Source of the DNA: Limnobacter alexandrii
GTDB taxonomy: Bacteria > Pseudomonadota > Gammaproteobacteria > Burkholderiales > Burkholderiaceae_B
Reading direction: 5' to 3'
DNA: 64,000 nt
Assembly (NCBI RefSeq): GCF_005871185.1
Contig: NZ_SWKN01000006.1
Location: forward strand, 248,001-312,000
Shown here: positions 1-64,000 of the stretch, piece after piece
How positions within the stretch are numbered: the stretch's first letter is position 1
Layout of the letters: each line of letters begins with the position of its first letter
Notes under the pieces: generated by a model
Database searches by the model: none
Told to the model about the DNA's origin: nothing
What the model saw: the letters and a program-made list of their open reading frames with translations, nothing else
Made by a program: the position numbers and the translations under genes

Positions 1-89
1 CGTGAGTTTTCCAGGGTGTCGGGATTGCGTTCTGAGAGTTGGGTGGCCAAGCCAATGAGTGTCTAGTTAACTCGGGGCGATTCACAGTG

Positions 90-117
90 ATTAATTTCTG
101 TTGTGCAAGAAATTAAT
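90..117. terminator. Hairpin just after the candidate immunity gene
   Basis: Perfect 10-bp arms (ATTAATTTCT and its complement) flank an 8-base loop and touch the stop codon of the gene on the minus strand. There is no clear T run beyond it, so it may stabilise the 3' end rather than terminate. Nothing else is recognised in positions 1-89. Confidence 0.35.
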
Positions 118-360
118 TTACTTAAACCCCCTCTCAGATTCCAAAACAAAAAGTTTGAGAAGGTTTAAGGCTTGGGACTCGCTGTCCGCAAAACCTAAGA
201 CATTCTGCGCACCTCTCTCGACATATACGATTCTCCAATGGTCCTTATCTCTAAGAATTGAAAAAGCATCCTCCTTTGTCGAATAGAAAGCGTAAGAGGC
301 TGGGCTTACTCCGTTTTTATTGAAAAACTTTTCCAGTAAATCAGTTGTCCACATTCTCAA
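118..360 (-). CDS. Candidate immunity protein for the RHS/TNT toxin
   Basis: An 80-residue (TTG start at 360) or 78-residue (ATG at 354) soluble protein with no recognisable domain, signal peptide or membrane segment. The TTG start overlaps the TGA stop of the RHS gene, so the two are probably translationally coupled. A small unrelated ORF directly behind the variable toxin end of an RHS gene is the usual place for the cognate immunity gene. The immunity role rests only on this position. The protein is rich in charged and aromatic residues, as many compact toxin-binding immunity proteins are. It is much smaller than the mycobacterial TNT inhibitor, so if correct it would be a different immunity family. 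Confidence 0.5.
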   Translation of the reverse strand: MRMWTTDLLEKFFNKNGVSPASYAFYSTKEDAFSILRDKDHWRIVYVERGAQNVLGFADSESQALNLLKLFVLESERGFK

Positions 361-3300
361 CGACTCCCAAGAATATCTTGATCTAAATAGTTTTGTACTG
401 AGCTTGGAAGCTTGTATTGCGTCCCTAATCCAGGCTGATCAAACCAAGGCGCAATCTTGGCTGCCTCCACATCCTTAATAGGAGAGAGCACATCATACAC
501 ATTTGGATCTACAGTAGGCGCACTAGCTAGAGCTCGAGACCCCAACGGCACCCCCCCTGGTGACACGAACGTTCCAGAAGTACGACCATATCTGTCAATG
601 ACCACACCGCGGTCCAGAGTAATAGTCTGTTGAGTCCCGGGAATTGCACCATCATATGGAGGCCACCAGGTGCTTCCATCAGGCTTTTTCCAATTTGCAG
701 CTTTGGCAATCTCTCGTTCTTTAGCCAATAATGCGCGCTCATTAATCGAATGATTAAGATTTCTGAAATCTGGATCACGAGAGTTTTCAGCCATGCGAAC
801 AAAAGCTGAACGCTCCGAGGTAACTTGACTACTTTCCTTACAACTCAACCCCCACGGATCCACCCACGTCAGCGGGTTCGGTGCGTACTGGTAGGCATTC
901 ATTCCACCCAGCAAACCAATCGGGTCTTGCGTGGTGAACTGGCCGCATTCGGGGTCGTAGTACCTGTGTCTGTTGTAGTGTAGCCCTGTTTCTTCGTCGT
1001 GGTATTGCCCCTGAAACCGCAAGGGGTTGTTCACTTCGGTCACGGCTGCAAGGGCCAGTGCGCCGTAGGTTTTAAACCGGGCAGACCACACCACTTCGGC
1101 TTTGCTGTTTGTGATTTCTCGCGGCGTGCCAATGTGGTCGGTGTGGTAGTGAAACACTTCACCGTTTTGAACCAGTGCAAGCGGTTTGAAGCTGAATGGT
1201 TCGAACAGATAAGCGCGGGAACCGTTGCTGCCCACCTCACCCAAAAGCACATCGCCATTCCAGAAAAAGGTGGTGGTGCCACCCTCGCTGGTTTTTGAAA
1301 TACGCCTGCCCAGGGCGTCATAGGCATAGCGGGTTACAGCCCCCGCCACATTCACTTCAACAAGCTGGTTTTGGGCGTTGTAGCGGTAGCGTGTTACCTG
1401 CCCCTGGCGTGCGCCACGCTCAATAATTTCTTCAATGCGGTTGCCGCGCGCATCATAATTAAAGCGCCTGTTGCCCTGGCGCTTTAAGCGATTGCCCGGC
1501 GTTTGTTGTGGCCTTCGGGCATTGGGGCTTGTGGGCTCGGGCAGGGCTTTGCTGGCCTGTGCATCGGTAGCTTCTTGCCCATCGAGTGCTTCCAGCAGGT
1601 TGCTGGCGGGATCGAACAAAAACGCTTCGGGGTTGGGGCCTTCCACCACGCGCAAGCGATCCAGCAAGTCGTAGTGGTACAGGCTGGTGCCGTGGCCTTG
1701 GTCGTCAATGCGCACCAGTTGGTTGCGCTGGTTGTAGCAGTAACGCCTGCGGGAAACAGTGGGTGAAAGGTCGCCCGCTTTTTCACGCCGGTTAACCTGC
1801 CCCACCAACCTGCCCTGTGGGTCGTACAGGCTTTGGGTGTGAACTTGATTGCCCAGCTTGCGCACCACTTCACGGCCGAGGGTGTCGCGCTCAAACTGCG
1901 CCAGTAATTCGCCATTGAAACTGATTTCACCCAACAAGCCGAGGGCATTGTATTGGTATGCCAAATTGGCCGCGGCAATTGCGCCGCCTGCCATGGCACC
2001 CCAACTGCTTTGCTTTAACCAGCCCGCCGGGTTGTATTGGTGTTCAATGCGATGTTGGCCTTGCAGCTCGGCCAGCACACGGCCTTCAGCATCTACTTCC
2101 CATGAAAGTGTTCGGTGTGCGTTGTTGGCCTCTATCAGCTGACCCTGAAGGTTGTAGGCAAAAGCAGCTTCTTCGCCATCGCTGTGCACTGCCTTGCTTA
2201 AACGCCCCAATGCATCGCGCGTGTAACGCGTGTAGGCCAGCGGTTGAGCCGGAATTTCATCCAGGTAAACACCGCCTGCGCTGCCATTGAGCACACCCCA
2301 GTCTTGCTTTTCAAGCAAATAACCCACCGCGTTGTATTGGTAGGTTTGCACGCGGCCATCGAAGCCGCTTTCTTTCACCAGGCGCTCGGCCAGGTCGTAT
2401 TCAAAATGGCAGCTTTGCCCATTTTCGTTTTGAAGTTCGACCAAGTTGCGTTCGCTGTCGTAGCGGTAGCGCAATGTAAAGCCCTGTGCATCAATTCGTG
2501 CGGTGGGCTGGCTTAAGCGGTCGGCGTATTCATACACCGTGCTTCGGCCTGTGGGGTCGGTGATGCATTCCAGTTGCCCCAGTGCGGTGTAGCTGTACTG
2601 CGTAGTCAACCCTTCATGGTTGCTGGCCCTAGTGCAGCGACCCATTAAATCGTAGGCGTAATCGGCGGTGCGCCCCAGCGGGTTGCAAACGCTGGCCAAC
2701 CTGCCCCATGCATCAAACTGGTAAGTGGTGCTGTTGCCCAAGGCATCGGTTTGCGCCTGCAACTGCCCTTGGGCGTTGTACAACAGCCGGCTGCTGTGGC
2801 CCAAGGGGTTGATCACCTCGCACAACAAACCCAGGGCGTTGTAGCGGTAACGTGTGGTGGCACCTGTGGCATTGGTGTGGCTGGCCAGCAAACCCTCTGG
2901 GGTGTAGGTGTTCAAGCGAACATGGCCTGCTGCATCGGTGTGTTTTAGCACTTGCCCTTGCGGGTTAAGTTCGAAGCGGTGTACCTGCCCAAGCTTGTTG
3001 GTGTAAGCCACCAAGTAACCGTGGCTGTTGTATTGAAATTGCTCCCGGTGACCCAGTGCATCAACGCGCTCCAACACCTGCCCATTGTTGTTGTAGCGCG
3101 TGCGCGTAGTGCCGCCTTCGGGGTCTTTTTCAAATACGGGAAGGCCCTGTGCATTGAACTGGAATTCATGCCGACCGCCGCGACTGTCGATGGCAGTGTT
3201 GTATGCCCTCCATTCAAACTGGTAGCGATAGGTGGGCTGCCCTTGCACCGGGTCGCCCCACTGCCGCACGCAACGCGAAATCGAGTCTGCCTTTTCCCAC

Positions 3301-5204
3301 TCGAAGTAAATGTTGTAACCACTTTTCAAGGTGCGCTGCGTGAGCACATTGCCGCTGTTGTAGGCGTAACGTTCCTCAAAACCAGCGGCATCCACCGCAC
3401 CCACCAGTTGGCCTTGCGGGTTGTAACGGTATTGCACCAGCGTTAGCTGGTTGTTGCCACCCTGGGCTACTTGCACAAGGTGCTCAATAAAACCTTGTGC
3501 GTTGTAGCCCAGCACCCAGGTACTTTGGCTGCTTTGAATTCGTGTGGCTTTTCCGTCGGCGTACTCAATGTGCAAGAAGTTGCCAAAGGCATCGGCAATG
3601 CGCACGAGTACACCGTGTTCAAAATACCTTCGCAGGCCCAAGCCGTTGCTCGCTTGTAACTGAAACGACTGTTCACCCGTGCGCACCAGCGTTAAAAATT
3701 CACTGGTGTTGGTGCAGCGTTGGCCCACAGTTAGGGGTTTGAAGTAGACGGTGCGGCCCTCGTCGTCGATGTAATTCAGACCAGCCGATCCAGTCTCTAT
3801 GCGTTGCGCAAGCGGGTGTGCCCACCCGGCGCCCAGCCCTGCATTAAAGCCTTGCTCGGCCAGGCTGCTGCGGTAAGTGCGTTGCCAGTTCAAACCCACC
3901 AAACCGGGCATTGAGCAATCCAGCAATTGCAACAGTTCTTCACCGTTGATCATGCTGATGGGCTCGCCCGCTGTTTTGGTGTCGGCCACTTTGGGTGTGC
4001 TTGCGCCTTGCGAAGTTTGGGTGGGTGTTTTGTTGCTTTCGGTATTTTTTTCAGTTGCGGGTGCTGTGCTTTTTCTTGAAGTTGGGCTGCTTGTGGGTGT
4101 ACCCGCTTCTGCGCGTAATTTGGGGGCCCGTGCCTTTTCAAGCGCCTTGGCGAAATTGGCCAAGTGGCGAATTGCCGCCATGGTGAAGGGGCCGACATGG
4201 CTTGCTGCACGCGCCACACCGGCACCTGCACGCGCTGCACCCACGGCAAGGCTTCCGCCAAAAGTGGCCAGGGCCAGCAATACTTCAATGCCAATGGCCA
4301 CCACCACAGTGGCCGAATTGCGCAAGCGCCGCAGGTGGGGCACGCTTTCAGAATAGCCATCAAGAAACTCAAACAAACCCGTGCGCAGCAGGTGGTCCGA
4401 GCCAATCAGGTTGAACAGGCGCATGCCCTCTTTCAAGGTGGCGATCATTTCTTGCGCGGTGTTGTAGGCTGCCAGGCCTGCACCAATCAGCATCTGCTGA
4501 ATTTGTGCAAAGTTGGAATTGATCATTGTCTCGAACCCCGCGCAGGTGGCCTTTGCAGCATTCACAGTGAATTCCACGCTGATCTTGATCAGATCCCACA
4601 ACCCCTGAATAAAGCCCATGGCCGCAGCGCCCGCGCCTTGCCCAAGCGCCTTGCCTTCTTCCCACAGTTCATGAATTCGGTGTTTCACCTTGAACTCGAG
4701 GTTTTGTGAATCGTGCTCGCGCCAGCGCGCCAGCAAAATGGTGGCCATTTCAACCAGGGCTTTTCCGCGCTCGTGCTCGGCACTGCCCACTGGGTGGGCT
4801 TGCAGTTTGGCCTCGTTGGTCCAGTAAATGCTGTTGGGGTTGAGCAGGTCTTTTTGTGGATCCGCCGAAAGCGGAAATTTGACCACCTGCAAATCGCCGG
4901 TGAATGCGGCGGTGCGTTGCCTTTCGCTGCGGCCAACGAAAAACCCGTCAGCATACAAATCGCCCTGCACCAATCCAAAATGACTTAGCACTTTGCAATC
5001 CACGGTGTCGCCGGTGCGTGTGCGCGGAAAGCCGTGCAGCATCAGTTCATCGAGTTCAGTGTCATTGATCGACTCTCGATGCAAAGCCAACCAAGGTGAC
5101 AGTTCGGTGCGTTTCTCGAAAAATGCCCAGTAGTTGCCGCGAAAACGCAGCCCCAAACCTGGCTTGACCGATTGACCAAAAACGGGAATTTGAACGAAAT
5201 CCAT
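357..5204 (-). CDS. RHS-repeat polymorphic toxin with C-terminal TNT (NAD glycohydrolase-type) domain
   Basis: 1615 residues. The N-terminal third has hydrophobic stretches around residues 190-215 and 300-330 and no visible PAAR domain. A Ser/Thr/Pro-rich linker (about 365-410) leads into a DUF6531-type entry (ISMINGEELLQLLDCSMPG) and then a long array of RHS/YD repeats (YxxxGxL type, about 430-1400). The RHS core closes with the classic DPIGLLGGMNAYQYAPNPL motif and WVDPWGLS. After that a new tip of about 130 residues begins, with WWPPYDG, LDRGVVIDRYG, FVSPGGVPLGSRAL and IAPWFDQPGLGTQYKLP. These match the TNT family (Pfam TNT), whose founder in mycobacterial CpnT hydrolyses NAD+. RHS cores form cocoons that enclose and deliver the tip, usually by type VI secretion. 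No T6SS gene lies in the window. The toxic activity is inferred from family motifs. Confidence 0.88.
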   Translation of the reverse strand: MDFVQIPVFGQSVKPGLGLRFRGNYWAFFEKRTELSPWLALHRESINDTELDELMLHGFPRTRTGDTVDCKVLSHFGLVQGDLYADGFFVGRSERQRTAAFTGDLQVVKFPLSADPQKDLLNPNSIYWTNEAKLQAHPVGSAEHERGKALVEMATILLARWREHDSQNLEFKVKHRIHELWEEGKALGQGAGAAAMGFIQGLWDLIKISVEFTVNAAKATCAGFETMINSNFAQIQQMLIGAGLAAYNTAQEMIATLKEGMRLFNLIGSDHLLRTGLFEFLDGYSESVPHLRRLRNSATVVVAIGIEVLLALATFGGSLAVGAARAGAGVARAASHVGPFTMAAIRHLANFAKALEKARAPKLRAEAGTPTSSPTSRKSTAPATEKNTESNKTPTQTSQGASTPKVADTKTAGEPISMINGEELLQLLDCSMPGLVGLNWQRTYRSSLAEQGFNAGLGAGWAHPLAQRIETGSAGLNYIDDEGRTVYFKPLTVGQRCTNTSEFLTLVRTGEQSFQLQASNGLGLRRYFEHGVLVRIADAFGNFLHIEYADGKATRIQSSQSTWVLGYNAQGFIEHLVQVAQGGNNQLTLVQYRYNPQGQLVGAVDAAGFEERYAYNSGNVLTQRTLKSGYNIYFEWEKADSISRCVRQWGDPVQGQPTYRYQFEWRAYNTAIDSRGGRHEFQFNAQGLPVFEKDPEGGTTRTRYNNNGQVLERVDALGHREQFQYNSHGYLVAYTNKLGQVHRFELNPQGQVLKHTDAAGHVRLNTYTPEGLLASHTNATGATTRYRYNALGLLCEVINPLGHSSRLLYNAQGQLQAQTDALGNSTTYQFDAWGRLASVCNPLGRTADYAYDLMGRCTRASNHEGLTTQYSYTALGQLECITDPTGRSTVYEYADRLSQPTARIDAQGFTLRYRYDSERNLVELQNENGQSCHFEYDLAERLVKESGFDGRVQTYQYNAVGYLLEKQDWGVLNGSAGGVYLDEIPAQPLAYTRYTRDALGRLSKAVHSDGEEAAFAYNLQGQLIEANNAHRTLSWEVDAEGRVLAELQGQHRIEHQYNPAGWLKQSSWGAMAGGAIAAANLAYQYNALGLLGEISFNGELLAQFERDTLGREVVRKLGNQVHTQSLYDPQGRLVGQVNRREKAGDLSPTVSRRRYCYNQRNQLVRIDDQGHGTSLYHYDLLDRLRVVEGPNPEAFLFDPASNLLEALDGQEATDAQASKALPEPTSPNARRPQQTPGNRLKRQGNRRFNYDARGNRIEEIIERGARQGQVTRYRYNAQNQLVEVNVAGAVTRYAYDALGRRISKTSEGGTTTFFWNGDVLLGEVGSNGSRAYLFEPFSFKPLALVQNGEVFHYHTDHIGTPREITNSKAEVVWSARFKTYGALALAAVTEVNNPLRFQGQYHDEETGLHYNRHRYYDPECGQFTTQDPIGLLGGMNAYQYAPNPLTWVDPWGLSCKESSQVTSERSAFVRMAENSRDPDFRNLNHSINERALLAKEREIAKAANWKKPDGSTWWPPYDGAIPGTQQTITLDRGVVIDRYGRTSGTFVSPGGVPLGSRALASAPTVDPNVYDVLSPIKDVEAAKIAPWFDQPGLGTQYKLPSSVQNYLDQDILGSR

Positions 5205-5285
5205 GAAAGTAGCGGGGACAAATAACCTTGCGAAGTTACTTGCCCGCCTGGATTTCAGCGAATTGAATCAGTTTGAGTGATGTTT

Positions 5286-5311
5286 GCCGGGTGATGGGGT
5301 GAGCACCCGGC
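5286..5311. terminator. GC-rich hairpin between HTH gene and RHS gene
   Basis: Perfect 8-bp arms (GCCGGGTG/CACCCGGC) around a 10-base loop, 15 bases past the stop of the minus-strand HTH gene. There is no T run, so it is a weak or factor-assisted terminator candidate. It would separate the HTH transcript from the RHS gene. Confidence 0.3.
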
Positions 5312-5325
5312 CTTCAAGGGGGGCT

Positions 5326-5607
5326 TTAGACGATTTTCGCGTTGCGGAACAGCTGGTCGACAGTAAGCCGGGCCAGGCTGCTTTCATCACGAGGATCGGT
5401 GGAGGAATACATGCTGACCTGCAAGGCGTCGAGCACGGCGAACAAGCGGTTCACGCTGATCGACCCCGGGTTTTTCTCCAGAGACGACACGGTGCGCTGG
5501 TCAATGCCAAGCTTCTCGCCCAACTGTTTTTGGGTAAGGCCCAATTCGCGCCTGCGCGTGCGGATCAGCACGGTGACATCACTCAGATTTACTTTTTTTA
5601 GTGCCAT
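5326..5607 (-). CDS. HipB-like XRE-family DNA-binding protein
   Basis: 93 residues. A classic helix-turn-helix spans about residues 10-65: IRTRRRELGLTQKQLGEKLG, then QRTVSSLEKNPGSISVNRLF. This pattern is typical of HipB antitoxins and other XRE repressors. The last 25 residues form a short tail. No hipA kinase gene or other toxin lies on either side: the neighbours are an aldehyde dehydrogenase gene 23 bases upstream and the RHS gene downstream. It is therefore an orphan repressor, either a leftover of a toxin-antitoxin pair or a regulator of the adjacent metabolic or RHS genes. The fold is clear, the target unknown. Confidence 0.8.
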   Translation of the reverse strand: MALKKVNLSDVTVLIRTRRRELGLTQKQLGEKLGIDQRTVSSLEKNPGSISVNRLFAVLDALQVSMYSSTDPRDESSLARLTVDQLFRNAKIV

Positions 5608-5630
5608 AGTGTTTTGAATTTACTTTGTAA

Positions 5631-7019
5631 TTACAACTTGATGACCGCCATCTTTTCCTGTGTCATGTCGTGCATGGTGTGGCCAATTCCACCAACCCCA
5701 TACCCCGACTGCCGACGACCGGCAAATGGCATCCAATCAACACGAAACGCGGTGTGATCGTTGACCATGACCGCTGTGGCGTCAATTTCACGCACGCAAC
5801 GCATGGCCACTTTTATTTTTTGGGTAAACACCGCAGCCTGAAATGCCACCGGCAAGCTGTTGGCTTGCGCAATTGCATCGGTCAGTGACTCTGTGCCGTA
5901 AACACACACCACGGGGCCAAACACTTCCTGGGTACTGACTTTGGCATTGCGGGGTGGGTTGAGCAGCACGGTGGGCGCATAACTTGTTTCGCCCAAACTG
6001 CGGCCACCGCACAGCACCTGTGCACCGCCTGTTACCGCTTCATTTACCCACTGCTCAACGCGCTTGACTTCATTCGGGTTGACCAGCGGACCGCATTCTG
6101 TGTCGGCCAGAATGGCATTGCCCACCTTCAGTTGGGAAGCCTTGTCGGCAATGGCTTGTGCCAAAGCAGTGGCCATGTCTTCAGGCACATAAACCCGCTG
6201 AACACTGACACACACCTGGCCAGAGTGATAAAAACCGCCCTTGACCAAGGCGGGAACCATGGCATCGAGATCGGCGCAATCGTCCACAATCACCGGGGCG
6301 ACACCACCATGTTCAAGCGCGCAACGTGTGCCGGGCGCCAGTTTGCTTTTCAGCCGCCAACCCACCGCACCGGAACCAATGAAGCTGAAAAATGCCACGC
6401 GCTGGTCGGTCACCATTTGCTCGGCAACATCGCTTTTGCAGGGTGCAAAACGGCACCATTCTTCGGGCAAGCCAGCCTCGTACAGCATGTGCACGAAGGC
6501 CTGGCAACTTAGGGGGGTGGCGCTGGCGGGTTTGACCAGCACAGGGCAACCGGTGGCAATGGCCGGGCCTACTTGGTGAACAATCAAATTAAGTGGGTGG
6601 TTGAATGCGGACACCGCCACCACGGGGCCAATGGGTTCGCGGGTGGTAAAGGCCATGCGGCCAGAACCTGCGGCGGTCAGGTCCATGGGAATTTCAGTGC
6701 CGGTTAAATGCCCCAGTTCTTTGATGCAAAGCTCAACGCCGTCAATGGCGCGGGTTACTTCCACCTTGGCGTCTATCAAGGGTTTGCCGCCTTCGTTGGC
6801 GATTTGAAAAGCCAGTTCATCGAACCGGCCTTGCATAAGCTGTTCAGTTTTTTTCAGAATGGCGATGCGCTTGTGCATGGGCAGCCAGTTGGCCCGTTGT
6901 TTGTGCAATTGACTGGCGGTGTTTAACCAGGCATCAATGGTTGGCCAGTCCACCAGCTTCACTTCGCCAATCGGCTTCAAATCATAGGGGTTGACCACTT
7001 CCAAAGTAGAGTTGCTCAT
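5631..7019 (-). CDS. NAD(P)-dependent aldehyde dehydrogenase
   Basis: 462 residues from the ATG at 7019, which overlaps the stop of the upstream ThDP-enzyme gene (ATGA); an earlier in-frame start only adds three residues. It is an ALDH superfamily enzyme of normal length. Visible active-site elements are the oxyanion Asn in SAFNHPLN (about 140), the general-base Glu in ALEHGG (236) and the nucleophilic Cys in SGQVCVS (270). These enzymes oxidise an aldehyde to the acid, or to an acyl-CoA in some subfamilies. Tight coupling to a ThDP-dependent enzyme suggests that it oxidises an aldehyde released by that partner, which is inference. The exact substrate cannot be read from sequence. Confidence 0.9.
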   Translation of the reverse strand: MSNSTLEVVNPYDLKPIGEVKLVDWPTIDAWLNTASQLHKQRANWLPMHKRIAILKKTEQLMQGRFDELAFQIANEGGKPLIDAKVEVTRAIDGVELCIKELGHLTGTEIPMDLTAAGSGRMAFTTREPIGPVVAVSAFNHPLNLIVHQVGPAIATGCPVLVKPASATPLSCQAFVHMLYEAGLPEEWCRFAPCKSDVAEQMVTDQRVAFFSFIGSGAVGWRLKSKLAPGTRCALEHGGVAPVIVDDCADLDAMVPALVKGGFYHSGQVCVSVQRVYVPEDMATALAQAIADKASQLKVGNAILADTECGPLVNPNEVKRVEQWVNEAVTGGAQVLCGGRSLGETSYAPTVLLNPPRNAKVSTQEVFGPVVCVYGTESLTDAIAQANSLPVAFQAAVFTQKIKVAMRCVREIDATAVMVNDHTAFRVDWMPFAGRRQSGYGVGGIGHTMHDMTQEKMAVIKL

Positions 7020-8671
7020 ATCAAACACACCTTTGCGGCCAATTCATCGATCAGCACGCGTTTGTTTTCAGAATAGTCCACAGGCACATCCACAATGTGC
7101 ACGCCCCCGGCTTTGAAGGCTCGGTCGAAGGTGGGCACCAAGTCGGCTGCACTGCCCACGCGGTGGCCGGTTGCACCATAGGCCTCGGCATACTTCACAA
7201 AGTCGGGGTTGCCAAACTCAAGCCCCCAATCGGCAAAGCCGGCGTGCTCTTGTTTCCAGCGGATCATGCCGTAAGAACTGTCGTTCAAAATGGTAACGAC
7301 CAGGTTCATCTTCAGGCGTACAGCCGTTTCAATTTCCTGCGAGTTCATCATGAAGCCGCCATCGCCACAAATGGCCATCACCCGCCTGTCGGGATAAAGC
7401 ATGGCCGCCATCATGGCAGACGGCAGGCCTGCACCCATGGTGGCCAGCGCATTGTCCAGCAACACGGTGTTGGGCTCGTACGCTTTGTAATTGCGGGCGT
7501 ACCACAGTTTGTAAATGCCGTTGTCCAGGGCGATGATGTCTTTGGCGCCCATGGCCCGGCGGGTTTCAGCCACCAGCCTTTGGGGAATAATGGGGAAGCG
7601 GTCGTCGTCGGCACCTTCTTTGATGTGCAGTTCAACTTCATCGCGAATGCGGTTGAAGTAAGCCAAATCGCACACCACCTTGCCGCCAATTTTCTGGGTC
7701 AGTTTTTGCACGGAGCGAGCCACATCGCCCACCACTTCGCACTGCGGAAAATACACCTGGTCCACCTTGGCCGCGCGGTAATTCACATGGATTACCTTTT
7801 TACCGCCCACGGCCATGAAGAACGGTGGCTTCTCGACCACGTCGTGCCCCACATTGATGATGAGGTCGGCCCGCTCAATGGCGCAGTGCAAATAATCACC
7901 ATCCGACAGTGCAGCGGTGCCCAAGAAATGGGGTGAGCCCTCGTCGACCACACCCTTGCCCATTTGCGTGCTGAAAAAAGGAATGCCGGTGGTTTCAATG
8001 AATTCCTGCAAGGCCAGGCGCGCCTGCTTGCGGTTTGCACCGGCGCCCAGCAACACCAAAGGCATGCGGGCGGAACGGATCATTGAAACAGCCTCATTGA
8101 GCACCACATCGTCGGCCACGGCATAGTGCCTTTCGCTGCGGGGAATAATCGGTGCGCTGGTGGGCTCTGCTGCAATGTCTTCAGGCAATTCCAGCAATAC
8201 AGCACCGGGGCGCTCTTCTTCGGCAATGCGGAATGCCTCGCGAACCAAAGCGGGAATGGTGTTGCCATGAACAATTTGCTTGCTCATTTTGCAGATCGGG
8301 TCGAACAGGTTGACCACATCAATGATTTGAAACTGACCCTGCTTGGATTTCTTGATGGGCTTTTGCCCGGTAATCATGATGAGCGGAAACGCGCCCAAGT
8401 GTGCATAAGCAGCAGGGGTGGTGAAGTTGGTTGCACCTGGCCCCAATGTGGCCATGCACACACCGGCACGGCCTGTTAAACGCCCATAGGTGGCGGCCAT
8501 AAAACCCGCCCCTTGCTCGTGGCGGGTCAGCACCAGCTTGATACTGCTGTTGCGCAGGCTTTCAACCATGTCCAGGTTTTCTTCGCCGGGCACCGCGAAG
8601 ATGTGTTTGACACCTTCGGCCTCGAGGGCTTGAACAAATAGGTCAGATGCTTTGGTGCCTTGGGTCGACAT
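7016..8671 (-). CDS. Thiamine diphosphate-dependent enzyme, acetolactate synthase large-subunit-like
   Basis: 551 residues with the three-domain layout of the ThDP synthase/decarboxylase family. The catalytic Glu is in TRHEQGA (Glu52). The ThDP/Mg motif GDGGF, with NDSSYG about 28 residues on, lies near 430-465. Catabolic acetolactate synthases condense two pyruvates, while related enzymes decarboxylate other 2-oxo acids. No regulatory small subunit (ilvH) follows, so this is not the anabolic IlvBH enzyme. The next gene is an aldehyde dehydrogenase overlapping by four bases, which fits a decarboxylation-then-oxidation pair at least as well as acetoin formation. A good ribosome site (GGAGAA) precedes the ATG. 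The reaction is uncertain, the family is not. Confidence 0.85.
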   Translation of the reverse strand: MSTQGTKASDLFVQALEAEGVKHIFAVPGEENLDMVESLRNSSIKLVLTRHEQGAGFMAATYGRLTGRAGVCMATLGPGATNFTTPAAYAHLGAFPLIMITGQKPIKKSKQGQFQIIDVVNLFDPICKMSKQIVHGNTIPALVREAFRIAEEERPGAVLLELPEDIAAEPTSAPIIPRSERHYAVADDVVLNEAVSMIRSARMPLVLLGAGANRKQARLALQEFIETTGIPFFSTQMGKGVVDEGSPHFLGTAALSDGDYLHCAIERADLIINVGHDVVEKPPFFMAVGGKKVIHVNYRAAKVDQVYFPQCEVVGDVARSVQKLTQKIGGKVVCDLAYFNRIRDEVELHIKEGADDDRFPIIPQRLVAETRRAMGAKDIIALDNGIYKLWYARNYKAYEPNTVLLDNALATMGAGLPSAMMAAMLYPDRRVMAICGDGGFMMNSQEIETAVRLKMNLVVTILNDSSYGMIRWKQEHAGFADWGLEFGNPDFVKYAEAYGATGHRVGSAADLVPTFDRAFKAGGVHIVDVPVDYSENKRVLIDELAAKVCLI

Positions 8672-8770
8672 GGGCGTTCTCCTTTTTTGGGGGAACGACC
8701 AGTGTCTGCCTGTTAGATTTCAATATCAATACCTTTATCCATTCTGCATAGATTTTCAGGGTACTTTACT

Positions 8771-8811
8771 GTTTTACTAAAGTAGGACTTTATGTTCTAC
8801 TTCAGTAAAAC
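8771..8811. promoter_or_regulatory. Inverted repeat in front of mazE (probable operator)
   Basis: Near-perfect inverted repeat: GTTTTACTAAAGTAG at 8771-8785 and CTACTTCAGTAAAAC at 8797-8811, with one mismatch per arm and an 11-base spacer. It lies 20 bases before the mazE start. MazE-type antitoxins bind such palindromes to repress their own operon, so this is the likely autoregulatory operator. It sits in the 160-base divergent region shared with the ThDP-enzyme gene and could also affect that promoter. Confidence 0.6.
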
Positions 8812-8831
8812 TTTCATGAACAGGAACTTCC

Positions 8832-9077
8832 ATGCGACAAACTTTACGTAAAGCAGGCGGATCGCTGGTGATGACGATTCCAAAATCTTTTGTTGAACAG
8901 AACAAGCTATCGGAAGGATCTCAAGTGGAATTGGTTCTGAGTGGAAAAAAACTGCTGATTGAAGTGGCTCAAAAACCCAAATACCGGCTGGCCGACTTGC
9001 TGGCTGAAATGCCCGAGGAACTTCCAAAAGTCGAAGGCTGGGACACCTTGCCCGATGTGGGCGAGGAAAAAAACTAA
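8832..9077 (+). CDS. mazE: MazE/ChpS-type antitoxin (AbrB-like)
   Basis: 81 residues. The N-terminal 45 residues (LRKAGGSLVMTIPKSFVEQN, then LSEGSQVELVLSGKKLLIEV) form the swapped-hairpin AbrB DNA-binding fold of MazE, ChpS and PemI. The C-terminal tail is acidic (LLAEMPEELPKVEGW) and would be the toxin-binding segment. The gene overlaps the toxin by one base (TAATG), so the two are translated together. AGGAA lies just upstream of the start. It binds DNA, probably at the inverted repeat 20 bases upstream, and neutralises the toxin. Confidence 0.88.
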   Translation: MRQTLRKAGGSLVMTIPKSFVEQNKLSEGSQVELVLSGKKLLIEVAQKPKYRLADLLAEMPEELPKVEGWDTLPDVGEEKN

Positions 9078-9424
9078 TGGCCTACACCCCAAACCGCGGT
9101 GACATTGTTCACCTGCAATTCGACCCGGCCAGCGGGCATGAAATGAAAGGCCCACATTTTGGTTTGGTCATCAGCAGTAAAACGTTCAATCAACTTGGTT
9201 TGGCCATGATCTGCCCGATTTCGCAAGGGCAAGCCGCTGCGGCCAGGTCTTTCGGTACAGTGGTCACCTTGATGGGTTGCGGAACTGACACTCAAGGTGC
9301 AGTGTATTGCCATCAACTGAAATCACTTGACTGGCGCGCGCGCAAAGCGTCCAAAAAAGAAAGCGTGCCGCAGTACATCATTGACGATGTACTGGCACGC
9401 CTTGAGGCCATTCTTTTCGAATAG
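9077..9424 (+). CDS. mazF: MazF/ChpB-type endoribonuclease toxin
   Basis: 115 residues, the usual length of the PemK/MazF family. The N-terminal RGDIVHLQFDPASGHEMKGP and the following LVISS, LGLAMICPISQG and QLKSLDWRARKA are family hallmarks. FDPASGHE is especially close to E. coli ChpB. Known relatives cut mRNA at short sequence motifs and arrest growth. The gene starts inside the stop of mazE and ends 21 bases before the convergent monooxygenase gene. No frameshift or lost motif is seen, so the toxin looks intact. Confidence 0.9.
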   Translation: MAYTPNRGDIVHLQFDPASGHEMKGPHFGLVISSKTFNQLGLAMICPISQGQAAAARSFGTVVTLMGCGTDTQGAVYCHQLKSLDWRARKASKKESVPQYIIDDVLARLEAILFE

Positions 9425-9445
9425 CCAAGCTTGTTTTTAAGGCCT

Positions 9446-10999
9446 TTATGCGGCCTTGATCGCCATCAAGCCAGTGCTGATGTGGTCTGCCACCTTGGGC
9501 TTCACGGTTTTGCCATTGCTGGCGGTCAACACATACTCAGCCGGATTAAAACGCGCAACGCGCATGCGGTACTCTGCATTCAAGCCGGGGTACAAGGTGT
9601 TGTTTCGGCCATTGGGGCTGAGGTACCAGCTGGCACAACCGCTTTTCCACACCGTGTGGTCGCTGCGGAAGTCCATGGTATTTACAAACTTTTGCTCAAC
9701 CTCGGGTTTCACGGAAATGGCTTTCAACTTGCGTTTTTGGCGCAGCTTGATGGCTTGAATGACATAGCCAATTTGGGCCTCTGCATACGCGATAACCGAT
9801 GTGTGACCAGGACCAGTAAACGGACCCACCAAGAAGTACAGGTTGGGGAAACCAGCGGTTGATATGCCTTGGTAAGCTTCTGAACCTTCTTTCCACTTCT
9901 CGTGCAGGCTGGCGCCGCCAATGCCCTTGGCATCGATGGGTGAACCGGTGTGGCGTACTTCATAGCCGGTGGCGTAAATGATCACATCGAGTTCGTGCTC
10001 CACACCATCGGCTGTGCGAATGCCTTTCTCGGTGATGCAATCAATGGCATTGGTTTCCAGGTGCACATGCTCTTTCTGCATGGTGGGGTACCAGTCGGAA
10101 CTGACCAACACGCGCTTGCAACCGAACTTGAAAGTTGGGGTCAGCTTCTTGCGCAGTTCAGGGTCTTTTACTTTGCGGGCCAAATAGCTGCTGGCCATTT
10201 TCTCGGGCTGGGCCTTGAACATGTCGTACTTCAAAATCAAAAACGGCGCAGTCAGTTCATTGAACCAGTAAACACCCAAGCGGTTCATTTTCATGTTCAG
10301 CGGGGTTTTGCGGTTCAGTGCTTTTTCAGCTTCTTCAATGTTGCGGTCGGGGCGCGGCATAATCCAGTTCGCTGTGCGCTGAAAAACCACCAGGTTTTTC
10401 ACCTTGTCTGCGATGGCTGGGCCAACCTGAACAGCAGTAGCACCGGTGCCGATCAGGCCAACACGCTTGCCTTCCAGTTCCACGGAATGATCCCACGCCG
10501 CGGTGTGCACGGTTTTGCCTTTGAATTTTTCGGCACCCTTGAATTCAGCCACCTTCGGTGCACTGAATGGGCCAACCGCAGTAACCACATTGCGGGCCTG
10601 AATGGTTTTGCCATCGGCTGTGGTGATGTTCCACACACCGGCCTGCTCGTCGAACACTGAACCGGTGATGCTGGTGTTGAATTGAATATAGGGGTACACG
10701 CCGTACTTGGTGGCGCAGTGGCGCAGGTATTTGTAAATTTCACCTTGCTTGGCGTAGCTGTTGCTCCACTCAGCCCAGGGCTCGAAGGAGTAGCTGTACA
10801 GGCTGCTTTTGACATCGCAACCGCAACCGGGATACGTGTTGTCGCGCCAGGTGCCGCCCACATCATGGCCTTTGTCGAAAATTTTGAAGTTGGTTTCGCC
10901 TGCTTTCAGCAGTTGAATGCCCATGCCCAGGCCTGATACGCCTGCGCCAACAATTGCAACTTCAAGAATGTTTTGTGCTTCTTTTTTTGAGCTGGCCAT
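9446..10999 (-). CDS. Flavin-containing monooxygenase, Baeyer-Villiger type
   Basis: 517 residues from the ATG at 10999 (MASSKKEAQ); a TTG start 60 bases upstream is possible but adds an unlikely leader. FAD is bound by GAGVSGLG (about 18-25) and NADPH by GTGATAVQ (about 190). The Baeyer-Villiger fingerprint FxGxxxHTxxWD is present as FKGKTVHTAAWD. FDKGHDVGGTWRDNTYPG is also typical. Such enzymes insert oxygen next to a ketone, giving esters or lactones, or hydroxylate related substrates. The gene is monocistronic in this window and converges on mazF. The substrate is unknown. Confidence 0.88.
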   Translation of the reverse strand: MASSKKEAQNILEVAIVGAGVSGLGMGIQLLKAGETNFKIFDKGHDVGGTWRDNTYPGCGCDVKSSLYSYSFEPWAEWSNSYAKQGEIYKYLRHCATKYGVYPYIQFNTSITGSVFDEQAGVWNITTADGKTIQARNVVTAVGPFSAPKVAEFKGAEKFKGKTVHTAAWDHSVELEGKRVGLIGTGATAVQVGPAIADKVKNLVVFQRTANWIMPRPDRNIEEAEKALNRKTPLNMKMNRLGVYWFNELTAPFLILKYDMFKAQPEKMASSYLARKVKDPELRKKLTPTFKFGCKRVLVSSDWYPTMQKEHVHLETNAIDCITEKGIRTADGVEHELDVIIYATGYEVRHTGSPIDAKGIGGASLHEKWKEGSEAYQGISTAGFPNLYFLVGPFTGPGHTSVIAYAEAQIGYVIQAIKLRQKRKLKAISVKPEVEQKFVNTMDFRSDHTVWKSGCASWYLSPNGRNNTLYPGLNAEYRMRVARFNPAEYVLTASNGKTVKPKVADHISTGLMAIKAA

Positions 11000-11163
11000 G
11001 TGTGCTGTCTCGTAGTGTGGTGGTTTTCGATGTGTTGCAGTGTAGGGGGTTGCGGGCAACCGGCGTGAGTGTGAAAAGTGACGACTTTGGAGTCAATTTG
11101 GGCCACAGCCTTCGATTGCTGTAGCACAATCAAGGTTCGCAGTAACTTTGTAGCAGGTGACAC

Positions 11164-11592
11164 ATGGAATGGTTTCAAGCACTCACAACCTTGGCCTTGG
11201 GTGGTTTGTTCGGCGGTATTTTGGCGTTCTCAGCTTTGTTTGCCCCTTTGGTATTCACCAAACTACCCATGGAACACGCGGGGCCATTCATTCGCGCCGT
11301 GTTCCCTTGGTATTACCTGTACGTGATTGTGTTTGGCTTTCTCAGTGCAATTTTTGCAGGGCTTTCGGGCGGCGGCTTTTGGGTGTTGTTCCCCTCGGCT
11401 TTGGTGGGTTTGGCCAGTGTGTACACACGCCAAATTCTGATGCTTCAAATCAACGAACTTCGTGATCGGGAACTGGCCGGTGACGCCACAGCTGGCGCTG
11501 AATTCAACAGCAAACACAGGTTAAGCGTGATCATCAACAGTGTGCAATTGCTGGTGGCTGGTGCCACCCTGGTTTACTGGGCATGGAACTGA
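11164..11592 (+). CDS. DUF4149-type integral membrane protein
   Basis: 142 residues with four predicted membrane helices: about 5-32, 45-66, 70-85 and 118-140. The polar region around 88-115 (QINELRDRELAGDA) sits between helices 3 and 4. The pattern resembles DUF4149/TMEM205-like proteins, which have no established bacterial function. A pair of charged residues on the loop and an NSVQLLVAGATLVY last helix support the family call. Its final ten bases are shared with the start of the following AraC-type regulator, so the two are co-transcribed. Confidence 0.7.
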   Translation: MEWFQALTTLALGGLFGGILAFSALFAPLVFTKLPMEHAGPFIRAVFPWYYLYVIVFGFLSAIFAGLSGGGFWVLFPSALVGLASVYTRQILMLQINELRDRELAGDATAGAEFNSKHRLSVIINSVQLLVAGATLVYWAWN

Positions 11593-12650
11593 AAGACCTT
11601 CCGCAGCTTCGGCTGCTGGAACAAACCACGGTGGCGCAAGCCTACCCACTGTTTTTCGTGAACTATGCGGTGCAACGCGGGTTTGCCGCAGAACAAATTC
11701 TGGAACACAGCGGGCTGACCCTTGCCCAGTTACAAGTGCCCAATAGCCGAATTGCCGCGGCACAGCACGGCATTATTGTGATGAATTTGTTGGCGCTGTT
11801 TCAAAGCGAGCACATTGCCATCGACATGGGTTTGCAAAGCAGCCTGACCAAAGCAGGCATGATCGGTTTTGGTTTGATGAGCTGTGCAACCTTGCGTGAA
11901 GCCATCGAGTTGGGCATTCGCTTTTTGCCCACCAAAGTGCCCTTCTACACCATCGACACCAGCGAAGACGAACGTACCTTGATATGCCATGTTCGCGAGG
12001 CCATGCCACTAGAGCCTGTTCGCAAATTCGCGATTGAAAATTTTGTGATTGAAGTGTGGCGCTTGTTTGAAAGTTTGTTCAACCCCATGGGCGGCAAGCG
12101 CGAGGCCAGCGGAATTGAGTTGTGGTTTGACTGGCCTGAACCGCCCTATTACGGAAGCTACGCCAGCAGCCTGCCCAAGTGCCGTTTCAATGCGGCTGGC
12201 AATCAAATTCGAATTCCCGCCAAATGGCTAGACCTGCCCTTGCCCACCGCCAACGCCACCACTGCACAAATGGTGATCCAGCAATGCGAGCAGGAATTGA
12301 TTGCGCTGGGCCTGGGCGACAATTTAAGTGGGCGGGTGAAAAACCTGTTGATGTGCCGGGACGGCCGCTACCCGCAGCTTGAAGACATGGCCGAGACCTT
12401 GCACATGTCAGTACGTACCTTGAAGCGTAAATTACAAAACGAAGGGCGAAACTTCAGCGATTTGCTGGGTGAAGTCATTCAACGCGATGCCTGCCTGTTG
12501 CTTGAAACCACAAAGCTAAACGTGGACGAAATCGCGCAGCGTGTGGGATACCAAGACCGGGCCAACTTCACGCGGGCATTTAAAAAACTGACTGGCAAAA
12601 CACCCAGTGAATACAGGGAGTGGGTAACTACGCCGTCAAGAAATGACTGA
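11583..12650 (+). CDS. AraC-family transcriptional regulator
   Basis: 355 residues. The N-terminal 200 residues resemble the arabinose-binding-like sensor domain seen in OruR/ArgR-type AraC regulators. The C-terminal 100 residues hold the double helix-turn-helix, with MAETLHMSVRTLKRKLQNEG, DEIAQRVGYQDRANFTRAFK and TGKTPSEYR. The gene overlaps the DUF4149 gene upstream by ten bases. Its end overlaps the convergent hydrolase gene by 23 bases. Targets are unknown. Nearby candidates are the divergent monooxygenase gene and its own operon. Confidence 0.9.
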   Translation: MELKDLPQLRLLEQTTVAQAYPLFFVNYAVQRGFAAEQILEHSGLTLAQLQVPNSRIAAAQHGIIVMNLLALFQSEHIAIDMGLQSSLTKAGMIGFGLMSCATLREAIELGIRFLPTKVPFYTIDTSEDERTLICHVREAMPLEPVRKFAIENFVIEVWRLFESLFNPMGGKREASGIELWFDWPEPPYYGSYASSLPKCRFNAAGNQIRIPAKWLDLPLPTANATTAQMVIQQCEQELIALGLGDNLSGRVKNLLMCRDGRYPQLEDMAETLHMSVRTLKRKLQNEGRNFSDLLGEVIQRDACLLLETTKLNVDEIAQRVGYQDRANFTRAFKKLTGKTPSEYREWVTTPSRND

Positions 12651-13482
12651 CCAAACCCTGTGCATCGGTGTCGTGCGGCAGGCTGACATGGTCGGTTCCT
12701 TTCACTGTCGCCACCAGGGGTTTCACTGCAAAGTGCTGCATAAGTCGCAACGAGGAATCGTGCGGCACCACTTGATCATTTTCAGCCAGCAACACAAAGG
12801 TCGGGTTGCGCACGTTCACCGCGCATTCATTTGATTTGAACTTGCTGCGCAACAGCAGCGACACAGGCGCCAAGGGCACCTTCTTTTTTGCAATGCTGAT
12901 CAAGCTGTCATAAGGCGTGAACAACACCAGTTTGTGCACGGGTGTGCTGGCTGCCAGTTGCATGGCCACGCCTGTACCCAGGCTGCGGCCAATCACTGAA
13001 ATTTGATTGCGGTCGCACCAAGGTTGTTCAGCCACCCATTTGTAAATGGCACGTGCATCGGCCACCAAATGTTTTTCCATCGGCGTGCCATTGGAATTGC
13101 CATAACCCCTGTAATTGAAAAACACCAAGGGCAAATTTTTGAAGCCTTGTGCTTCGTTGAGTAGCCAACGCACATCTTCACTGCGGCCACCAAAATATAT
13201 GGCACAAGGTGCTTTGCTGCCTGCACCGCCCATGCCAGTGGGCATGCGCACCCAGCCTTCCAATTCTATACCGGGTGCCACCTGCAAGCGCAGCTCGGTG
13301 AATTCATGCGCATGGTGAGTCAGCACTTCATGGTGCTTCAATGCCGGGCTGAAAATATGTTTGGTTTGGCTGAAGTAAAGGTAGGTCCAATATGCCGCAA
13401 AACCCATGGAGGCTGACAAGGCCACACGGGGCATTAACCGCGACTCAAGCGCGGTATTTTGTTTTTCTTGAACATACTTCAT
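12628..13482 (-). CDS. Membrane-anchored alpha/beta hydrolase
   Basis: 284 residues. One hydrophobic segment at about 18-38 probably anchors the protein in the inner membrane. The hydrolase core follows: FFNYRGYGNSNG (oxyanion region), the nucleophile elbow GRSLG (Ser167), an acid in LLAENDQVVPHDSS and the catalytic His in GTDHVSLP. This is a complete Ser-Asp-His triad of the BAAT/dienelactone-hydrolase-like group related to eukaryotic ABHD proteins. The substrate, probably an ester or thioester, is unknown. The gene is transcribed away from the propeller gene with a 225-base shared upstream region. Confidence 0.82.
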   Translation of the reverse strand: MKYVQEKQNTALESRLMPRVALSASMGFAAYWTYLYFSQTKHIFSPALKHHEVLTHHAHEFTELRLQVAPGIELEGWVRMPTGMGGAGSKAPCAIYFGGRSEDVRWLLNEAQGFKNLPLVFFNYRGYGNSNGTPMEKHLVADARAIYKWVAEQPWCDRNQISVIGRSLGTGVAMQLAASTPVHKLVLFTPYDSLISIAKKKVPLAPVSLLLRSKFKSNECAVNVRNPTFVLLAENDQVVPHDSSLRLMQHFAVKPLVATVKGTDHVSLPHDTDAQGLVSHFLTA

Positions 13483-13707
13483 GGCGGCACTTCTTTACAA
13501 AAGGGTTACTGGTCACACTACACAGTGTATTGAAACCAAACTGTCACAAAGGTTCAAAATGCTTGCAGAATCTGCGCTAAATCGATGTTTGGAAGGAATT
13601 GCCCACATGACCTGTCACAATGACATTTCATATTTCAGGAAATCTTCCCGGGACAAAACAGGGAAACTTCCTTAGCGTCAAAGCATTTAGCAGGGAGAGA
13701 ACAACAA

Positions 13708-14814
13708 ATGAAATTCAAAACAAGTGCGATTGCACTGGGCCTGGCAGTGGCCTTGGCCGCGTGTTCAAAAAAAGAAGAAGCAGTGGCCCCCGAGGCAGCG
13801 GCACCGGTTGAGCAAACCGCACCACAGGCCGTAGCCTACGTGACTCACCAAGATGGGCCAGTGACCATTTACTCACTCGCGGATTACTCAAAAATTGGTG
13901 AGATCAATGTTGGAGAAGGCGGCCGTGGTGTCGGCTTGACCGAAGATGGAAAACTGCTGGTGGTCGCGGTTAAGGAAACCAAAGACCTGGCCATTGTAGA
14001 CACCGCCACTAACCAAGTGGTACGCCGCGTGCCCGTGGGCATTAACCCGGAATTTGTACGTGTGTTGGGCAACCTTGCATTTGTGGCTTACGAGCCCGCC
14101 TCCAAGGGCGGCCCGCCGCCCAAGCCTGGCTCAGCAGAAGCCAAGGCCATTGAAAAAGAACGCGAGGAAGGCGATGAGCTGCCCGCACAAGTGGCCATCA
14201 TCGACTTGGTGAAGGGCGAGAAAATCAAAGAAATTACAGCCGGGTTTGAGACCGAAGGCATTGAGTTTTCTGCCGATGGCAAACACATCATCGTGACCAA
14301 TGAAGCCGATGAAAATGTATCGGTTCACGACATTGAAACTGGCGAGAAAATCAAACAGATCGACACCGAAAGCTACGGTATTCGACCACGTGGCGTGAAG
14401 CGCTCTCCCGACGGGGAGCAATTCGTGGTCACGCTGGAATACGGCAACAAAATGCTGATTCTCGACAAAAACTACAATGTGATCAACGAAGCCGCCACTG
14501 GCGAGGTGCCCTATGGTGTCACCTACACCCGCGATGGTTCGGAAATTGTAGTGGCGCTGGCGCGCGGCAAAGCTATTCAGGTGTTTGATGCAAAAACGCT
14601 TGAGCTGAAACGAGAAATGCCGGTGGGCGAGCGTTGCTGGCACTTCAGCTTTACACCCGATGACACCCAGTTGATTGTGGCCTGTGGGCGCAGCGACAAT
14701 ATTCTTGTGCTGGATTACGCCACCGGCAATGTGGTCAAAGACATTCCGGAGGGCAATATGCCTTGGGGTGTGATGGTGTCGCCCAAGTCGGTGGGATCGC
14801 TGGACATGCCATGA
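13708..14814 (+). CDS. YVTN-type beta-propeller lipoprotein
   Basis: 368 residues. The signal peptide ends in a lipobox (VALAAC, Cys about 19), so this is a lipoprotein. A charged and Ala/Pro-rich linker follows, then about seven propeller blades with repeats such as GRGVGLTEDGKLLVVAV and PRGVKRSPDGEQFVVTL. A Pro/Glu-rich insertion (about 130-155) interrupts one blade. It resembles the beta-propeller proteins that accompany PQQ-dependent alcohol catabolism genes, and a pqqA gene lies 1.2 kb downstream. A direct link is inference. GGGAGAG precedes the ATG. Its stop overlaps the next start (ATGA), so the pair is coupled. Likely periplasmic. Confidence 0.8.
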   Translation: MKFKTSAIALGLAVALAACSKKEEAVAPEAAAPVEQTAPQAVAYVTHQDGPVTIYSLADYSKIGEINVGEGGRGVGLTEDGKLLVVAVKETKDLAIVDTATNQVVRRVPVGINPEFVRVLGNLAFVAYEPASKGGPPPKPGSAEAKAIEKEREEGDELPAQVAIIDLVKGEKIKEITAGFETEGIEFSADGKHIIVTNEADENVSVHDIETGEKIKQIDTESYGIRPRGVKRSPDGEQFVVTLEYGNKMLILDKNYNVINEAATGEVPYGVTYTRDGSEIVVALARGKAIQVFDAKTLELKREMPVGERCWHFSFTPDDTQLIVACGRSDNILVLDYATGNVVKDIPEGNMPWGVMVSPKSVGSLDMP

Positions 14815-15266
14815 AGCCACGCCTGCTTTTAATCGGTTTCTCGGTAGTTTCTTCCCTGCTGTTTCAGCCAGCGTGGGCAGCAGGCGACCTGACCAAGCAG
14901 GAACCAAAGCGGTTCCATGTTGAATTGAGTAATGCTGCCGGAGAAAAGCGTTTTACGCCCGACACTTTACAATTTGAAACAGGTACCCTGACAATCCTGA
15001 CGATTTCCAACAACAGTCAGAAATCGTACTACTTTGGATCCAATGGACTTGCAGATTCGGTTTACACCCGCAAAATTGTGGTGCTGGACAAAGGTGGAAA
15101 AGAACCGTTGGCTGAAATTTATGGTCCCATTCGCAAGGTAGAGGTATATCCAGGGCAAGTCTTGGAATGGTGGTTTGTTCCCGTGCGCACCGGCCAGTTT
15201 GATGACCTGATGTCAAGAAAATCAGAAGCTGCGGCGGGCATGAAAGGTACAATCGAAATCAGGTAA
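14811..15266 (+). CDS. Periplasmic cupredoxin-like protein lacking obvious copper ligands
   Basis: 151 residues from the ATG at 14811, inside the stop of the propeller gene; the longer frame from 14763 is rejected because it would bury the signal peptide. Residues 1-23 form a signal peptide ending in AWAA. The rest is a beta-sandwich of cupredoxin type: FTPDTLQFETGTLTILTISN near the start and VEVYPGQVLEWWFVPVRTGQFD near the end. In copper proteins the first loop carries a His and the last a Cys-His-Met set. Here they read YYFGSNG and QFDDLMS, with no Cys or His. It may bind no metal, or serve as a partner of the lipoprotein. Confidence 0.7.
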   Translation: MKPRLLLIGFSVVSSLLFQPAWAAGDLTKQEPKRFHVELSNAAGEKRFTPDTLQFETGTLTILTISNNSQKSYYFGSNGLADSVYTRKIVVLDKGGKEPLAEIYGPIRKVEVYPGQVLEWWFVPVRTGQFDDLMSRKSEAAAGMKGTIEIR

Positions 15267-15291
15267 ACCGTTCAATACGGCTTTACTCAAT

Positions 15292-15324
15292 AAAAAGGGA
15301 GCCTCACAAGGGCTCCCTTTTTTG
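15292..15324 (+). terminator. Intrinsic terminator after the propeller/cupredoxin operon
   Basis: Stem AAAAGGGAGCC/GGCTCCCTTTT with a 7-base loop and a T run, 26 bases after the stop of the cupredoxin-like gene. Confidence 0.9.
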
Positions 15325-15438
15325 TTTCAACATTTTTGATTGATTTGTATTCCTAAACGAAAAAGACGCGTTAATCAATGAAACGGTTGCCCCAGCGCAA
15401 CACTTCTGAATACTTAGAACGACGCTTAGGAGTTACGT

Positions 15439-15927
15439 ATGAGACACATATTCAGTGTGATCGAAACGAATACCCCCACCGCCAAACAACCCGCGGCACA
15501 CACGGCCACAGCCCCGGATACCGCTATTGAGTCTGTACAAATGCTTTGGGCAGACGCACTGCGATGTGAGTTTGCGCGCGCCCGAGAGACGCTGCTTTGC
15601 AAGCTGTCAGAAACTGTTCAAGAACTCGCGATCAACTTTCCCAACGATCCAAAAGTACTGTTGTGGAACGGCATTGTGTTGACTGGTTATGCGAAGTGCC
15701 TGGGCGGCCTTGCCGGCATCCACTTTTTAACGCAGGCCAAGCTCTCGCTTGAACGGGCCATGACTTTGGCACCGCAAGACGGCGCCGCATATCTTTACCT
15801 GGGTTTGCTGTACGACAGTGCGCCAGAGGCACCTTACGGTTTTGGGGATGAATCGATGGCCAAAATGCTTCTGGAACAAGGCCTGGCGCTGACCTTGAAT
15901 TCAACCGAACAGTTACGCCACGCATAA
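15439..15927 (+). CDS. TPR-like small protein of unknown function
   Basis: 162 residues. After a low-complexity Thr/Ala/Pro N-terminus (about 1-30) come helical repeats. LAINFPNDPKVLLWNGIVLTGYAK and LERAMTLAPQDGAAYLYLGLLYDS read as two TPR-like units, and a third helix pair sits at the end. There is no signal peptide and no membrane segment. Proteins of this outline are protein-protein adaptors, and no partner can be named. The gene is monocistronic between two terminators, converging on pqqA. TTAGGAG sits just before the start region. Confidence 0.65.
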   Translation: MRHIFSVIETNTPTAKQPAAHTATAPDTAIESVQMLWADALRCEFARARETLLCKLSETVQELAINFPNDPKVLLWNGIVLTGYAKCLGGLAGIHFLTQAKLSLERAMTLAPQDGAAYLYLGLLYDSAPEAPYGFGDESMAKMLLEQGLALTLNSTEQLRHA

Positions 15928-15963
15928 AAAAAGGAAAGCCAACTCTGCCTGGCCTTCCTTTTT
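15928..15963. terminator. Bidirectional terminator between the TPR-like gene and pqqA
   Basis: Stem AAAAAGGAAaGCC/GGCcTTCCTTTTT with one mismatch, and T runs on both strands. It lies between two convergent genes and can serve both. Confidence 0.85.
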
Positions 15964-15985
15964 CTTGCGACAACAACCGAAAAAA

Positions 15986-16060
15986 TTAACGGTTGGCGAT
16001 GTACATGGTGATTTCGAAACCGAAACGCATGTCTACAAATTGTGGGGTGGTCCAGCTCAT
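15986..16060 (-). CDS. pqqA: Pyrroloquinoline quinone precursor peptide PqqA
   Basis: A 24-codon ORF (ATG at 16060, TAA at 15986) too short for usual gene calling. It begins MSWTTPQF and contains FGFEITMYIANR, matching the PqqA signature F-E-x-T-x-Y, in which the Glu and Tyr are cross-linked and become the PQQ backbone. A strong ribosome site (GGAGAAG) lies 8 bases upstream. It is followed by a terminator. None of pqqB, C, D or E is in the window, so the biosynthesis genes must be elsewhere, or this is an extra pqqA copy. Directly upstream lie a response regulator, a kinase and a second response regulator on the same strand, suggesting regulated PQQ supply. Confidence 0.88.
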   Translation of the reverse strand: MSWTTPQFVDMRFGFEITMYIANR

Positions 16061-16089
16061 GTCTTCTTCTCCAAAGTTGTTGTGATAAA

Positions 16090-16104
16090 CAGCACACTGT
16101 GCTG
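16090..16104. promoter_or_regulatory. pqqA: Palindrome upstream of pqqA
   Basis: CAGCACACTGTGCTG is palindromic except at its centre and lies 30 bases before the pqqA start, within the 90-base gap to the response regulator gene. A dimeric regulator such as a neighbouring LuxR-type response regulator could bind here. The function is inferred from position only. Confidence 0.45.
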
Positions 16105-16150
16105 CCATGAAAAAAGTGTACTGAATCCAGCTCAGGAATTTTGCCCGACA

Positions 16151-16807
16151 TCACTGAGTAATCGATGCAGTGGTCAATCCCCACCCAATGGCCAACTTGG
16201 TCAGCTCAATGTCATTACTCACCTGTAATTTCTTTTTGATTTGGTAATGAATGTTGTGAATGGTTTTTGAACTCAAGAACAGCAATTCTCCGATTTGTTC
16301 AGCCGACTGCCCTGCCACCAACAGGCACAACACTTCAAACTCGCGGCTGCTAAGCTCGTCCAGCCCGCCCCGGTTGTCGCGCAAACGCGATAGCGCCATT
16401 AAACGCGACAGGTCTGCACTCATGAACGTGCGGCCCGCCAACACTTCACCAATGGCCCGCAACAGTACTTCTGGGCGGCTGCTTTTTGTGACATAACCTT
16501 TTGCGCCAGCGTCCATGCAGGCGCGCGCCAATTCAATTGAATTGTGCATGGTGAACATCAGGAATTTCACCTCAGGCCAACGCCCCAGCACCCGCTGAAT
16601 CAAACTCAAGCCAACAGGTTCGGGCATGCTGATGTCGCAGATCACCAATGCGGGCAGCGCCTTCTGGCATGCGGCATAGGCTTCTTGCGCACTTTCCGCT
16701 TCTCGAACCTGACTATAACCGCCCTGCGTTTCCAGCAAGTGCCGGTAACCAGCCCGCACCACGGCATGGTCGTCTACCAATAAAATAGGAAAGTCGGCGT
16801 TGTTCAT
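16151..16807 (-). CDS. NarL/LuxR-family response regulator
   Basis: 218 residues. The receiver domain (about 1-125) has the acidic pair in VDDH, the phosphoacceptor Asp in VICDISMP, a Thr in MFTMHN and the Lys in GYVTKSS, so it looks functional. The C-terminal LuxR helix-turn-helix is LSSREFEVLCLLVAGQSAEQI then SKTIHNIHYQIKKKL. It overlaps the kinase gene upstream by four bases (ATGA) and lies just before pqqA. It is the obvious candidate to control pqqA and PQQ-dependent oxidation, but this is inferred from gene order. Confidence 0.9.
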   Translation of the reverse strand: MNNADFPILLVDDHAVVRAGYRHLLETQGGYSQVREAESAQEAYAACQKALPALVICDISMPEPVGLSLIQRVLGRWPEVKFLMFTMHNSIELARACMDAGAKGYVTKSSRPEVLLRAIGEVLAGRTFMSADLSRLMALSRLRDNRGGLDELSSREFEVLCLLVAGQSAEQIGELLFLSSKTIHNIHYQIKKKLQVSNDIELTKLAIGWGLTTASITQ

Positions 16808-18147
16808 GCAGCACCTTTTTGTTGAAAGCTGGCCGACACCACAAACTGGTGATTCTCAACTTGCGCCTTGAACACACCGCCATGCACCCGCACTCGTTCA
16901 GCCAGCAAATTCAGACCCATTCCACCCGAGGGCAGCTGCGTTTCAGCAGGCTGGGGCAGTTGGTTATCAACACGTAATTCGAGCATTCCCTGCTGCAGCA
17001 CCAAACCAACATTCACCGGCGAACCTGGCGATGCATGCCGCCGCACATTGGCCAGGCACTCCTCTACCGTGCGGTAAACGCACAGTGCGCGGTCTTTGTC
17101 CAAACCATTCAGCGCGGCCTCTTCAAGATTCAGCTTCACGATCCAGCCGCTGCCCGAATTAATTTCCCAGCGGGTGCACAGGTCTTGAATGGCCATGCCC
17201 AAATCCGCCCCCTCAAGAACCGGTGGACACTTGTTGACCAGCACCGCCCGCATGCGCTCGAAAGCCCCTTCAATCTGTAAATCGATTTCTTCCAGCTTGT
17301 CCTGCACTTCAGTGTCGCCGCCCTTTAGCTGCGCGCGCAACTGGGCACAGTTCACTGCAATCAAACTAAGAGACTGCCCCAAGTCTGCGTGCACCAAGTG
17401 GGCCAACTCCCGTCGCTCTTCTTCTTGCACATTCAGTAACTTCATCAACAGGTTTCGCCGGGTTTGGGTAAGGCGCCACAATCGCTCGTTCAAACGGTTC
17501 ACACCCTGTGCAATCCGACCGAACTCGCGCGGTTGCACATCGGGCAATTGCGCCGGTGGCGGGCTGTCCTCTGAAATGGCGATCGAGTCGATTTTCTCGA
17601 CCAAAGTGGCGGCCGGCTGCAAGGCACGACCAATCACCACATAAGTCAGGGCGGCAAGACTGGTCACAATCAGGGTGCTCAGCAACAGCAGGTCGCGCAG
17701 TGTGTTCCAGAATTTGGCCAACACCAGTTGCGGGTCGGCAGTAATGAACAACTCGCCGAACGGTTGGCCCCACAAACCCACTGCCCTGGGCTCGGATTCA
17801 ATTTGAACGCCCAGCAAGCGCATTAACTGCGCCTCTACAGGATGGCGCACCAGGTTGTCACAGCCCTCCTGCCGCACCTGCCCATTCCAGCCTTCATAGC
17901 GAATGCAGTAAGGAGCCAGCAACAAACCATACTGGCTTCCCACCAACACCGGCGAGCCCTCGATTTCCGGGTTGATTTGCCGCTTGTACATGGAATATTC
18001 CACCATCTCGTGCAGGCGGGTGGCGTCGCTGACCAAGGCCTGGTCTACTTCACTGGCCGTGCGCAGCACCACATAGGCAGAAATGAGCACCCAGCACAAC
18101 AGGCCCAGGGTGATCATTCGCACCAGCAAATAGCGTTTCAGGTTCAT
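16804..18147 (-). CDS. Sensor histidine kinase, HisKA_3 type, with altered H box
   Basis: 447 residues. Two membrane helices (about 10-30 and 155-178) bracket a periplasmic sensor of about 125 residues, with a HAMP-like region near 180-235. The dimerisation/phosphoacceptor segment reads EERRELAHLVHADLGQSL: His253 is present, but the residue after it, almost always Asp or Glu in this family, is Ala254. The ATPase N box ECLANVRRHAS is present, while the DNGxG box is reduced to DNQLP, followed by a normal GGMGLNLLAERV. The kinase may therefore be weak or act mainly as a phosphatase or sensor scaffold. It overlaps the response regulator gene by four bases and follows another regulator gene by nine. 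Confidence 0.88.
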   Translation of the reverse strand: MNLKRYLLVRMITLGLLCWVLISAYVVLRTASEVDQALVSDATRLHEMVEYSMYKRQINPEIEGSPVLVGSQYGLLLAPYCIRYEGWNGQVRQEGCDNLVRHPVEAQLMRLLGVQIESEPRAVGLWGQPFGELFITADPQLVLAKFWNTLRDLLLLSTLIVTSLAALTYVVIGRALQPAATLVEKIDSIAISEDSPPPAQLPDVQPREFGRIAQGVNRLNERLWRLTQTRRNLLMKLLNVQEEERRELAHLVHADLGQSLSLIAVNCAQLRAQLKGGDTEVQDKLEEIDLQIEGAFERMRAVLVNKCPPVLEGADLGMAIQDLCTRWEINSGSGWIVKLNLEEAALNGLDKDRALCVYRTVEECLANVRRHASPGSPVNVGLVLQQGMLELRVDNQLPQPAETQLPSGGMGLNLLAERVRVHGGVFKAQVENHQFVVSASFQQKGAA

Positions 18148-18156
18148 TCAAACAGT

Positions 18157-18831
18157 TCAATCGGCGTTGGGCTGCAAGTGCGCCAGCGCAGCCTCCCCAT
18201 GCAGGCGGGCCGCCAGCTTTCGTGCAACCGAATAATTGCTCACTGCCTCGCCACGGTTTTGAACACCCAGTCGCCCAAAGGCCTCTTTGATGTGGGCATT
18301 CACCGTGTCAGGGCTCATGCCCAGTATCCTTGCAATTTCCTTGCCTGTCCTACCCAGGGACACCTGTTCCATCACTTGGGCCTGCTTGATGGTTAAGGGC
18401 TTGGGGCTACCGGGCATTTGAATCAGGCTTTGAAATTCGTTTCGCTGGGCAATCGAATTCACGTTGACTGAATCACGCTTCAAAAAAGACTGAACCTGAA
18501 CCATGAGTTCTTTGTAATGCTGACTTTTGGAGAGCAGCAAGGCACCCGAGCTGGTCACCTGTCGCTCAATTTTTGGATCGCCCAAGGCAGTAAAGAAGAT
18601 ACGAAATGAATTGGAAAACCGCTGTGACACCAGGTCAACCACCTCGGCCGGCTTGCTGTTGGGCAGCACCAGGTCAGACACGACCAAATCAACATCGGCT
18701 GGCTCAATTTGCTGCAGTTGATCGACTGAATCAACTACACGGGTATTCAACCCTGGAATAACGGCAGCAATAATTTCTTCAACGACCATGGCCGAAGTCG
18801 GATGGTCTTCCAGTATCAATAAGTTCTTCAA
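18157..18831 (-). CDS. LuxR-family response regulator, first gene of the pqqA-linked signalling set
   Basis: 224 residues. The receiver has LLILEDHP, the phosphoacceptor Asp in VVSDLVLPNS, a Thr in FFTALGD and the Lys in LLLSKSQ. A linker leads to the LuxR domain: LTIKQAQVMEQVSLGRTGKEIARILGMS, then DTVNAHIKEAFGRLGVQNRGEA. It is divergent in sequence from the second response regulator, so the set is regulator-kinase-regulator rather than a recent duplication. An AT-rich 200-base stretch separates it from the divergent exported-repeat gene and probably holds both promoters. Confidence 0.88.
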   Translation of the reverse strand: MKNLLILEDHPTSAMVVEEIIAAVIPGLNTRVVDSVDQLQQIEPADVDLVVSDLVLPNSKPAEVVDLVSQRFSNSFRIFFTALGDPKIERQVTSSGALLLSKSQHYKELMVQVQSFLKRDSVNVNSIAQRNEFQSLIQMPGSPKPLTIKQAQVMEQVSLGRTGKEIARILGMSPDTVNAHIKEAFGRLGVQNRGEAVSNYSVARKLAARLHGEAALAHLQPNAD

Positions 18832-19032
18832 ACCCTTGTCCCCAAGTGTGCGGTTGTAGCGTGGCGAGTGTATTAATTGTTATGTGAATTATTGCTGCGA
18901 TTATTAATTGAATGTTTAGTTATGTAAAGAATGCAAAGCCCGCAAAATGAATGTCAGCGAATTTTCGAAGAACTGCGTTTCAATACTATGATTGCCACGC
19001 TCGAGGCGGTCCAATTTGACAGGGGAAGCAAT

Positions 19033-19329
19033 ATGTCACATTCCGACGACGAGAAACTCAAAGCACGGCGGGCCGCGCTGGCCAAGGTGGGCCTGGCTGT
19101 GGGCGCCCTGTATGCTGCGCCTGCCATGGTTGGTTTGGCCACCGCACAGGCGGGCAGTCGCTCAAAACCCAGCCGCAGATCACGCCCTTCCCGCCCCGAC
19201 TATCACCGTACCCGCTACGGTCGGGGTTATCGTTCCTCCCGGCCATCACGCCCTAGCCGGTATTCGCGGTACTCCCGCTACTCGCGTTATTCAAGGATCA
19301 GCCGACCCTGGTTCTACATTCGCTTTTAA
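19033..19329 (+). CDS. Small exported Ser/Arg/Tyr-repeat protein, putative kinase substrate
   Basis: 98 residues from the ATG at 19033, which has a strong AGGGGAAG ribosome site; an ATG at 18931 would add 34 residues. The N-terminus has a twin-arginine-like pair (KARRAALAK, Arg12-Arg13), a moderately hydrophobic stretch and an AxA-type cleavage site (TAQA, about residue 40). The mature part is almost only Ser, Arg, Tyr and Pro, ending with five SRY/SRI units (about 76-90) and then RPWFYIRF. The repeat units use different synonymous codons, so the protein pattern is under selection. The next gene encodes an HprK-like kinase with a PqqD domain, which makes this protein the likely substrate or precursor. 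No known family is recognised. Confidence 0.6.
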   Translation: MSHSDDEKLKARRAALAKVGLAVGALYAAPAMVGLATAQAGSRSKPSRRSRPSRPDYHRTRYGRGYRSSRPSRPSRYSRYSRYSRYSRISRPWFYIRF

Positions 19330-19335
19330 GTACGC

Positions 19336-20583
19336 GTGGACACCGTAGTACCGGCCGCTTGCCTGGCACTGAGGTTTGCGGGTGTAGGCAAACACCTGTG
19401 CATTCCCGACGACCCCGAGTTGCTGGGTGGTATTGACCAAGTCATTCCGAGTTGGCAATACACCCGGCAGCCTGGGCAGCAACCCTGCAATCTTGGCGAT
19501 GAATGCGTGGTCAGGGTTCGCCACAACCTGCAACAAGCAGGAACCTTCGACATCGAATCCGCGTACCTGGATGAACCATTGCGAGGCCTACCCATGGCCA
19601 GTGCCGTGTGCGCCGTGGTCGCCGATTTGCTGGAGGCTTTTTCAGAACAGGCCACCACCCCAATTGTTTTTCACGCCGGTGCATTTGCAATTGACAATCG
19701 CCTGATCGCGATTACAGGCCCAGGCCGTGCAGGCAAAAGCACCCTGATCAGCCGCCTGTGTGCCGAGCCCAAGCTGCAAGTGTTCTGCGACGACGTGCTG
19801 CCTGTAGGCCCGCAAGGTGAAGGAATTGCACTGGGCGTATCGCCCCGCCTGCGCTTGCCGTTGCCCGCTGACTCAAGTGAAGCTTTCAGGCAAATGGTTG
19901 CCAGGCACCTTGGCCCCCACGATTCCCGTTACGGGTATGTGTGCCCAGCCACGTTGGCCCCGCACGGCACACACCTGCCGTTGAGCGCACTGGTGGTGTT
20001 GGACCGACAGGCCGACACCCCCGCCCGTTTGCACCACATTCAGCAAGACGACGGCCTGTTTTATGCCCTGCAACAAAATATGGGGCACTTTGAATCGCCG
20101 GGCGAAGCCCTGGCGGCAACTCAAGCACTGTTGGGCGGAATCACTTGCGTTCGACTGGTGTACAGCAACCTGGAGGAAGCCGTACAACTGCTGCAACAGG
20201 CGTTCTCCAGCCCGACGGGAATAGCCCCCGATGTTCAAGTGCATGACGCAGGCCACTGGAACCCGCTCAAGGCCGCCGCCCCAAAACCGGTGAATTCAAA
20301 GCAAATATTTTCAAGAACAGCGGGCGCCACCCTGCGCAGGGTTGGCGAAACCGCCTTTTTGTGGAGAAACGGCGAACATTGTGTTTGGCGGCTAAATGCT
20401 GTGGCCCAGGCCGTGTGGGGAATACTTGAAATTCCCGGCACCGCAATTGAGGTTACCGAGGTACTGGCTGAAATATTTGTTCAGGTTCCCCGAAAGAAAC
20501 TTGAGGCCGACGTGCGCAGCATGATGGGCATGATGCGAGAGGAAGGATTTCTGGTGGAATCACCGCAGGAACTTTTCGGGTGA
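19336..20583 (+). CDS. HPr kinase-like protein fused to a C-terminal PqqD domain
   Basis: 415 residues (GTG start, six bases after the preceding gene, so coupled). The middle part is HprK-like: FHAGAFAI (about 112-119), the P-loop GPGRAGKS (128-135), an Asp pair in VFCDDVLPVG (152-153) and GVSPRLRLPLP. HPr kinases phosphorylate serine. The last 85 residues (GETAFLWRNGEHCVWRLNAV, then AQAVWGILEIPG and a helical end) match PqqD, the peptide-recognition module of ribosomally made, modified peptides. HprK-related kinases next to PqqD-type proteins are known as an uncharacterised genome-mined group; here both are one chain. The neighbouring Ser-rich exported protein is the natural target. The activity is inferred. 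Confidence 0.78.
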   Translation: MDTVVPAACLALRFAGVGKHLCIPDDPELLGGIDQVIPSWQYTRQPGQQPCNLGDECVVRVRHNLQQAGTFDIESAYLDEPLRGLPMASAVCAVVADLLEAFSEQATTPIVFHAGAFAIDNRLIAITGPGRAGKSTLISRLCAEPKLQVFCDDVLPVGPQGEGIALGVSPRLRLPLPADSSEAFRQMVARHLGPHDSRYGYVCPATLAPHGTHLPLSALVVLDRQADTPARLHHIQQDDGLFYALQQNMGHFESPGEALAATQALLGGITCVRLVYSNLEEAVQLLQQAFSSPTGIAPDVQVHDAGHWNPLKAAAPKPVNSKQIFSRTAGATLRRVGETAFLWRNGEHCVWRLNAVAQAVWGILEIPGTAIEVTEVLAEIFVQVPRKKLEADVRSMMGMMREEGFLVESPQELFG

Positions 20584-20610
20584 TTAGCACTCTGTGACAA
20601 GGAGTGCTAA
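20584..20610. promoter_or_regulatory. rpoH: CIRCE element (HrcA operator) in front of rpoH
   Basis: The sequence TTAGCACTC-N9-GAGTGCTAA is an exact match to the CIRCE consensus bound by the heat-shock repressor HrcA. It starts right after the stop of the kinase/PqqD gene and lies 45 bases before the rpoH start, so HrcA should repress the sigma-32 gene. Confidence 0.93.
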
Positions 20611-20654
20611 AATTAACTGGAAATTGGTTCATTAATTCGGAGAACACCGCAATC

Positions 20655-21581
20655 ATGACCACTGCATTAACTCTTGCTAACACCCGCGCCGCTGGCAGCA
20701 GCCTTGCCGTGCGCGACCCATGGGCGCTGGTGGCCCGTGGTCCGCTTGGCAATCTGGATGCTTACATTTCCGCCACCCACCAAATTCCAATGCTCTCGCA
20801 AGAAGAAGAAGTGGAGCTGGGCGAACGCCTGCAACGCGACAACGACCTGGAAGCTGCCCGCCGCTTGGTACTTAGCCACCTGCGCTTGGTGGTTGCCGTG
20901 GCGCGCCAGTACCTGGGCTATGGTTTGCCCCACGCCGACCTGATTCAGGAAGGCAATATTGGCCTGATGAAAGCCGTGAAGCGATTTGACCCAACGCGCG
21001 GCGTGCGCTTGGTCAGCTTTGCGCTGCACTGGATCAAGGCTGAAATTCACGAATACATTATCCGCAATTGGCGCATGGTGAAAATGATCACCACCAAGGC
21101 GCACCGCAAGCTGTTTTTCAACCTGAACAGCTTCAAGAAATACGGCCAAACCCTGTCACCTGACCAAATTAGTGAGGTGGCCAGCGAGTTGAACGTACGC
21201 CCGGAAGACGTCTACGACATGGAACGCCGGATGGCAGGCCATGAATTCAGCCTGGACCCTGTGGTGGATGCGGACAGCGAGGAAAACAGCTACAACCCTG
21301 TGCGTTATTTGGCTGCCGAGGGTGCCGAGCCCACCGAAGTGCTGGAAGGCGCCAACATGGAGCGCCTGCACAGCGAGGGGCTTGACCAGGCTTTGGCCAG
21401 CCTGGATGAACGCAGCCAGCGTATTATTGCCAGCCGCTGGTTGGCTGGTGACAATGCAAAAACCCTGCACGACCTTGCCGCCGAGTTGGGTGTATCGGCC
21501 GAGCGGGTGCGTCAAATTGAAACCCAGGCCATGAAAAAAATGAAAACCGCTTTGTTGAAATACGAACACGGCGAGGTTTAA
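20655..21581 (+). CDS. rpoH: Heat-shock sigma factor sigma-32 (RpoH)
   Basis: 308 residues from the ATG at 20655 (GGAG about 12 bases upstream). Region 2 reads LVVAVARQYLGYGLPHADLIQEGNIGLMKAVKRFDPTRG and the RpoH box is close to the family form (AHRKLFFNLNSFKK). Region 4 has LHDLAAELGVSAERVRQIETQAMKKMK. It directs RNA polymerase to chaperone and protease promoters. A perfect CIRCE site upstream adds HrcA control, so both main heat-shock circuits are linked at this gene. An intrinsic terminator follows. Confidence 0.95.
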   Translation: MTTALTLANTRAAGSSLAVRDPWALVARGPLGNLDAYISATHQIPMLSQEEEVELGERLQRDNDLEAARRLVLSHLRLVVAVARQYLGYGLPHADLIQEGNIGLMKAVKRFDPTRGVRLVSFALHWIKAEIHEYIIRNWRMVKMITTKAHRKLFFNLNSFKKYGQTLSPDQISEVASELNVRPEDVYDMERRMAGHEFSLDPVVDADSEENSYNPVRYLAAEGAEPTEVLEGANMERLHSEGLDQALASLDERSQRIIASRWLAGDNAKTLHDLAAELGVSAERVRQIETQAMKKMKTALLKYEHGEV

Positions 21582-21622
21582 AACAAAGCCGTAATCATTT
21601 CGGGTGAAAACTGACCTACACT

Positions 21623-21648
21623 AAGGGCTTGGCAACAAGCCCTTTTTT
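21623..21648 (+). terminator. rpoH: Intrinsic terminator of rpoH
   Basis: Stem AAGGGCTT/AAGCCCTT with a 6-base loop and a T run. The T run ends directly at the first ATG of the following glutathione transferase gene. Confidence 0.88.
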
Positions 21649-22332
21649 ATGACCATGATCGAAGTACACCACCTGGAACACTCACGCTCGCAACGAATTA
21701 TCTGGTTGCTTGAAGAACTTGGCCTTCCCTACAAAGTAACCCGCTACGCGCGTGACGCCAAAACTTACCTGGCCCCGCCCGAATTGCTGAAAATTCACCC
21801 CTTGGGGAAATCGCCTGTGATTACCGATGGCGACATTACCGTGGCCGAAAGCGGTGCCATTGTGGAATACCTGATCGACAAGGCGGGTGGCAAGTTTCGC
21901 CCGGCAGCAGGCACCCAGGCCCACCGCGACTACACCTACTGGATGCACTTTGCTGAGGGCACCGCCATGCCACCTTTGGTGATGACGCTGGTGTTCAACA
22001 AAATTGAAAACGCACCTGTGCCTGCCCTGCTCAAACCCATCGTACTGCCGATCGCGCGCGGTATTTCCAAGCAGGTGAAAAGCGGCTTCATCAACCCCAA
22101 CCTTGAAAAGCAGTTCGCTTACATTGAAAGCGTGCTGAACAAGAATGAATGGTTTTGCGGCAGCGAGATCACCGGTGCTGACTTCATGATGAGCTTCCCC
22201 TTGGAGGCAGCCATGAGCCGCGCAGACAGCATTAATAAAATGCCGAAAATTGCAGCGTATGTAAAACGTATTCACGCCATGCCCAGCTTTAAAAAAGCAC
22301 TTGAAGTAGGTGGCCCCTACAATTACGCTTAG
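21649..22332 (+). CDS. Glutathione S-transferase family protein
   Basis: 227 residues. The N-terminal thioredoxin-like domain (about 1-85) has SRSQRIIWLLEELGLPYK, the cis-Pro region LGKSPVI and the glutathione-contact AESGAIVEYL. The C-terminal helical domain has TGADFMMSFPLEAA, the N-capping box region of GSTs. The substrate is unknown; roles in detoxification are typical. The first ATG abuts the T run of the rpoH terminator, leaving no room for a ribosome site; a second ATG two codons in has the same problem. Translation may be leaderless, or start on a transcript reading through the terminator. The FecR-like gene follows after five bases. Confidence 0.88.
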   Translation: MTMIEVHHLEHSRSQRIIWLLEELGLPYKVTRYARDAKTYLAPPELLKIHPLGKSPVITDGDITVAESGAIVEYLIDKAGGKFRPAAGTQAHRDYTYWMHFAEGTAMPPLVMTLVFNKIENAPVPALLKPIVLPIARGISKQVKSGFINPNLEKQFAYIESVLNKNEWFCGSEITGADFMMSFPLEAAMSRADSINKMPKIAAYVKRIHAMPSFKKALEVGGPYNYA

Positions 22333-22337
22333 CACTT

Positions 22338-23054
22338 ATGAACGCAGCAAGCACCCAAGTTGAACAGCAAGCAAAAATTAGCCAGGTCAGCGGCAATGTG
22401 CAGTTGATACGGGATGGCTTTTTTCTGCCTGCCCAGGCTGGCCTGGTTTTGTTGCCGGGCGACCGCGTGGTGAGCGACCCGGCAGGCAAAGCCGTGATCG
22501 AGTTCACCGGTGTGAAAGATGCGTTGATTATTGAAAACGGTGCAGCAGCCACCTTCAATTTAGAAGTGGTTGAGATGGACCAGGCACCACAGTGGATCGC
22601 CACCGACCTGTACGGCCAAGGCGTGTATTTCGAAAGCCAGCAAGCTGACACCACAGCAGACAGCGACGACACACCCGACCTTTTCGGCCTGTTTGGCACG
22701 GGTGCCGAGGGCGGTGACTCAACAGGCTACCCAGTACTGGAAAGCCTGGTGTTTTTGGGTGCAACCGCGGCAATTTACAGCGACAACGAAGACAACAACT
22801 CAAGCACCACAGACACCACCAGCACCAATGAATCGGGCAATGGCAACAACCCTGGCACCAGCAACCCACCGCCCACCACAAACCCGGAGCCAGGCCCCGA
22901 GCCTGAGCCTGCAGCTGGTCCACTCGATGCCGTATTAAGCCCGGTCACCGATGCGCTGGATGGCTTGCTTTCTACCTTGGGAGCCCCCTCCCCACTCGGA
23001 AGCCTGGCCGCCCCAACCCAAGCCAACCTTGCAAATACGCCACCTGCTGAATAA
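22338..23054 (+). CDS. FecR-like domain protein with acidic Pro/Gly-rich tail
   Basis: 238 residues. Residues 10-110 resemble the FecR domain: ISQVSGNVQLIRDG, LLPGDRVVSDPAGKAVIEF and ALIIENGAAATF, followed by PQWIATDLYGQGVYFESQ. There is no FecR membrane helix or anti-sigma N-terminus, and no sigma factor gene nearby. The middle is Asp/Ser/Thr-rich (SDNEDNNSSTTDTTSTNES) and the end is Pro/Glu/Ala-rich. The layout recalls the N-terminal part of large surface adhesins, but there is no repeat region after it. It may be a shortened adhesin-type protein. It lies five bases after the GST gene and lacks an evident ribosome site. Confidence 0.6.
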   Translation: MNAASTQVEQQAKISQVSGNVQLIRDGFFLPAQAGLVLLPGDRVVSDPAGKAVIEFTGVKDALIIENGAAATFNLEVVEMDQAPQWIATDLYGQGVYFESQQADTTADSDDTPDLFGLFGTGAEGGDSTGYPVLESLVFLGATAAIYSDNEDNNSSTTDTTSTNESGNGNNPGTSNPPPTTNPEPGPEPEPAAGPLDAVLSPVTDALDGLLSTLGAPSPLGSLAAPTQANLANTPPAE

Positions 23055-23070
23055 GACACAAGCTCTGTTC

Positions 23071-23108
23071 TGCACAACGGAATAAGCTTTGTGCATAGAA
23101 CTATGCAC
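23071..23108. promoter_or_regulatory. Two overlapping inverted repeats before the C39-like gene
   Basis: GTGCATAG-AA-CTATGCAC (23091-23108) has perfect 8-bp arms. An outer pair TGCACAA/TTGTGCA (23071-23077 and 23089-23095) overlaps it. They lie about 65 bases before the peptidase-like gene and could be an operator, or structure in the transcript end of the FecR-like gene. No T run is present. Confidence 0.45.
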
Positions 23109-23173
23109 AGCGAGAATATGTTTATTCACTGAATAAGATAGGAGATCATTCAGGCAGCACAGGACGTGTTTTT

Positions 23174-23809
23174 ATGAGTAACGGCAGAAGCTTTGAAATT
23201 GACTTTGCAGAGGCGAAATCAATTGTCGATGCAAACACACCACGCGAATTCAGCCCAACTTCCAGTTTCCAGCTTTCTTCCTTTTATGGCTTTACATCAC
23301 CAGCAGGTGTTGAAAGGGCAAGCGGACCATGTGCGCTTGGTGCCATTCTTCATCATCATCAAATTGGCTGGAACCATGTTCCCAAGGACCGACACGGCCA
23401 TCCACTGAACGACCCCTTCATTCAGGAAATCATGCGCTGGGCCGAATGCCCGAATTTGCTGAGTGGCAGCATGGGCAGCTCGCCCACTCGACTGCTGAAG
23501 GCTTTAAGAAAGGCAGGACTGAATGCAAACTGGTATGCAGGCAATGGCGCATCAGCCACAATCAATTTAATACGGGAAGAGTTATTCGAGGGCAGACCAG
23601 TGATCGCCTTGGTCAACCATGGACCCGAAGGCGAACCACTGTTGCTGGAATGGGAAGTGGTGTTCAGCATGGAAGGCAACACCGTGACCACAAAACAGGC
23701 TGAAGGGCCACACCCCGACAAACAACGCTCGGTAAGCGAGTTCAAAAAGCAACTGACCATGAACCTGCCACAACTGAGCTGCAGCGTGATCACGGCCAGA
23801 AAGGATTAA
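23174..23809 (+). CDS. C39-like papain-fold protein with altered catalytic position
   Basis: 211 residues without a signal peptide. SGPCALGAILHHHQIG (Cys53) looks like the nucleophile helix of C39-like cysteine peptidases. In that family a later strand reads HWVVV, with the catalytic His; here the equivalent is LLLEWEVVFS, with Glu159 at the expected His position. A His at about 148 (VNHGPEG) is nearby but not at the usual place. The protein may be inactive, or use another His. The start has no strong ribosome site. Function is unknown; possible roles are peptide binding or processing linked to the neighbouring FecR-like protein. The gene ends flush against the convergent sco gene. Confidence 0.55.
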   Translation: MSNGRSFEIDFAEAKSIVDANTPREFSPTSSFQLSSFYGFTSPAGVERASGPCALGAILHHHQIGWNHVPKDRHGHPLNDPFIQEIMRWAECPNLLSGSMGSSPTRLLKALRKAGLNANWYAGNGASATINLIREELFEGRPVIALVNHGPEGEPLLLEWEVVFSMEGNTVTTKQAEGPHPDKQRSVSEFKKQLTMNLPQLSCSVITARKD

Positions 23810-24421
23810 TTATTTGCCGTCGAGTATTTGCGCAACGTCGCTTACCACGGGGGCAGAATCGGCATTGTGGCGCACCAGCAAACGAGCACGGCCTTGCTGG
23901 TCAAACACATAACTGGCCGAGGTGTGGTCCATCAAGTAGTTCTCAGGCGTACTGCCCTCGACTTTGCCGGCAAACACCCGCAGGCCAGCCAGCAAAGGCT
24001 TCAACTCCTCGGAGGATTCCGCAGTGAGCGCATCGAAAGAAGGGTCAAACTGGGGAACATATTTCTTCAGCAATTCAGGGGTGTCGCGCTCGGGGTCAAC
24101 TGACACAAACAGCACCTGCAAGTTGTCGCCCTTCTCGCCTAACTTGGCTTTCACCTCGCTCCATTGCTGCATGGTAATTGGGCACACATCGGGGCAATGG
24201 GTGTAGCCGAAGAACATGGCCACCACCTTGCCCTTGTAGCTTTCCATGGTTCGCTCGGTGCCCGACAAGTCTTTCAACTTGAAGTTGGCCACCAGGGACG
24301 AACCCGTGATGTCTGTGTTGGTAAAACTGGCGGGACCCATGTTGCAAGCGGTCAAAAGCGCCACCGCGCCGACAACCCACCACGTTTTCAACTGCTGGAA
24401 CTGCTTGAATACACTGCGCAT
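23810..24421 (-). CDS. SCO1/SenC copper chaperone for cytochrome oxidase
   Basis: 203 residues from the ATG at 24421 (MRSVFKQF); the longer frame runs into ctaB and is rejected. A lipoprotein signal is seen (LLTAC, Cys26). The thioredoxin-like domain has the copper site CPDVCP (Cys76 and Cys80) and the third ligand His in MDHTSASYVF. It delivers copper to the CuA centre of cytochrome oxidase subunit II in the periplasm. It lies five bases after ctaB at the end of the oxidase assembly run. Confidence 0.92.
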   Translation of the reverse strand: MRSVFKQFQQLKTWWVVGAVALLTACNMGPASFTNTDITGSSLVANFKLKDLSGTERTMESYKGKVVAMFFGYTHCPDVCPITMQQWSEVKAKLGEKGDNLQVLFVSVDPERDTPELLKKYVPQFDPSFDALTAESSEELKPLLAGLRVFAGKVEGSTPENYLMDHTSASYVFDQQGRARLLVRHNADSAPVVSDVAQILDGK

Positions 24422-24426
24422 ACTGC

Positions 24427-25341
24427 TTACACCGTTACATAGTGATCGACCAACAAGGCCGCGAACAAAAACGCCAGGTAGGCGATGGAATACGTGAACG
24501 CCTTTTTCGCCAAGGCGTCGCTGTAGTTTTTCCAGATTCTGTAACCGTAGCCAATGAAAATTGCATTCAGCACGATGGCACTGATCAGGTAGATCAAACC
24601 GCTCATTTTCATGGCGAAGGGAATCAGCGTGGTGGCTGCCAACATGATGGTGTACAGAAACACATGGAACTGCGTGAAGGCGGCGCCATGGGTTACAGGC
24701 AACATGGGCAGGCCGGCCCGGGCGTATTCTTGCGTGCGGTACAGTGCCAGTGCCCAGAAATGCGGCGGAGTCCACACAAAAATAATCAGGAACAACACTA
24801 GCGCTTCAGCCGATACGCTGTTGGTGACCGCAGCCCAACCCAGCACCGGCGGCATGGCACCGGAAGCGCCACCAATCACGATGTTTTGGGGGGTATTGGG
24901 TTTCAGCAGCAAGGTGTAAATAATGGCGTAGCCCACGAAGGTGGCCAAGGTCAGCCACATGGTCAGCGGGTTCACGAACACATACAAAATCCACACACCC
25001 ACACCACCAACCATGCTGGAGAAGACCAGCGTTTGGACGGAATTCAATTCACCACGCGGCAAGGGCCTGGCCCGCGTGCGGGCCATTTTTGCATCAATTT
25101 GTTGTTCAACCAGGCAATTAAAAGCCGCTGCTGCACCGGCCACCAACCAGATACCCAAAGTACCGGCAATCAACACCTGCGCATTGGGCAAACTGGGCGT
25201 TGCCAAAAACATGCCAATGACGGCACAAAACACGATCAAGGCCACCACGCGTGGCTTGGTCAATGTCCAGTACTGTTTGGCCACGTGAGAAAAACCACTC
25301 ATGGTTTTGGCTTTGTCTGCTTTGGGTGGAGCTGATGGCAT
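24427..25341 (-). CDS. ctaB: Protoheme IX farnesyltransferase (heme O synthase)
   Basis: 304 residues of the UbiA prenyltransferase superfamily with about nine membrane helices. The first Asp-rich substrate site is degenerate in the usual CtaB way: [21 protein letters not shown]. The family motif [24 protein letters not shown] is also present. It farnesylates heme B to heme O, the step before CtaA. It follows ctaA by nine bases and precedes sco, so these genes form one transcription unit that makes heme A and assembles copper. Confidence 0.95.
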
Positions 25342-25350
25342 TGTTGGGCC

Positions 25351-26358
25351 TTATGAAATTCGATGGCGATTGCCCGCAACCCGATAGTTTACCAAGATCA
25401 GGGTGACCAGCAATAGCGCCGCGCCCCCATTGTGCGCCACGGCCAACCACAAAGGCAATTGAAACACCACGTTACCAATGCCCATGGCAATTTGCAAAGC
25501 CAGCACCGCCACCAGTTTAATGGCCAACGGTTTGGTGCCAGGGTTACGCCACAGCGCAAAGGCGAGGAAGCCCAAAATGCCAGTGACTACCAAGGCGCCA
25601 ATGCGGTGAATAAAGTGAATCGCGGTGAGCGAGGCCACGTTCAGAATTTCGCCCTCGGGTGTTTCACCCAAATGGCGAACGATGTGAAATGCATCCTTGA
25701 ATTCCATGTGTGGCCAGAAGCTGCCTTGGCAGGTCGGGAAGTCCGTACACACCACAGCAGCGTAGTTGGTGCTTACCCAGCCACCCAGAATAATTTGCGC
25801 GGCTACAGCCACGAAACCCACGCGCGCCAGCAAGCGCAAGCCGCCCATGTCGCGTGGCGGGGCCACGGTGCGCGCCGGGCTGGTTTGGCGCAACCACAAC
25901 CAGGTCAGCATGCCCAGAATGGTCATGCCACCGATCAAATGCCCGGTCACAATAGCGGGCTTGAGCAACATGGTCACGGTCCAAGCACCAAAGGCACCTT
26001 GCAAACACACTGCAAAAAACAGCCAGGTGGCCAAAGCCGGGGACTGCTTCAGTTCAGCCCGTTTTTTCCAGGCCATCACCATGATGCCGATAATCAACAA
26101 GCCCAGAAATGTTGCCACGTAGCGGTGCGCCATTTCTTTCCAGGCTTTGGGCATGGAAACCGGGCCGTGCGTACCCCCTTGAATTTCCACTGCCTGCGCG
26201 ATTTCCTCGGCGGCGTGCGTGGGGGTTAACTTGCCGTAGCAGCCGGGCCAGTCGGGGCAACCCAAACCTGCATCGGTCAAGCGCACAAAAGCGCCCAACA
26301 TGATCAACAGGAAGGTAAGTACGGTGGTGAATGCGACCAAACGCTTGTAACTGCTCAT
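25351..26358 (-). CDS. ctaA: Heme A synthase (COX15/CtaA)
   Basis: 335 residues with about eight membrane helices. Signatures are GAFVRLTDAGLGCPDWPGCYG near the N-terminus, the His-containing helix VTGHLIGGMTILG, the Cys pair in VVCTDFPTCQGSFWP and the later HFIHRIGALVV. It oxidises the heme O methyl group to the formyl of heme A in the inner membrane. Spacing to ctaB is nine bases and to the upstream thioredoxin-like gene 15. Confidence 0.95.
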   Translation of the reverse strand: MSSYKRLVAFTTVLTFLLIMLGAFVRLTDAGLGCPDWPGCYGKLTPTHAAEEIAQAVEIQGGTHGPVSMPKAWKEMAHRYVATFLGLLIIGIMVMAWKKRAELKQSPALATWLFFAVCLQGAFGAWTVTMLLKPAIVTGHLIGGMTILGMLTWLWLRQTSPARTVAPPRDMGGLRLLARVGFVAVAAQIILGGWVSTNYAAVVCTDFPTCQGSFWPHMEFKDAFHIVRHLGETPEGEILNVASLTAIHFIHRIGALVVTGILGFLAFALWRNPGTKPLAIKLVAVLALQIAMGIGNVVFQLPLWLAVAHNGGAALLLVTLILVNYRVAGNRHRIS

Positions 26359-26373
26359 GATGCTGCTCTCGAA

Positions 26374-26979
26374 TTAACCAATATTGGATGCCCACAACAG
26401 GCGGCTTACGTCTTTGCGAAACTTGTCAAACTGCAAGGTGTTGTTGGGCGGAAAACGCATCATCACATGGCCCAAAGGGTCAGCAACGAACACGTGGTCG
26501 CGAACCGTGCCAATGTCGGCACTGCCTTTGCTGCCCACAATGCCCTGCTCCAGTGGCAACCAGCTTTTCAATTGATCTTCACTGGCGCGCACAAAATGCA
26601 CGTCTGGAAACTGGCGCAACAACAAGGTTTCAAGGGGACCGTCATCGGTGACAAACACCACACGCTCGATGCGCCCCTGTTCCTTGCCCTTGGATGCGCG
26701 GGCCTGACGCTGGAAGTACATCGTGTTCTGGCACACTTCATCACAACTGCTGTTGATGACCTGGATTAGCACCCACTTGTCGGCCACCTGCTTCATGGTG
26801 AAATCGTCGCCATTGATGTTCTTGAATACATCGGTTGACACATCCACCTGCGGATCCAGAATGGTGCCGTAGTTGTTGGTGCCCTCGGGCTTGTCGAAAA
26901 AGTACAAATAGAAAGCCGCCGCAATGGGCAAAGCACAGGTCAGGAACACCAAAATGATGGTGATTCGGCCTTTGTTCAT
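26374..26979 (-). CDS. SCO-like thioredoxin-fold membrane protein of the oxidase locus
   Basis: 201 residues. One N-terminal membrane helix (about 7-28) anchors a periplasmic domain with a thioredoxin-like fold. It has WVLIQVINSSCDEVCQNTMY, a CxxxC pair in the place of the SCO copper motif, and later DHVFVADPLGHVMMRFP. It lies between the SURF1 gene, which it overlaps by four bases, and ctaA. This context indicates a role in oxidase assembly, perhaps copper or thiol handling. It is a conserved but uncharacterised family in betaproteobacterial cta loci, as far as I recognise it. Confidence 0.75.
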   Translation of the reverse strand: MNKGRITIILVFLTCALPIAAAFYLYFFDKPEGTNNYGTILDPQVDVSTDVFKNINGDDFTMKQVADKWVLIQVINSSCDEVCQNTMYFQRQARASKGKEQGRIERVVFVTDDGPLETLLLRQFPDVHFVRASEDQLKSWLPLEQGIVGSKGSADIGTVRDHVFVADPLGHVMMRFPPNNTLQFDKFRKDVSRLLWASNIG

Positions 26980-27791
26980 TGTTTGTTTCCCTTGTAAAAC
27001 TCGCGATACACAAAAAATAGGGTCAGCAAAACCAACACCGCCGACATGCTAAACCATTGAAAAGCGTAACCCTTGTGCTTGGCCACTTGTTCCTGCAAAG
27101 GCACAGGCAGGTGATAAAAACCGCCGACCTTGCTGGCTTGTGACTGCTGCCCGGCAGTTTGTGCTACAGGCTGTTGGGTTACAACAAAATTACTCACCGC
27201 TTCACCGGCGTGTTTCTCAAATTCATTCGCACTAAAATTTGACCACACTTCAAAACCATTGCTTTGGGTCATCACAATGTCCTCTGTGCCGCCCAGGGCA
27301 ATACCCCGTAACTCAGCAGACTGGGCAAAACGCGGCAAAATAGTCCCTTGCAATTCAAACAGTCCGCCAGCCTGGGCAGCCTCCGAAGGCATCTCGGGCG
27401 CAAGGCGTGGTTCAGCCGGGTTGCGAAGCAACAAGCCACGATCCACAGGAATCAGAAAACTTTCTCCCTCGGGCCTGAACCCCTGCACCACTTGTACTGC
27501 GGGCCTACCGTTAACCTGACGATTGTCTATATATATCAGGGCTTTGGCCTCGAACCTACCCTTCAATTCAATTTTCCGGTAGGACAAATTGTCCAAGTCC
27601 AATTGCGCACTGGCTGGAGACACAGGCTCGGCCGCCAATGCGCGCGCCTGCGCATCAAACAGGGTTTGTTTTTCCTGCGCTCGCCCTGTTTGCCATTGTC
27701 CCAAACTGAAGGTCAGCCACACCAAAGTAGCCCCGATCAACAGGGTGAAGGTAAGCTTGACTTTGCCGGGTGTTCTCACTGCTTTAACCAT
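26976..27791 (-). CDS. SURF1-family cytochrome oxidase assembly protein
   Basis: 271 residues. The two SURF1 membrane helices are at the ends (about 12-32 and 245-263), with a periplasmic domain between. Motifs are LGQWQTGRAQEK near the start, YRKIELKGRF, YIDNRQVNGRPAVQV, LIPVDRGLLLRN and, at the end, HKGYAFQWFSMSAVLVLLTLFFVYR. SURF1 helps insert heme A into subunit I. It overlaps the SCO-like gene by four bases. Its start faces the small DUF2909 gene on the other strand, 53 bases away. Confidence 0.92.
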   Translation of the reverse strand: MVKAVRTPGKVKLTFTLLIGATLVWLTFSLGQWQTGRAQEKQTLFDAQARALAAEPVSPASAQLDLDNLSYRKIELKGRFEAKALIYIDNRQVNGRPAVQVVQGFRPEGESFLIPVDRGLLLRNPAEPRLAPEMPSEAAQAGGLFELQGTILPRFAQSAELRGIALGGTEDIVMTQSNGFEVWSNFSANEFEKHAGEAVSNFVVTQQPVAQTAGQQSQASKVGGFYHLPVPLQEQVAKHKGYAFQWFSMSAVLVLLTLFFVYREFYKGNKQ

Positions 27792-27844
27792 GACATACTT
27801 CCACTTGTGTGCTGTACACGGTTAGTTTTAAAAAGGTTTTCACC

Positions 27845-28045
27845 ATGAAGTTGATCATTGGCCTGGCGTTCCTGGGCATATTGGCAAGCTTGGGTTCGGC
27901 GTTTTTCTTTCTCATGAAAGACAAAAGCAAATCCAGCCGCACTGTAAACGCCTTAACCATGCGCATCGGTTTGTCCATCGCGCTGTTTCTATTGATTCTG
28001 TTTGCCTGGTACATGGGCTGGATAGAGTCAACAGGCATTCGATAA
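27845..28045 (+). CDS. DUF2909-type twin-transmembrane protein
   Basis: 66 residues from the ATG at 27845 (MKLIIGLAFLG); an upstream in-frame start adds twelve residues with no better support. It has two membrane helices (about 2-22 and 38-58) with a short basic loop (MKDKSKSSRT) and NALTMRIGLSIALF in helix two. Members of this small family sit inside oxidase loci of beta- and gammaproteobacteria, with unknown function. It is the only plus-strand gene between ctaE and SURF1 and has its own terminator. Confidence 0.8.
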   Translation: MKLIIGLAFLGILASLGSAFFFLMKDKSKSSRTVNALTMRIGLSIALFLLILFAWYMGWIESTGIR

Positions 28046-28056
28046 GTTCAAAATCC

Positions 28057-28092
28057 AAAAAAAAGCCACCGGAGTTTTCCAGTGGCTTTTTT
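28057..28092. terminator. Terminator between DUF2909 and ctaE
   Basis: Stem AAAAAAGCCAC/GTGGCTTTTTT with poly-A and poly-T sides, so it can end both the plus-strand DUF2909 transcript and the minus-strand ctaE transcript. Confidence 0.88.
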
Positions 28093-28131
28093 CATTGCGT
28101 GTTTTACAGCCTGCCGGGAAAGCTCCCGGTG

Positions 28132-28986
28132 TTACAGCCAGTAAACCACCACGTACAAGCCCAACCAAACCACATCCACGAAGTGCCAATACCAGGCTGC
28201 CGCTTCAAAAGCGAAATGGTTCTGCGGCGTGAAGTGGCCCTTGATGCAACGAATCATGATGAAGAACAGCATGATGGCACCGATGGTCACGTGGAAGCCG
28301 TGGAAGCCGGTCAACATAAAGAAGGTTGAACCGAAAATACCGGAAGTCAGCTTCAGGTTCAGGTCGCGATAAGCGTGAATGTATTCATACGCCTGGAAGC
28401 CCATGAAGATAGCGCCCAACAACACGGTCAGCGCCAAGCCCCAAATCAACTGTGAACGCTTGTTGGCGATCAGCGCGTGGTGCGCCCAGGTCAGGGTCAG
28501 GCCTGAGGTGAGCAGCAAAGCGGTGTTGATGGTTGGAATTGGCCAGGGGCCCATAGTTTGAAATGCATCCACTGTGCCGGCGGGGCCAGTGTTGGGCCAA
28601 TTGGCGGTGAAGTCGGGCCACAGGAAGGCCTTGTTGTCGATGTCGCCAAGCCAAGGCAGCGCAATTTGACGGGCATAAAACAAAGCGCCGAAAAATGCGG
28701 CAAAGAACATGACTTCAGAGAAAATGAACCAGCCCATGGACCAGCGGAAGGAGACGTCAACGCGGGCGCTGTACTGACCACTTTCGGATTCACCAACCAC
28801 GTGCTTGAACCAGCCGGTGAGCACATAGATGAGAATTGCCATGCTGAGTGCAAACAGGTAAGGGCCAGATGCGGCGCCGTTTACCCACTGGGACATGCCC
28901 AGTACAAAAAAGAACATGGCCACTGCGCCAAGCACAGGCCACTGGGACAAGCCGGGCACAAAGTAATATGGTGCATTCGCACGCAT
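28132..28986 (-). CDS. ctaE: Cytochrome c oxidase subunit III
   Basis: 284 residues with seven membrane helices. Family signatures are SMGWFIFSEVMFFAAFFGALFYAR, LLLTSGLTLTWAHHAL, FMLTGFHGFHVTIGAIML and the C-terminal AAAWYWHFVDVVWLGLYVVVYW. It is the core non-redox subunit of the aa3 oxidase in the inner membrane. It follows the DUF2970 gene by about 60 bases and ends at a terminator. Confidence 0.96.
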   Translation of the reverse strand: MRANAPYYFVPGLSQWPVLGAVAMFFFVLGMSQWVNGAASGPYLFALSMAILIYVLTGWFKHVVGESESGQYSARVDVSFRWSMGWFIFSEVMFFAAFFGALFYARQIALPWLGDIDNKAFLWPDFTANWPNTGPAGTVDAFQTMGPWPIPTINTALLLTSGLTLTWAHHALIANKRSQLIWGLALTVLLGAIFMGFQAYEYIHAYRDLNLKLTSGIFGSTFFMLTGFHGFHVTIGAIMLFFIMIRCIKGHFTPQNHFAFEAAAWYWHFVDVVWLGLYVVVYWL

Positions 28987-29049
28987 GGTGGTTTCTCCTA
29001 TTTCTCTAATTTAGATGCTTCAATATTGCCTCAGCGGGTTCCGTACGGC

Positions 29050-29280
29050 TTAAGCGGAACTCACCACAAAATTCACCAGTAGCAGCAGTCCGATCACAAA
29101 ACCGGCTGCGGCCAGCAGGCCCACAATGATCACGTGGACCGGATTCAACTTCTGCATGTCTTCGGAGTGGCTTTTGCCCCTGCGAACACCAAAAAACGAC
29201 CACAACACCGCCGACAGCGTTTGCAGAAAAGTGGCCTTGCTCGCTTTACGCGATGCGGCCTCTTTGATGTCTTCCGACAT
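29050..29280 (-). CDS. DUF2970 single-helix membrane protein
   Basis: 76 residues. A basic N-terminal region with QTLSAVLWSFFGVRRGKSHSED is followed by one membrane helix (about 49-72). This matches DUF2970, a small family nearly always found between cox11/ctaG and ctaE in betaproteobacteria. Its start overlaps the ctaG stop by one base, so the two are coupled. It presumably aids oxidase assembly or stability. No direct function is known to me. Confidence 0.85.
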   Translation of the reverse strand: MSEDIKEAASRKASKATFLQTLSAVLWSFFGVRRGKSHSEDMQKLNPVHVIIVGLLAAAGFVIGLLLLVNFVVSSA

Positions 29281-29846
29281 TACTCTGCTGCCATGGCTGT
29301 AGCACCGGCCACTTCAAAAAACGTATAGCTCAATGTGATGGTGTGTACGTCTTGCGGCAACTTGGGGTTGATCACAAACACCACCGGAAATTCTTTGGTT
29401 TCACCCGACTTGAAAGGCTGCTGTTTGAAGCAGAAACATTCCAGCTTGGTGAAGTGCTCAGCAGCCTTGCTGGGCAAATAACTGGGTATTGCCTGACCTG
29501 CCGTGTCGTTGGGCAGGTTGTTATAAACCACATAATTCATGGTGACCAATTCACCGGGGTGGACCATCATTCGATTGGTCTCGGGCTTGAACTGAAACTT
29601 GCCCCGCTCGTTGGCATCAAAAATCACTTCAATGCTTCGGCTTTTGTCCACCTGGGTGTTCTTGACAATTTCTTCCGCATTCTTGGTTTGAGGCGTCAAT
29701 ACGTTGATCCCGGTAATTTCGCAAATTGCCTTGTAAATGGGCACCAATGCGTAACCAAAGGCAAACATGGCCACAACAATCACCACAAGACGCACAACCA
29801 TTTGTTTGTGCAAACCGCTTGTTTTTTGACTATTTCCTTGTGCCAT
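29280..29846 (-). CDS. ctaG: Cytochrome c oxidase assembly protein CtaG/Cox11 (CuB insertion)
   Basis: 188 residues. An N-terminal membrane helix (about 14-36) is followed by a periplasmic immunoglobulin-like domain with the copper motif ECFCFKQQPF and the family segments FKPETNRMMVHPGELVTMNY and TLSYTFFEV. It supplies copper to the CuB site of subunit I. It is translated just before DUF2970 and follows the small assembly-protein gene by 32 bases. Confidence 0.94.
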   Translation of the reverse strand: MAQGNSQKTSGLHKQMVVRLVVIVVAMFAFGYALVPIYKAICEITGINVLTPQTKNAEEIVKNTQVDKSRSIEVIFDANERGKFQFKPETNRMMVHPGELVTMNYVVYNNLPNDTAGQAIPSYLPSKAAEHFTKLECFCFKQQPFKSGETKEFPVVFVINPKLPQDVHTITLSYTFFEVAGATAMAAE

Positions 29847-29878
29847 GCTGCATTACCTCTACTGCTGATTCAACAAAA

Positions 29879-30016
29879 CTAATTCACCAAACTCAAAATG
29901 CTGGGCTCCATCACCTTTCGGACCAGGATGCCGATGAAAAACACGGCGGCCACCGAGAGCAGAATTAAACCGGTACGCTTGTTCTGCTTGGCTTTCTCTT
30001 TCTCTTCAGGTGTCAC
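29879..30016 (-). CDS. Cytochrome oxidase small assembly protein
   Basis: 45 residues from a GTG start at 30016 with an AAGGAAG ribosome site 5 bases upstream; longer upstream starts would run through the ctaD terminator and are rejected. A basic N-terminus (EKEKAKQNKRTG) is followed by one membrane helix (about 15-34) and the tail VRKVMEPSILSLVN. Its place between ctaD and ctaG is that of the annotated small assembly proteins of Burkholderiales. Function unknown. Confidence 0.78.
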   Translation of the reverse strand: MTPEEKEKAKQNKRTGLILLSVAAVFFIGILVRKVMEPSILSLVN

Positions 30017-30042
30017 TTTTACTTCCTTACTGAACCAATTCG

Positions 30043-30082
30043 TTGTGTGAAAAAGCCTCCGTGCGGAAGCCTTTTTACACAA
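30043..30082 (-). terminator. ctaD: Terminator downstream of ctaD
   Basis: A long hairpin reading, on the minus strand, AAAAAGGCTTCCG-CA-CGGAGGCTTTTT with two G-T pairs and outer TTGTGT/ACACAA complementarity. It separates the abundant structural ctaCD messages from the assembly genes ctaG onward, allowing partial read-through. Confidence 0.82.
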
Positions 30083-30129
30083 CGCAGGGTTGGAAAAAAC
30101 CAACCCCCCGTTGTTAACCGCGCAGCGAA

Positions 30130-31734
30130 TTACTTCACTGTGGGTGGATCTTCAAAAGTGTGGAACGGTGCTGGTGATGGAACAGTCCACTCCAGGCCTT
30201 CCGCGCCTTCCCATGGCTTTGCAGGCGCTGGCTCACCTTTCTGGAACAGCCAGGCTTGCAACACGCACCACAGGAAAATCAGCTGAGACAAACCAAACCA
30301 GAACGCACCAACAGTGGCAAGGGCATGGAAGTCAGTGAACTGAGTGGCGTAATCGGCGTAGCGACGTGGCATACCGGCCAGGCCCAGGAAGTGCATTGGG
30401 AAGAAGGTGACGTTGAAACTGATCAGCGATGACCAGAAGTGCCACTTGCCCAATGTTTCGCTGTACATGCGGCCAGACCACTTGGGCAACCAGTAGTAGG
30501 TACCCGCAAACAAGGCAAACAATGAACCCGCGACCAACACATAGTGGAAGTGGGCGACCACGTAATAGGTGTCTTGCAGCTGAATATCAACCGGGGCTAC
30601 GGCCAGAATAAGACCGGTGAAACCACCCATGGTGAACACGAAAATGAAGCCCACAGCAAACAGCATTGGGGTTTCGAAGGTCATTGAGCCGCGCCACATG
30701 GTGGCCAGCCAGTTAAACACCTTCACGCCAGTGGGCACTGCGATCAGCATGGTTGCATACATGAAGAACAACTGGCCTGTGACTGGCATGCCGGTTGTGA
30801 ACATGTGGTGCGCCCACACGATGAAGGACAGAATCGCGATGGACGCTGTGGCGTACACCATGGAGCTGTAACCAAACAGTGTTTTACGCGCGAAGGTAGG
30901 CACGATGTGGCTGATGATGCCGAAAGCCGGCAAGATCATGATGTACACCTCAGGGTGACCAAAGAACCAGAAAATGTGCTGGTACATCACGGGGTCGCCG
31001 CCGCCGGCCGCGTTGAAGAATGACGTGCCGAAGTGGCGGTCAGTCAACACCATGGTGATGGCACCGGCCAACACGGGCATTACAGCAATTAGCAGGTAAG
31101 CAGTGATCAGCCAGGTCCAGGCAAACATTGGCATCTTCATCAAGGTCATGCCGGGAGCGCGCATGTTCAGGATGGTGGTGATAATGTTGATGGAACCCAT
31201 GATTGATGAGGCACCCAGAATGTGCATCGCGAAAATGGCGGCATCCATGCCAGGGCCCATTTGTACGGACAACGGTGCGTACAGGGTCCAGCCAGCAGCG
31301 GTGGCGCCACCGGGCATGAAGAATGAAGCGGTCAGAATGATCGCAGCGGGCACCATCAGCCAGAAGCTGAAGTTGTTCATGCGGGCAAAAGCCATGTCAG
31401 AACAGCCGATTTGCAGCGGAATCATCCAGTTGGCAAAACCCACGAAAGCAGGCATGACCGCACCAAACACCATAATCAGACCGTGCATGGTGGTGAGCTG
31501 GTTAAAGAACTCGGGCTGAACCAGTTGCAAGCCGGGTGCAAACAGTTCTGCACGCAGCATCAGGGCCAACACGCCGCCTTCAAGCAGCATGATGAACGAG
31601 AAAATCAGGTACATGGTACCGATGTCTTTGTGGTTGGTTGCGTACAACCAACGACGCCAGCCATGCGGATGGTCGTGCGCGTGGTCATGGTCGTGACCAT
31701 GGCCGTGGGTTAAATCTGCCGCGGTAGTGCTCAT
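30130..31734 (-). CDS. ctaD: Cytochrome c oxidase subunit I (aa3-type)
   Basis: 534 residues with twelve membrane helices. After a His/Asp-rich N-terminal tail ([17 protein letters not shown]) comes [17 protein letters not shown]. Heme a ligands lie in [11 protein letters not shown] and in VAHFHYVLV. The CuB/Tyr site is [17 protein letters not shown] plus [11 protein letters not shown]. The D and K channel helices are present. It is the oxygen-reducing subunit. The His-rich tail precedes the first helix and faces the cytoplasm in this family; it may hold metal but is common in relatives. ctaC is 22 bases upstream. Confidence 0.97.
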
Positions 31735-31756
31735 TTAATAAATCTCCTAAGCAATA

Positions 31757-32932
31757 TTAACGTGCAGCCGTAACAGCACTTGGCTGAACAACCGGGTCGG
31801 TACCTGTGCCAGCATTGGCCCAAGCGTTTCGTGTGTATGTGATTACTGAAGCAATTTCAACATCGCTCAACTGCTTCCACGCTGGCATGCCAGCGCCCTT
31901 GCCGTTCAGCAGAATGTCGATTTGACCTGCTTGTGGGCCAACCACGGAAGGTGCAGCGACCAGCGAAGGGAATGCGCCAGGAATGCCTTCACCGGAGGCT
32001 TGGTGACAAGCTGCACAGTTGGCGTTGTAGACCTGCTCGCCACGGGCAACCATGTCTTCTTTGGTCCATTCCTTGGTGGGGTCATCCTGCTTGGCTTTCA
32101 TTTCTTCCAGCTTGGCTTGAACCCACTTGGAGTAGTTTTCCTCGGACATCACTTCAACAACGATGGGCATGTAGGCGTGGTCTTTGCCGCACAGTTCTGC
32201 GCACTGGCCGCGGTAAATGCCTTCTTGCTCGGCCTTGAACCAGGTGTCACGCACGAAACCAGGAATTGCATCTTGCTTCACGCCGAAGGCGGGAATCATC
32301 CAGGCGTGAATGACGTCGTTGGCTGTAGTTACCACGCGAACCTTCTTGTTCACCGGCACCACAACATGGTTGTCCACTTCCATCAAATAATTTTCGCCAC
32401 GGGCAACGGCCTGACCTTGATGGTCGTCGATTTGATCGCGCGGGGTAGACAGGGTGGACAGGAATGAAATGCCTTCGCCCTCACCTGCCAGGTATTCATA
32501 GCCCCATTTCCACTGATAGCCAGTGGCCTTGATGGTGAGGTCGGCATTCGAGGTGTCTTTCATGGCCACCACGGTTTTGGTGGCTGGCAGCGCCATGCCG
32601 ATCACGATCAGGAAAGGCACGATGGTCCATGCAATTTCAACTTTCACGCTTTCGTGGAAAGAAGCAGGCTTTGCGCCTTTTGACTTGCGGTGGGCATAGA
32701 TTGAGTAAAACATCACGCCAAACACGGCAACGAAAATGACCAGACAGATCACCAGCATCAACGTGTGCAAATCATAGATTTGACGCGCAATTTCGGTAAC
32801 CGGTTCGGCGAGGTTGTACTGCACGGGTTGCCCAGAAACATTCTCGGCAAACGCTGCACCTCCGAAGGATGTCATCGCAATTGCTGCAGCCGATGCCACT
32901 GCTTTGCGAATACCCAAGGACGACTTCAACAT
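31757..32932 (-). CDS. ctaC: Cytochrome c oxidase subunit II with fused cytochrome c domain
   Basis: 391 residues from the ATG at 32932 (MLKSSLGIRK, GAGG upstream); the longer frame overlaps DUF2244. A signal peptide ends in GGAAFA. Two membrane helices (about 60-80 and 100-120) precede the CuA domain with GQCAELCGKDHAYMPIVV. The C-terminal domain carries the heme c site CAACH (near 310) and the axial Met in GKGAGMPAW. The fused cytochrome c is typical of caa3-like oxidases of this group and lets the enzyme accept electrons directly. ctaD follows after 22 bases. Confidence 0.96.
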   Translation of the reverse strand: MLKSSLGIRKAVASAAAIAMTSFGGAAFAENVSGQPVQYNLAEPVTEIARQIYDLHTLMLVICLVIFVAVFGVMFYSIYAHRKSKGAKPASFHESVKVEIAWTIVPFLIVIGMALPATKTVVAMKDTSNADLTIKATGYQWKWGYEYLAGEGEGISFLSTLSTPRDQIDDHQGQAVARGENYLMEVDNHVVVPVNKKVRVVTTANDVIHAWMIPAFGVKQDAIPGFVRDTWFKAEQEGIYRGQCAELCGKDHAYMPIVVEVMSEENYSKWVQAKLEEMKAKQDDPTKEWTKEDMVARGEQVYNANCAACHQASGEGIPGAFPSLVAAPSVVGPQAGQIDILLNGKGAGMPAWKQLSDVEIASVITYTRNAWANAGTGTDPVVQPSAVTAAR

Positions 32933-32981
32933 GGCGATCCTCAATCTCAAAAAAAATATCAAACTGGTGGAAGCCACATGC

Positions 32982-33497
32982 CTATACCGCACATGCAGCC
33001 CTGGCCAACGCTGCTTTTAATTCCCGGTGCAACGCCGACTTGTCTTTCTCGGCAATAAACTTGCCTATTTTTACTTGTTGGCCCCTGTGGCTGAACAACA
33101 GCGGCGCTTTGTATTTTCCGTTATAGCTCAATTTGGCCCATTGGGGAGACCATTCAAGCTGGGTCAATTTGGTGCCATCGGCCATGACCAGGGTTAGCTG
33201 GTTTGGCTGAAGTTCGATCATTTCGTAATCGGCCGCATGCCTCGCATAGATTACAAATGCCGTGCCCACCAACAACAGTTCAAGTCCGGCAAAAGGCAAA
33301 ACGATCCAGAAACCTGCCAGCAAAAAACCAGTGGCAATCACCAGGGTGATTACACACAAGCTTAAATACCACTGCAAAAGCTGCCTGGGACTGAGCGAAC
33401 AATTGCGCCGGAATACCCACTTACTACTTTGCGGCTCCGCCTGTGGCGCGCCGTGTGGTGTGTTAGCTGAACTTGAATTTTCTGGAATCATGCCCAT
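32982..33497 (-). CDS. DUF2244 membrane protein
   Basis: 171 residues with two adjacent membrane helices (about 42-62 and 66-86), a polar N-terminal tail and a C-terminal domain of about 80 residues (MIELQPNQLTLVMADG, APLLFSHRGQQVKIGKFIAE). It matches DUF2244, which is linked to oxidase genes in proteobacteria. Two ATGs (33497 and 33491) share one GAGAGG site. It lies 49 bases before ctaC and is probably the first gene of the oxidase transcript. Function unknown. Confidence 0.82.
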   Translation of the reverse strand: MGMIPENSSSANTPHGAPQAEPQSSKWVFRRNCSLSPRQLLQWYLSLCVITLVIATGFLLAGFWIVLPFAGLELLLVGTAFVIYARHAADYEMIELQPNQLTLVMADGTKLTQLEWSPQWAKLSYNGKYKAPLLFSHRGQQVKIGKFIAEKDKSALHRELKAALARAACAV

Positions 33498-33676
33498 TTA
33501 CCTCTCAGAGAGCAGTCATTCAGACCCAATGCACACCCAAAAGAGTGCATTAAAACCTTCGAATTATAGGCTCAAGGCTCTAAAGCAAGCAATAAGACAG
33601 GTGCAATCCAAGCCTGATTTCCCAGAAATAAGTTAAAAACAATGCGCTACATTTGAAAATGCTGCGCAGCAACATG

Positions 33677-34603
33677 CTATTTCAAACCTTTGCGCCCTTT
33701 GATGTCTGAAATTTTGACGGTCGCAATGTCGGTTTTGGTTTTTCTTTCGACCTTCCAGGCGTGTCCGTAAACCAGCTCGAGTGTGAGCGGAATACGCCCC
33801 GTTTCAGGATTGCGCAATGCTTCAAGTTGACAGGTGGCCACAGCCAGCTGTCGCGGTGTTTTCAAACCTTTTTGACGTGATTCCAGGTGGTTGCCGCACA
33901 GCGCGCGCCAGTCTTCAAGCAATTTGGCGGGCGAGCTGTAGGTCAGCGTCAACTTTTCCATTTCCATGACTGGGTCTGAGAAGCCTTGCTTGCTCATCAG
34001 GTCGCCAAGGTCGTGCATGTCTGCAAAATCAGGAAAGGGCTCGCCCAGCGTTTGGGCAAGCCCTTGCAATTCGCGGGCGGTGTCGGGCCCGAAACAACTG
34101 AAAAACACACCACCCTCGGGCTTTAACACCCGCAGCCATTCAGCCATGTATTGGCCGGGGTCGGCAACTGCGTGCAACCACAATGGCGACCAGACCATGG
34201 CCTGGCTTTCAGTGCTTACAGGCAGGGGCGCATTGATTGGCAGTGCAATGGCCGAAGAGGGCTTGGGTGCCCCCCTGCCGGGCCACAGCTTGGCCAGAAA
34301 GGAGGCTGCCGCCTGATCAATCTGCGCCACGGGCAAAGTAACCGCCTTGGGTGCAAACACAGCCAGTTCACGCCCGGCAAACAGGGTTTTTACATTCGGC
34401 AAGGCCCCGGGGTGTAACCAGCCTTGATGCACTACACCTCCCTCGACCGGGCGCATGATTTGCGCACGGTTCACCATGCGCTGGTTGACCTCTTCAAGGA
34501 TGAACGGCAACGGTTTTGCAATGCGCCGCGACCATTGGTGCGCCAAAGCGGTGTTTGATCGAGAAATTTTCCAGAACTGCGAGGACATTGTGCGGCTAGC
34601 CAT
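33677..34603 (-). CDS. BioC-like SAM-dependent methyltransferase with missing motif I
   Basis: 308 residues. The C-terminal two thirds match BioC-family malonyl-ACP methyltransferases: LRVLKPEGGVFFSCFGPDTARELQGL, DFADMHDLGDLMSKQGFSDPVMEMEKLTLTY and WRALCGNHLESR. The first SAM-binding motif (normally DxGCGxG) is not recognisable; the corresponding region reads RPVEGGVVHQGWLHPGALPNV. The region before the last motif has SQAMVWSPLWLHAVADP. It may bind SAM poorly, or act on a different substrate. It is divergent from comF with 46 bases between the starts. Biotin synthesis is the family role but is not demonstrated here. Confidence 0.72.
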   Translation of the reverse strand: MASRTMSSQFWKISRSNTALAHQWSRRIAKPLPFILEEVNQRMVNRAQIMRPVEGGVVHQGWLHPGALPNVKTLFAGRELAVFAPKAVTLPVAQIDQAAASFLAKLWPGRGAPKPSSAIALPINAPLPVSTESQAMVWSPLWLHAVADPGQYMAEWLRVLKPEGGVFFSCFGPDTARELQGLAQTLGEPFPDFADMHDLGDLMSKQGFSDPVMEMEKLTLTYSSPAKLLEDWRALCGNHLESRQKGLKTPRQLAVATCQLEALRNPETGRIPLTLELVYGHAWKVERKTKTDIATVKISDIKGRKGLK

Positions 34604-34649
34604 TTCAGCAAAAAGGTGGTGCTTTCTATTCTATAGAACTTGCCAGAGT

Positions 34650-35375
34650 ATGGGCGCCGCCATGGTGCCGGGGCGCTGCATGGCCTGCCAAACGCCTTTG
34701 CACAAGCAAACCCATGGTTTTGGAAGTTTTGTGTGCACGAATTGCCAAGCAATGATTGACCACCTTGAGACCGTGCGCTGCAAACGGTGTGCACTGACCC
34801 TTGGGCCAAGATTGCAGGCATTTGGATGGACGCATTGCAGACACTGCAAACCGGCGGTTGAGAATTCCACACCAGCGCCTTTGGAGTGCGTGGTGTGCAG
34901 CGATTACGTGGCGCCGTTTGATCAATGGATTGCCCTGCTGAAGTACGGCAACAACCACGGCATGGCGAGGTTTCTGGGCTACTGGCTGGGCAGCAGAGTG
35001 ATGGAATCGGGCATGGCGTTGCCGGATGTGCTGGTGCCTGTGCCGGTGAGCCCGGACAAATTAAAGCAGCGCGGCTATAATCAAGCCGCTTTGATTGCCC
35101 GGCATTTGGGCAGGCATATTGATCGACCCGTGCGCAATGACTGGCTGATTAAAACCCAGGAACTGGGAGCACAGGCGGCTTTGGGCCGGGAAGAGCGACT
35201 GCAAAATTTGCAAGGCGCCTTCAGGGCAACGCGTTGCATTCCCAAGAACATTCGGATTGGCCTGGTGGATGATGTAATTACCACGGGGGCCACCATTCAA
35301 AGCTGCGAGGCGGCCCTTCGCAAGGCAGGCGCTGAAACAATTCTAACCATGGCAGTGTGCAGGACCCCAGAATGA
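34650..35375 (+). CDS. ComF-family phosphoribosyltransferase-like protein
   Basis: 241 residues from the ATG at 34650 ([10 protein letters not shown]); the frame is open upstream into the bioC-like gene, but that part is antisense to it. The N-terminus has paired Cys motifs (CMAC, CTNC, CKRC, CRHC) that probably bind zinc. The phosphoribosyltransferase part has [20 protein letters not shown] and the PRPP motif [16 protein letters not shown]. ComF proteins act in DNA uptake in some bacteria; in proteobacteria the role is less clear. It overlaps trmL (ATGA). Confidence 0.88.
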
Positions 35376-35842
35376 TTAATGTGGTATTGGTTGAACCGGA
35401 GATTCCGCCCAACACGGGCAATGTCATTCGCTTGTGTGCGAATACAGGCGTGCAATTGCACTTGGTTGAACCTTTGGGCTTTCCGTTGGAAGACGCGCGC
35501 ATGCGCCGCGCCGGGCTGGACTATCACGAGTTTGCCGACATGCTGGTACACCCAAGCTGGCAGGCATTTCTTGATCGCTGCCAACCCGACCCGCAACGCT
35601 GTTTTGCAATGACCACCAAGGGCAAAAGCTCACCCTTCGATGTGAAGTTTCAAACCGGTGATTACTTGATGTTTGGCAGTGAAACCCGCGGCCTTTCGGA
35701 GGATGTGCGCAACTGGTTTGCACGTGAAAACTGGCTGCGTTTACCGATGCGCCCGGAAAGCCGGTCGTTGAACCTGTCCAATTCAGTGGCGGTGATGGTG
35801 TATGAAGCGTGGCGGCAGCTGGGGTTTGAAGGCGGAAGCTAA
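35372..35842 (+). CDS. trmL: tRNA (cytidine/uridine-34) 2'-O-methyltransferase TrmL
   Basis: 156 residues of the SPOUT class, start overlapping the comF stop (ATGA). Signatures are [20 protein letters not shown] near the N-terminus, [10 protein letters not shown] and the knot end [30 protein letters not shown]. It methylates the wobble nucleotide of tRNA-Leu species with SAM as donor. It is the last gene before a repeat-filled gap. Confidence 0.95.
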
Positions 35843-35868
35843 GCGTTTTTGCTCGCTGCGGGTTAGAT

Positions 35869-35985
35869 GCCCGATCGGCTTGGGTTCCGCTTTCTCGACC
35901 GTTCGTTAACTGCCCGATCGGCTTGTGTTCCACTTTCTCGACCGCTCGTTAACAGCCCGATCGGCTTGTGTTCCGATCTCTCGCC
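35869..35985. repeat. 43-bp tandem direct repeat, 2.7 copies
   Basis: Units start at 35869, 35912 and 35955. Each begins GCCCGATCGGCTTG and units one and two run on through TTTCTCGACCG-TCGTTAAC with few differences; the third is cut off after about 31 bases. Each unit carries the palindromes CCGATCGG and (units one and two) GTTAAC. The array begins 26 bases after the trmL stop and runs into the inverted-repeat element. Confidence 0.9.
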
Positions 35986-36375
35986 TGAAAACCTGTACTT
36001 CCCTTTTTGAGATTCACCCTGACTCACCTCGCTCGGCAAAAGGGCGGGCCGAGTCTCGGTGCCGGCCTTTGGCCGACCGTGGCGGGTGAATTCAAACGGG
36101 CAGGTTTTCTTGAAGGCGAGGCGATCGAAACACCGCCGCCGATTGGGCTACAGACCCAGCCGACGGTGACGCTGAGCTGAACTTGCAAGTGGTCGCGCAC
36201 GGCAGGTTTAAGCCAACTCGGCAGTGGGATTGCTTGGGACGCACTTCAAGAAAACCGCCCCGTTTGAGTTTATTTGAAGCGTTCGGCGCGAAGCCGACAC
36301 CGAGACTCGGCCCGCCCTTTTGCCGAGCGAGGTGAGCAAGAATAAAGTCAAAAAGGGATCAAGCGGTTTTCAGTG
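35986..36375. repeat. Large inverted-repeat element, about 390 bp, non-coding
   Basis: Perfect 39-bp arms (36023-36061 and 36298-36336, starting CTCACCTCGCTCGGCAAAAG) enclose 236 bases. Inside them a second pair (36093-36115 and 36244-36266) matches at 21 of 23 positions, and outside them CTGAAAACC and CCCTTTTTGA recur in inverted order. The arms and inner blocks are interleaved with unmatched sequence. No convincing ORF lies inside. Together with the tandem repeats it fills most of the 633-base gap between trmL and gpsA; the last 100 bases (36376-36475) show nothing recognisable. It may be a dispersed mobile hairpin element, an ncRNA, or a strong two-way terminator. Confidence 0.85.
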
Positions 36376-36475
36376 CGGCACGAGTAACCCACGCCGAGTA
36401 GGCGAGAAACCAGCAGCGAACAAGCAACAAGTCAGCAAAAAACCGCAGTGGTCACCCTTCAAGTTCAGCGCGCAA

Positions 36476-37489
36476 TCACGCTGAATCTTCAGACCTGGCC
36501 TCGCGCGACAGCAAACGCATCACGCCCTCACCCGGACTTAAGCCCTCAAACAAAACAGCATTGACCGCCGCAGTAATTGGCATGTCAACACCCAAGCTGG
36601 CAGCAAGTTGCTTGACCACAGGCGCACATTTCACACCCTCGGCCACTTGCCCCAATTCTTTGAGAATGGTGTCCAAACACTTGCCTTGAGCCAACAACAA
36701 ACCGACGCGCCGGTTGCGGGACAGATCGCCAGTGCAGGTAAGAATGAGGTCGCCAAAACCGGATAGACCATTCAAGGTTTCAGCCTGCGCGCCCAAAGCC
36801 ACCCCCAGGCGCTTGATTTCAGCCATACCCCGAGTAATGAGCGCAGCCCGGGCATTCAGCCCCAGTTGCATGCCATCGCAAATGCCGGTAGCCACCGCCA
36901 TGATGTTTTTTACAGCACCGCCCACTTCAGCGCCGACCAGATCGTCAAGCTCGTATACCCGCAAGGCGGCATGGTGTGCAGCACGCACCATAGCTTGGCG
37001 GGTGGGCTCGTCAGCACTGGCGGCAGTGAGTGCGCAGGGCAGGCCACGTGCCACTTCGGCAGCAAAGGAAGGGCCTGTGAGCGCACCGCCATAGGGCTTG
37101 CCCAACACTTCCTCAATGACTTGGTGCGGCATCAGGCCAGTACCTACCTCAAAACCCTTGCACAGCCACACCAAAGGCGGCCATTGCTCAAAGGGCGCTA
37201 TTTCAAGCAATTGCAACAGTGTTTGGCGCAGTGCGCCCATGGGCGTACCTAACACCCAAAGTGCATCAGCTTGCCCAAGCGCATGCCGGGCAGCCACCGA
37301 AAAATCGGGTTGCACTTTCAGTGTGGGAGAAAGTTTGATTCCCGCCAGGTAACGCGGATTTTCACGCTGGCTGGCAATGGATTGCAGCACAGCGGTATCG
37401 CGCCCCCACAACACCACATCATGCGCAAACGACGTGTGGGCAGCCACTGCGGTGCCCCATGCCCCCGCACCGAACACGGTGATGTTCAT
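36476..37489 (-). CDS. gpsA: Glycerol-3-phosphate dehydrogenase [NAD(P)+]
   Basis: 337 residues from the ATG at 37489; a GTG nine bases earlier is also possible. The N-terminal Rossmann motif is VFGAGAWGTAVA. The catalytic region has GPSFAAEVARGLP, VGGAVKNIMAVATGICDG with the active Lys, and NARAALITRGMAEIKRLG. GpsA makes sn-glycerol 3-phosphate for phospholipid synthesis. It follows secB by twelve bases, a common pairing. Confidence 0.95.
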   Translation of the reverse strand: MNITVFGAGAWGTAVAAHTSFAHDVVLWGRDTAVLQSIASQRENPRYLAGIKLSPTLKVQPDFSVAARHALGQADALWVLGTPMGALRQTLLQLLEIAPFEQWPPLVWLCKGFEVGTGLMPHQVIEEVLGKPYGGALTGPSFAAEVARGLPCALTAASADEPTRQAMVRAAHHAALRVYELDDLVGAEVGGAVKNIMAVATGICDGMQLGLNARAALITRGMAEIKRLGVALGAQAETLNGLSGFGDLILTCTGDLSRNRRVGLLLAQGKCLDTILKELGQVAEGVKCAPVVKQLAASLGVDMPITAAVNAVLFEGLSPGEGVMRLLSREARSEDSA

Positions 37490-37501
37490 GCGCGCCACCG
37501 A

Positions 37502-37981
37502 TTAGGCTGTGGTGATGATGCCGGAACCGTTTTGCTTGGCAGCCTGTTCTTGGGCTGCGGCCAAACGTTGCTGGTAAAACTGCTCGAAATTAATGTCGGA
37601 CAAATGCACGGGTGGGAAGCCTGTGCGGGTAATGAGGTCGGCCACGTTGGCACGCAGGTAGGGGTAGATCATGTTGGGACACAAAATGCCCAACAGGGGA
37701 TCAAACTGTTCTTCAGGCACATTCGAAATTTCGAAAATACCAGCCTGTTTGCACTCGACCAGGAAAGCCACTTTGTCGTCGATTTTGGCGGTCACAGTGA
37801 CGGTCACTTCAGACTCGAAAATGTTTTCGGCCAAGCGTTGCGCACCTACGTCCACAGCCACTTCAATTTTGGGCGGGTTTTTCTCGAGGAAAATTTGGGG
37901 CGCATTGGGTAGCTCCAAGGACGCGTCCTTGATGTACACGCGCTGCATTTGAAACACTGCTTCTGAATTCTGTTCGGCCAT
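37502..37981 (-). CDS. secB: Protein-export chaperone SecB
   Basis: 159 residues from the ATG at 37981 (AGGAG 8 bases upstream); longer frames run into grxC. Signatures are MQRVYIKDASLELPNAPQIF, VECKQAGIFEI and CPNMIYPYLRANVADLITRTGFPPVHLSDINF. SecB is a tetrameric cytosolic chaperone that holds precursors unfolded and hands them to SecA. It sits between grxC and gpsA. Confidence 0.97.
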   Translation of the reverse strand: MAEQNSEAVFQMQRVYIKDASLELPNAPQIFLEKNPPKIEVAVDVGAQRLAENIFESEVTVTVTAKIDDKVAFLVECKQAGIFEISNVPEEQFDPLLGILCPNMIYPYLRANVADLITRTGFPPVHLSDINFEQFYQQRLAAAQEQAAKQNGSGIITTA

Positions 37982-38024
37982 TTGCTGGCTCCTATGGATT
38001 GAATGAATAGGGTATGAAATGAAA

Positions 38025-38300
38025 TTAGCCGGGTTGCCCCAGCAGTGGCAAGAGCTTACCAGCGCGATCCAGGTCGAACAGGTCGTCACAGCCGCCCACA
38101 TGTGTGCTGCCAATGTAAATTTGCGGCACGGTTCGGCGGCCGGTTTCAGCCATCATTTTTTCTTTCTGGGATGGATCAAGATCGACCCGGATTTTCTCGA
38201 TGTTCTGAACACCACGCTCGTTTAGCAGGCGTTCGGCACGCACACAAAATGGGCACACTGCGCTGGTGTACATACGAACCGGGGCTTGACTATTGCTCAT
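38025..38300 (-). CDS. grxC: Glutaredoxin 3
   Basis: 91 residues. The dithiol active site CPFC is at residues 16-19, with the cis-Pro segment RTVPQIYIGSTHVGGCDDLFDLD that contacts glutathione. It reduces disulfides and mixed glutathione disulfides in the cytosol. The order rhodanese-grxC-secB-gpsA is conserved in betaproteobacteria. Confidence 0.95.
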   Translation of the reverse strand: MSNSQAPVRMYTSAVCPFCVRAERLLNERGVQNIEKIRVDLDPSQKEKMMAETGRRTVPQIYIGSTHVGGCDDLFDLDRAGKLLPLLGQPG

Positions 38301-38342
38301 GTGTATTCCTTGACTACTGTGATTCTACAACTTGGCTTGCTT

Positions 38343-38825
38343 TTACTTGGCAACCTGCTTGGTGGCCTTGGGTGTTTTGGCTTTGGGCGCGGCATCTGCT
38401 GCGGCTTCTTGTCCCTTTTTAACCGGCAAGCCAGCTTCTTTCCAGGCATTGATGCCGCCGTCAAGCACAAACACATCGGTGTAACCAGCTGCTTTCAACA
38501 CGGTGGCTGCTGCACCTGAACGCGCGCCGGTTTGACACAACACGATCAAGGGGGTTTCCTTGGTTTTGGCCAAGGTACCGGCCTTTTCTTTCAGGTCTTT
38601 GATGGCCATGCGCTTTGAGTTGGGTACCGAGCCCGAGTTTTTGACGAAATCATCGTCGCGAATGTCAACCAGCACTGCCTTTTTTTGGTTAATCAGCAAG
38701 GTGGCTTGGGGCACGGTGACGCGAGTGCCGCCACCTTTGGTCAACACTGGCCAAATCAACATGAGGCCAGAACCAACGGCCAAGGCGATGAGCCAACTGT
38801 TTTGAATCAGAAATTCCTGCGACAT
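38343..38825 (-). CDS. Membrane-anchored rhodanese-like protein
   Basis: 160 residues. A single N-terminal membrane helix (about 10-28) is followed by a rhodanese domain with the active loop CQTGARSG (Cys near 97), VDIRDDDFV and GYTDVFVLDGGINAWKEAGLPV. The last 20 residues are Lys/Ala/Pro-rich. Such proteins transfer sulfane sulfur, and the role of this locus member is unknown. It is the first gene of the grxC-secB-gpsA run, divergent from gpmA. Confidence 0.9.
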   Translation of the reverse strand: MSQEFLIQNSWLIALAVGSGLMLIWPVLTKGGGTRVTVPQATLLINQKKAVLVDIRDDDFVKNSGSVPNSKRMAIKDLKEKAGTLAKTKETPLIVLCQTGARSGAAATVLKAAGYTDVFVLDGGINAWKEAGLPVKKGQEAAADAAPKAKTPKATKQVAK

Positions 38826-38930
38826 AAATCCTGCAATGAGTGGGTCTTGATGGATTGGTCATTATATCCCCTTGAATCGAGGCTAAAATGGAGGTTTGCC
38901 TAATTAGACAGCAACTTAAAGGCCACAAAC

Positions 38931-39677
38931 ATGTACAAACTCGTATTGATGCGCCATGGCGAAAGCCAATGGAACCTGGAAAACCGCTTTACCGGCTGGG
39001 CCGATGTCGACCTGACCGAGAAAGGCCGCGACGAAGCCCGCAAGGCAGGCGACCTGCTGAAAGCCGAGGGCTACAGCTTCGATGTGGCTTACACCTCTGT
39101 GTTGAAGCGCGCCATTCGTACCCTGTGGATTGCCCTGGATCAAATGGACCAAATGTGGCTGCCCGTGGTGCATGCATGGCGCCTGAACGAGCGCCATTAC
39201 GGCGACCTGCAAGGCTTGAACAAATCAGAAACCGCAGCGAAGTTTGGCGAGGAGCAAGTGCTGATTTGGCGACGTGCGTACGCGATTGCGCCCAACCCAT
39301 TGAAAGTGGACGACCCTCGTTTTGCGGGCAAAGACCCCCGCTACGCCAAACTCAAGCCCGAAGAAATTCCGCTGACCGAGTGCCTGAAAGACACTGTGGA
39401 CCGAGTAATTCCCCTGTGGAAAGAAGGCATTGCGCCCGCCATCAAGGCTGGCAAGAAAGTGCTGATTGCAGCCCACGGCAATTCATTGCGCGCCCTGATC
39501 AAGTACCTGGACAACCTGAGCGAAGAAGACATTTTGCAGGTGAACATTCCGACCGCACGCCCATTGGTATACGAACTGGATGAGAACCTGAAGCCGATTC
39601 GCAGCTACTACCTGGGCGACCAGGCCGAAATTGAAGCGGCCATGGCTGCCGTGAAAAACCAGGGAAAGGCCAAGTAA
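38931..39677 (+). CDS. gpmA: 2,3-bisphosphoglycerate-dependent phosphoglycerate mutase
   Basis: 248 residues. The phosphohistidine motif is [10 protein letters not shown] (His about 9), followed by [30 protein letters not shown] and the second His in [12 protein letters not shown]. It interconverts 3- and 2-phosphoglycerate in glycolysis. It starts a plus-strand run with envC, ctpA and moeB. Confidence 0.97.
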
Positions 39678-39683
39678 ACACAG

Positions 39684-40967
39684 GTGCGTAACTATTCCAA
39701 GTTGATTCGTTGTACACAGGGTGGGCTTTGCGCTGTATTGGCCGTGCTCACCCTGAGCGCCACTGAACCTGCCCGGGCGCAAAGCAATGTGCGCGACCCG
39801 GCCGGCGTAAAACAAGAGCGCGACGAAGTGCGCCGAAAACTGGATGCATTGAAAAAACAAATCAATGAAACCAGTGGCGAGAAAAAACAGGCTGCGAAAG
39901 CACTTGGCTTGCTTGAGCAACGGCTGGAGAAAACCCAGAACCGCCTGAAGGCACTGGACCAAGACAGGGATGCCCTGGAAACGGACATCAAGAAACTGAG
40001 CCAGGAAGAGGCCCAACTTCAGAAAGACCTGGAGAGCACCCAGGCGCGTTTGGCGGAGGTAATGCGCAACCAGTACCGCCGGGTCGAAGTGAACCCGACA
40101 CAGGCATGGCTGGCGGGTAAGTCGGCCAGCGAAGCTGCGCGCGAAAGCTATTGGTATGAACGAATTTCAGCGGCCGAGCGTGATTTGGCTGCGCAACAGG
40201 CTGCGCAAGCCCGTGAATTAGAATCCATTCGGCTGGGCCTGGAGAAAAAGCAGGAACGGCTTGACAACACCATTGCCGACCAGAACAAAAGCCAGCGGGA
40301 ATTGGTGGCGCAGCGCGAAGAGCGCAACCAGCTGATCGCCGACTTGAACTCGAAACTGAAAAACCAGGAACTTGAACGAAAGCGCCTGCAAAGGGATGAG
40401 GCACGGCTAAGCAATGTGATTACCGAGCTGGCCCGCGCCATTGAGGAGGCCAAGCGCAAACAGGCCCTGGCTGCGCAACAGCAAAGCCAAGGCGGCAAAA
40501 CGCCCGGCAAGGCGCCCAGCAAACCGGAATATTCCTCCCCGCCCCCCATGCCCAGTACGGGTGAGTTTGCGAAACTGAAGGGGCGCCTGGTGCTGCCTGT
40601 GCAAGGCACGGTGTCAGGGCAATTCGGGCAAACACGGTCAAAAGACGGGCAAGGTCCTTCCTGGAAGGGTATTTTTATCGCCACTGAGGCCGGACAAGGG
40701 GTTCGAGCGGTTGCAGCCGGGCGGGTGGTGTTCTCGGAATGGCTGCGCGGATTCGGCGAAATCGTGATCATTGACCATGGCGACCAATTTTTGAGCGTTT
40801 ATGGCAACAATGGTAAATTAATGAAAAGATCAGGGGATTCCGTGAAAGCGGGTGACACCATTGCTGAAACTGGCAACAGCAGTGGTAATCTTGATACAGG
40901 TTTATATTTTGAACTAAGGCATCAGGGACAACCCTTCGATCCTGTTTCGTGGACCAAAGGTCGGTAG
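39684..40967 (+). CDS. Murein hydrolase activator EnvC-like (M23 fold, coiled coil)
   Basis: 427 residues from a GTG start. A signal peptide ends near ARA, followed by a long coiled coil (about 35-270) rich in Lys/Glu/Gln with heptads such as LEKTQNRLKALDQDRDALE. The C-terminal LytM/M23 domain (about 315-425) has WKGIFIATEAGQGVRAVAAG and YFELRHQGQPFDP. The zinc ligands of active M23 peptidases are missing, as in E. coli EnvC, which activates amidases AmiA/B at the septum instead of cutting peptidoglycan. It is seven bases after gpmA and precedes ctpA by five. Confidence 0.9.
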   Translation: MRNYSKLIRCTQGGLCAVLAVLTLSATEPARAQSNVRDPAGVKQERDEVRRKLDALKKQINETSGEKKQAAKALGLLEQRLEKTQNRLKALDQDRDALETDIKKLSQEEAQLQKDLESTQARLAEVMRNQYRRVEVNPTQAWLAGKSASEAARESYWYERISAAERDLAAQQAAQARELESIRLGLEKKQERLDNTIADQNKSQRELVAQREERNQLIADLNSKLKNQELERKRLQRDEARLSNVITELARAIEEAKRKQALAAQQQSQGGKTPGKAPSKPEYSSPPPMPSTGEFAKLKGRLVLPVQGTVSGQFGQTRSKDGQGPSWKGIFIATEAGQGVRAVAAGRVVFSEWLRGFGEIVIIDHGDQFLSVYGNNGKLMKRSGDSVKAGDTIAETGNSSGNLDTGLYFELRHQGQPFDPVSWTKGR

Positions 40968-40972
40968 GCATT

Positions 40973-42358
40973 ATGCGTCAAAAATTGCGTCAAATCAGTT
41001 TGGTATCCGTCGGTGTAGTGGCCGGCGTGTTGGTCAGCGTAGGAATCAGTGCAGTGGCCCAACGGCAACAGCCTGAGGCCTTGCCCTTGAGTGAGCTGCG
41101 CCAGTTCACTGAGGTATTTGGCGCAATCAAGAGTTTTTACGTGGAACCCGTGGGCGACGACAAGCTGTTCAATGGTGCCATCAGTGGCATGGTGGCCAAT
41201 CTGGACCCCCATTCCAGTTACCTGGATGCTGAAGCATTCAAAGAACTGCGCGTGGGCACGCAAGGCGAATTTGGTGGCCTGGGTATTGAAGTGGGCACCG
41301 AAGATGGCTTCGTTAAGGTTATTTCACCGATTGAGGACACCCCTGCCGCCAAAGCCGGCGTGAAAGCGGGCGACCTGATTGTGAAAATCGATGACAAACC
41401 CACCAAAGGCATGAGTTTGTCGGATGCTGTCAACCTGATGCGCGGCAAACCAAAAACTGAAATTCGCCTGACCTTGCTGCGCAAGGACGTGGAAAAACCC
41501 ATTGAAGTGAAGATTATTCGCGATGTCATTCGTGTGCAAAGCGTGAAATCCAAGATGCTGGACGATGCCATTGGTTACGTTCGCATTACCCAGTTTCAGG
41601 AACACACGGGCGAGTACCTGGTGAAAGCCATCAACACCCTGCAAGCCAAAACACCCATGAAGGGCTTGGTGCTTGACCTGCGCAATGACCCAGGTGGCTT
41701 GCTGAACGCAGCCGTTGGCGTGAGCGCCGCATTTTTGCCGCAAAACACCTTGGTGGTGTCCACGGATGGTCGCACTGAAGACAGCCAGCGCAAATTGGTG
41801 GCCGGGCCTGAAGATTACCTGCGCGGTCGCGAAAAAGACTACTTGAAAGAGTTGAGCCCAATCGCCAAAACCGTACCCATGATTGTGGTGGTGAACGGTG
41901 GCTCGGCATCTGCCTCGGAAATTGTGGCAGGTGCCCTGCAAGACCACGGCCGTGCCAAAGTACTGGGCACACAAACATTTGGCAAGGGCTCGGTTCAAAC
42001 CATTTTGCCGCTGAACAACAACACAGCGATCAAATTGACAACGGCCCGCTACTACACACCAAAAGGCAGAAGCATTCAGGCCAAAGGCATTGAGCCGGAT
42101 TACATCGTGACTGAAACGCCTGAGGGTGACATTGTTGAACGTGTTCGTGAGGCTGACTTGACTCGCCACCTGAGCAATGAAAAAGGCGAAGAAACGCCCA
42201 GCGAAAAGAAGGCTGACAACAACAAGAACGCGGACATGAAGCCGATTGTGTTTGGCGAGAAAGACGACTACCAATTGCAACAGGCCTTGAATTACCTGAA
42301 AGGCAAGCCTGTGGTGCAAAACCGCAAGCCTGCACAAACAGCCAAATCAAGCAAGTAA
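40973..42358 (+). CDS. Carboxy-terminal processing protease (S41, CtpA-type)
   Basis: 461 residues from the ATG at 40973. A signal/anchor segment (about 5-25) is followed by a PDZ domain (about 90-170: GGLGIEVGTEDGFVKVISPIEDTPAAKAG) and the S41 core. The catalytic Ser is in GGSASASEIVAG (near 310) and the Lys in FGKGSVQT (near 337). Such periplasmic enzymes trim C-termini, often of envelope proteins or peptidoglycan enzymes. It is in one operon with envC. Confidence 0.93.
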   Translation: MRQKLRQISLVSVGVVAGVLVSVGISAVAQRQQPEALPLSELRQFTEVFGAIKSFYVEPVGDDKLFNGAISGMVANLDPHSSYLDAEAFKELRVGTQGEFGGLGIEVGTEDGFVKVISPIEDTPAAKAGVKAGDLIVKIDDKPTKGMSLSDAVNLMRGKPKTEIRLTLLRKDVEKPIEVKIIRDVIRVQSVKSKMLDDAIGYVRITQFQEHTGEYLVKAINTLQAKTPMKGLVLDLRNDPGGLLNAAVGVSAAFLPQNTLVVSTDGRTEDSQRKLVAGPEDYLRGREKDYLKELSPIAKTVPMIVVVNGGSASASEIVAGALQDHGRAKVLGTQTFGKGSVQTILPLNNNTAIKLTTARYYTPKGRSIQAKGIEPDYIVTETPEGDIVERVREADLTRHLSNEKGEETPSEKKADNNKNADMKPIVFGEKDDYQLQQALNYLKGKPVVQNRKPAQTAKSSK

Positions 42359-42381
42359 GCGGCCCCGCAAACAGCTTGAGC

Positions 42382-43143
42382 ATGGAACTGCGAGACTTGA
42401 ATGACGAGGAGTTGCTGCGCTACTCCCGTCATATTCTTCTGGATGAAATTGGCATTGAAGGCCAGTCGCGCATTGCCAGTGCCAAGGTGCTGGTGGTGGG
42501 CGCGGGCGGTTTGGGCTGCCCCAGTGCCTTGTACCTGGCCAGCGCGGGTGTGGGCACCATTTACATTGCCGACGACGACGAAGTAGACCTGACCAACCTG
42601 CAACGGCAGGTGCTGCACACCACAGCCCGTGTCGGCATGGCCAAGGTTGAATCTGCAAAAACCCAGCTGAATCAACTGAACCCCTGCAGCACCATTGTGC
42701 CGATTGCTCACCGCCTGGAAGGCGAGGAACTGGAACAGTTGGTTGCAGAAGTCGATTTGGTGCTGGACTGCTGCGACAACTTCAAGACCCGCCATGCGGT
42801 GAACCGCGCCTGTGTGAAGTTTGGCAAGCCCTTGGTATCGGGTGCGGCCATTCGGCTGGACGGTCAGCTTGCCGTGTTTGAACTGAATAACCCGGACGCA
42901 CCTTGCTACCACTGCCTGTTCCCGGAAGGGGACGATGTTGCTGAAGTGCGCTGCGCCACCATGGGTGTGTTTGCACCCCTTACAGGAGTAATTGGCACCT
43001 TGCAAGCCAGTGAGGCACTAAAAATTTTGGCGGGCTTTGGTCAACCCATGTACAGCACGCTGCAAATTTACGATTCGCGCAGTTGTGAATTCACGAAAAT
43101 GAAAATTCGCAAAGACCCCAAGTGCAGTGTGTGTAACACCTAA
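42382..43143 (+). CDS. MoeB/ThiF/HesA-family sulfur-carrier adenylyltransferase
   Basis: 253 residues from the ATG at 42382. The nucleotide-binding GAGGLGCPSALYLASAGVG, the DNLQRQ-like DLTNLQRQVLHTTARVG and DCCDNFKTRHAVNRAC are characteristic. Zinc-binding Cys pairs CYHC and CSVC are both present. It adenylates the C-terminal Gly of MoaD or ThiS-type sulfur carriers for molybdopterin or thiamine synthesis. No moaD or thiS gene lies nearby, so the pathway cannot be fixed. Its stop overlaps the convergent HAD gene. Confidence 0.92.
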   Translation: MELRDLNDEELLRYSRHILLDEIGIEGQSRIASAKVLVVGAGGLGCPSALYLASAGVGTIYIADDDEVDLTNLQRQVLHTTARVGMAKVESAKTQLNQLNPCSTIVPIAHRLEGEELEQLVAEVDLVLDCCDNFKTRHAVNRACVKFGKPLVSGAAIRLDGQLAVFELNNPDAPCYHCLFPEGDDVAEVRCATMGVFAPLTGVIGTLQASEALKILAGFGQPMYSTLQIYDSRSCEFTKMKIRKDPKCSVCNT

Positions 43144-43832
43144 AATTTTGCGGTGCGTATGGCTTCGAACTGCCTTATGCGGTGTTTCACTTTGCCCGTG
43201 AGTTGCCTTGGCTTGAAACCCAGGCGGGGAAATGTGATCCAGCTGGTGTGAATGCCGTGCCGGGCCGCTTGCTCTAGGTGCCCAAAGGTGTCGTCTACCA
43301 GCAAAGCCCGCTTTCCCTTTAATTTGCTTTTCAAGTTTGGCCACAAAATATTGGTAGGCTTTGGCCGCCAGGTTTGATGCACTACCATGTCTTCAATTGC
43401 GATGACCGCGTGCAGGTGCCGGTACAAGCCCATTTCCTTGCACAAGGCCACGGCGTAAGCGCGAGGTGCATTGGTGAGCATAATGCGCAGGCCGGGTAGT
43501 TTGCCCAAGCGGTGCGGCACACTGCCGTGGCGAGAGCTGAGTTTTTTCAAGCCCTCGAAACGGTGGGTGCTGGCCAGAAAGTGATGCGGGTTGGTTTGGT
43601 GATGGCGCATCATGCCCAAGAGGGTTGCGCCATAACGAAGCCAGTATTGGGTGCGCAACTCGCTGGCCTGTTGATGGTCCAATTCAAGGTGCTCAGCCAG
43701 GTAGTGTGTCATTTGCCGGTTGATCTCGGGCAGAATGTGGGTGGATGCATGGTGCAGGGTGTTGTCTAGATCGAGCAAATACACTTTGCCAGACAAACCC
43801 GCATGGGGACGACGAATATAACGAATGCGCAA
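43140..43832 (-). CDS. HAD-family pyrimidine 5'-nucleotidase-like phosphatase
   Basis: 230 residues from a TTG at 43832; a GTG at 43784 just before the first motif is an alternative. HAD motifs: LLDLDNTLHHAS (nucleophile Asp), IMLTNAPRAY (Thr), a Lys in WRPKPTN and VDDTFGHLEQAARHGIHT (acidic). These match the SDT1/PyrP-like nucleotidases, which dephosphorylate pyrimidine nucleotides. The gene converges with moeB by four bases and its start lies five bases from the divergent M15 gene. Confidence 0.85.
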   Translation of the reverse strand: MRIRYIRRPHAGLSGKVYLLDLDNTLHHASTHILPEINRQMTHYLAEHLELDHQQASELRTQYWLRYGATLLGMMRHHQTNPHHFLASTHRFEGLKKLSSRHGSVPHRLGKLPGLRIMLTNAPRAYAVALCKEMGLYRHLHAVIAIEDMVVHQTWRPKPTNILWPNLKSKLKGKRALLVDDTFGHLEQAARHGIHTSWITFPRLGFKPRQLTGKVKHRIRQFEAIRTAKF

Positions 43833-43837
43833 AACGA

Positions 43838-44308
43838 ATGAACCTGAAGTTGAGTTTTCATCCTGAATTTTGTCAGGACACCTTGTGCCATTCTGACACC
43901 GCCCTGCGGTGCGGTCTAGACAACAGCTGCCCGCCAGAATTGCTGGACAACCTGAGCAGGCTGTCGGCCTTGCTGGGCGATATTCAAAGGTCCCTGAATA
44001 TTCGCCCTGGTGCGTTAAAGATTAACAGTGGTTTCAGGGCAGAGGCCCTGAATGAAAAGGTGGGTGGCGTGCCCAACTCACAGCACTGTGCGGGGCTGGC
44101 AGCAGATGTGGTGTGCCCTGAATTTGGCAGCCCCGGTGAATTGGCTGCGGCGATTGCACAATTGCCATGTGAATTTGATCAACTGATTCTGGAGTTTGGC
44201 AAATGGGTGCATGTGTCTGCCGCCCCCATGGGCCAGGCTCCCCGGCGAGAATGCCTGAGCATTTTCAGCAAAGACGAAGGTTATCTGGAAGGTATTGTGA
44301 AGCGATGA
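43838..44308 (+). CDS. M15-type peptidase domain protein (D-Ala-D-Ala carboxypeptidase-like)
   Basis: 156 residues from the ATG at 43838. The zinc site reads SQHCAGLAADVVC (His and Asp) and WVHVSAA (His), with INSGFRAEALNEKVGG before it. This is the fold of M15A peptidases, as in phage endolysins and zinc DD-carboxypeptidases. There is no signal peptide, so it may be cytoplasmic or of phage origin, although no other phage gene is near. The start has no strong ribosome site. It overlaps the DUF3108 gene (ATGA). Confidence 0.82.
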   Translation: MNLKLSFHPEFCQDTLCHSDTALRCGLDNSCPPELLDNLSRLSALLGDIQRSLNIRPGALKINSGFRAEALNEKVGGVPNSQHCAGLAADVVCPEFGSPGELAAAIAQLPCEFDQLILEFGKWVHVSAAPMGQAPRRECLSIFSKDEGYLEGIVKR

Positions 44309-45078
44309 ATAAAACCAAAAAAACAATGTTCAAAATCGGTGCTGCTGCCCTGCTTTGCTTGGGCACCTCGGGAGCGGCTATGGCAGCCGATGCCACATGC
44401 AAGGGCATGGGCAAGCAAGTGATTGATTCAGACCTGCGGTTTTCACTGACGCACAGTCAAATTCCTGGCGAATTGGCGATCAGCACCCACAAAATTCGGG
44501 TGGCGGGCACACAGTACAAACTGGAGTCGACCTCACAGGCCAAAGGCTTCCTGGCGTTGCTGTATTCAGGGCAGCTGACCCAGAAAAGCGAGGGGCTTGT
44601 GGACCCGCAATTGGGCTTGACACCCCTTTATTATGCCGAGCAGCGCGGTAAAAAACCGGTGGCTGAAAGCATGCTGAATGCAGAAACCCAGCAAGTGATG
44701 TTCAAGCGCAATGGCGAATCTGCGCCTTATGAAAAAGGCCTGCAAGACCGTATCAGCATGATTTATCAGATTGCAGCCCGATTGCGCTGCAACGCTGACT
44801 TGAAAGCTGGCGACACTTTGCCCATGCGCGTGATGAGCACCGGGCGCGTGGCCAACGAGGTGTTTGTTTTAAAGAAAACAGAAGAATTGACCCTGGATTT
44901 GGGCAACGGCGAACGCAGGGTAAGCACGCTGCAATTTGAGACCAAGCCCGAAGAAGCTGGCGATGAGATTGTGCGCATTTGGTATGCCAAAGACTTGAAC
45001 TGGCAACCCGCAAAAATTGAAATTCAGGATGCTGACGGCAAGGCCTTGACCCAAACCCTGATTGGCGCAGGTGCTTAG
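44305..45078 (+). CDS. DUF3108 periplasmic protein
   Basis: 257 residues from the ATG at 44305, which overlaps the M15 stop. A signal peptide ends in AAMAA. The mature part matches DUF3108: LAISTHKIRVAGTQYKLESTSQAKGFLALLYSGQL and later RVSTLQFETKPEEAGDEIVRIWYAKDLNWQPAKIEIQDADG. Members are beta-barrel-like periplasmic proteins of unknown function. It converges with gspC by four bases. Confidence 0.85.
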   Translation: MNKTKKTMFKIGAAALLCLGTSGAAMAADATCKGMGKQVIDSDLRFSLTHSQIPGELAISTHKIRVAGTQYKLESTSQAKGFLALLYSGQLTQKSEGLVDPQLGLTPLYYAEQRGKKPVAESMLNAETQQVMFKRNGESAPYEKGLQDRISMIYQIAARLRCNADLKAGDTLPMRVMSTGRVANEVFVLKKTEELTLDLGNGERRVSTLQFETKPEEAGDEIVRIWYAKDLNWQPAKIEIQDADGKALTQTLIGAGA

Positions 45079-45560
45079 CCGTTGGCAGGCACGCGACGCA
45101 GTAAATTGGGGTCTGCTTCAAGAATGGGCAAATTGACCTGATGCCGCTGCCCACTGCGACGCATGACTGCGAAGGTTGGGCCTACTTCTTCCAGTGTCCA
45201 GCCGTTGGCCACTTCATCACCCACACGCCTCGACTGCGCTGGCTGCCCTTCAATTGACATCACCGCGGCCCCCTTGCCGTCGCTGTTGGCAAAAACACCC
45301 AACAAATTCACCGATGGCGGAGTAAGGCCACCGGCAGTTTCAACACCCATGAGCCGAGCTTCAGGCGACTGGTCAATTTGATAATTGGCCGAAGCCTGCG
45401 CAGGCATGGCCGGGGCCACCACAGGTGCGGGCGCAAACAATTTGATGAGCACCCACACAGCCAGGCCCACTGCACTTAGCCAAAGCGCCATGCGCAAGGC
45501 CTGGACCAGCCTTGGCGACAAGCTGAACTGGGCAACAGGGTTTTTCAGTGCAAGTTTCAT
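45075..45560 (-). CDS. gspC: Type II secretion protein GspC
   Basis: 161 residues from the ATG at 45560. One membrane helix (about 24-42) is followed by a Pro/Ala linker and the homology region LTPPSVNLLGVFANSDGKGAAVMSIEGQPAQSRRVGDEV. There is no PDZ domain, as in short GspC proteins. GspC links the inner-membrane platform to the GspD secretin. It is transcribed away from gspG and the rest of the operon, with 330 bases between the starts. Confidence 0.9.
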   Translation of the reverse strand: MKLALKNPVAQFSLSPRLVQALRMALWLSAVGLAVWVLIKLFAPAPVVAPAMPAQASANYQIDQSPEARLMGVETAGGLTPPSVNLLGVFANSDGKGAAVMSIEGQPAQSRRVGDEVANGWTLEEVGPTFAVMRRSGQRHQVNLPILEADPNLLRRVPANG

Positions 45561-45890
45561 GGGGCGTAGTGAAGTGACACGTTGGAAAGCATCATAACCC
45601 GCGAGAAGGGCCAGATTCAAAAAAAAACCGGACAACCCGCAAGGGTGACCGGTTTTTAAGCCATGCTTCAAGGGTTGTCGGCAACCTTGGTTGCCCACAT
45701 CAGCAGTATGCGCATGCAAGAACACCTAAGAAAGACCCTATTTACGTGACAAGGGTAAAGGTTTTACCGATTACCCGAAAGCGGGGGGATTTTGTGCTGC
45801 GTGCAAGGGTGGTGCGAGCTGCTGTCAAATATTCATAAAATGGGTGTAACCTTCAGCAAGGATAATTCTGGATCTTTTCTACGGTTGTTT
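45561..45890. promoter_or_regulatory. 330-bp divergent gspC/gspG intergenic region
   Basis: No gene is seen here. It must hold the promoters of gspC and of the gspG operon. A terminator-like hairpin (45623-45657) lies 60 bases before gspC. Short repeats such as GGTTGTCGGCAACC (45674 region) and a G run at 45783-45788 are the only other features. gspG has only a weak ribosome site before its ATG at 45891. Confidence 0.5.
45623..45657. terminator. Terminator-like hairpin between divergent gspC and gspG
   Basis: AAAAACCGG/CCGGTTTTT outer stem with an inner ACCC-GCAA-GGGT hairpin capped by a GCAA tetraloop, and poly-A/poly-T sides that would allow termination in both directions. It is upstream of both genes, so it may end an unannotated small transcript or attenuate gspC. 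Confidence 0.75.
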
Positions 45891-46340
45891 ATGAAAAAAC
45901 TAAATTCGCTTCAAGGCAAAAAACAAAACAAGGGTTTTACCCTGATTGAAATTATGGTGGTTGTAGTCATTCTTGGCATTCTTGCCACCCTGGTGGTGCC
46001 AAAGATTATGGGTCGCCCGGATGAAGCCCGCGTGGTTGCTGCCAAGCAGGACATTGCCTCGGTGATGCAGGCCCTTAACCTGTACCGCTTGGACAACAGC
46101 CGCTACCCAACCACTGAGCAGGGTTTGCAAGCGTTGGTGACTCTCCCGACAACAGAACCCGTGCCACGCAATTACAAGCAGGGCGGTTATTTGTCTCGCC
46201 TGCCAGTTGACCCTTGGGGCAGCAACTACCAGTTTTTGAGCCCGGGCATCAATGGCGAAGTTGATGTGATGAGCTTTGGCGCAGACGGCAAAGCCGGTGG
46301 TGAGGGCGTGAATGCCGACATTGGTTCCTGGAGTCTCTAA
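45891..46340 (+). CDS. gspG: Type II secretion major pseudopilin GspG
   Basis: 149 residues. The prepilin cleavage site is NKG|FTLIE, with the hydrophobic stretch [17 protein letters not shown]. The calcium-binding end reads [34 protein letters not shown]. It is the main subunit of the T2SS pseudopilus. A prepilin peptidase gene (gspO/pilD) is not in the window. It overlaps gspH by 29 bases. Confidence 0.96.
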
Positions 46341-46821
46341 GCAGGGTTTCACCCTGCTTGAACTGCTGGTGGTGATCGTCGTTTTGTCGATCGCCGCTGG
46401 CCTTATTGTGGTGCGCGGCACACCCGGCGACTCCAATTACTTGGAGTCTGACGCCAAAAAGCTGTCGCAACTGCTGCGCATTGCCCAGCAAGAATCCCTT
46501 CTGAAATCCAAAGACATTCGCTTTGTGGCCGGCGATGAAGGCTATACCTTTGAGGAATTCACCGGCAGCCGTTGGGTGCCAGTAAGCACGGAACCCCTGC
46601 TACGCCCTCGCCTTTGGGACAACGGTCCCTTCAAGGTAACCCTGATTAATGAGGGCCTGGAGAACAAATTCCTGACCCTGGAAAGCCAGGCTGGCCTGAA
46701 ACGCCAGGCCATTGTGCTTCAACGCAACCAGGTTCAAGTGGTGCTGGAAAGCCAGGCCAGTGGGGTGTTCAAGGTGGGCAAACCCAACACGGTGCTGAAC
46801 AGGGGCAGTCAGCGCCTATGA
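46312..46821 (+). CDS. gspH: Minor pseudopilin GspH
   Basis: 169 residues. Cleavage site KQG|FTLLE and a hydrophobic helix [17 protein letters not shown] follow a short leader. The gene begins 29 bases inside gspG. The C-terminal globular domain is typical of GspH, with weak conservation. It joins the tip of the pseudopilus. It overlaps gspI (ATGA). Confidence 0.9.
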
Positions 46822-47192
46822 AACAGCAGCGCGGTTTTACCCTGATTGAAGCATTGGTTGCAATGACCATTATTGCTGTGGCCTTGATCGCTTGCCTGAA
46901 GGCCGCGGGTAATTTGAATATTCAGCAGGACGAGATGATCAAGCGGCAGTATGCGCAGTGGAGCGCAAAGAATGCGGCCAACTTCATTCGGGTGTCCGGT
47001 GTTTTCCCAAGCGCACAAACAGCACAACAAGCCTGCCCACAGGGCAATTTCCGTTTCGTGTGCCGGGTTGAAATTTCAAATACCCCAAACCCGAATTTCA
47101 GACGGGTGGAAATTCAGGTGCTGGACGCCTTTGAGGGTGCCCAAGGCAATCAACTTGCACGCTTGGTGATTTTCTTGAGTAGTGCGCCATGA
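46818..47192 (+). CDS. gspI: Minor pseudopilin GspI
   Basis: 124 residues. Cleavage site QRG|FTLIE, helix ALVAMTIIAVALIACLKAAG and a short C-terminal domain with FVCRVEISNTPNPNFRRVEIQV. GspI initiates the pseudopilus tip complex with GspJ and GspK. It overlaps both neighbours by four bases (ATGA), indicating translational coupling. Confidence 0.92.
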   Translation: MKQQRGFTLIEALVAMTIIAVALIACLKAAGNLNIQQDEMIKRQYAQWSAKNAANFIRVSGVFPSAQTAQQACPQGNFRFVCRVEISNTPNPNFRRVEIQVLDAFEGAQGNQLARLVIFLSSAP

Positions 47193-47878
47193 GTAAAAAC
47201 GCACAAGGTTTCACACTGTTGGAAGTGCTGATCGCCTTGGGCATTGTGTCGGTGATCTCGATTTTGTCCTGGCAGGGTTTGCAAGAGGTGCTGCGCTCGG
47301 CCAACCGGGTGACCGAAGTGGATGAGCAAATTCAAACTGTATCGGCGGTGTTGTCGCAATTTGAGAAAGACCTGGGTGCGCTTGAGCTGACGCTGGAGGC
47401 GCCCACCCCGGAAAGCGATTTGATTGAAGTAACCGGCAATGGCCTGCTGATTCAGTTTACCCAGCGCAACACCAGCGAACCCGCCTACCGGGAGCGTGTG
47501 GAATGGGTGCTGGACGGCACCAACTTGCTGCGAATTGCCCGGCGCGAGCTGAACCCTGAGCAACCCTCGATCAGCGACCCGATTGCCACCCGTGGCATGC
47601 AGGTGCGCCTTCTGCGGGAACCGGGCGGCTGGAGTAGCCCCGTGATATTTGGCAACCACATTGTTCAAGAACGCACCGATCTTGAATTGCAAGGGCCCGC
47701 TTTGCAGTTGAACAGCGGCAGCCCGGCACAGCGCCCCCCCGAGAGCGGAGAGGGCGAAACACCGGGAACACCTGAAGGGCAGGCCGTGCAAAGCCTGGTA
47801 CGGGCGGTTGAAATCAGCTTGACCCAACCCAACAACCAGGCTGTAACGCGGGTGTTTTTAACAGGCGGGGTGTACTGA
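47189..47878 (+). CDS. gspJ: Minor pseudopilin GspJ
   Basis: 229 residues. Cleavage site AQG|FTLLE and helix VLIALGIVSVISILSWQGLQ. Central sequence with RNTSEPAYRERVEWVLDGTNLLRIARRELNP is typical. A Pro/Gly/Glu-rich insertion (PPESGEGETPGTPEGQ) lies before the end and may be a surface loop. It overlaps gspK by one base (TGATG). Confidence 0.92.
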   Translation: MSKNAQGFTLLEVLIALGIVSVISILSWQGLQEVLRSANRVTEVDEQIQTVSAVLSQFEKDLGALELTLEAPTPESDLIEVTGNGLLIQFTQRNTSEPAYRERVEWVLDGTNLLRIARRELNPEQPSISDPIATRGMQVRLLREPGGWSSPVIFGNHIVQERTDLELQGPALQLNSGSPAQRPPESGEGETPGTPEGQAVQSLVRAVEISLTQPNNQAVTRVFLTGGVY

Positions 47879-48828
47879 TGCAATTGACTCGAGCCCCAAG
47901 GCAACAAGGCGCAGCCGTGGTCATGGCGCTGTTTATTGTAGTGCTGTGCACACTGGCAGTAAGCCCTTTGATCTGGAATCTGTTTGCAACCGCCAAAACC
48001 ATTTCAGTGGCTGCTGCACGCGACCAGGCGGATGCTGTTAGCCGCAGCGGTGTAGATTGGGCCCGTGTTATTTTGCGCGAAGACGCGAGGGTGTCTACCA
48101 CTGACACTTTGACTGAGCCTTGGGCTGTGCCCTTGGCAGAAAGCCGCATCAACGAGGGTTTGATGCGCAAGGAAGAAAACGCCACTGACGTGGATGACCG
48201 CGAGGTGGTGTTGACCGGGCGAATTGAGGATGCACAAGGGCGCTTTAACCTGCGCAACCTGGGTGCTGACAACCCACGCCAGCAAATTTGGCTGGCTGGC
48301 TTTACCAAACTGTGCGACCTGCTGAGCGTGCCTGCGGACCAGCGCAACTTGCTGGTGCAAACCTTGAGCAGCATGTTCATGCCAAAACTGGCCAACCCCG
48401 AAGAGCAAGGAATTGACCCCAACGCCCCACCCATTGAACCGGCTTTGCGTTGGGAAGAGTTTCGCGGCAAGTACGGAATCTCTGAGGAAACCTGGAACCA
48501 GTTGCGCCCTTATGTCGCCATTTTGCCCAAAGCGAGTGCGGTAAATGCCAACACTGCATCTGCCGAGGTGCTTTACGCAGTAGTAGAAGAAATGAGTTTT
48601 AGCGATGCCCAGCGACTGCTGGCCCAACGTGAAAGAGTCACTTTCAGAAATGTGGCCGATATTCGGGCTGCCCTGAATGCAAATGTGACCATAAACAATG
48701 ATTTAATAACCGTGAGAAGCAATTACTTCCTGGTAGAAGGCACTGCACAGGTAGAGGAAGCGTTGATTCGGACCCGGGCTTTGCTTGAGCGAAGAGACCA
48801 GCGCGTGTATGTGATGTGGAGACAATAA
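47878..48828 (+). CDS. gspK: Minor pseudopilin GspK
   Basis: 316 residues. The N-terminal helix GAAVVMALFIVVLCTLAVSPLIW lacks the Glu5 common in other pseudopilins, as expected for GspK. The body has LTGRIEDAQGRFNLRNLG, WEEFRGKYGISEETWNQLRP and VNANTASAEVLYAV. GspK caps the pseudopilus tip. The stop is followed directly by the gspL start. Confidence 0.92.
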   Translation: MQLTRAPRQQGAAVVMALFIVVLCTLAVSPLIWNLFATAKTISVAAARDQADAVSRSGVDWARVILREDARVSTTDTLTEPWAVPLAESRINEGLMRKEENATDVDDREVVLTGRIEDAQGRFNLRNLGADNPRQQIWLAGFTKLCDLLSVPADQRNLLVQTLSSMFMPKLANPEEQGIDPNAPPIEPALRWEEFRGKYGISEETWNQLRPYVAILPKASAVNANTASAEVLYAVVEEMSFSDAQRLLAQRERVTFRNVADIRAALNANVTINNDLITVRSNYFLVEGTAQVEEALIRTRALLERRDQRVYVMWRQ

Positions 48829-50082
48829 TTGAATAACAACCAACCCTTGTTGGTGATTTGGTGGCCAAAAGCCCTGGACCAAACCCGTGCGGAAGAAGAA
48901 GGCCGCATGATTCGCCTGCGTTACGAAGTGCTGGCCCGAAGTGGCGACAAATTGCATGGTGGCGAAGAAGCCCTGAACAAGCTACCGAAGGACATGCCTT
49001 GCCTGGTCTTGGTGAACCCCACCGAAGTGGGCCTGTTTGCCGTGGTGCCGCCAAAATTGACTGGTAACAAACTGAAAGAGGCGCTGCCCTTTCTGGTTGA
49101 ACCTTATTTGCTCAATGAACCTGAAGAAAACCACGTAAGCCTTTGGCCCAACCTGCCCAACCATCTGGGCGGCGCGAAGCTGGCCGCCGTGCTGGGCAAA
49201 ACACGCGCACGCAGCATTGTCAGCAGCTGTGCACAACAAGGGCTGAAGTTGGCAGGCTTGAGCTGCGAAACACTGCGTGAACGCACCGGAAGCGAGGGCG
49301 CGGCATGGCTGAGCGGACAAGATTTTATTTTGGTCGATGGCATTGACACTCCCCTGCTGACCCCCGCCACCCAACCCGCCGTGTTGAAAGTGATGCTGCA
49401 ACGCCGATTGCAACAAACCGGCGCCCCCGTAATTGAGTTGAGTAACACTGACCACGCGTGGCTGAACACCCAGGTGGACGGTGCCATGGGTGAAAATAAA
49501 ATTCGGGCCAGTGCCAAAGCACCGGTCGAGCCCCTGCCAAAGCTGTTGAACAAAAGCCTGTTGAACGCGGACGAACTTCGAAAAATGGGCATGCGCCCCA
49601 TGGCCAACCAGGCTGGCTTGCGCAAATTGCTTGCCCCTGCCGCGGTGTTGTTGGCTGTTGCGGTGCTGGGCTTGAATGCATTGGCCTTCAAAATTGAAAA
49701 CGCCAACGCCGCCATTGAAGCGCAGATTGCGGAAAGCTATGCACAGGCCTTGCCCAACACGCCCATGGTGGCCGACCCCCTGCTGTTGATTGAACGAGAA
49801 AAACGCAACCTGAACGCCGGGCTGGACACCAGCAATGCCCAGGGTGCAAGCGCCCTGCTGCACGAGGTGGGGCTGGCCATGGAGCAAGCGCCTTTTAACA
49901 GCATGGTCGATTTTGCCTGGGCTGAGAACACACTCAGTGTTCGGTTCAACGCCAATGTTTCTGAAGACCAGCAAGGTGCCGCTTTGCAAAAACTCAAGGC
50001 CAGAAGGCTGGAGGCCAAGTGGCTGATTGGTGCGCAATCCAACTTGCCAGTGCTGCAAGTAAAGAAGGGAGTTGCGCGATGA
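48829..50082 (+). CDS. gspL: Inner-membrane platform protein GspL
   Basis: 417 residues from a TTG start directly after the gspK stop. The N-terminal cytoplasmic actin-like domain (about 1-255) is followed by a membrane helix around 263-284 (KLLAPAAVLLAVAVLGLNALAF) and a periplasmic ferredoxin-like domain. GspL recruits the GspE ATPase. TTG start and zero spacing indicate coupling to gspK. The stop overlaps gspM (ATGA). Confidence 0.88.
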   Translation: MNNNQPLLVIWWPKALDQTRAEEEGRMIRLRYEVLARSGDKLHGGEEALNKLPKDMPCLVLVNPTEVGLFAVVPPKLTGNKLKEALPFLVEPYLLNEPEENHVSLWPNLPNHLGGAKLAAVLGKTRARSIVSSCAQQGLKLAGLSCETLRERTGSEGAAWLSGQDFILVDGIDTPLLTPATQPAVLKVMLQRRLQQTGAPVIELSNTDHAWLNTQVDGAMGENKIRASAKAPVEPLPKLLNKSLLNADELRKMGMRPMANQAGLRKLLAPAAVLLAVAVLGLNALAFKIENANAAIEAQIAESYAQALPNTPMVADPLLLIEREKRNLNAGLDTSNAQGASALLHEVGLAMEQAPFNSMVDFAWAENTLSVRFNANVSEDQQGAALQKLKARRLEAKWLIGAQSNLPVLQVKKGVAR

Positions 50083-50606
50083 AACCCACTGACTTCCTGA
50101 ACAAGGCGCAAGCCCAACTGGACCAACTGAACAGCAGGGAACGAAAACTGGTGACTTACGGTGGCGCGTTGGCGGCCATTCTGATTGCCTGGTTTGTTCT
50201 GATCGAACCAGCCTTACTGACCATACAACAAGGACCAGCCAACCAGGCTGCGCTGGTGGACAAAGCTGGCCAGGTGATGCGCGCTGCGCAAGACCTTGAA
50301 GCCCTGCGCGGCGCACGCTCGAGAGTTGTCGTACCCGAGAGCGATTTGCAGGCCCGCCTGCAACAACTGCTCGACGAACAAGGCATTGCAGAGCAGGCCG
50401 CATTGGTGCGCACCGAAGAGGGCGACATTCGTGTGGAGTTCAACAATGTGTCGGCCAGTGGCTTTTTGGCCTGGATGGCGCGCGCAGAGGCCATTTCCAG
50501 CATTAATTTGAATTTGGCCGAAGTCGAGAAAGTGGAAGCCGGGGTGTTGAAAGGTTATGTAACCTTGTTGCCAGCCAACCAGGGCAATGCAGGCGCGCCC
50601 CAATGA
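50079..50606 (+). CDS. gspM: Inner-membrane platform protein GspM
   Basis: 175 residues from the ATG at 50079. A short cytoplasmic N-terminus (RERKLVTYGG) precedes one membrane helix (about 28-47), then a periplasmic domain with EEGDIRVEFNNVSASGFLAWMARAE. GspM pairs with GspL. It overlaps both neighbours by four bases. Confidence 0.9.
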   Translation: MKPTDFLNKAQAQLDQLNSRERKLVTYGGALAAILIAWFVLIEPALLTIQQGPANQAALVDKAGQVMRAAQDLEALRGARSRVVVPESDLQARLQQLLDEQGIAEQAALVRTEEGDIRVEFNNVSASGFLAWMARAEAISSINLNLAEVEKVEAGVLKGYVTLLPANQGNAGAPQ

Positions 50607-51334
50607 AACGATTGCGAGGCTTGTGGCCGTTTGCCTTGATTGCCCTGGCGGTGCTGGTGTGGAATTACCCGGTGTATGCCGTGTCCGGCAGCATTGAATC
50701 AGCAAGCGACGGTAAGGTGCGGGTGCTTGGCAGCAACGGTTCGGTGTGGGCCGGGCAAATGCAGTTGGGTTTGTCGGATGGGGCACGGGTGTATGCCATT
50801 CCGGAGGCACTGGCCTGGCGGCTGAAGTTGGGCAGCGACGCTGGTTGGCTGGCCATTGAAGTAACACATCCAAAATTCGTACAGCCTTTGCATCTGGGAT
50901 TCAATGGCGCAGGTATTACTGTCAGTGGTGGAGAACTTCGAATGCCCGCAGCCTGGCTGGGGGCAACAGGCGCACCATTCAATACCATTCGACCCGAGGG
51001 GCTGTTGCAGTTAAGCTGGCTTGAATGGGAAAGCGGCAAGAACATGAATGCCACACTGAAATGGCTGGATGCGCAATCGGCGCTGGCCAGCATTCGACCC
51101 TTGGGTGAATATGTCATCACCGTGACAGGAAATCCTGATACAAGAATAGACATGACACTGGCGACCAACAAAGGCCCCTTGATGCTGGAGGGAAATGGTC
51201 AGTGGACAAACGGACAACGATTTGTATTCAATGGGTATGCCAGTGCACAGGAACGCAGCAAGGATGCGTTGACAGGCTTGCTCAGCCAGATGGGACGACT
51301 TGAAGGCGATCGCTATCGCTTGGGTGTATTTTGA
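50603..51334 (+). CDS. gspN: Type II secretion protein GspN
   Basis: 243 residues. An N-terminal membrane helix (about 8-25) is followed by a periplasmic domain with SIESASDGKVRVLGSNGSVWAG and a C-terminal GLLSQMGRLEGDRYRLGVF. GspN is present only in some T2SS and its role is unclear. It overlaps gspM (ATGA) and its stop overlaps the gspD start. Confidence 0.85.
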   Translation: MKRLRGLWPFALIALAVLVWNYPVYAVSGSIESASDGKVRVLGSNGSVWAGQMQLGLSDGARVYAIPEALAWRLKLGSDAGWLAIEVTHPKFVQPLHLGFNGAGITVSGGELRMPAAWLGATGAPFNTIRPEGLLQLSWLEWESGKNMNATLKWLDAQSALASIRPLGEYVITVTGNPDTRIDMTLATNKGPLMLEGNGQWTNGQRFVFNGYASAQERSKDALTGLLSQMGRLEGDRYRLGVF

Positions 51335-53757
51335 TGAAAGAAGCAAAAATAAAAGGAACAGTGAGCTTGAACACTGCACGCATGGGACAAATGAAACGCT
51401 CGCTTTTGAGCATTGCGCTGGCCTCTATGGGCTTGGGATTGGGTGTTGCAGGCCATGCACAAAACCTGAACCTTCAAAGCACGGCACGGGTACAAAACAG
51501 CCAGGAAGACAAGTTTGCACTGAACTTTGTGAACGCCGACATTGATGCGGTGGTGCGTGCAATTGGCTCGTTTACCAATCAAACCTTTGTGGTTGACCCG
51601 CGCGTGCGCGGCACCATTTCACTGGTGTCGCCTGAACCCTTGAGCGCAGCCGATGCGAAAAATGCGCTGCTGGCGGCGCTGCGCCTGCAAGGCTTCACCA
51701 TTGTGGAAAGTGGTGGAATTGCCCGTGTGTTGCCCGAAAACGATGCCAAGGTGCAAGCCGACAGTGTCGACCCCCGCCGCGCGATGAACCAAAGCGGCAA
51801 TGCAATCGTGACCCAGGTGTTTCAGTTGAACTATGAATCGGCCACTGCACTGGTTCCGGTGCTGCGCCCCTTGATTGCACCGAACAACACCATTGCCGCC
51901 TATCCCAACAACAACACCCTGGTGATTACCGATTACGCAGACAACCTGCAACGAATTGCCCGAATTATTGCCAGCATTGATGGCCCTTACTCCGGAGACC
52001 TGGAAGTAGTTCCGCTGGAACATGCACTGGCTGTGGATTTGGCTGCCATATTGGGCCGCATGCTGGATGAAGGCAACCGGGGAACCGGCGCTGCCGTGGA
52101 TGCAGGGCAGCGTTTGTCCGTGATGGCAGACCCCCGCACCAATTCACTATTACTGCGCACGCCCAGCAAGGCGCGATTGAACCTCGCGAAGGCCTTGATT
52201 GCCAAGCTGGACCAGCCCACCAAACAGCCTGGCAATGTGTGGGTGGTGTACCTGAAAAACGCCGAAGCGGCCAAGCTGGCGAAAACACTGCAAGCGGTGC
52301 TCAGCAGCAGTCCGATTTCTGACAACAGTTCATCGGGATTGAGCTCGCTTTCTGGCGGCGGCTTGGCAGGTGGATTGGGCGACACATCGAATACCAACAA
52401 CAGCACGCGCAACGTTACCAATGGCAGCCCTGGCTTGGGCGGTGGCAGCAGCTTGGGCTCCTCATTGGGTGGTGGTACTTCCAGCGGGCAATTGAGCGCG
52501 GCTTCCGGCAATGTGGATTTGAACAACGGCGGCATTGTGCAGGCCGACCCTTCCACCAATTCGCTGATTATCACCGCGCCCGAACCGATTTACCGCAACC
52601 TGCGCTCCATCATCGAAAAGCTGGATGTGCGCCGCGCACAAGTGTTTGTAGAGTCCCTCATTGTTGAAGTGTCCACTGACAAAGCAGCCGAGTTTGGCAT
52701 TCAGTTTCAGGGCTTGTCGGGCGTGGGTGCGGACGGTGTGCGCGTAATCGGCGGCACCAACTTCAATGACCCAGGTTCAGGCAGCAATATTCTGGGCGCA
52801 GCCACCAACCTGGGTTCGGTGGGCCGCGGTTTGAACATCGGCGTGATTGACGGACAGGTGAATATTCCAGGCATTGGCACCATTTCCAACCTGGGCTTTT
52901 TGGCGCGGGCACTGGAAAGCAAGGCCAATGCGAACATTCTTTCCACACCGAATATTCTGACGCTGGACAACGAGGAGGCCAAAATTGTAATTGGCCAGAA
53001 CGTGCCTTTCATCACCGGCCAATTCACCAACAGCGGTGGCAACGGCGCAACTGTAAACCCCTTCCAGACCATTGAGCGACAGGACGTGGGCTTGACCTTG
53101 CGCGTGAAGCCGCAGGTGTCTGAAGGCGGCATCGTGAAGCTGGGGATTTTCCAGGAAGTGAGTTCGGTGGTGGACAGTACCAATGTGTCGGGCATCATCA
53201 CCAACAAACGCTCCATTGAAAGCAATGTGCTGGTCGAAACCGGGAACATCATTGTGCTGGGTGGTTTGGTGGAAGACCGGGTAACAGGCAATGAGGAAAA
53301 GGTGCCGGGCTTGGGCGATGTGCCAGTGCTGGGGCAGTTTTTCCGCTACGACAACCGACGCCGCCAGAAAACCAACTTGATGGTGTTTTTGCGGCCCGTG
53401 GTGGTGCGCAACGAGGACCAGGCCCAAAGCATTGTGACGAACCGCTACGACTACATGCGCCAGTTGCAACAGGAAAACCAGCCCGAAAAACGCTTTGGCT
53501 TGCCCAATATGGAAGCCCCAGTGTTGCCAAGCCGCCGACCTGCCGATATAGCGCGCCCCAACGCGGTGGCCCCGGCTCAAAACAATGCTGATTCAATCAA
53601 CCTGACGCCAAGCAATCGCATTTTGGTGATTCCACGCGCAGGGGAAAGCAGCAGCAATTCCGATGTAGGCCCCAATGGCGGGCGCATTGTACGCGGCAGC
53701 GGCAATGAAACCAGCTCGAACCTGGGCACAGCGCCCACTGGAGGTAACAAGCCTTGA
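51334..53757 (+). CDS. gspD: Outer-membrane secretin GspD
   Basis: 807 residues from the ATG at 51334; an ATG at 51391 (MKRSLLSIAL) directly before the signal peptide is an alternative. Signal peptide ends in AGHAQ. The N0 domain (FALNFVNADIDAVVRAIGSFTNQTFVVDPRVRGTISL) and N1-N3 repeats follow. A long Gly/Ser/Asn-rich stretch (about 325-390) interrupts N3. The secretin core has VPFITGQFTNSGG, IERQDVGLTLRVKPQVSEGG and VLGGLVEDRVTGNEEKVPGLGDVPVLGQFFR. The end is Pro/Asn-rich with no evident S domain. It forms the outer-membrane channel. Confidence 0.95.
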   Translation: MKEAKIKGTVSLNTARMGQMKRSLLSIALASMGLGLGVAGHAQNLNLQSTARVQNSQEDKFALNFVNADIDAVVRAIGSFTNQTFVVDPRVRGTISLVSPEPLSAADAKNALLAALRLQGFTIVESGGIARVLPENDAKVQADSVDPRRAMNQSGNAIVTQVFQLNYESATALVPVLRPLIAPNNTIAAYPNNNTLVITDYADNLQRIARIIASIDGPYSGDLEVVPLEHALAVDLAAILGRMLDEGNRGTGAAVDAGQRLSVMADPRTNSLLLRTPSKARLNLAKALIAKLDQPTKQPGNVWVVYLKNAEAAKLAKTLQAVLSSSPISDNSSSGLSSLSGGGLAGGLGDTSNTNNSTRNVTNGSPGLGGGSSLGSSLGGGTSSGQLSAASGNVDLNNGGIVQADPSTNSLIITAPEPIYRNLRSIIEKLDVRRAQVFVESLIVEVSTDKAAEFGIQFQGLSGVGADGVRVIGGTNFNDPGSGSNILGAATNLGSVGRGLNIGVIDGQVNIPGIGTISNLGFLARALESKANANILSTPNILTLDNEEAKIVIGQNVPFITGQFTNSGGNGATVNPFQTIERQDVGLTLRVKPQVSEGGIVKLGIFQEVSSVVDSTNVSGIITNKRSIESNVLVETGNIIVLGGLVEDRVTGNEEKVPGLGDVPVLGQFFRYDNRRRQKTNLMVFLRPVVVRNEDQAQSIVTNRYDYMRQLQQENQPEKRFGLPNMEAPVLPSRRPADIARPNAVAPAQNNADSINLTPSNRILVIPRAGESSSNSDVGPNGGRIVRGSGNETSSNLGTAPTGGNKP

Positions 53758-55217
53758 GCGAGCTGCGCTTCAACCCACAAACTGTTGCCCGTTTGCACTA
53801 CGGTTTTGCGCGACAAAACCAGGTGCTGTGCCTGGACGCACATGCCGATCAATGGCGCCTGGCTTTCAGCCCACGCACGCCCAGCCATGCACTGATTGAA
53901 GCGCAGCGTGTGGCACCCTGCCCGATCGACTGGGTGTTTTGTGAAGATGCTGTGGTGCTGGAAAAAACGATCAATCAAGCGTATTCGAACCAGGAAACCA
54001 GTGCAGCGGCCGTGGCCGACGAGGTGGCGGGCGACCTGGACCTGGACCAGTTGATGCAAGACATTCCAGCAGTTGAAGACCTGCTGGAAACCGAGGATGA
54101 CGCGCCGATTATCCGGATGATCAACGCCTTGTTGACCCAGGCCAGCCGAGATGGCGCATCGGATATTCACATCGAAGCGTTCGAAACCCATTCAGCAGTT
54201 CGCTTCCGCGTCGACGGCACCCTGCGGGATGTGTTGCAACCTCGCCGAGAACTGCACTCCGCCCTTATTTCACGTATCAAGATTATGGCCAGCCTGGACA
54301 TTGCTGAAAAGCGATTGCCACAAGATGGCCGAATCACCCTGCGCATTGGCGGCAAGCCGATGGACGTGCGGGTTTCAACCTTGCCCACAGGCCACGGTGA
54401 ACGCGCCGTGCTGCGTTTGCTCGACAAAGAAGCGGGCCGGCTTGAACTGAGCCGACTGGGCATGCCAGAGCACACCCTGAAGGAAATGGATCGTCTGTGC
54501 AATATGCCGCACGGCATTATCTTGGTCACAGGCCCAACAGGTTCGGGTAAAACCACCACGCTGTATGCCGCGCTGTCGCGAATTGATTCATCCACCACGA
54601 ATGTGATGACGGTGGAAGACCCGGTCGAATACGACTTGCCCGGCATCAGCCAAACCCCTGTGAATGCCAAAATCGACATGACCTTTGCCAAGGCCTTGCG
54701 CGCCATTTTGCGCCAGGACCCCGACGTGATCATGATCGGTGAAATCCGCGACCTTGAAACTGCGCAAATTGCGGTGCAGGCTTCGCTGACGGGTCACCTG
54801 GTGTTGGCCACTTTGCACACCAACGACTCGGTGAGCGCAGTAACGCGTTTGGTCGACATGGGTGTTGAACCATTTTTGCTGTCCTCCAGCCTGTTGGGCG
54901 TGTTGGCCCAGCGCTTGGTGCGCCGCCTGTGCCCCCACTGCAAAACAAGCACCGTGGACGAGCAAGGCGCGACCCACTGGCATGCCAATGGCTGCGACCA
55001 ATGCGGCCACACAGGCTACATTGGCCGAACCGGCGTGTACGAATTGTTCACCATCGACGATGAATTGCGCACCATGGTGCACAACGAAAACTCGGAAGCA
55101 GAAATGCGCCAACGCGCGCAGGCCAAGGGCATGAAGAACATGAGGGAAGACGGCCAACGCTGGGTTGACACAGGCACCACCACACTGGAAGAACTGCTTC
55201 GAGTGACGAGAGATTAA
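53754..55217 (+). CDS. gspE: Type II secretion ATPase GspE
   Basis: 487 residues from a TTG start that overlaps the gspD stop (TTGA), with a GGAGGT ribosome site. The N-terminal domain (about 1-100) binds GspL. Walker A is GPTGSGKTTT (near 260), Asp box and Walker B are in VMTVEDPVEYDLPGISQ and PDVIMIGEIRDLETAQIAVQASLTGHLVLATLHTND. A Cys-4 zinc motif (CPHC, CDQC) follows. It powers pseudopilus assembly from the cytoplasm. Confidence 0.96.
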   Translation: MSELRFNPQTVARLHYGFARQNQVLCLDAHADQWRLAFSPRTPSHALIEAQRVAPCPIDWVFCEDAVVLEKTINQAYSNQETSAAAVADEVAGDLDLDQLMQDIPAVEDLLETEDDAPIIRMINALLTQASRDGASDIHIEAFETHSAVRFRVDGTLRDVLQPRRELHSALISRIKIMASLDIAEKRLPQDGRITLRIGGKPMDVRVSTLPTGHGERAVLRLLDKEAGRLELSRLGMPEHTLKEMDRLCNMPHGIILVTGPTGSGKTTTLYAALSRIDSSTTNVMTVEDPVEYDLPGISQTPVNAKIDMTFAKALRAILRQDPDVIMIGEIRDLETAQIAVQASLTGHLVLATLHTNDSVSAVTRLVDMGVEPFLLSSSLLGVLAQRLVRRLCPHCKTSTVDEQGATHWHANGCDQCGHTGYIGRTGVYELFTIDDELRTMVHNENSEAEMRQRAQAKGMKNMREDGQRWVDTGTTTLEELLRVTRD

Positions 55218-55223
55218 CCACAC

Positions 55224-56438
55224 ATGGCCGTTTTTCGATACGAGGCATTAAACGCCCAAGGCAAAACAGTCAAAGGCTCGATGGAAGCCGATTCGCCCCG
55301 CGCCGCGCGCAACCAAATGCGCATGCAGGGCATGACCCCAATTGAAGTCGTTGAGGTGGGCAGCGCCAAGATGACCGGCAAGAAAGCCGGGCGTTTTGAC
55401 CGGGAACTGAGCAACCGTGAAGTGGTGCTGTTGACCCGCCAGCTGGCCAGCCTGCTGCAAGCCCGTTTGGCATTGGCACAAGCTTTGGCGGCATTGGTTG
55501 AACAGGCTGAGAAACCCTTGATACGGGAACGCATCAACAGCATTCGTTCTGAAGTGGTTTCTGGCACACCCTTAAGCCAGGCACTGGCGCAGTACCCAAA
55601 AGCCTTCCCTGAAATGTATGTGGCCACTGTGGCTGCGGGTGAAAATACCGGTGATTTGGGTGGCGTGCTGTCCAAACTGGCCGACGCACTGGAAGCCCGC
55701 CAGGCCTTGCAACAAAAAGTGAGTGCCGCCTTTATTTACCCAGCCATTGTGACGGTGGTCGCCTTGATGGTGGTGATTGGTCTGCTGACCTATGTGGTGC
55801 CACAGGTGGTGTCGGTGTTCGAAAGCAACAACCAGGCTTTGCCAACCTTGACCGTGGTGATGATCGCCTTGTCCGACTTGTTGCGCGATTGGGGATGGCT
55901 GATGGCCCTTGCGCTTGCAATTGCCATTTACCTGTTTCGCAACGCGCTGAAGAACAAAGCCTTCAAGCTGAAGTTTGATGAAGCCGTGCTGACCATCCCG
56001 GTGGTTGGCCCTTTTGTGCGGGCAGTGAACACTGCGCGTTTGGCTTCCACGCTGTCGATACTGGTGGGCAGCGGTGTTCCCATTTTGAAGGCGCTGGCTG
56101 CGGCCAACCGCACCTTGGGCAACAGCGCATTGCAGCTGGCCATGATCGATGTTCAGGAGCGCGTGAAAGAAGGCAGTGGCTTGAGCAAAGCCATGGGCAA
56201 AAGCGGCCTGTTTCCGCCAGTGCTCACCCACCTTGTGGCCAGCGGCGAGGCCACGGGGCAGCTGGCTGCCATGCTGGAGCGTGCCTCGGAAAGCCAACGC
56301 ACCGAAGTGGAACGCAAAGCCATGTGGCTGACCAGCTTAATGGAGCCCATACTTATTTTGGTGATGGGCCTGATTGTGTTATTGATTGTACTGGCTGTGA
56401 TGATGCCGATTATTGAAGTCAACCAACTGATCCAATGA
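55224..56438 (+). CDS. gspF: Inner-membrane platform protein GspF
   Basis: 404 residues. Two repeated GspF domains (about 70-195 and 275-395) with three membrane helices: near 170-195, 220-240 and 375-400. Motifs are LLTRQLASLLQARLALAQAL, PEMYVATVAAGENTGDLGGVL and FPPVLTHLVASGEATGQLAAML. It is the core of the assembly platform. The stop overlaps the following response regulator start by four bases, so the T2SS and signalling genes appear to be one operon. Confidence 0.95.
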   Translation: MAVFRYEALNAQGKTVKGSMEADSPRAARNQMRMQGMTPIEVVEVGSAKMTGKKAGRFDRELSNREVVLLTRQLASLLQARLALAQALAALVEQAEKPLIRERINSIRSEVVSGTPLSQALAQYPKAFPEMYVATVAAGENTGDLGGVLSKLADALEARQALQQKVSAAFIYPAIVTVVALMVVIGLLTYVVPQVVSVFESNNQALPTLTVVMIALSDLLRDWGWLMALALAIAIYLFRNALKNKAFKLKFDEAVLTIPVVGPFVRAVNTARLASTLSILVGSGVPILKALAAANRTLGNSALQLAMIDVQERVKEGSGLSKAMGKSGLFPPVLTHLVASGEATGQLAAMLERASESQRTEVERKAMWLTSLMEPILILVMGLIVLLIVLAVMMPIIEVNQLIQ

Positions 56439-57148
56439 ACATACAAAGCAGAACAGAAATTGGACAAGACACCATCCGCGTGATGCTGGTGGACGACGAC
56501 GAGCGCATACAACAAGCGCTGCGCCTGGGCATTGAAACCCACCCTGAGCTGAACCTGGTCGGACAGGCCTACACCCTGAAAGAAGCCATGATCGTGGTTG
56601 AACAACTGCAACCCGATGTAGTACTGGTTGACCTGGGCTTACCCGATGGCAGCGGGCTGGAATTGATCGCGCACATTCACCAGCACCTGCCTGGTTGCGA
56701 AAGCATGGTATTGACCGTGTTTGGTGATGAATCACATGTGATTTCAAGTATTGAGGCGGGGGCCACAGGCTACCTGACCAAAGACACACGCACCGCAGAC
56801 ATTCTGGACCGATTGAAACAACTGCGCGCAGGCGGTTCACCCATCAGCCCGGTGATTGCGCGGCGGCTGCTGAACCGTTTTCGCGGTGTCGCCACACCCG
56901 ATCAACTACCCACCAGCAAATCAACTGCCACGCATGAATTCACCCCCCTGTCCGAGCGGGAACAACAGGTGCTTGAGATGGTGGCCAAGGGTTTCATGCA
57001 AGCTGAAATCGCAGACATTCTGGGTGTTTCCATCAACACAATCAGCACCTACATTAAACGTATTTACAAAAAACTGGCGGTAAACTCCCGCACCAGCGCT
57101 GTTCATCGCGCCAATGCCTTGGGATTGATCAATCTGAAAGACTGCTGA
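56435..57148 (+). CDS. NarL/LuxR-family response regulator 1 of the T2SS-linked set
   Basis: 237 residues. Receiver residues are VDDDER, phosphoacceptor Asp in VVLVDLGLPDGSGLELI, LTVFGDE and the Lys in GYLTKDTR. The LuxR domain reads LSEREQQVLEMVAKGFMQAEIADILGVSINTISTYIKRIYKKL. It overlaps gspF (ATGA) and precedes its likely kinase by four bases. It resembles the second regulator 1.9 kb downstream, pointing to a duplicated pair. It may control secretion genes or secreted enzymes; unproven. Confidence 0.92.
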   Translation: MNIQSRTEIGQDTIRVMLVDDDERIQQALRLGIETHPELNLVGQAYTLKEAMIVVEQLQPDVVLVDLGLPDGSGLELIAHIHQHLPGCESMVLTVFGDESHVISSIEAGATGYLTKDTRTADILDRLKQLRAGGSPISPVIARRLLNRFRGVATPDQLPTSKSTATHEFTPLSEREQQVLEMVAKGFMQAEIADILGVSINTISTYIKRIYKKLAVNSRTSAVHRANALGLINLKDC

Positions 57149-57152
57149 AACA

Positions 57153-59066
57153 ATGCCAAGCGCACAATTAACGCCCGCATCCAATTGGGTAAAGCGACTC
57201 GGCTTTTTCTATGCATTGGCCGTGCTGATTGCACTCAGTGGTGCGGCCGTGTTGTATTACCAAATTGCCAAAGCCATACCCAGCGACCCCGCCGCCATTG
57301 AATTAACCATGGCACGCTTTGCAGCGCACACCGACTACCAAACCAGCCCACCTGCGCACCTGGCCAACGCTCCCGTGGTGCTGCTGCCCCACAGAATTGA
57401 CGACATGCTGCGCGGCCCTGGCGGGTTTTACTGGTATGAACTGGATTTCAACGTGGCCAGCGACAGCCGGATTGAGGCAATTTACATACCCCGCTTTGCC
57501 ATGAATGCAGAGGTGTATCTCAATGGCGATCGCGTCGCATTCTATGGCCCGTTAACTGGTGCATATGCCGAGCGCAACTGGAACCGCCCGCAGATCGTGA
57601 ACCTGGGGGCCAAGGCACTTCAGCCGGGCAAAAACACGCTGGCCATTCAAGTGCGCGCGTTTCCAGACTACCTGGCAGGCTTGTCATCGATCTGGCTGGG
57701 TTCAGACGAAAATTTGCGCGAAGCCTACCGTTCGCGTTATGAAGTCCAGGTGACTTCGGTTTACCTCAGCACGGCCTTTGTATTGGGTGCGGGTATTGTG
57801 TTGACCATACTGATCGGAATGGGCAAAACGCGCAGTGGACTGCTCACGTTACTTGCCGCCACCTGCTTTTTGTGGGGCATTCGGAACCTGGCATTTTTGA
57901 CCACGGTGCCGCCCTTTGAACATGGTTTGTGGATCCAGATTACCCAAGGCGGCTTGCTGGTGTTTGCCAGTGCAATCGTATTGCTGATACTTCTTTATTG
58001 CAGGGTGCCCAAACCAAGGCTGGAGTGGAAAATATGGTGGGCCTACACCCTCAGTTTTCCGGTTTTGCTGTTCATCAATGAGAACTGGGCACTGCGACTG
58101 GTGGGCTATTACGGCATTCTTGGCCTGTGCATGTACAGCTGGAATGTAGTGCTGCTGATTAGGCATGGAAACAACAAACAATCACTGGCACCGCACGCTT
58201 TCGGCTTTGGCTTGCTGTGCTACATGGCTTTGAGTTTGTCCGACCTGCTATTCCTCGCGGGTATTTTGCCGTTCGATGGTTACTTCTTGAATCAGTACAT
58301 GGGCATTGCCATGTTTCTGGCCATGAGTTACTTCCTGATTGACCGCTACAGCGGTCTGCTGGCTGAATCGGACCGTTTTAACGAGACACTTCAAAGCCGC
58401 CTGATGGAGCGGGAAGTTGAATTGGCAACGCAATACCAGCGTATGCAAAAAACCGATGAAGAAAAAGTGAAAATGGCTGAGCGCCAACGCTTGATGGCGG
58501 ACATGCACGACGGCTTGGGCGCCCACCTTGTGGCTGCCATTCACCACCTGCAATCTTCCAACTTCAACAGAAAAAGTACCTTGAACCTGCTTGAATCGGG
58601 CCTGCGGGATTTGCAATTGACAATTGATTCACTGGAGCCGATTGAGCAAGACCTGACCACCCTTCTGGGCGCCTTTCGCTACCGAATCGCAGACAATATG
58701 CGAAGTGCCGGCATTCGACTGCATTGGGTGGTCGATGAAGACATACCACCCGTGCCTTACCTGGACGCCCGGAACTGCCTGCATGTTTTGCGCATGGTTC
58801 AGGAAATTTTCACCAATATTTTGAAACATGCGAACGCCAGCGAGGTAAGCCTTCATGTTTCAAGGGGACCAAAATATGTGGGTGTTCAGATTCGGGACAA
58901 CGGCGTAGGATTTGTGCTGGAGAGGAGCCGACACGGCAGGGGCTTGAAGAACCTCAAACAACGTGCGGCTTCACTGGGAGGCAACATTGAAATGTCCACT
59001 GAAGTGGGACATGGCACCTGTTTTCTGCTCAAATTACCCTTGAATACCGAAACCGGCCAACCATGA
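57153..59066 (+). CDS. 7TM sensor histidine kinase 1 (DISM-like)
   Basis: 637 residues. After one N-terminal helix (about 14-36) a periplasmic beta-sandwich (about 80-195; AEVYLNGDRVAFYG) precedes seven membrane helices (about 205-400), as in 7TMR-DISM receptors. A coiled coil (about 408-440) leads to the HisKA_3 box RQRLMADMHDGLGAHLVAAI (His near 451, with the usual Asp after it). ATPase motifs: QEIFTNILKHANA, IRDNGVGF and GRGLKNLKQRAASLGG. All catalytic elements look intact. Ligand unknown. The stop overlaps response regulator 2 (ATGA). Confidence 0.9.
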   Translation: MPSAQLTPASNWVKRLGFFYALAVLIALSGAAVLYYQIAKAIPSDPAAIELTMARFAAHTDYQTSPPAHLANAPVVLLPHRIDDMLRGPGGFYWYELDFNVASDSRIEAIYIPRFAMNAEVYLNGDRVAFYGPLTGAYAERNWNRPQIVNLGAKALQPGKNTLAIQVRAFPDYLAGLSSIWLGSDENLREAYRSRYEVQVTSVYLSTAFVLGAGIVLTILIGMGKTRSGLLTLLAATCFLWGIRNLAFLTTVPPFEHGLWIQITQGGLLVFASAIVLLILLYCRVPKPRLEWKIWWAYTLSFPVLLFINENWALRLVGYYGILGLCMYSWNVVLLIRHGNNKQSLAPHAFGFGLLCYMALSLSDLLFLAGILPFDGYFLNQYMGIAMFLAMSYFLIDRYSGLLAESDRFNETLQSRLMEREVELATQYQRMQKTDEEKVKMAERQRLMADMHDGLGAHLVAAIHHLQSSNFNRKSTLNLLESGLRDLQLTIDSLEPIEQDLTTLLGAFRYRIADNMRSAGIRLHWVVDEDIPPVPYLDARNCLHVLRMVQEIFTNILKHANASEVSLHVSRGPKYVGVQIRDNGVGFVLERSRHGRGLKNLKQRAASLGGNIEMSTEVGHGTCFLLKLPLNTETGQP

Positions 59067-59776
59067 ACGCGCGAGACCTTGATCAGTTTGAATCCAAGCC
59101 TATTGGTGTGATCCTGATCGAGGACGAACCAGCCACGCAAGACCACCTGACCCGCGTTATCGATTCCTCACCGCAAATGAAATTGCTGGGGGTGGCAAGC
59201 ACTGTTCAAGACGCCTATTCCCTGCTGTTCATGACCAACCCCACAGTCGCCCTGATCGACTTGGGTTTGCCCGATTCCTCCGGAATTGAGGTGATTGAAT
59301 GGCTTAGCAAACACAAGCCTGAAACAGAATGCCTGGTGATTACGGCTTTCGGTGATGAAGACCATGTGGTGAGAAGCCTTGAGGCAGGCGCAAGCGGCTA
59401 TCTGCTCAAAGATTATTCCAACGAGGAACTGATTGAGCACATTCTGGAAGTGGCCAATGGTGGTTCGCCCATCAGCCCCTTGATTGCCCGCCAGTTGTTG
59501 TCAAAAATGCAGGCAGCACGGCCTGCCGACAGCGACTTTTTACAAGCGAAAACCGGGCAGGATGAGTCACAAAAAGCCTGCAGCATCACCGACCGGGAAT
59601 TGAAAGTCATTCAACAAGTGGCACGCGGGTTCACAGCGCAGGAAATTGCAGCTCAAATGGGAATTTCTACCCACACCGTAGCCACGCATGTGAAGCGAAT
59701 TTACAAAAAACTGCATGTTCACAGCAGGTCAGAAGCAGTCTACGAAGCCACTCTTCTGGGCTTGCTCGACCTTTGA
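59063..59776 (+). CDS. NarL/LuxR-family response regulator 2 of the T2SS-linked set
   Basis: 237 residues, same length as regulator 1. Receiver: ILIEDEPATQD, Asp in VALIDLGLPDSSGIEVIEW, ITAFGDEDHV and Lys in GYLLKDYSNEE. LuxR domain: ITDRELKVIQQVARGFTAQEIAAQMGISTHTVATHVKRIYKKLHV. Similar motifs and linker (NGGSPISPLIARQLL versus AGGSPISPVIARRLL) show it is a paralogue of regulator 1. It overlaps both kinase genes by four bases. Confidence 0.92.
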   Translation: MNARDLDQFESKPIGVILIEDEPATQDHLTRVIDSSPQMKLLGVASTVQDAYSLLFMTNPTVALIDLGLPDSSGIEVIEWLSKHKPETECLVITAFGDEDHVVRSLEAGASGYLLKDYSNEELIEHILEVANGGSPISPLIARQLLSKMQAARPADSDFLQAKTGQDESQKACSITDRELKVIQQVARGFTAQEIAAQMGISTHTVATHVKRIYKKLHVHSRSEAVYEATLLGLLDL

Positions 59777-61680
59777 ACCCGGAACCCGTTGATCGCCTGT
59801 TTGCCTGGCGTTTTTCCCTGTTGTTCGCAATCACCCTGCTGGTGGCCTTGTGGGGCACGTTCAACGCCCCCCTGCCCGGCCTGGGTGATGACAATGCCAA
59901 AGCGCAAGCCTATCTGTTTGATCACGCCAAAGTGCTGTTCTCCAGCAATTCCGCACTGAGCGCAGCCGACGTGATGTCGCTGAATGCCAAGAAAACCGTG
60001 ATGCTGCCCGATTCCTGGGACACCACCCAACCCGGCTTTGAAGGCCAAGGTTGGTACCAGATCGACTTTCGATTGGATCCGGCCAAACCCACCCCCAACA
60101 CCGTGTTCTTGCCCAGGGCGATCATGAACGCGCACGCTTACCTGAACGGACACTGGATTGGCGGACTGGGCACCCTGGAGGGCGAGGTTACGCGGCATTG
60201 GAACTACCCTTACCTGTTTCAGTTTTCACCCGACCTTCTTTCCACTGGCCAAAACACCTTGCTGATTCAGGTGGCCGGCTACAAAAACTATCGCAGTGGC
60301 CTTGGTCGACTGTGGCTGGGCCCCAATGACACGCTCGAGCCAATGTATGAATCGTCTTACAGGTGGCAGGTCACCGGGTCGATGCTGGCCACACTGGTGG
60401 CCTTTGTCAGCGGCCTTTTGCTGCTGGCTTTCTCCAGGGTTTTTCGGGAACAGGAAGGGTTCTTTTTTTTCAGCCTTGCCGTGATCGTGTTTGCCATTCG
60501 CAACACCGGATATTTCATGGACTGGACGCCCCTGCCCCATGCGCAATGGGGTCAACTGGTGCACAGCCTGCATGCGTGGTTTGCCTGCCTGTACGGGCTT
60601 TTCCTGATCCGCTACATGAAACTTGGCTGGAACTGGATACCGAAGGGTTTGCTAACCTATGCGGTGACGGTTTCTCTGCTCACCTTTGCTGCAGGCAGCG
60701 AGCAAATCCTGAATTTCACATTCTGGTTGCTGTTGCCAATCATCCCGCTGGTGTTTGTGTTGAATTTGATTTTGCTAAGCCATTCCTGGCGCGCACGCAA
60801 TTTCGAAGGCGCCATTCTGGGCTGTAGCTCCCTGCTGTTTGTGTTGCTCAGCATTCGGGATTTGGCCACCATGCTGAACCTGCTGCCCATCGAATCCATA
60901 CTGCTGTCGCAGTACACCGGTATTTTGCTGTTTGTATGCGCTTGCTGGATTATTTTCAGGCGCTATCGCGGCTTGCTGCAAGAATTGAAATCATCCAATG
61001 ACTCGCTGAATTCCGAACTGGCAGTTCGCGAACAACAACTGTTTCGACAATTCAATTTGTTGCGCAAAATTGAGCAACAACGGGCCCAGGACGATGAGCG
61101 CCGACGCATTATGCAAGACATTCACGATGGGGTGGGTTCCAGTTTGGTGTCGGCCCTGAACCTGAGCGAAACCAAGCCTTTGAGCCAGGATGAAATGCGC
61201 GATGTGTTGCAGGAATGCCTGGACGACTTGCGCATGGCGATTGATTCGCTTGATCCACAAAGTGATGACCTGCTGGCCTTGTTGGGCAACTTCCGCTGGC
61301 GCTACGAGCGTCGTTTGAAGGCAAGTGGTGTTTCATTGCTGTGGAGTGTGGCTGACGTTCCAAAATTGGAGGGCTACAGCTCTCGCGACCTGTTCGATCT
61401 GCTGCGAATTGTGCAGGAAATTTTTGCCAACAGCCTGAAACACGCCAAAGCCAGCAAGATTGAATTGAGTGTGCGCTGGGATGAGGCCAATGACAAAGTG
61501 CTGTTGAATATCAGCGACAACGGCGTGGGCATGCCCCACAACACCTTGGGGCGCGGGCGTGGTTTGGCACACATGAAAATTCGGGCCAAAGCCATTCGCA
61601 TCGAACTTTACACTGGTCGCAACAGCCAAGGCCAAGGCGTGGCCGTGTTCATGGCCATTCCAAAAATGCGCAGAAAGTAA
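59773..61680 (+). CDS. 7TM sensor histidine kinase 2 (DISM-like)
   Basis: 635 residues from a TTG start overlapping the regulator stop (TTGA). Layout matches kinase 1: N-terminal helix, periplasmic beta-sandwich (NAHAYLNGHWIGGLG), seven membrane helices, a coiled coil, HisKA_3 box RRRIMQDIHDGVGSSLVSAL (His near 450), and ATPase motifs QEIFANSLKHAKA, ISDNGVGM and GRGLAHMKIRAKAI. The sensor part differs more than the catalytic part, so the two kinases may sense different signals. It is the last gene of the run. Confidence 0.9.
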   Translation: MNPEPVDRLFAWRFSLLFAITLLVALWGTFNAPLPGLGDDNAKAQAYLFDHAKVLFSSNSALSAADVMSLNAKKTVMLPDSWDTTQPGFEGQGWYQIDFRLDPAKPTPNTVFLPRAIMNAHAYLNGHWIGGLGTLEGEVTRHWNYPYLFQFSPDLLSTGQNTLLIQVAGYKNYRSGLGRLWLGPNDTLEPMYESSYRWQVTGSMLATLVAFVSGLLLLAFSRVFREQEGFFFFSLAVIVFAIRNTGYFMDWTPLPHAQWGQLVHSLHAWFACLYGLFLIRYMKLGWNWIPKGLLTYAVTVSLLTFAAGSEQILNFTFWLLLPIIPLVFVLNLILLSHSWRARNFEGAILGCSSLLFVLLSIRDLATMLNLLPIESILLSQYTGILLFVCACWIIFRRYRGLLQELKSSNDSLNSELAVREQQLFRQFNLLRKIEQQRAQDDERRRIMQDIHDGVGSSLVSALNLSETKPLSQDEMRDVLQECLDDLRMAIDSLDPQSDDLLALLGNFRWRYERRLKASGVSLLWSVADVPKLEGYSSRDLFDLLRIVQEIFANSLKHAKASKIELSVRWDEANDKVLLNISDNGVGMPHNTLGRGRGLAHMKIRAKAIRIELYTGRNSQGQGVAVFMAIPKMRRK

Positions 61681-61710
61681 AACAAGCCGGGCAGTAAGTT
61701 GGGTGTGAAC

Positions 61711-62655
61711 TCAGCTGCTGGCTTCTGAGTTCAATTTATTCCACACCGCGCGGCCTGCGCGGCTGATGTAAGGCTTGCCAATGCTGCCTGAAATCCACGC
61801 CCCGGTTTGCACCAACTTGTTCAGGTTCAAACCGGTTTGAATACCCATGCCATGCAGCAGATACACCACGTCCTCGGTGGCCACATTGCCAGTTGCACCT
61901 TTGGCATAGGGGCAACCACCCAAACCCGCGATCGAGCTGTGAAACGTGGCTACTCCTAGCTGCAAGGCAGCCAGAATATTCGCCAGGGCTTGCCCGTAAG
62001 TGTCATGGAAATGCCCTGCCACGTTGTTCAAGCCCACGCTGTAACCCACCGCCTCAAACACCTGGCTAACTCGCAAAGCGGTGCCCACGCCAATGGTGTC
62101 GGCCACATCAAATTCTTGCACCCCAATATCGCGAAGCCGCAGGGCCACTTCGGCTGCGCTTTGCACAGGCACTTCACCCTGATACGGGCAGCCCAGAGCA
62201 CATGAAATAGAGCCGCGCAAATGAATGTTGTGTGCGCGGGCCAACTCGGCGACAGGTTTGAAACGCTCGATACTTTCAGCAATCGTGCAGTTGATGTTTT
62301 TTTGAGTGAATGCTTCCGATGCGGCGGTGAACACCACCGCTTCCTGCACACCGGCCTCAATGGCTGCCTCCATGCCTTTAAGGTTGGGCACCAGGGCTGA
62401 ATAAGACACCGTGCGGTCTTGCAGTTCAGGCAGGTTTTGAAGGCCTGCCAACACATCGGCACCATCGGCCATTTGCGGCACCCATTTCGGCGACACAAAG
62501 GCTGCGGCTTCCAACCTGTGAATACCTGCCTCAATCAGTTGCTTGCACAGGTCAATTTTGATGGCTGTGGAAATTGGCATTTTCTCGTTTTGAAGGCCAT
62601 CGCGTGGGCCAACTTCAACCAAGGTGACTTGGGCAGGAAGTTTAGTCATGCTCAT
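61711..62655 (-). CDS. Hydroxymethylglutaryl-CoA lyase
   Basis: 314 residues of the HMGL-like TIM-barrel family. VEVGPRDGLQNEKMPI with the catalytic Arg and Asp, EAAAFVSPKWVPQMAD, the metal-binding HFHDTYGQALANI and the Cys loop GGCPYAKGATGNVATEDVVY are all present. It splits HMG-CoA into acetoacetate and acetyl-CoA, the last step of leucine degradation. Start overlaps the stop of the upstream carboxylase gene (ATGA), confirming the pathway link. It converges with kinase 2. Confidence 0.94.
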   Translation of the reverse strand: MSMTKLPAQVTLVEVGPRDGLQNEKMPISTAIKIDLCKQLIEAGIHRLEAAAFVSPKWVPQMADGADVLAGLQNLPELQDRTVSYSALVPNLKGMEAAIEAGVQEAVVFTAASEAFTQKNINCTIAESIERFKPVAELARAHNIHLRGSISCALGCPYQGEVPVQSAAEVALRLRDIGVQEFDVADTIGVGTALRVSQVFEAVGYSVGLNNVAGHFHDTYGQALANILAALQLGVATFHSSIAGLGGCPYAKGATGNVATEDVVYLLHGMGIQTGLNLNKLVQTGAWISGSIGKPYISRAGRAVWNKLNSEASS

Positions 62656-64000
62656 TTTGAATTCATGTCTTCAGAAAAATGAATCAGCTCGGTGCCCTCG
62701 GTCACCTGATCACCAACAGGATGTGGAATGGCTTGCACTACACCATCGCAGGGCGAATTCAGGGTGTGTTCCATTTTCATGGCCTCCAGGCCAATCAAGG
62801 GCTGCCCTTTTTTAACAGCATCGCCCACTTTCACAAACACTGCAAACACCTTGCCCGGCATGGGTGCTGCAACACCGTGTGCGTCGTGCCCCTGATCGGC
62901 GCGAATGTGCGCCGGGTTTTGCCAGTGCAGGTTAACTTGTTCCGCACCCACATGAATGCTGAGATTGTCGCCATGCCAAATCAAATCAAAGGGGCTGCCT
63001 GCGTGTGGGCCTGTGTTGATACTGCCTTGGATTCGAGCCAAGCCACTTTGATTGCCCTGACCTGCCAGCGTTGCAATCAAAGAAGTGCCCGAGCATTGAA
63101 TAGTCGCCTGCTGCCCATTGACCAAGACATGCGTGTGCGTGGCCAGGGCAGTATCGCGATTTAACCAGCGATCCTCCCGCAAGGGTGGTGCACTGGAATA
63201 GAAACCGTCGAGCTGGGCCATTGGGTCGGCAGTTCTTTGGCCTTGGGTGTGTTGATGCAAAGCCCAGCGCGCAAGACCGGCCATGGCATGCACAGTGTCA
63301 GGATTAATCGGGTTTGGTGTGTCAGTAGCAGTACTCATTCTGTCTATCAGCCCAGTGTCGTATCCACCTGCCGCGAACTCGGGATTCAAACACAAGCTGC
63401 GCAACCAAGCCAGGTTGTTTTTCACGCCCACACAACGCAACTGCGCCAAGGCATCGGCAAGTTTTTTCAATGCGGCTTCACGGGTGGGCGCCCAGGTAAT
63501 CAGCTTGCCCACCATGGGGTCATAATACGGCGACACTGCGAGGCCAGAGCGCATGGAAGAATCGAGGCGAATGCCGGCAGTGCGGCCCGCATGGGTGCCC
63601 GTGCGAAACTCGATCGCATCCGGTGCTTCCCACAATTCAACGCTGCCAATGGCTGGCAAAAAACCTTGATCGGGGTTTTCGGCATACAGGCGCGCTTCAA
63701 AAGCATGGCCGTCGATGTGGATGGTTTCCTGCGTGGCGGGCAGGGGCAAGCCGGCTGCAATTTCGATTTGCCACTGCACCAAGTCAAAACCGGTGATCAT
63801 TTCGCTGACAGGGTGTTCCACTTGCAAGCGCGTGTTCATTTCCATGAAATAGAATTCGCCACGTGCATCCAGCAAAAACTCGACTGTGCCCGCACCCACG
63901 TAATTCACGGCCTTGGCTACTTGCACTGCAGTGTGCCCAAAGGCTTCACGCTGTTGTTCAGTAAGACCAAATGCCGGTGCTTCTTCAATCACTTTTTGGT
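62652..64000 (-). CDS. Methylcrotonyl-CoA carboxylase biotin-containing subunit (partial, cut by window edge)
   Basis: About 450 C-terminal residues are visible; the N-terminal start lies past the right edge. Present are the end of the ATP-grasp biotin carboxylase domain (FLLDARGEFYFMEMNTRLQVEHPVSEMITGFDLVQWQI), the biotin carboxylase C-terminal domain (FEARLYAENPDQGFLPAIG) and the biotinyl domain with EAMKMEHTL near the end. Together with HMG-CoA lyase this points to the liu/mcc leucine pathway; without the neighbour, propionyl- or geranyl-CoA carboxylase would be alternatives. Confidence 0.9.
   Translation of the reverse strand, partial: QKVIEEAPAFGLTEQQREAFGHTAVQVAKAVNYVGAGTVEFLLDARGEFYFMEMNTRLQVEHPVSEMITGFDLVQWQIEIAAGLPLPATQETIHIDGHAFEARLYAENPDQGFLPAIGSVELWEAPDAIEFRTGTHAGRTAGIRLDSSMRSGLAVSPYYDPMVGKLITWAPTREAALKKLADALAQLRCVGVKNNLAWLRSLCLNPEFAAGGYDTGLIDRMSTATDTPNPINPDTVHAMAGLARWALHQHTQGQRTADPMAQLDGFYSSAPPLREDRWLNRDTALATHTHVLVNGQQATIQCSGTSLIATLAGQGNQSGLARIQGSINTGPHAGSPFDLIWHGDNLSIHVGAEQVNLHWQNPAHIRADQGHDAHGVAAPMPGKVFAVFVKVGDAVKKGQPLIGLEAMKMEHTLNSPCDGVVQAIPHPVGDQVTEGTELIHFSEDMNSK

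Follow-up and report, generated by a model that had tools for sequence, protein, structure and literature searches.

A conserved two-gene cassette of Proteobacteria pairs an HprK-like kinase fused to a PqqD-type domain with a serine-repeat protein bearing a twin-arginine-type leader

We analysed a stretch of 64,000 nucleotides of Limnobacter alexandrii (hereafter the window), part of a 3.49-Mb assembly, in which a gene for a small serine-repeat protein with a twin-arginine-type leader is followed by a gene for an HprK-like kinase that carries, in the same chain, a RiPP recognition element (RRE) of the PqqD type. The results indicated that the two genes form a conserved cassette: of 51 loci from Alpha-, Beta- and Gammaproteobacteria and from plasmids, 48 have a small leader-bearing gene directly before the kinase gene and in its orientation, although many of the loci belong to Halomonadaceae and are not independent. 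The domains, motifs and compositions described below make it likely that this is a leader-guided phosphorylation cassette, in which the RRE would dock on the leader and the kinase would phosphorylate the repeat serines before export.

Both genes are on the plus strand. The small protein, the proposed precursor and substrate, is encoded at 19033..19329 (98 aa), and the fused kinase at 19336..20583 (415 aa, GTG start); the first-pass annotation had described two such reading frames six bases apart, and both are found at these positions. The small protein carries a twin-arginine pair at residues 12-13 (19066..19071) and a YAAPAM motif at residues 27-32 (19111..19128), which has the form YxxPx[hydrophobic] as defined in the available text of PMC13381572, lies in the hydrophobic region of the signal and is proposed to be the element bound by the RRE. 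The mature core would comprise residues 41-98 (19153..19326), following AQA, a cleavage site read from the sequence; its serines are often three residues apart and use 4 AGY and 10 TCN codons. The NCBIfam name 'iron oxidase' was rejected for the small protein: the match covers residues 4-47 only, scored 22 bits (cut-off 100) and was read as similarity of the signal.

In the 415-residue protein, an HprK/PEPCK-type P-loop kinase fold was predicted (AlphaFold pLDDT 92). The HprK-like catalytic region spans residues 107-299 (19654..20232) and includes the invariant H113, the P-loop GPGRAGKS at residues 128-135 (19717..19740) and the Asp pair D152-D153 (19789..19794). The His, the P-loop Lys and Ser and the Asp pair, at positions that align with HPr kinase, are invariant in all 27 aligned kinases, and fold, P-loop and Asp pair together place the protein among the HprK/PEPCK P-loop kinases. 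The PqqD/RRE domain occupies about residues 325-409 (20308..20562) and matches PF05402 with 35.4 bits (cut-off 23.4). Thus the P-loop, the Asp pair and the C-terminal PqqD domain that had been read from the letters are all present. When the kinase profile was compared with the PDB, the RREs TbiB1, LppB, TfuB1 and PbaB1 came out best, followed by HPr kinase 3tqf, and it is to lasso RREs that the C-terminal domain is most closely related among solved structures. The best matches in the fold comparison were to PEPCK, a family of small-molecule enzymes, which counts against reading the protein as a peptide kinase. Pfam Hpr_kinase_C gave no match in the window kinase up to E 1, placing it outside HPr kinase/phosphorylase proper, and HprK-related kinase A (TIGR04352) was rejected as its identity (29.2 bits against a curated cut-off of 200). 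Searches of PHROGs and PADLOC up to E 0.01 revealed no phage or defence family for either window protein.

The 51 loci comprise the window, a relative from the same genus (L002), 41 loci that a pattern-based scan found in a collection of 84,980 species, six loci (L059-L064) from a sample of 398 genomes of the phylum, and two of six plasmid records. Left out were three duplicates (L003, L004 and L005, of L007, L008 and L034), three entries from the genome of the window itself (L001, L006 and L058), L065 (143 bits, overlapped by L075) and L066-L074 (76 bits or less), in which no leader partner was seen. Within the 48 pairs the two genes overlap in 25 cases, are separated by 3-12 bases in 18 and by 54-143 bases in 5; the Shinella locus (L076) was counted as an overlap from its longest-ORF starts, and its annotation sets the genes 64 bases apart. 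The three exceptions are a kinase of Yoonia (L009), which keeps its RRE and for which the leader was not found anywhere in the genome (a MAG), and two kinases of Neomegalonema, which are also without the PqqD domain. Because the Neomegalonema kinases are nested inside the cassette group in the kinase tree, RRE and partner were probably lost together. The first-pass annotation had made its reading depend on homologous kinases having a serine-rich neighbour, and such a neighbour was found in 48 of the 51 loci.

In the phylum sample, 17 of 398 genomes showed kinase matches; those of the window's own genome and of six others scored at least 323 bits and all had the partner. At L065, where kinase and PqqD lie in separate frames, no partner was present within 1.5 kb, and adding this locus to the survey brings the count to 48 of 52; the nine weaker matches (76 bits or less) were likewise without a partner within 1.5 kb. 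We searched eight whole genomes with the leader profile, and strong matches (E 8.5e-14 or better) appeared in six, solely at the cassette; there was no strong match in the genomes of the Yoonia locus and of one Neomegalonema locus (L013), and the next-best match across all eight genomes was 1.7e-4. Among eleven further genomes, the three that carry the kinase all have the leader (E 1.7e-13 or better), and the eight related genomes free of the kinase gave nothing better than 1.1e-5, kinase absence having been tested with the kinase itself in seven and by a TIGR04352 search only in G630. The next-best leader-profile matches that were inspected resemble unrelated membrane or periplasmic proteins. 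The kinase itself is patchily distributed, being present in 5 of 200 genomes of the family and 1 of 399 of the order, with the window's own genome counted in both. In the kinase tree, Limnobacter is placed with Paracoccaceae, and Paenalcaligenes, a betaproteobacterium, with Gammaproteobacteria; this placement suggests that the kinase has been transferred.

An alignment of 15 leaders gave the consensus RRxxLxRLGLxAxAAYVAPTLxxxxxAxA, which contains YxxPx[L/M/F]. The arginine pair is kept in all 15, and the small protein is probably exported via Tat; a full-text literature search on Tat export of unstructured proteins gave no paper. We counted the motif in 53 leader proteins, namely the 48 small proteins, a second small leader protein in locus L044 and four subtilase-like proteins. 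Y..P is present in 52 and F..P in one, counts that are partly selected for because the seeds of the leader profile themselves hold the motif, and shuffled leaders give a wider form of the motif in 2.4%. No locus of the survey has a partner lacking Y/F..P. Methionine at the last motif position, found in the window protein and in 7 of the 53 motifs (YMAPAM in Shinella, for example), is outside the published LPP and lasso set, since the available text of PMC13381572 gives the leader element bound by lasso and LPP RREs as [Y/W]xxPx[L/V/I/A/F/Y]. According to the same text, N33 of LppB fixes the kink at the leader Pro and D70 forms a hydrogen bond with the leader Tyr (PMC13381572). In the window kinase these residues align with N354 (20395..20397) and D392 (20509..20511), and across the survey the equivalent of N33 is Asn in 47 of 49 RREs and that of D70 is Asp in 48 of 49. 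The lone RRE without this Asp, from Litoreibacter (L045), where the PqqD is a separate gene, faces the lone Phe leader, which is suggestive, at one locus, of a coupling between leader Tyr and RRE Asp. From the motif and the residues that would read it, we infer that the RRE binds the YxxPx element of the leader. The first-pass annotation had also made its reading depend on a predicted contact between PqqD domain and leader, and the agreement of the leader element with the ligand known for the nearest solved RREs favours such a contact. Since this element sits in the hydrophobic part of the twin-arginine-type signal, an RRE that holds the leader should delay export.

The cores are highly divergent. 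Those of Limnobacter are built of SRP/SRY units, those of Halomonas and its kin of YSRPS, and those of Pseudotabrizicola and Pseudorhodobacter of SRPS or SAPSRNS; the Litoreibacter core repeats SNKSGK and that of L043 SEASEM, L037 consists of Gly and Ser with little else, and L064 of Gly and Ser with Arg. Serine is the constant of these otherwise divergent sequences, making up 10.9-39.3% of each of the 48 cores. For R, Y, P, K, E, N and T alike there is at least one core that lacks the residue; Thr is missing from 27 and Tyr from 10, and Gly is the sole other residue present in all 48, with a minimum of 1.3%. A Ser-Ser spacing of 3 accounts for 47% in the cores against 13% after shuffling. Both Ser codon families are used in 46 of 48 cores (L043 and L045 use one family each), and most repeats are therefore not mere DNA repeats. 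Charge was rejected as the conserved property, as cores are basic, acidic or neutral. We also observed that 31 of the 48 small proteins end in Trp or Phe and that there are lineage-specific C-terminal tails, for example IEIRLSRVLPRW, RLVISVTPSRW, LILEDVILGPPRR and YIRF.

This composition fits Ser-specific phosphorylation, and in the available text of PMC13381572 LppK acts on Ser and not on its Thr or Tyr variants. Serine is, however, generally common in low-complexity exported proteins, which weakens the argument for it as the target. The first-pass annotation had proposed phosphorylation of Ser, or Tyr, on the exported neighbour. Its central idea, a kinase that holds this neighbour through a peptide-binding domain and modifies it, probably on Ser, gains strength from the pairing in 48 of 51 loci and from the constancy of Ser, whereas Tyr was rejected because one core in about five (the 10 of 48 given above) has none. 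Dehydration of phosphoserine, as in lanthipeptides, was likewise rejected, no lyase domain being recognised in the kinase chain.

The order of steps that we infer is as follows. While the small protein is still cytoplasmic, the C-terminal RRE of the kinase would grip the YxxPx motif within the twin-arginine signal, and the fused HprK-type domain would phosphorylate serines of the repeat core. After its release the small protein would leave the cytoplasm, probably through Tat, and be cleaved behind AxA, and the end product may be a secreted or periplasmic disordered Ser-repeat phosphoprotein. Phosphorylation before export would be a little-known bacterial route to secreted phosphoproteins.

How many serines would be modified, and whether their modification is the main task of the enzyme, bears on three other explanations. 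One particular Ser might be phosphorylated, perhaps repeatedly, as by LppK, with the repeats serving adhesion, charge or another purpose. The available accounts of the relatives agree with such a reading, as LppK attaches several phosphates to S3 and to no other residue (PMC13381572) and lasso kinases act on a C-terminal Ser (PMC8498205), and the repeats need not all be targets, given that LppK modifies a single, leader-proximal Ser. In the cassette, however, the serines keep no constant distance from the leader, the first being core residue 24 in L026 and 22 in L038, and a single small protein of the 48 (L064) has a C-terminal Ser, so that we regard this explanation as rather unlikely. Phosphorylation might instead keep a polycationic, toxic peptide harmless for as long as it stays in the cytoplasm, a bacteriocin-like self-protection. 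Arg-rich cores are indeed frequent (median Arg 24%), but the cores of L030 and L043 are Arg-free and Glu-rich and that of L037 is Gly/Ser, and a non-systematic annotation of the flanks showed neither an immunity gene nor a gene for a dedicated transporter; this appears very improbable.

A different possibility is that the fusion is mainly a signal-peptide chaperone or export checkpoint, whose RRE covers the Tat signal and whose binding or hydrolysis of ATP, not core phosphorylation, controls release. It would account for the wide variation of core composition and for the location of the RRE motif in the hydrophobic part of the signal, where holding it is expected to mask export. We nevertheless consider it improbable, because the His, P-loop and Asp pair aligned with HPr kinase are invariant and because a pure chaperone would leave the constancy of Ser in the cores unexplained. 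Phosphorylation of the repeat serines under the guidance of the leader is thus the reading that we prefer.

Several systems resemble the cassette in part. A TIGR04352 kinase together with a PqqD protein makes up what we take to be the HPr-rel-A system, and TIGR04352 exceeds its cut-off in 41 of 200 genomes of the phylum. In several of ten such loci an RR-leader protein, a PqqD protein and an HprK-like kinase stand in a row, as in the cassette, although the PqqD is separate there and fused to the kinase here. Moreover, these loci (up to 3.8 kb) carry an NTP_transf_5-type gene in 8 of 10 cases and an Asn-synthase-like gene in 6 of 10, whereas each was found in 0 of the 51 cassette loci, in flanks that range in length from less than 1 kb to 5 kb. 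The HPr-rel-A leaders seen have no YxxP, their partners are not Ser-repeat proteins (8-14% Ser, n=6), and their kinases form a clade separate from the cassette kinases; the cassette therefore lies outside HPr-rel-A. Loci L066-L069 also have a PqqD and an HprK-like domain in one chain, but in the reverse order, with PqqD N-terminal and an NTP_transf_5-type gene following; fusion as such is thus not unique to the cassette. The tailoring kinases of lasso peptides (paeninodin type) are, in the available text of PMC8498205, likewise HprK homologues acting on Ser of a RiPP precursor; unlike the cassette, they modify the C-terminal Ser of a lasso core and have a separate RRE.

The closest published parallel is the LPP system of Bacillota (LppA/LppK/LppB), described in 2026, in which an HprK-like kinase and an RRE act on Ser of linear peptides (PMC13381572). 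Both systems have an HprK-like kinase, a PqqD-type RRE and a linear precursor with a YxxPx leader, and Ser modification, described for LPP, would be common to them. As far as the available text of that paper goes, LPP has a discrete RRE and a single modified Ser, whereas in the cassette RRE and kinase form one chain, the core is a Ser repeat and the leader is a twin-arginine-type signal. Among the marks of LPP loci (discrete RRE, SpI-like peptidase, NTP transferase and MsbA-like transporter), the cassette departs in the RRE, which is fused, and in the NTP transferase, which was not found within the flanks covered. The earlier suggestion that a kinase/peptide-binding fusion with a repeat-rich exported partner had not been described holds for the cassette itself, no description of which was found in the full-text literature searched, where few subscription journals are covered; it does not extend to its principle, in view of the 2026 account of a kinase and RRE acting on Ser (PMC13381572, available text) and of TIGR04352 kinases with a separate PqqD.

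Other genes accompany the cassette. In four of the 51 loci, two from Pseudotabrizicola (L010:3218-4540 and L011:3172-4488), one from Shinella (L076:2046-3383) and one from Paracoccus marcusii (L077:1969-3234), a gene for a subtilase-like protein precedes the small gene, and these proteins share the cassette leader and a Ser-rich linker; the subtilase domain was assigned by Pfam in L010 and L076, by annotation in L077 and by likeness in L011. Five alphaproteobacterial loci carry, on the other strand, a gene for a sigma factor like those annotated in L076 and L077, and in four of them an anti-sigma-like protein is encoded as well. The Litoreibacter cassette is preceded by L045:3621-4220, which encodes a protein that has an RR signal and a SelR domain (methionine sulfoxide reductase B).

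In the window, genes for a response regulator, a histidine kinase and a second LuxR-type response regulator lie on the minus strand at 16151-18831, divergent from the small gene, and the nearest regulator is likewise divergent in L002 and L003. A gene for an rpoH-type sigma-32 factor follows the window kinase. Between the kinase stop and this gene, positions 20584-20610 hold a perfect inverted repeat, TTAGCACTC-N9-GAGTGCTAA, which we take to be CIRCE-like (1 match against a chance mean of 0.01). Farther downstream, the reading frame at 22338-23054 shows a weak match to a LapA-type retention module (15.4 bits; cut-off 50).

With its two genes, the cassette allows the leader-guided phosphorylation of Ser in exported proteins to be put to the test in Gram-negative bacteria, and it connects RiPP recognition elements with a signal of the twin-arginine type. 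It also provides a functional hypothesis for proteins annotated merely by family or not at all, the kinases of the Shinella and Paracoccus plasmid records being named 'PqqD family protein' and their small proteins 'hypothetical protein', and its cores, unrelated apart from their constant Ser, amount to a natural experiment on what the kinase accepts. More tentatively, and as something we hold possible but somewhat doubtful, disordered exported repeat proteins bearing multiple phosphoserines may be the products of a widespread proteobacterial pathway, in which one enzyme would recognise an RRE motif concealed within a Tat signal and so couple signal recognition, phosphorylation and export proofreading; in some Alphaproteobacteria the Ser-linked subtilases would be additional clients of this enzyme. 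If this is true, bacteria would have a counterpart of secreted polyphosphoserine proteins.
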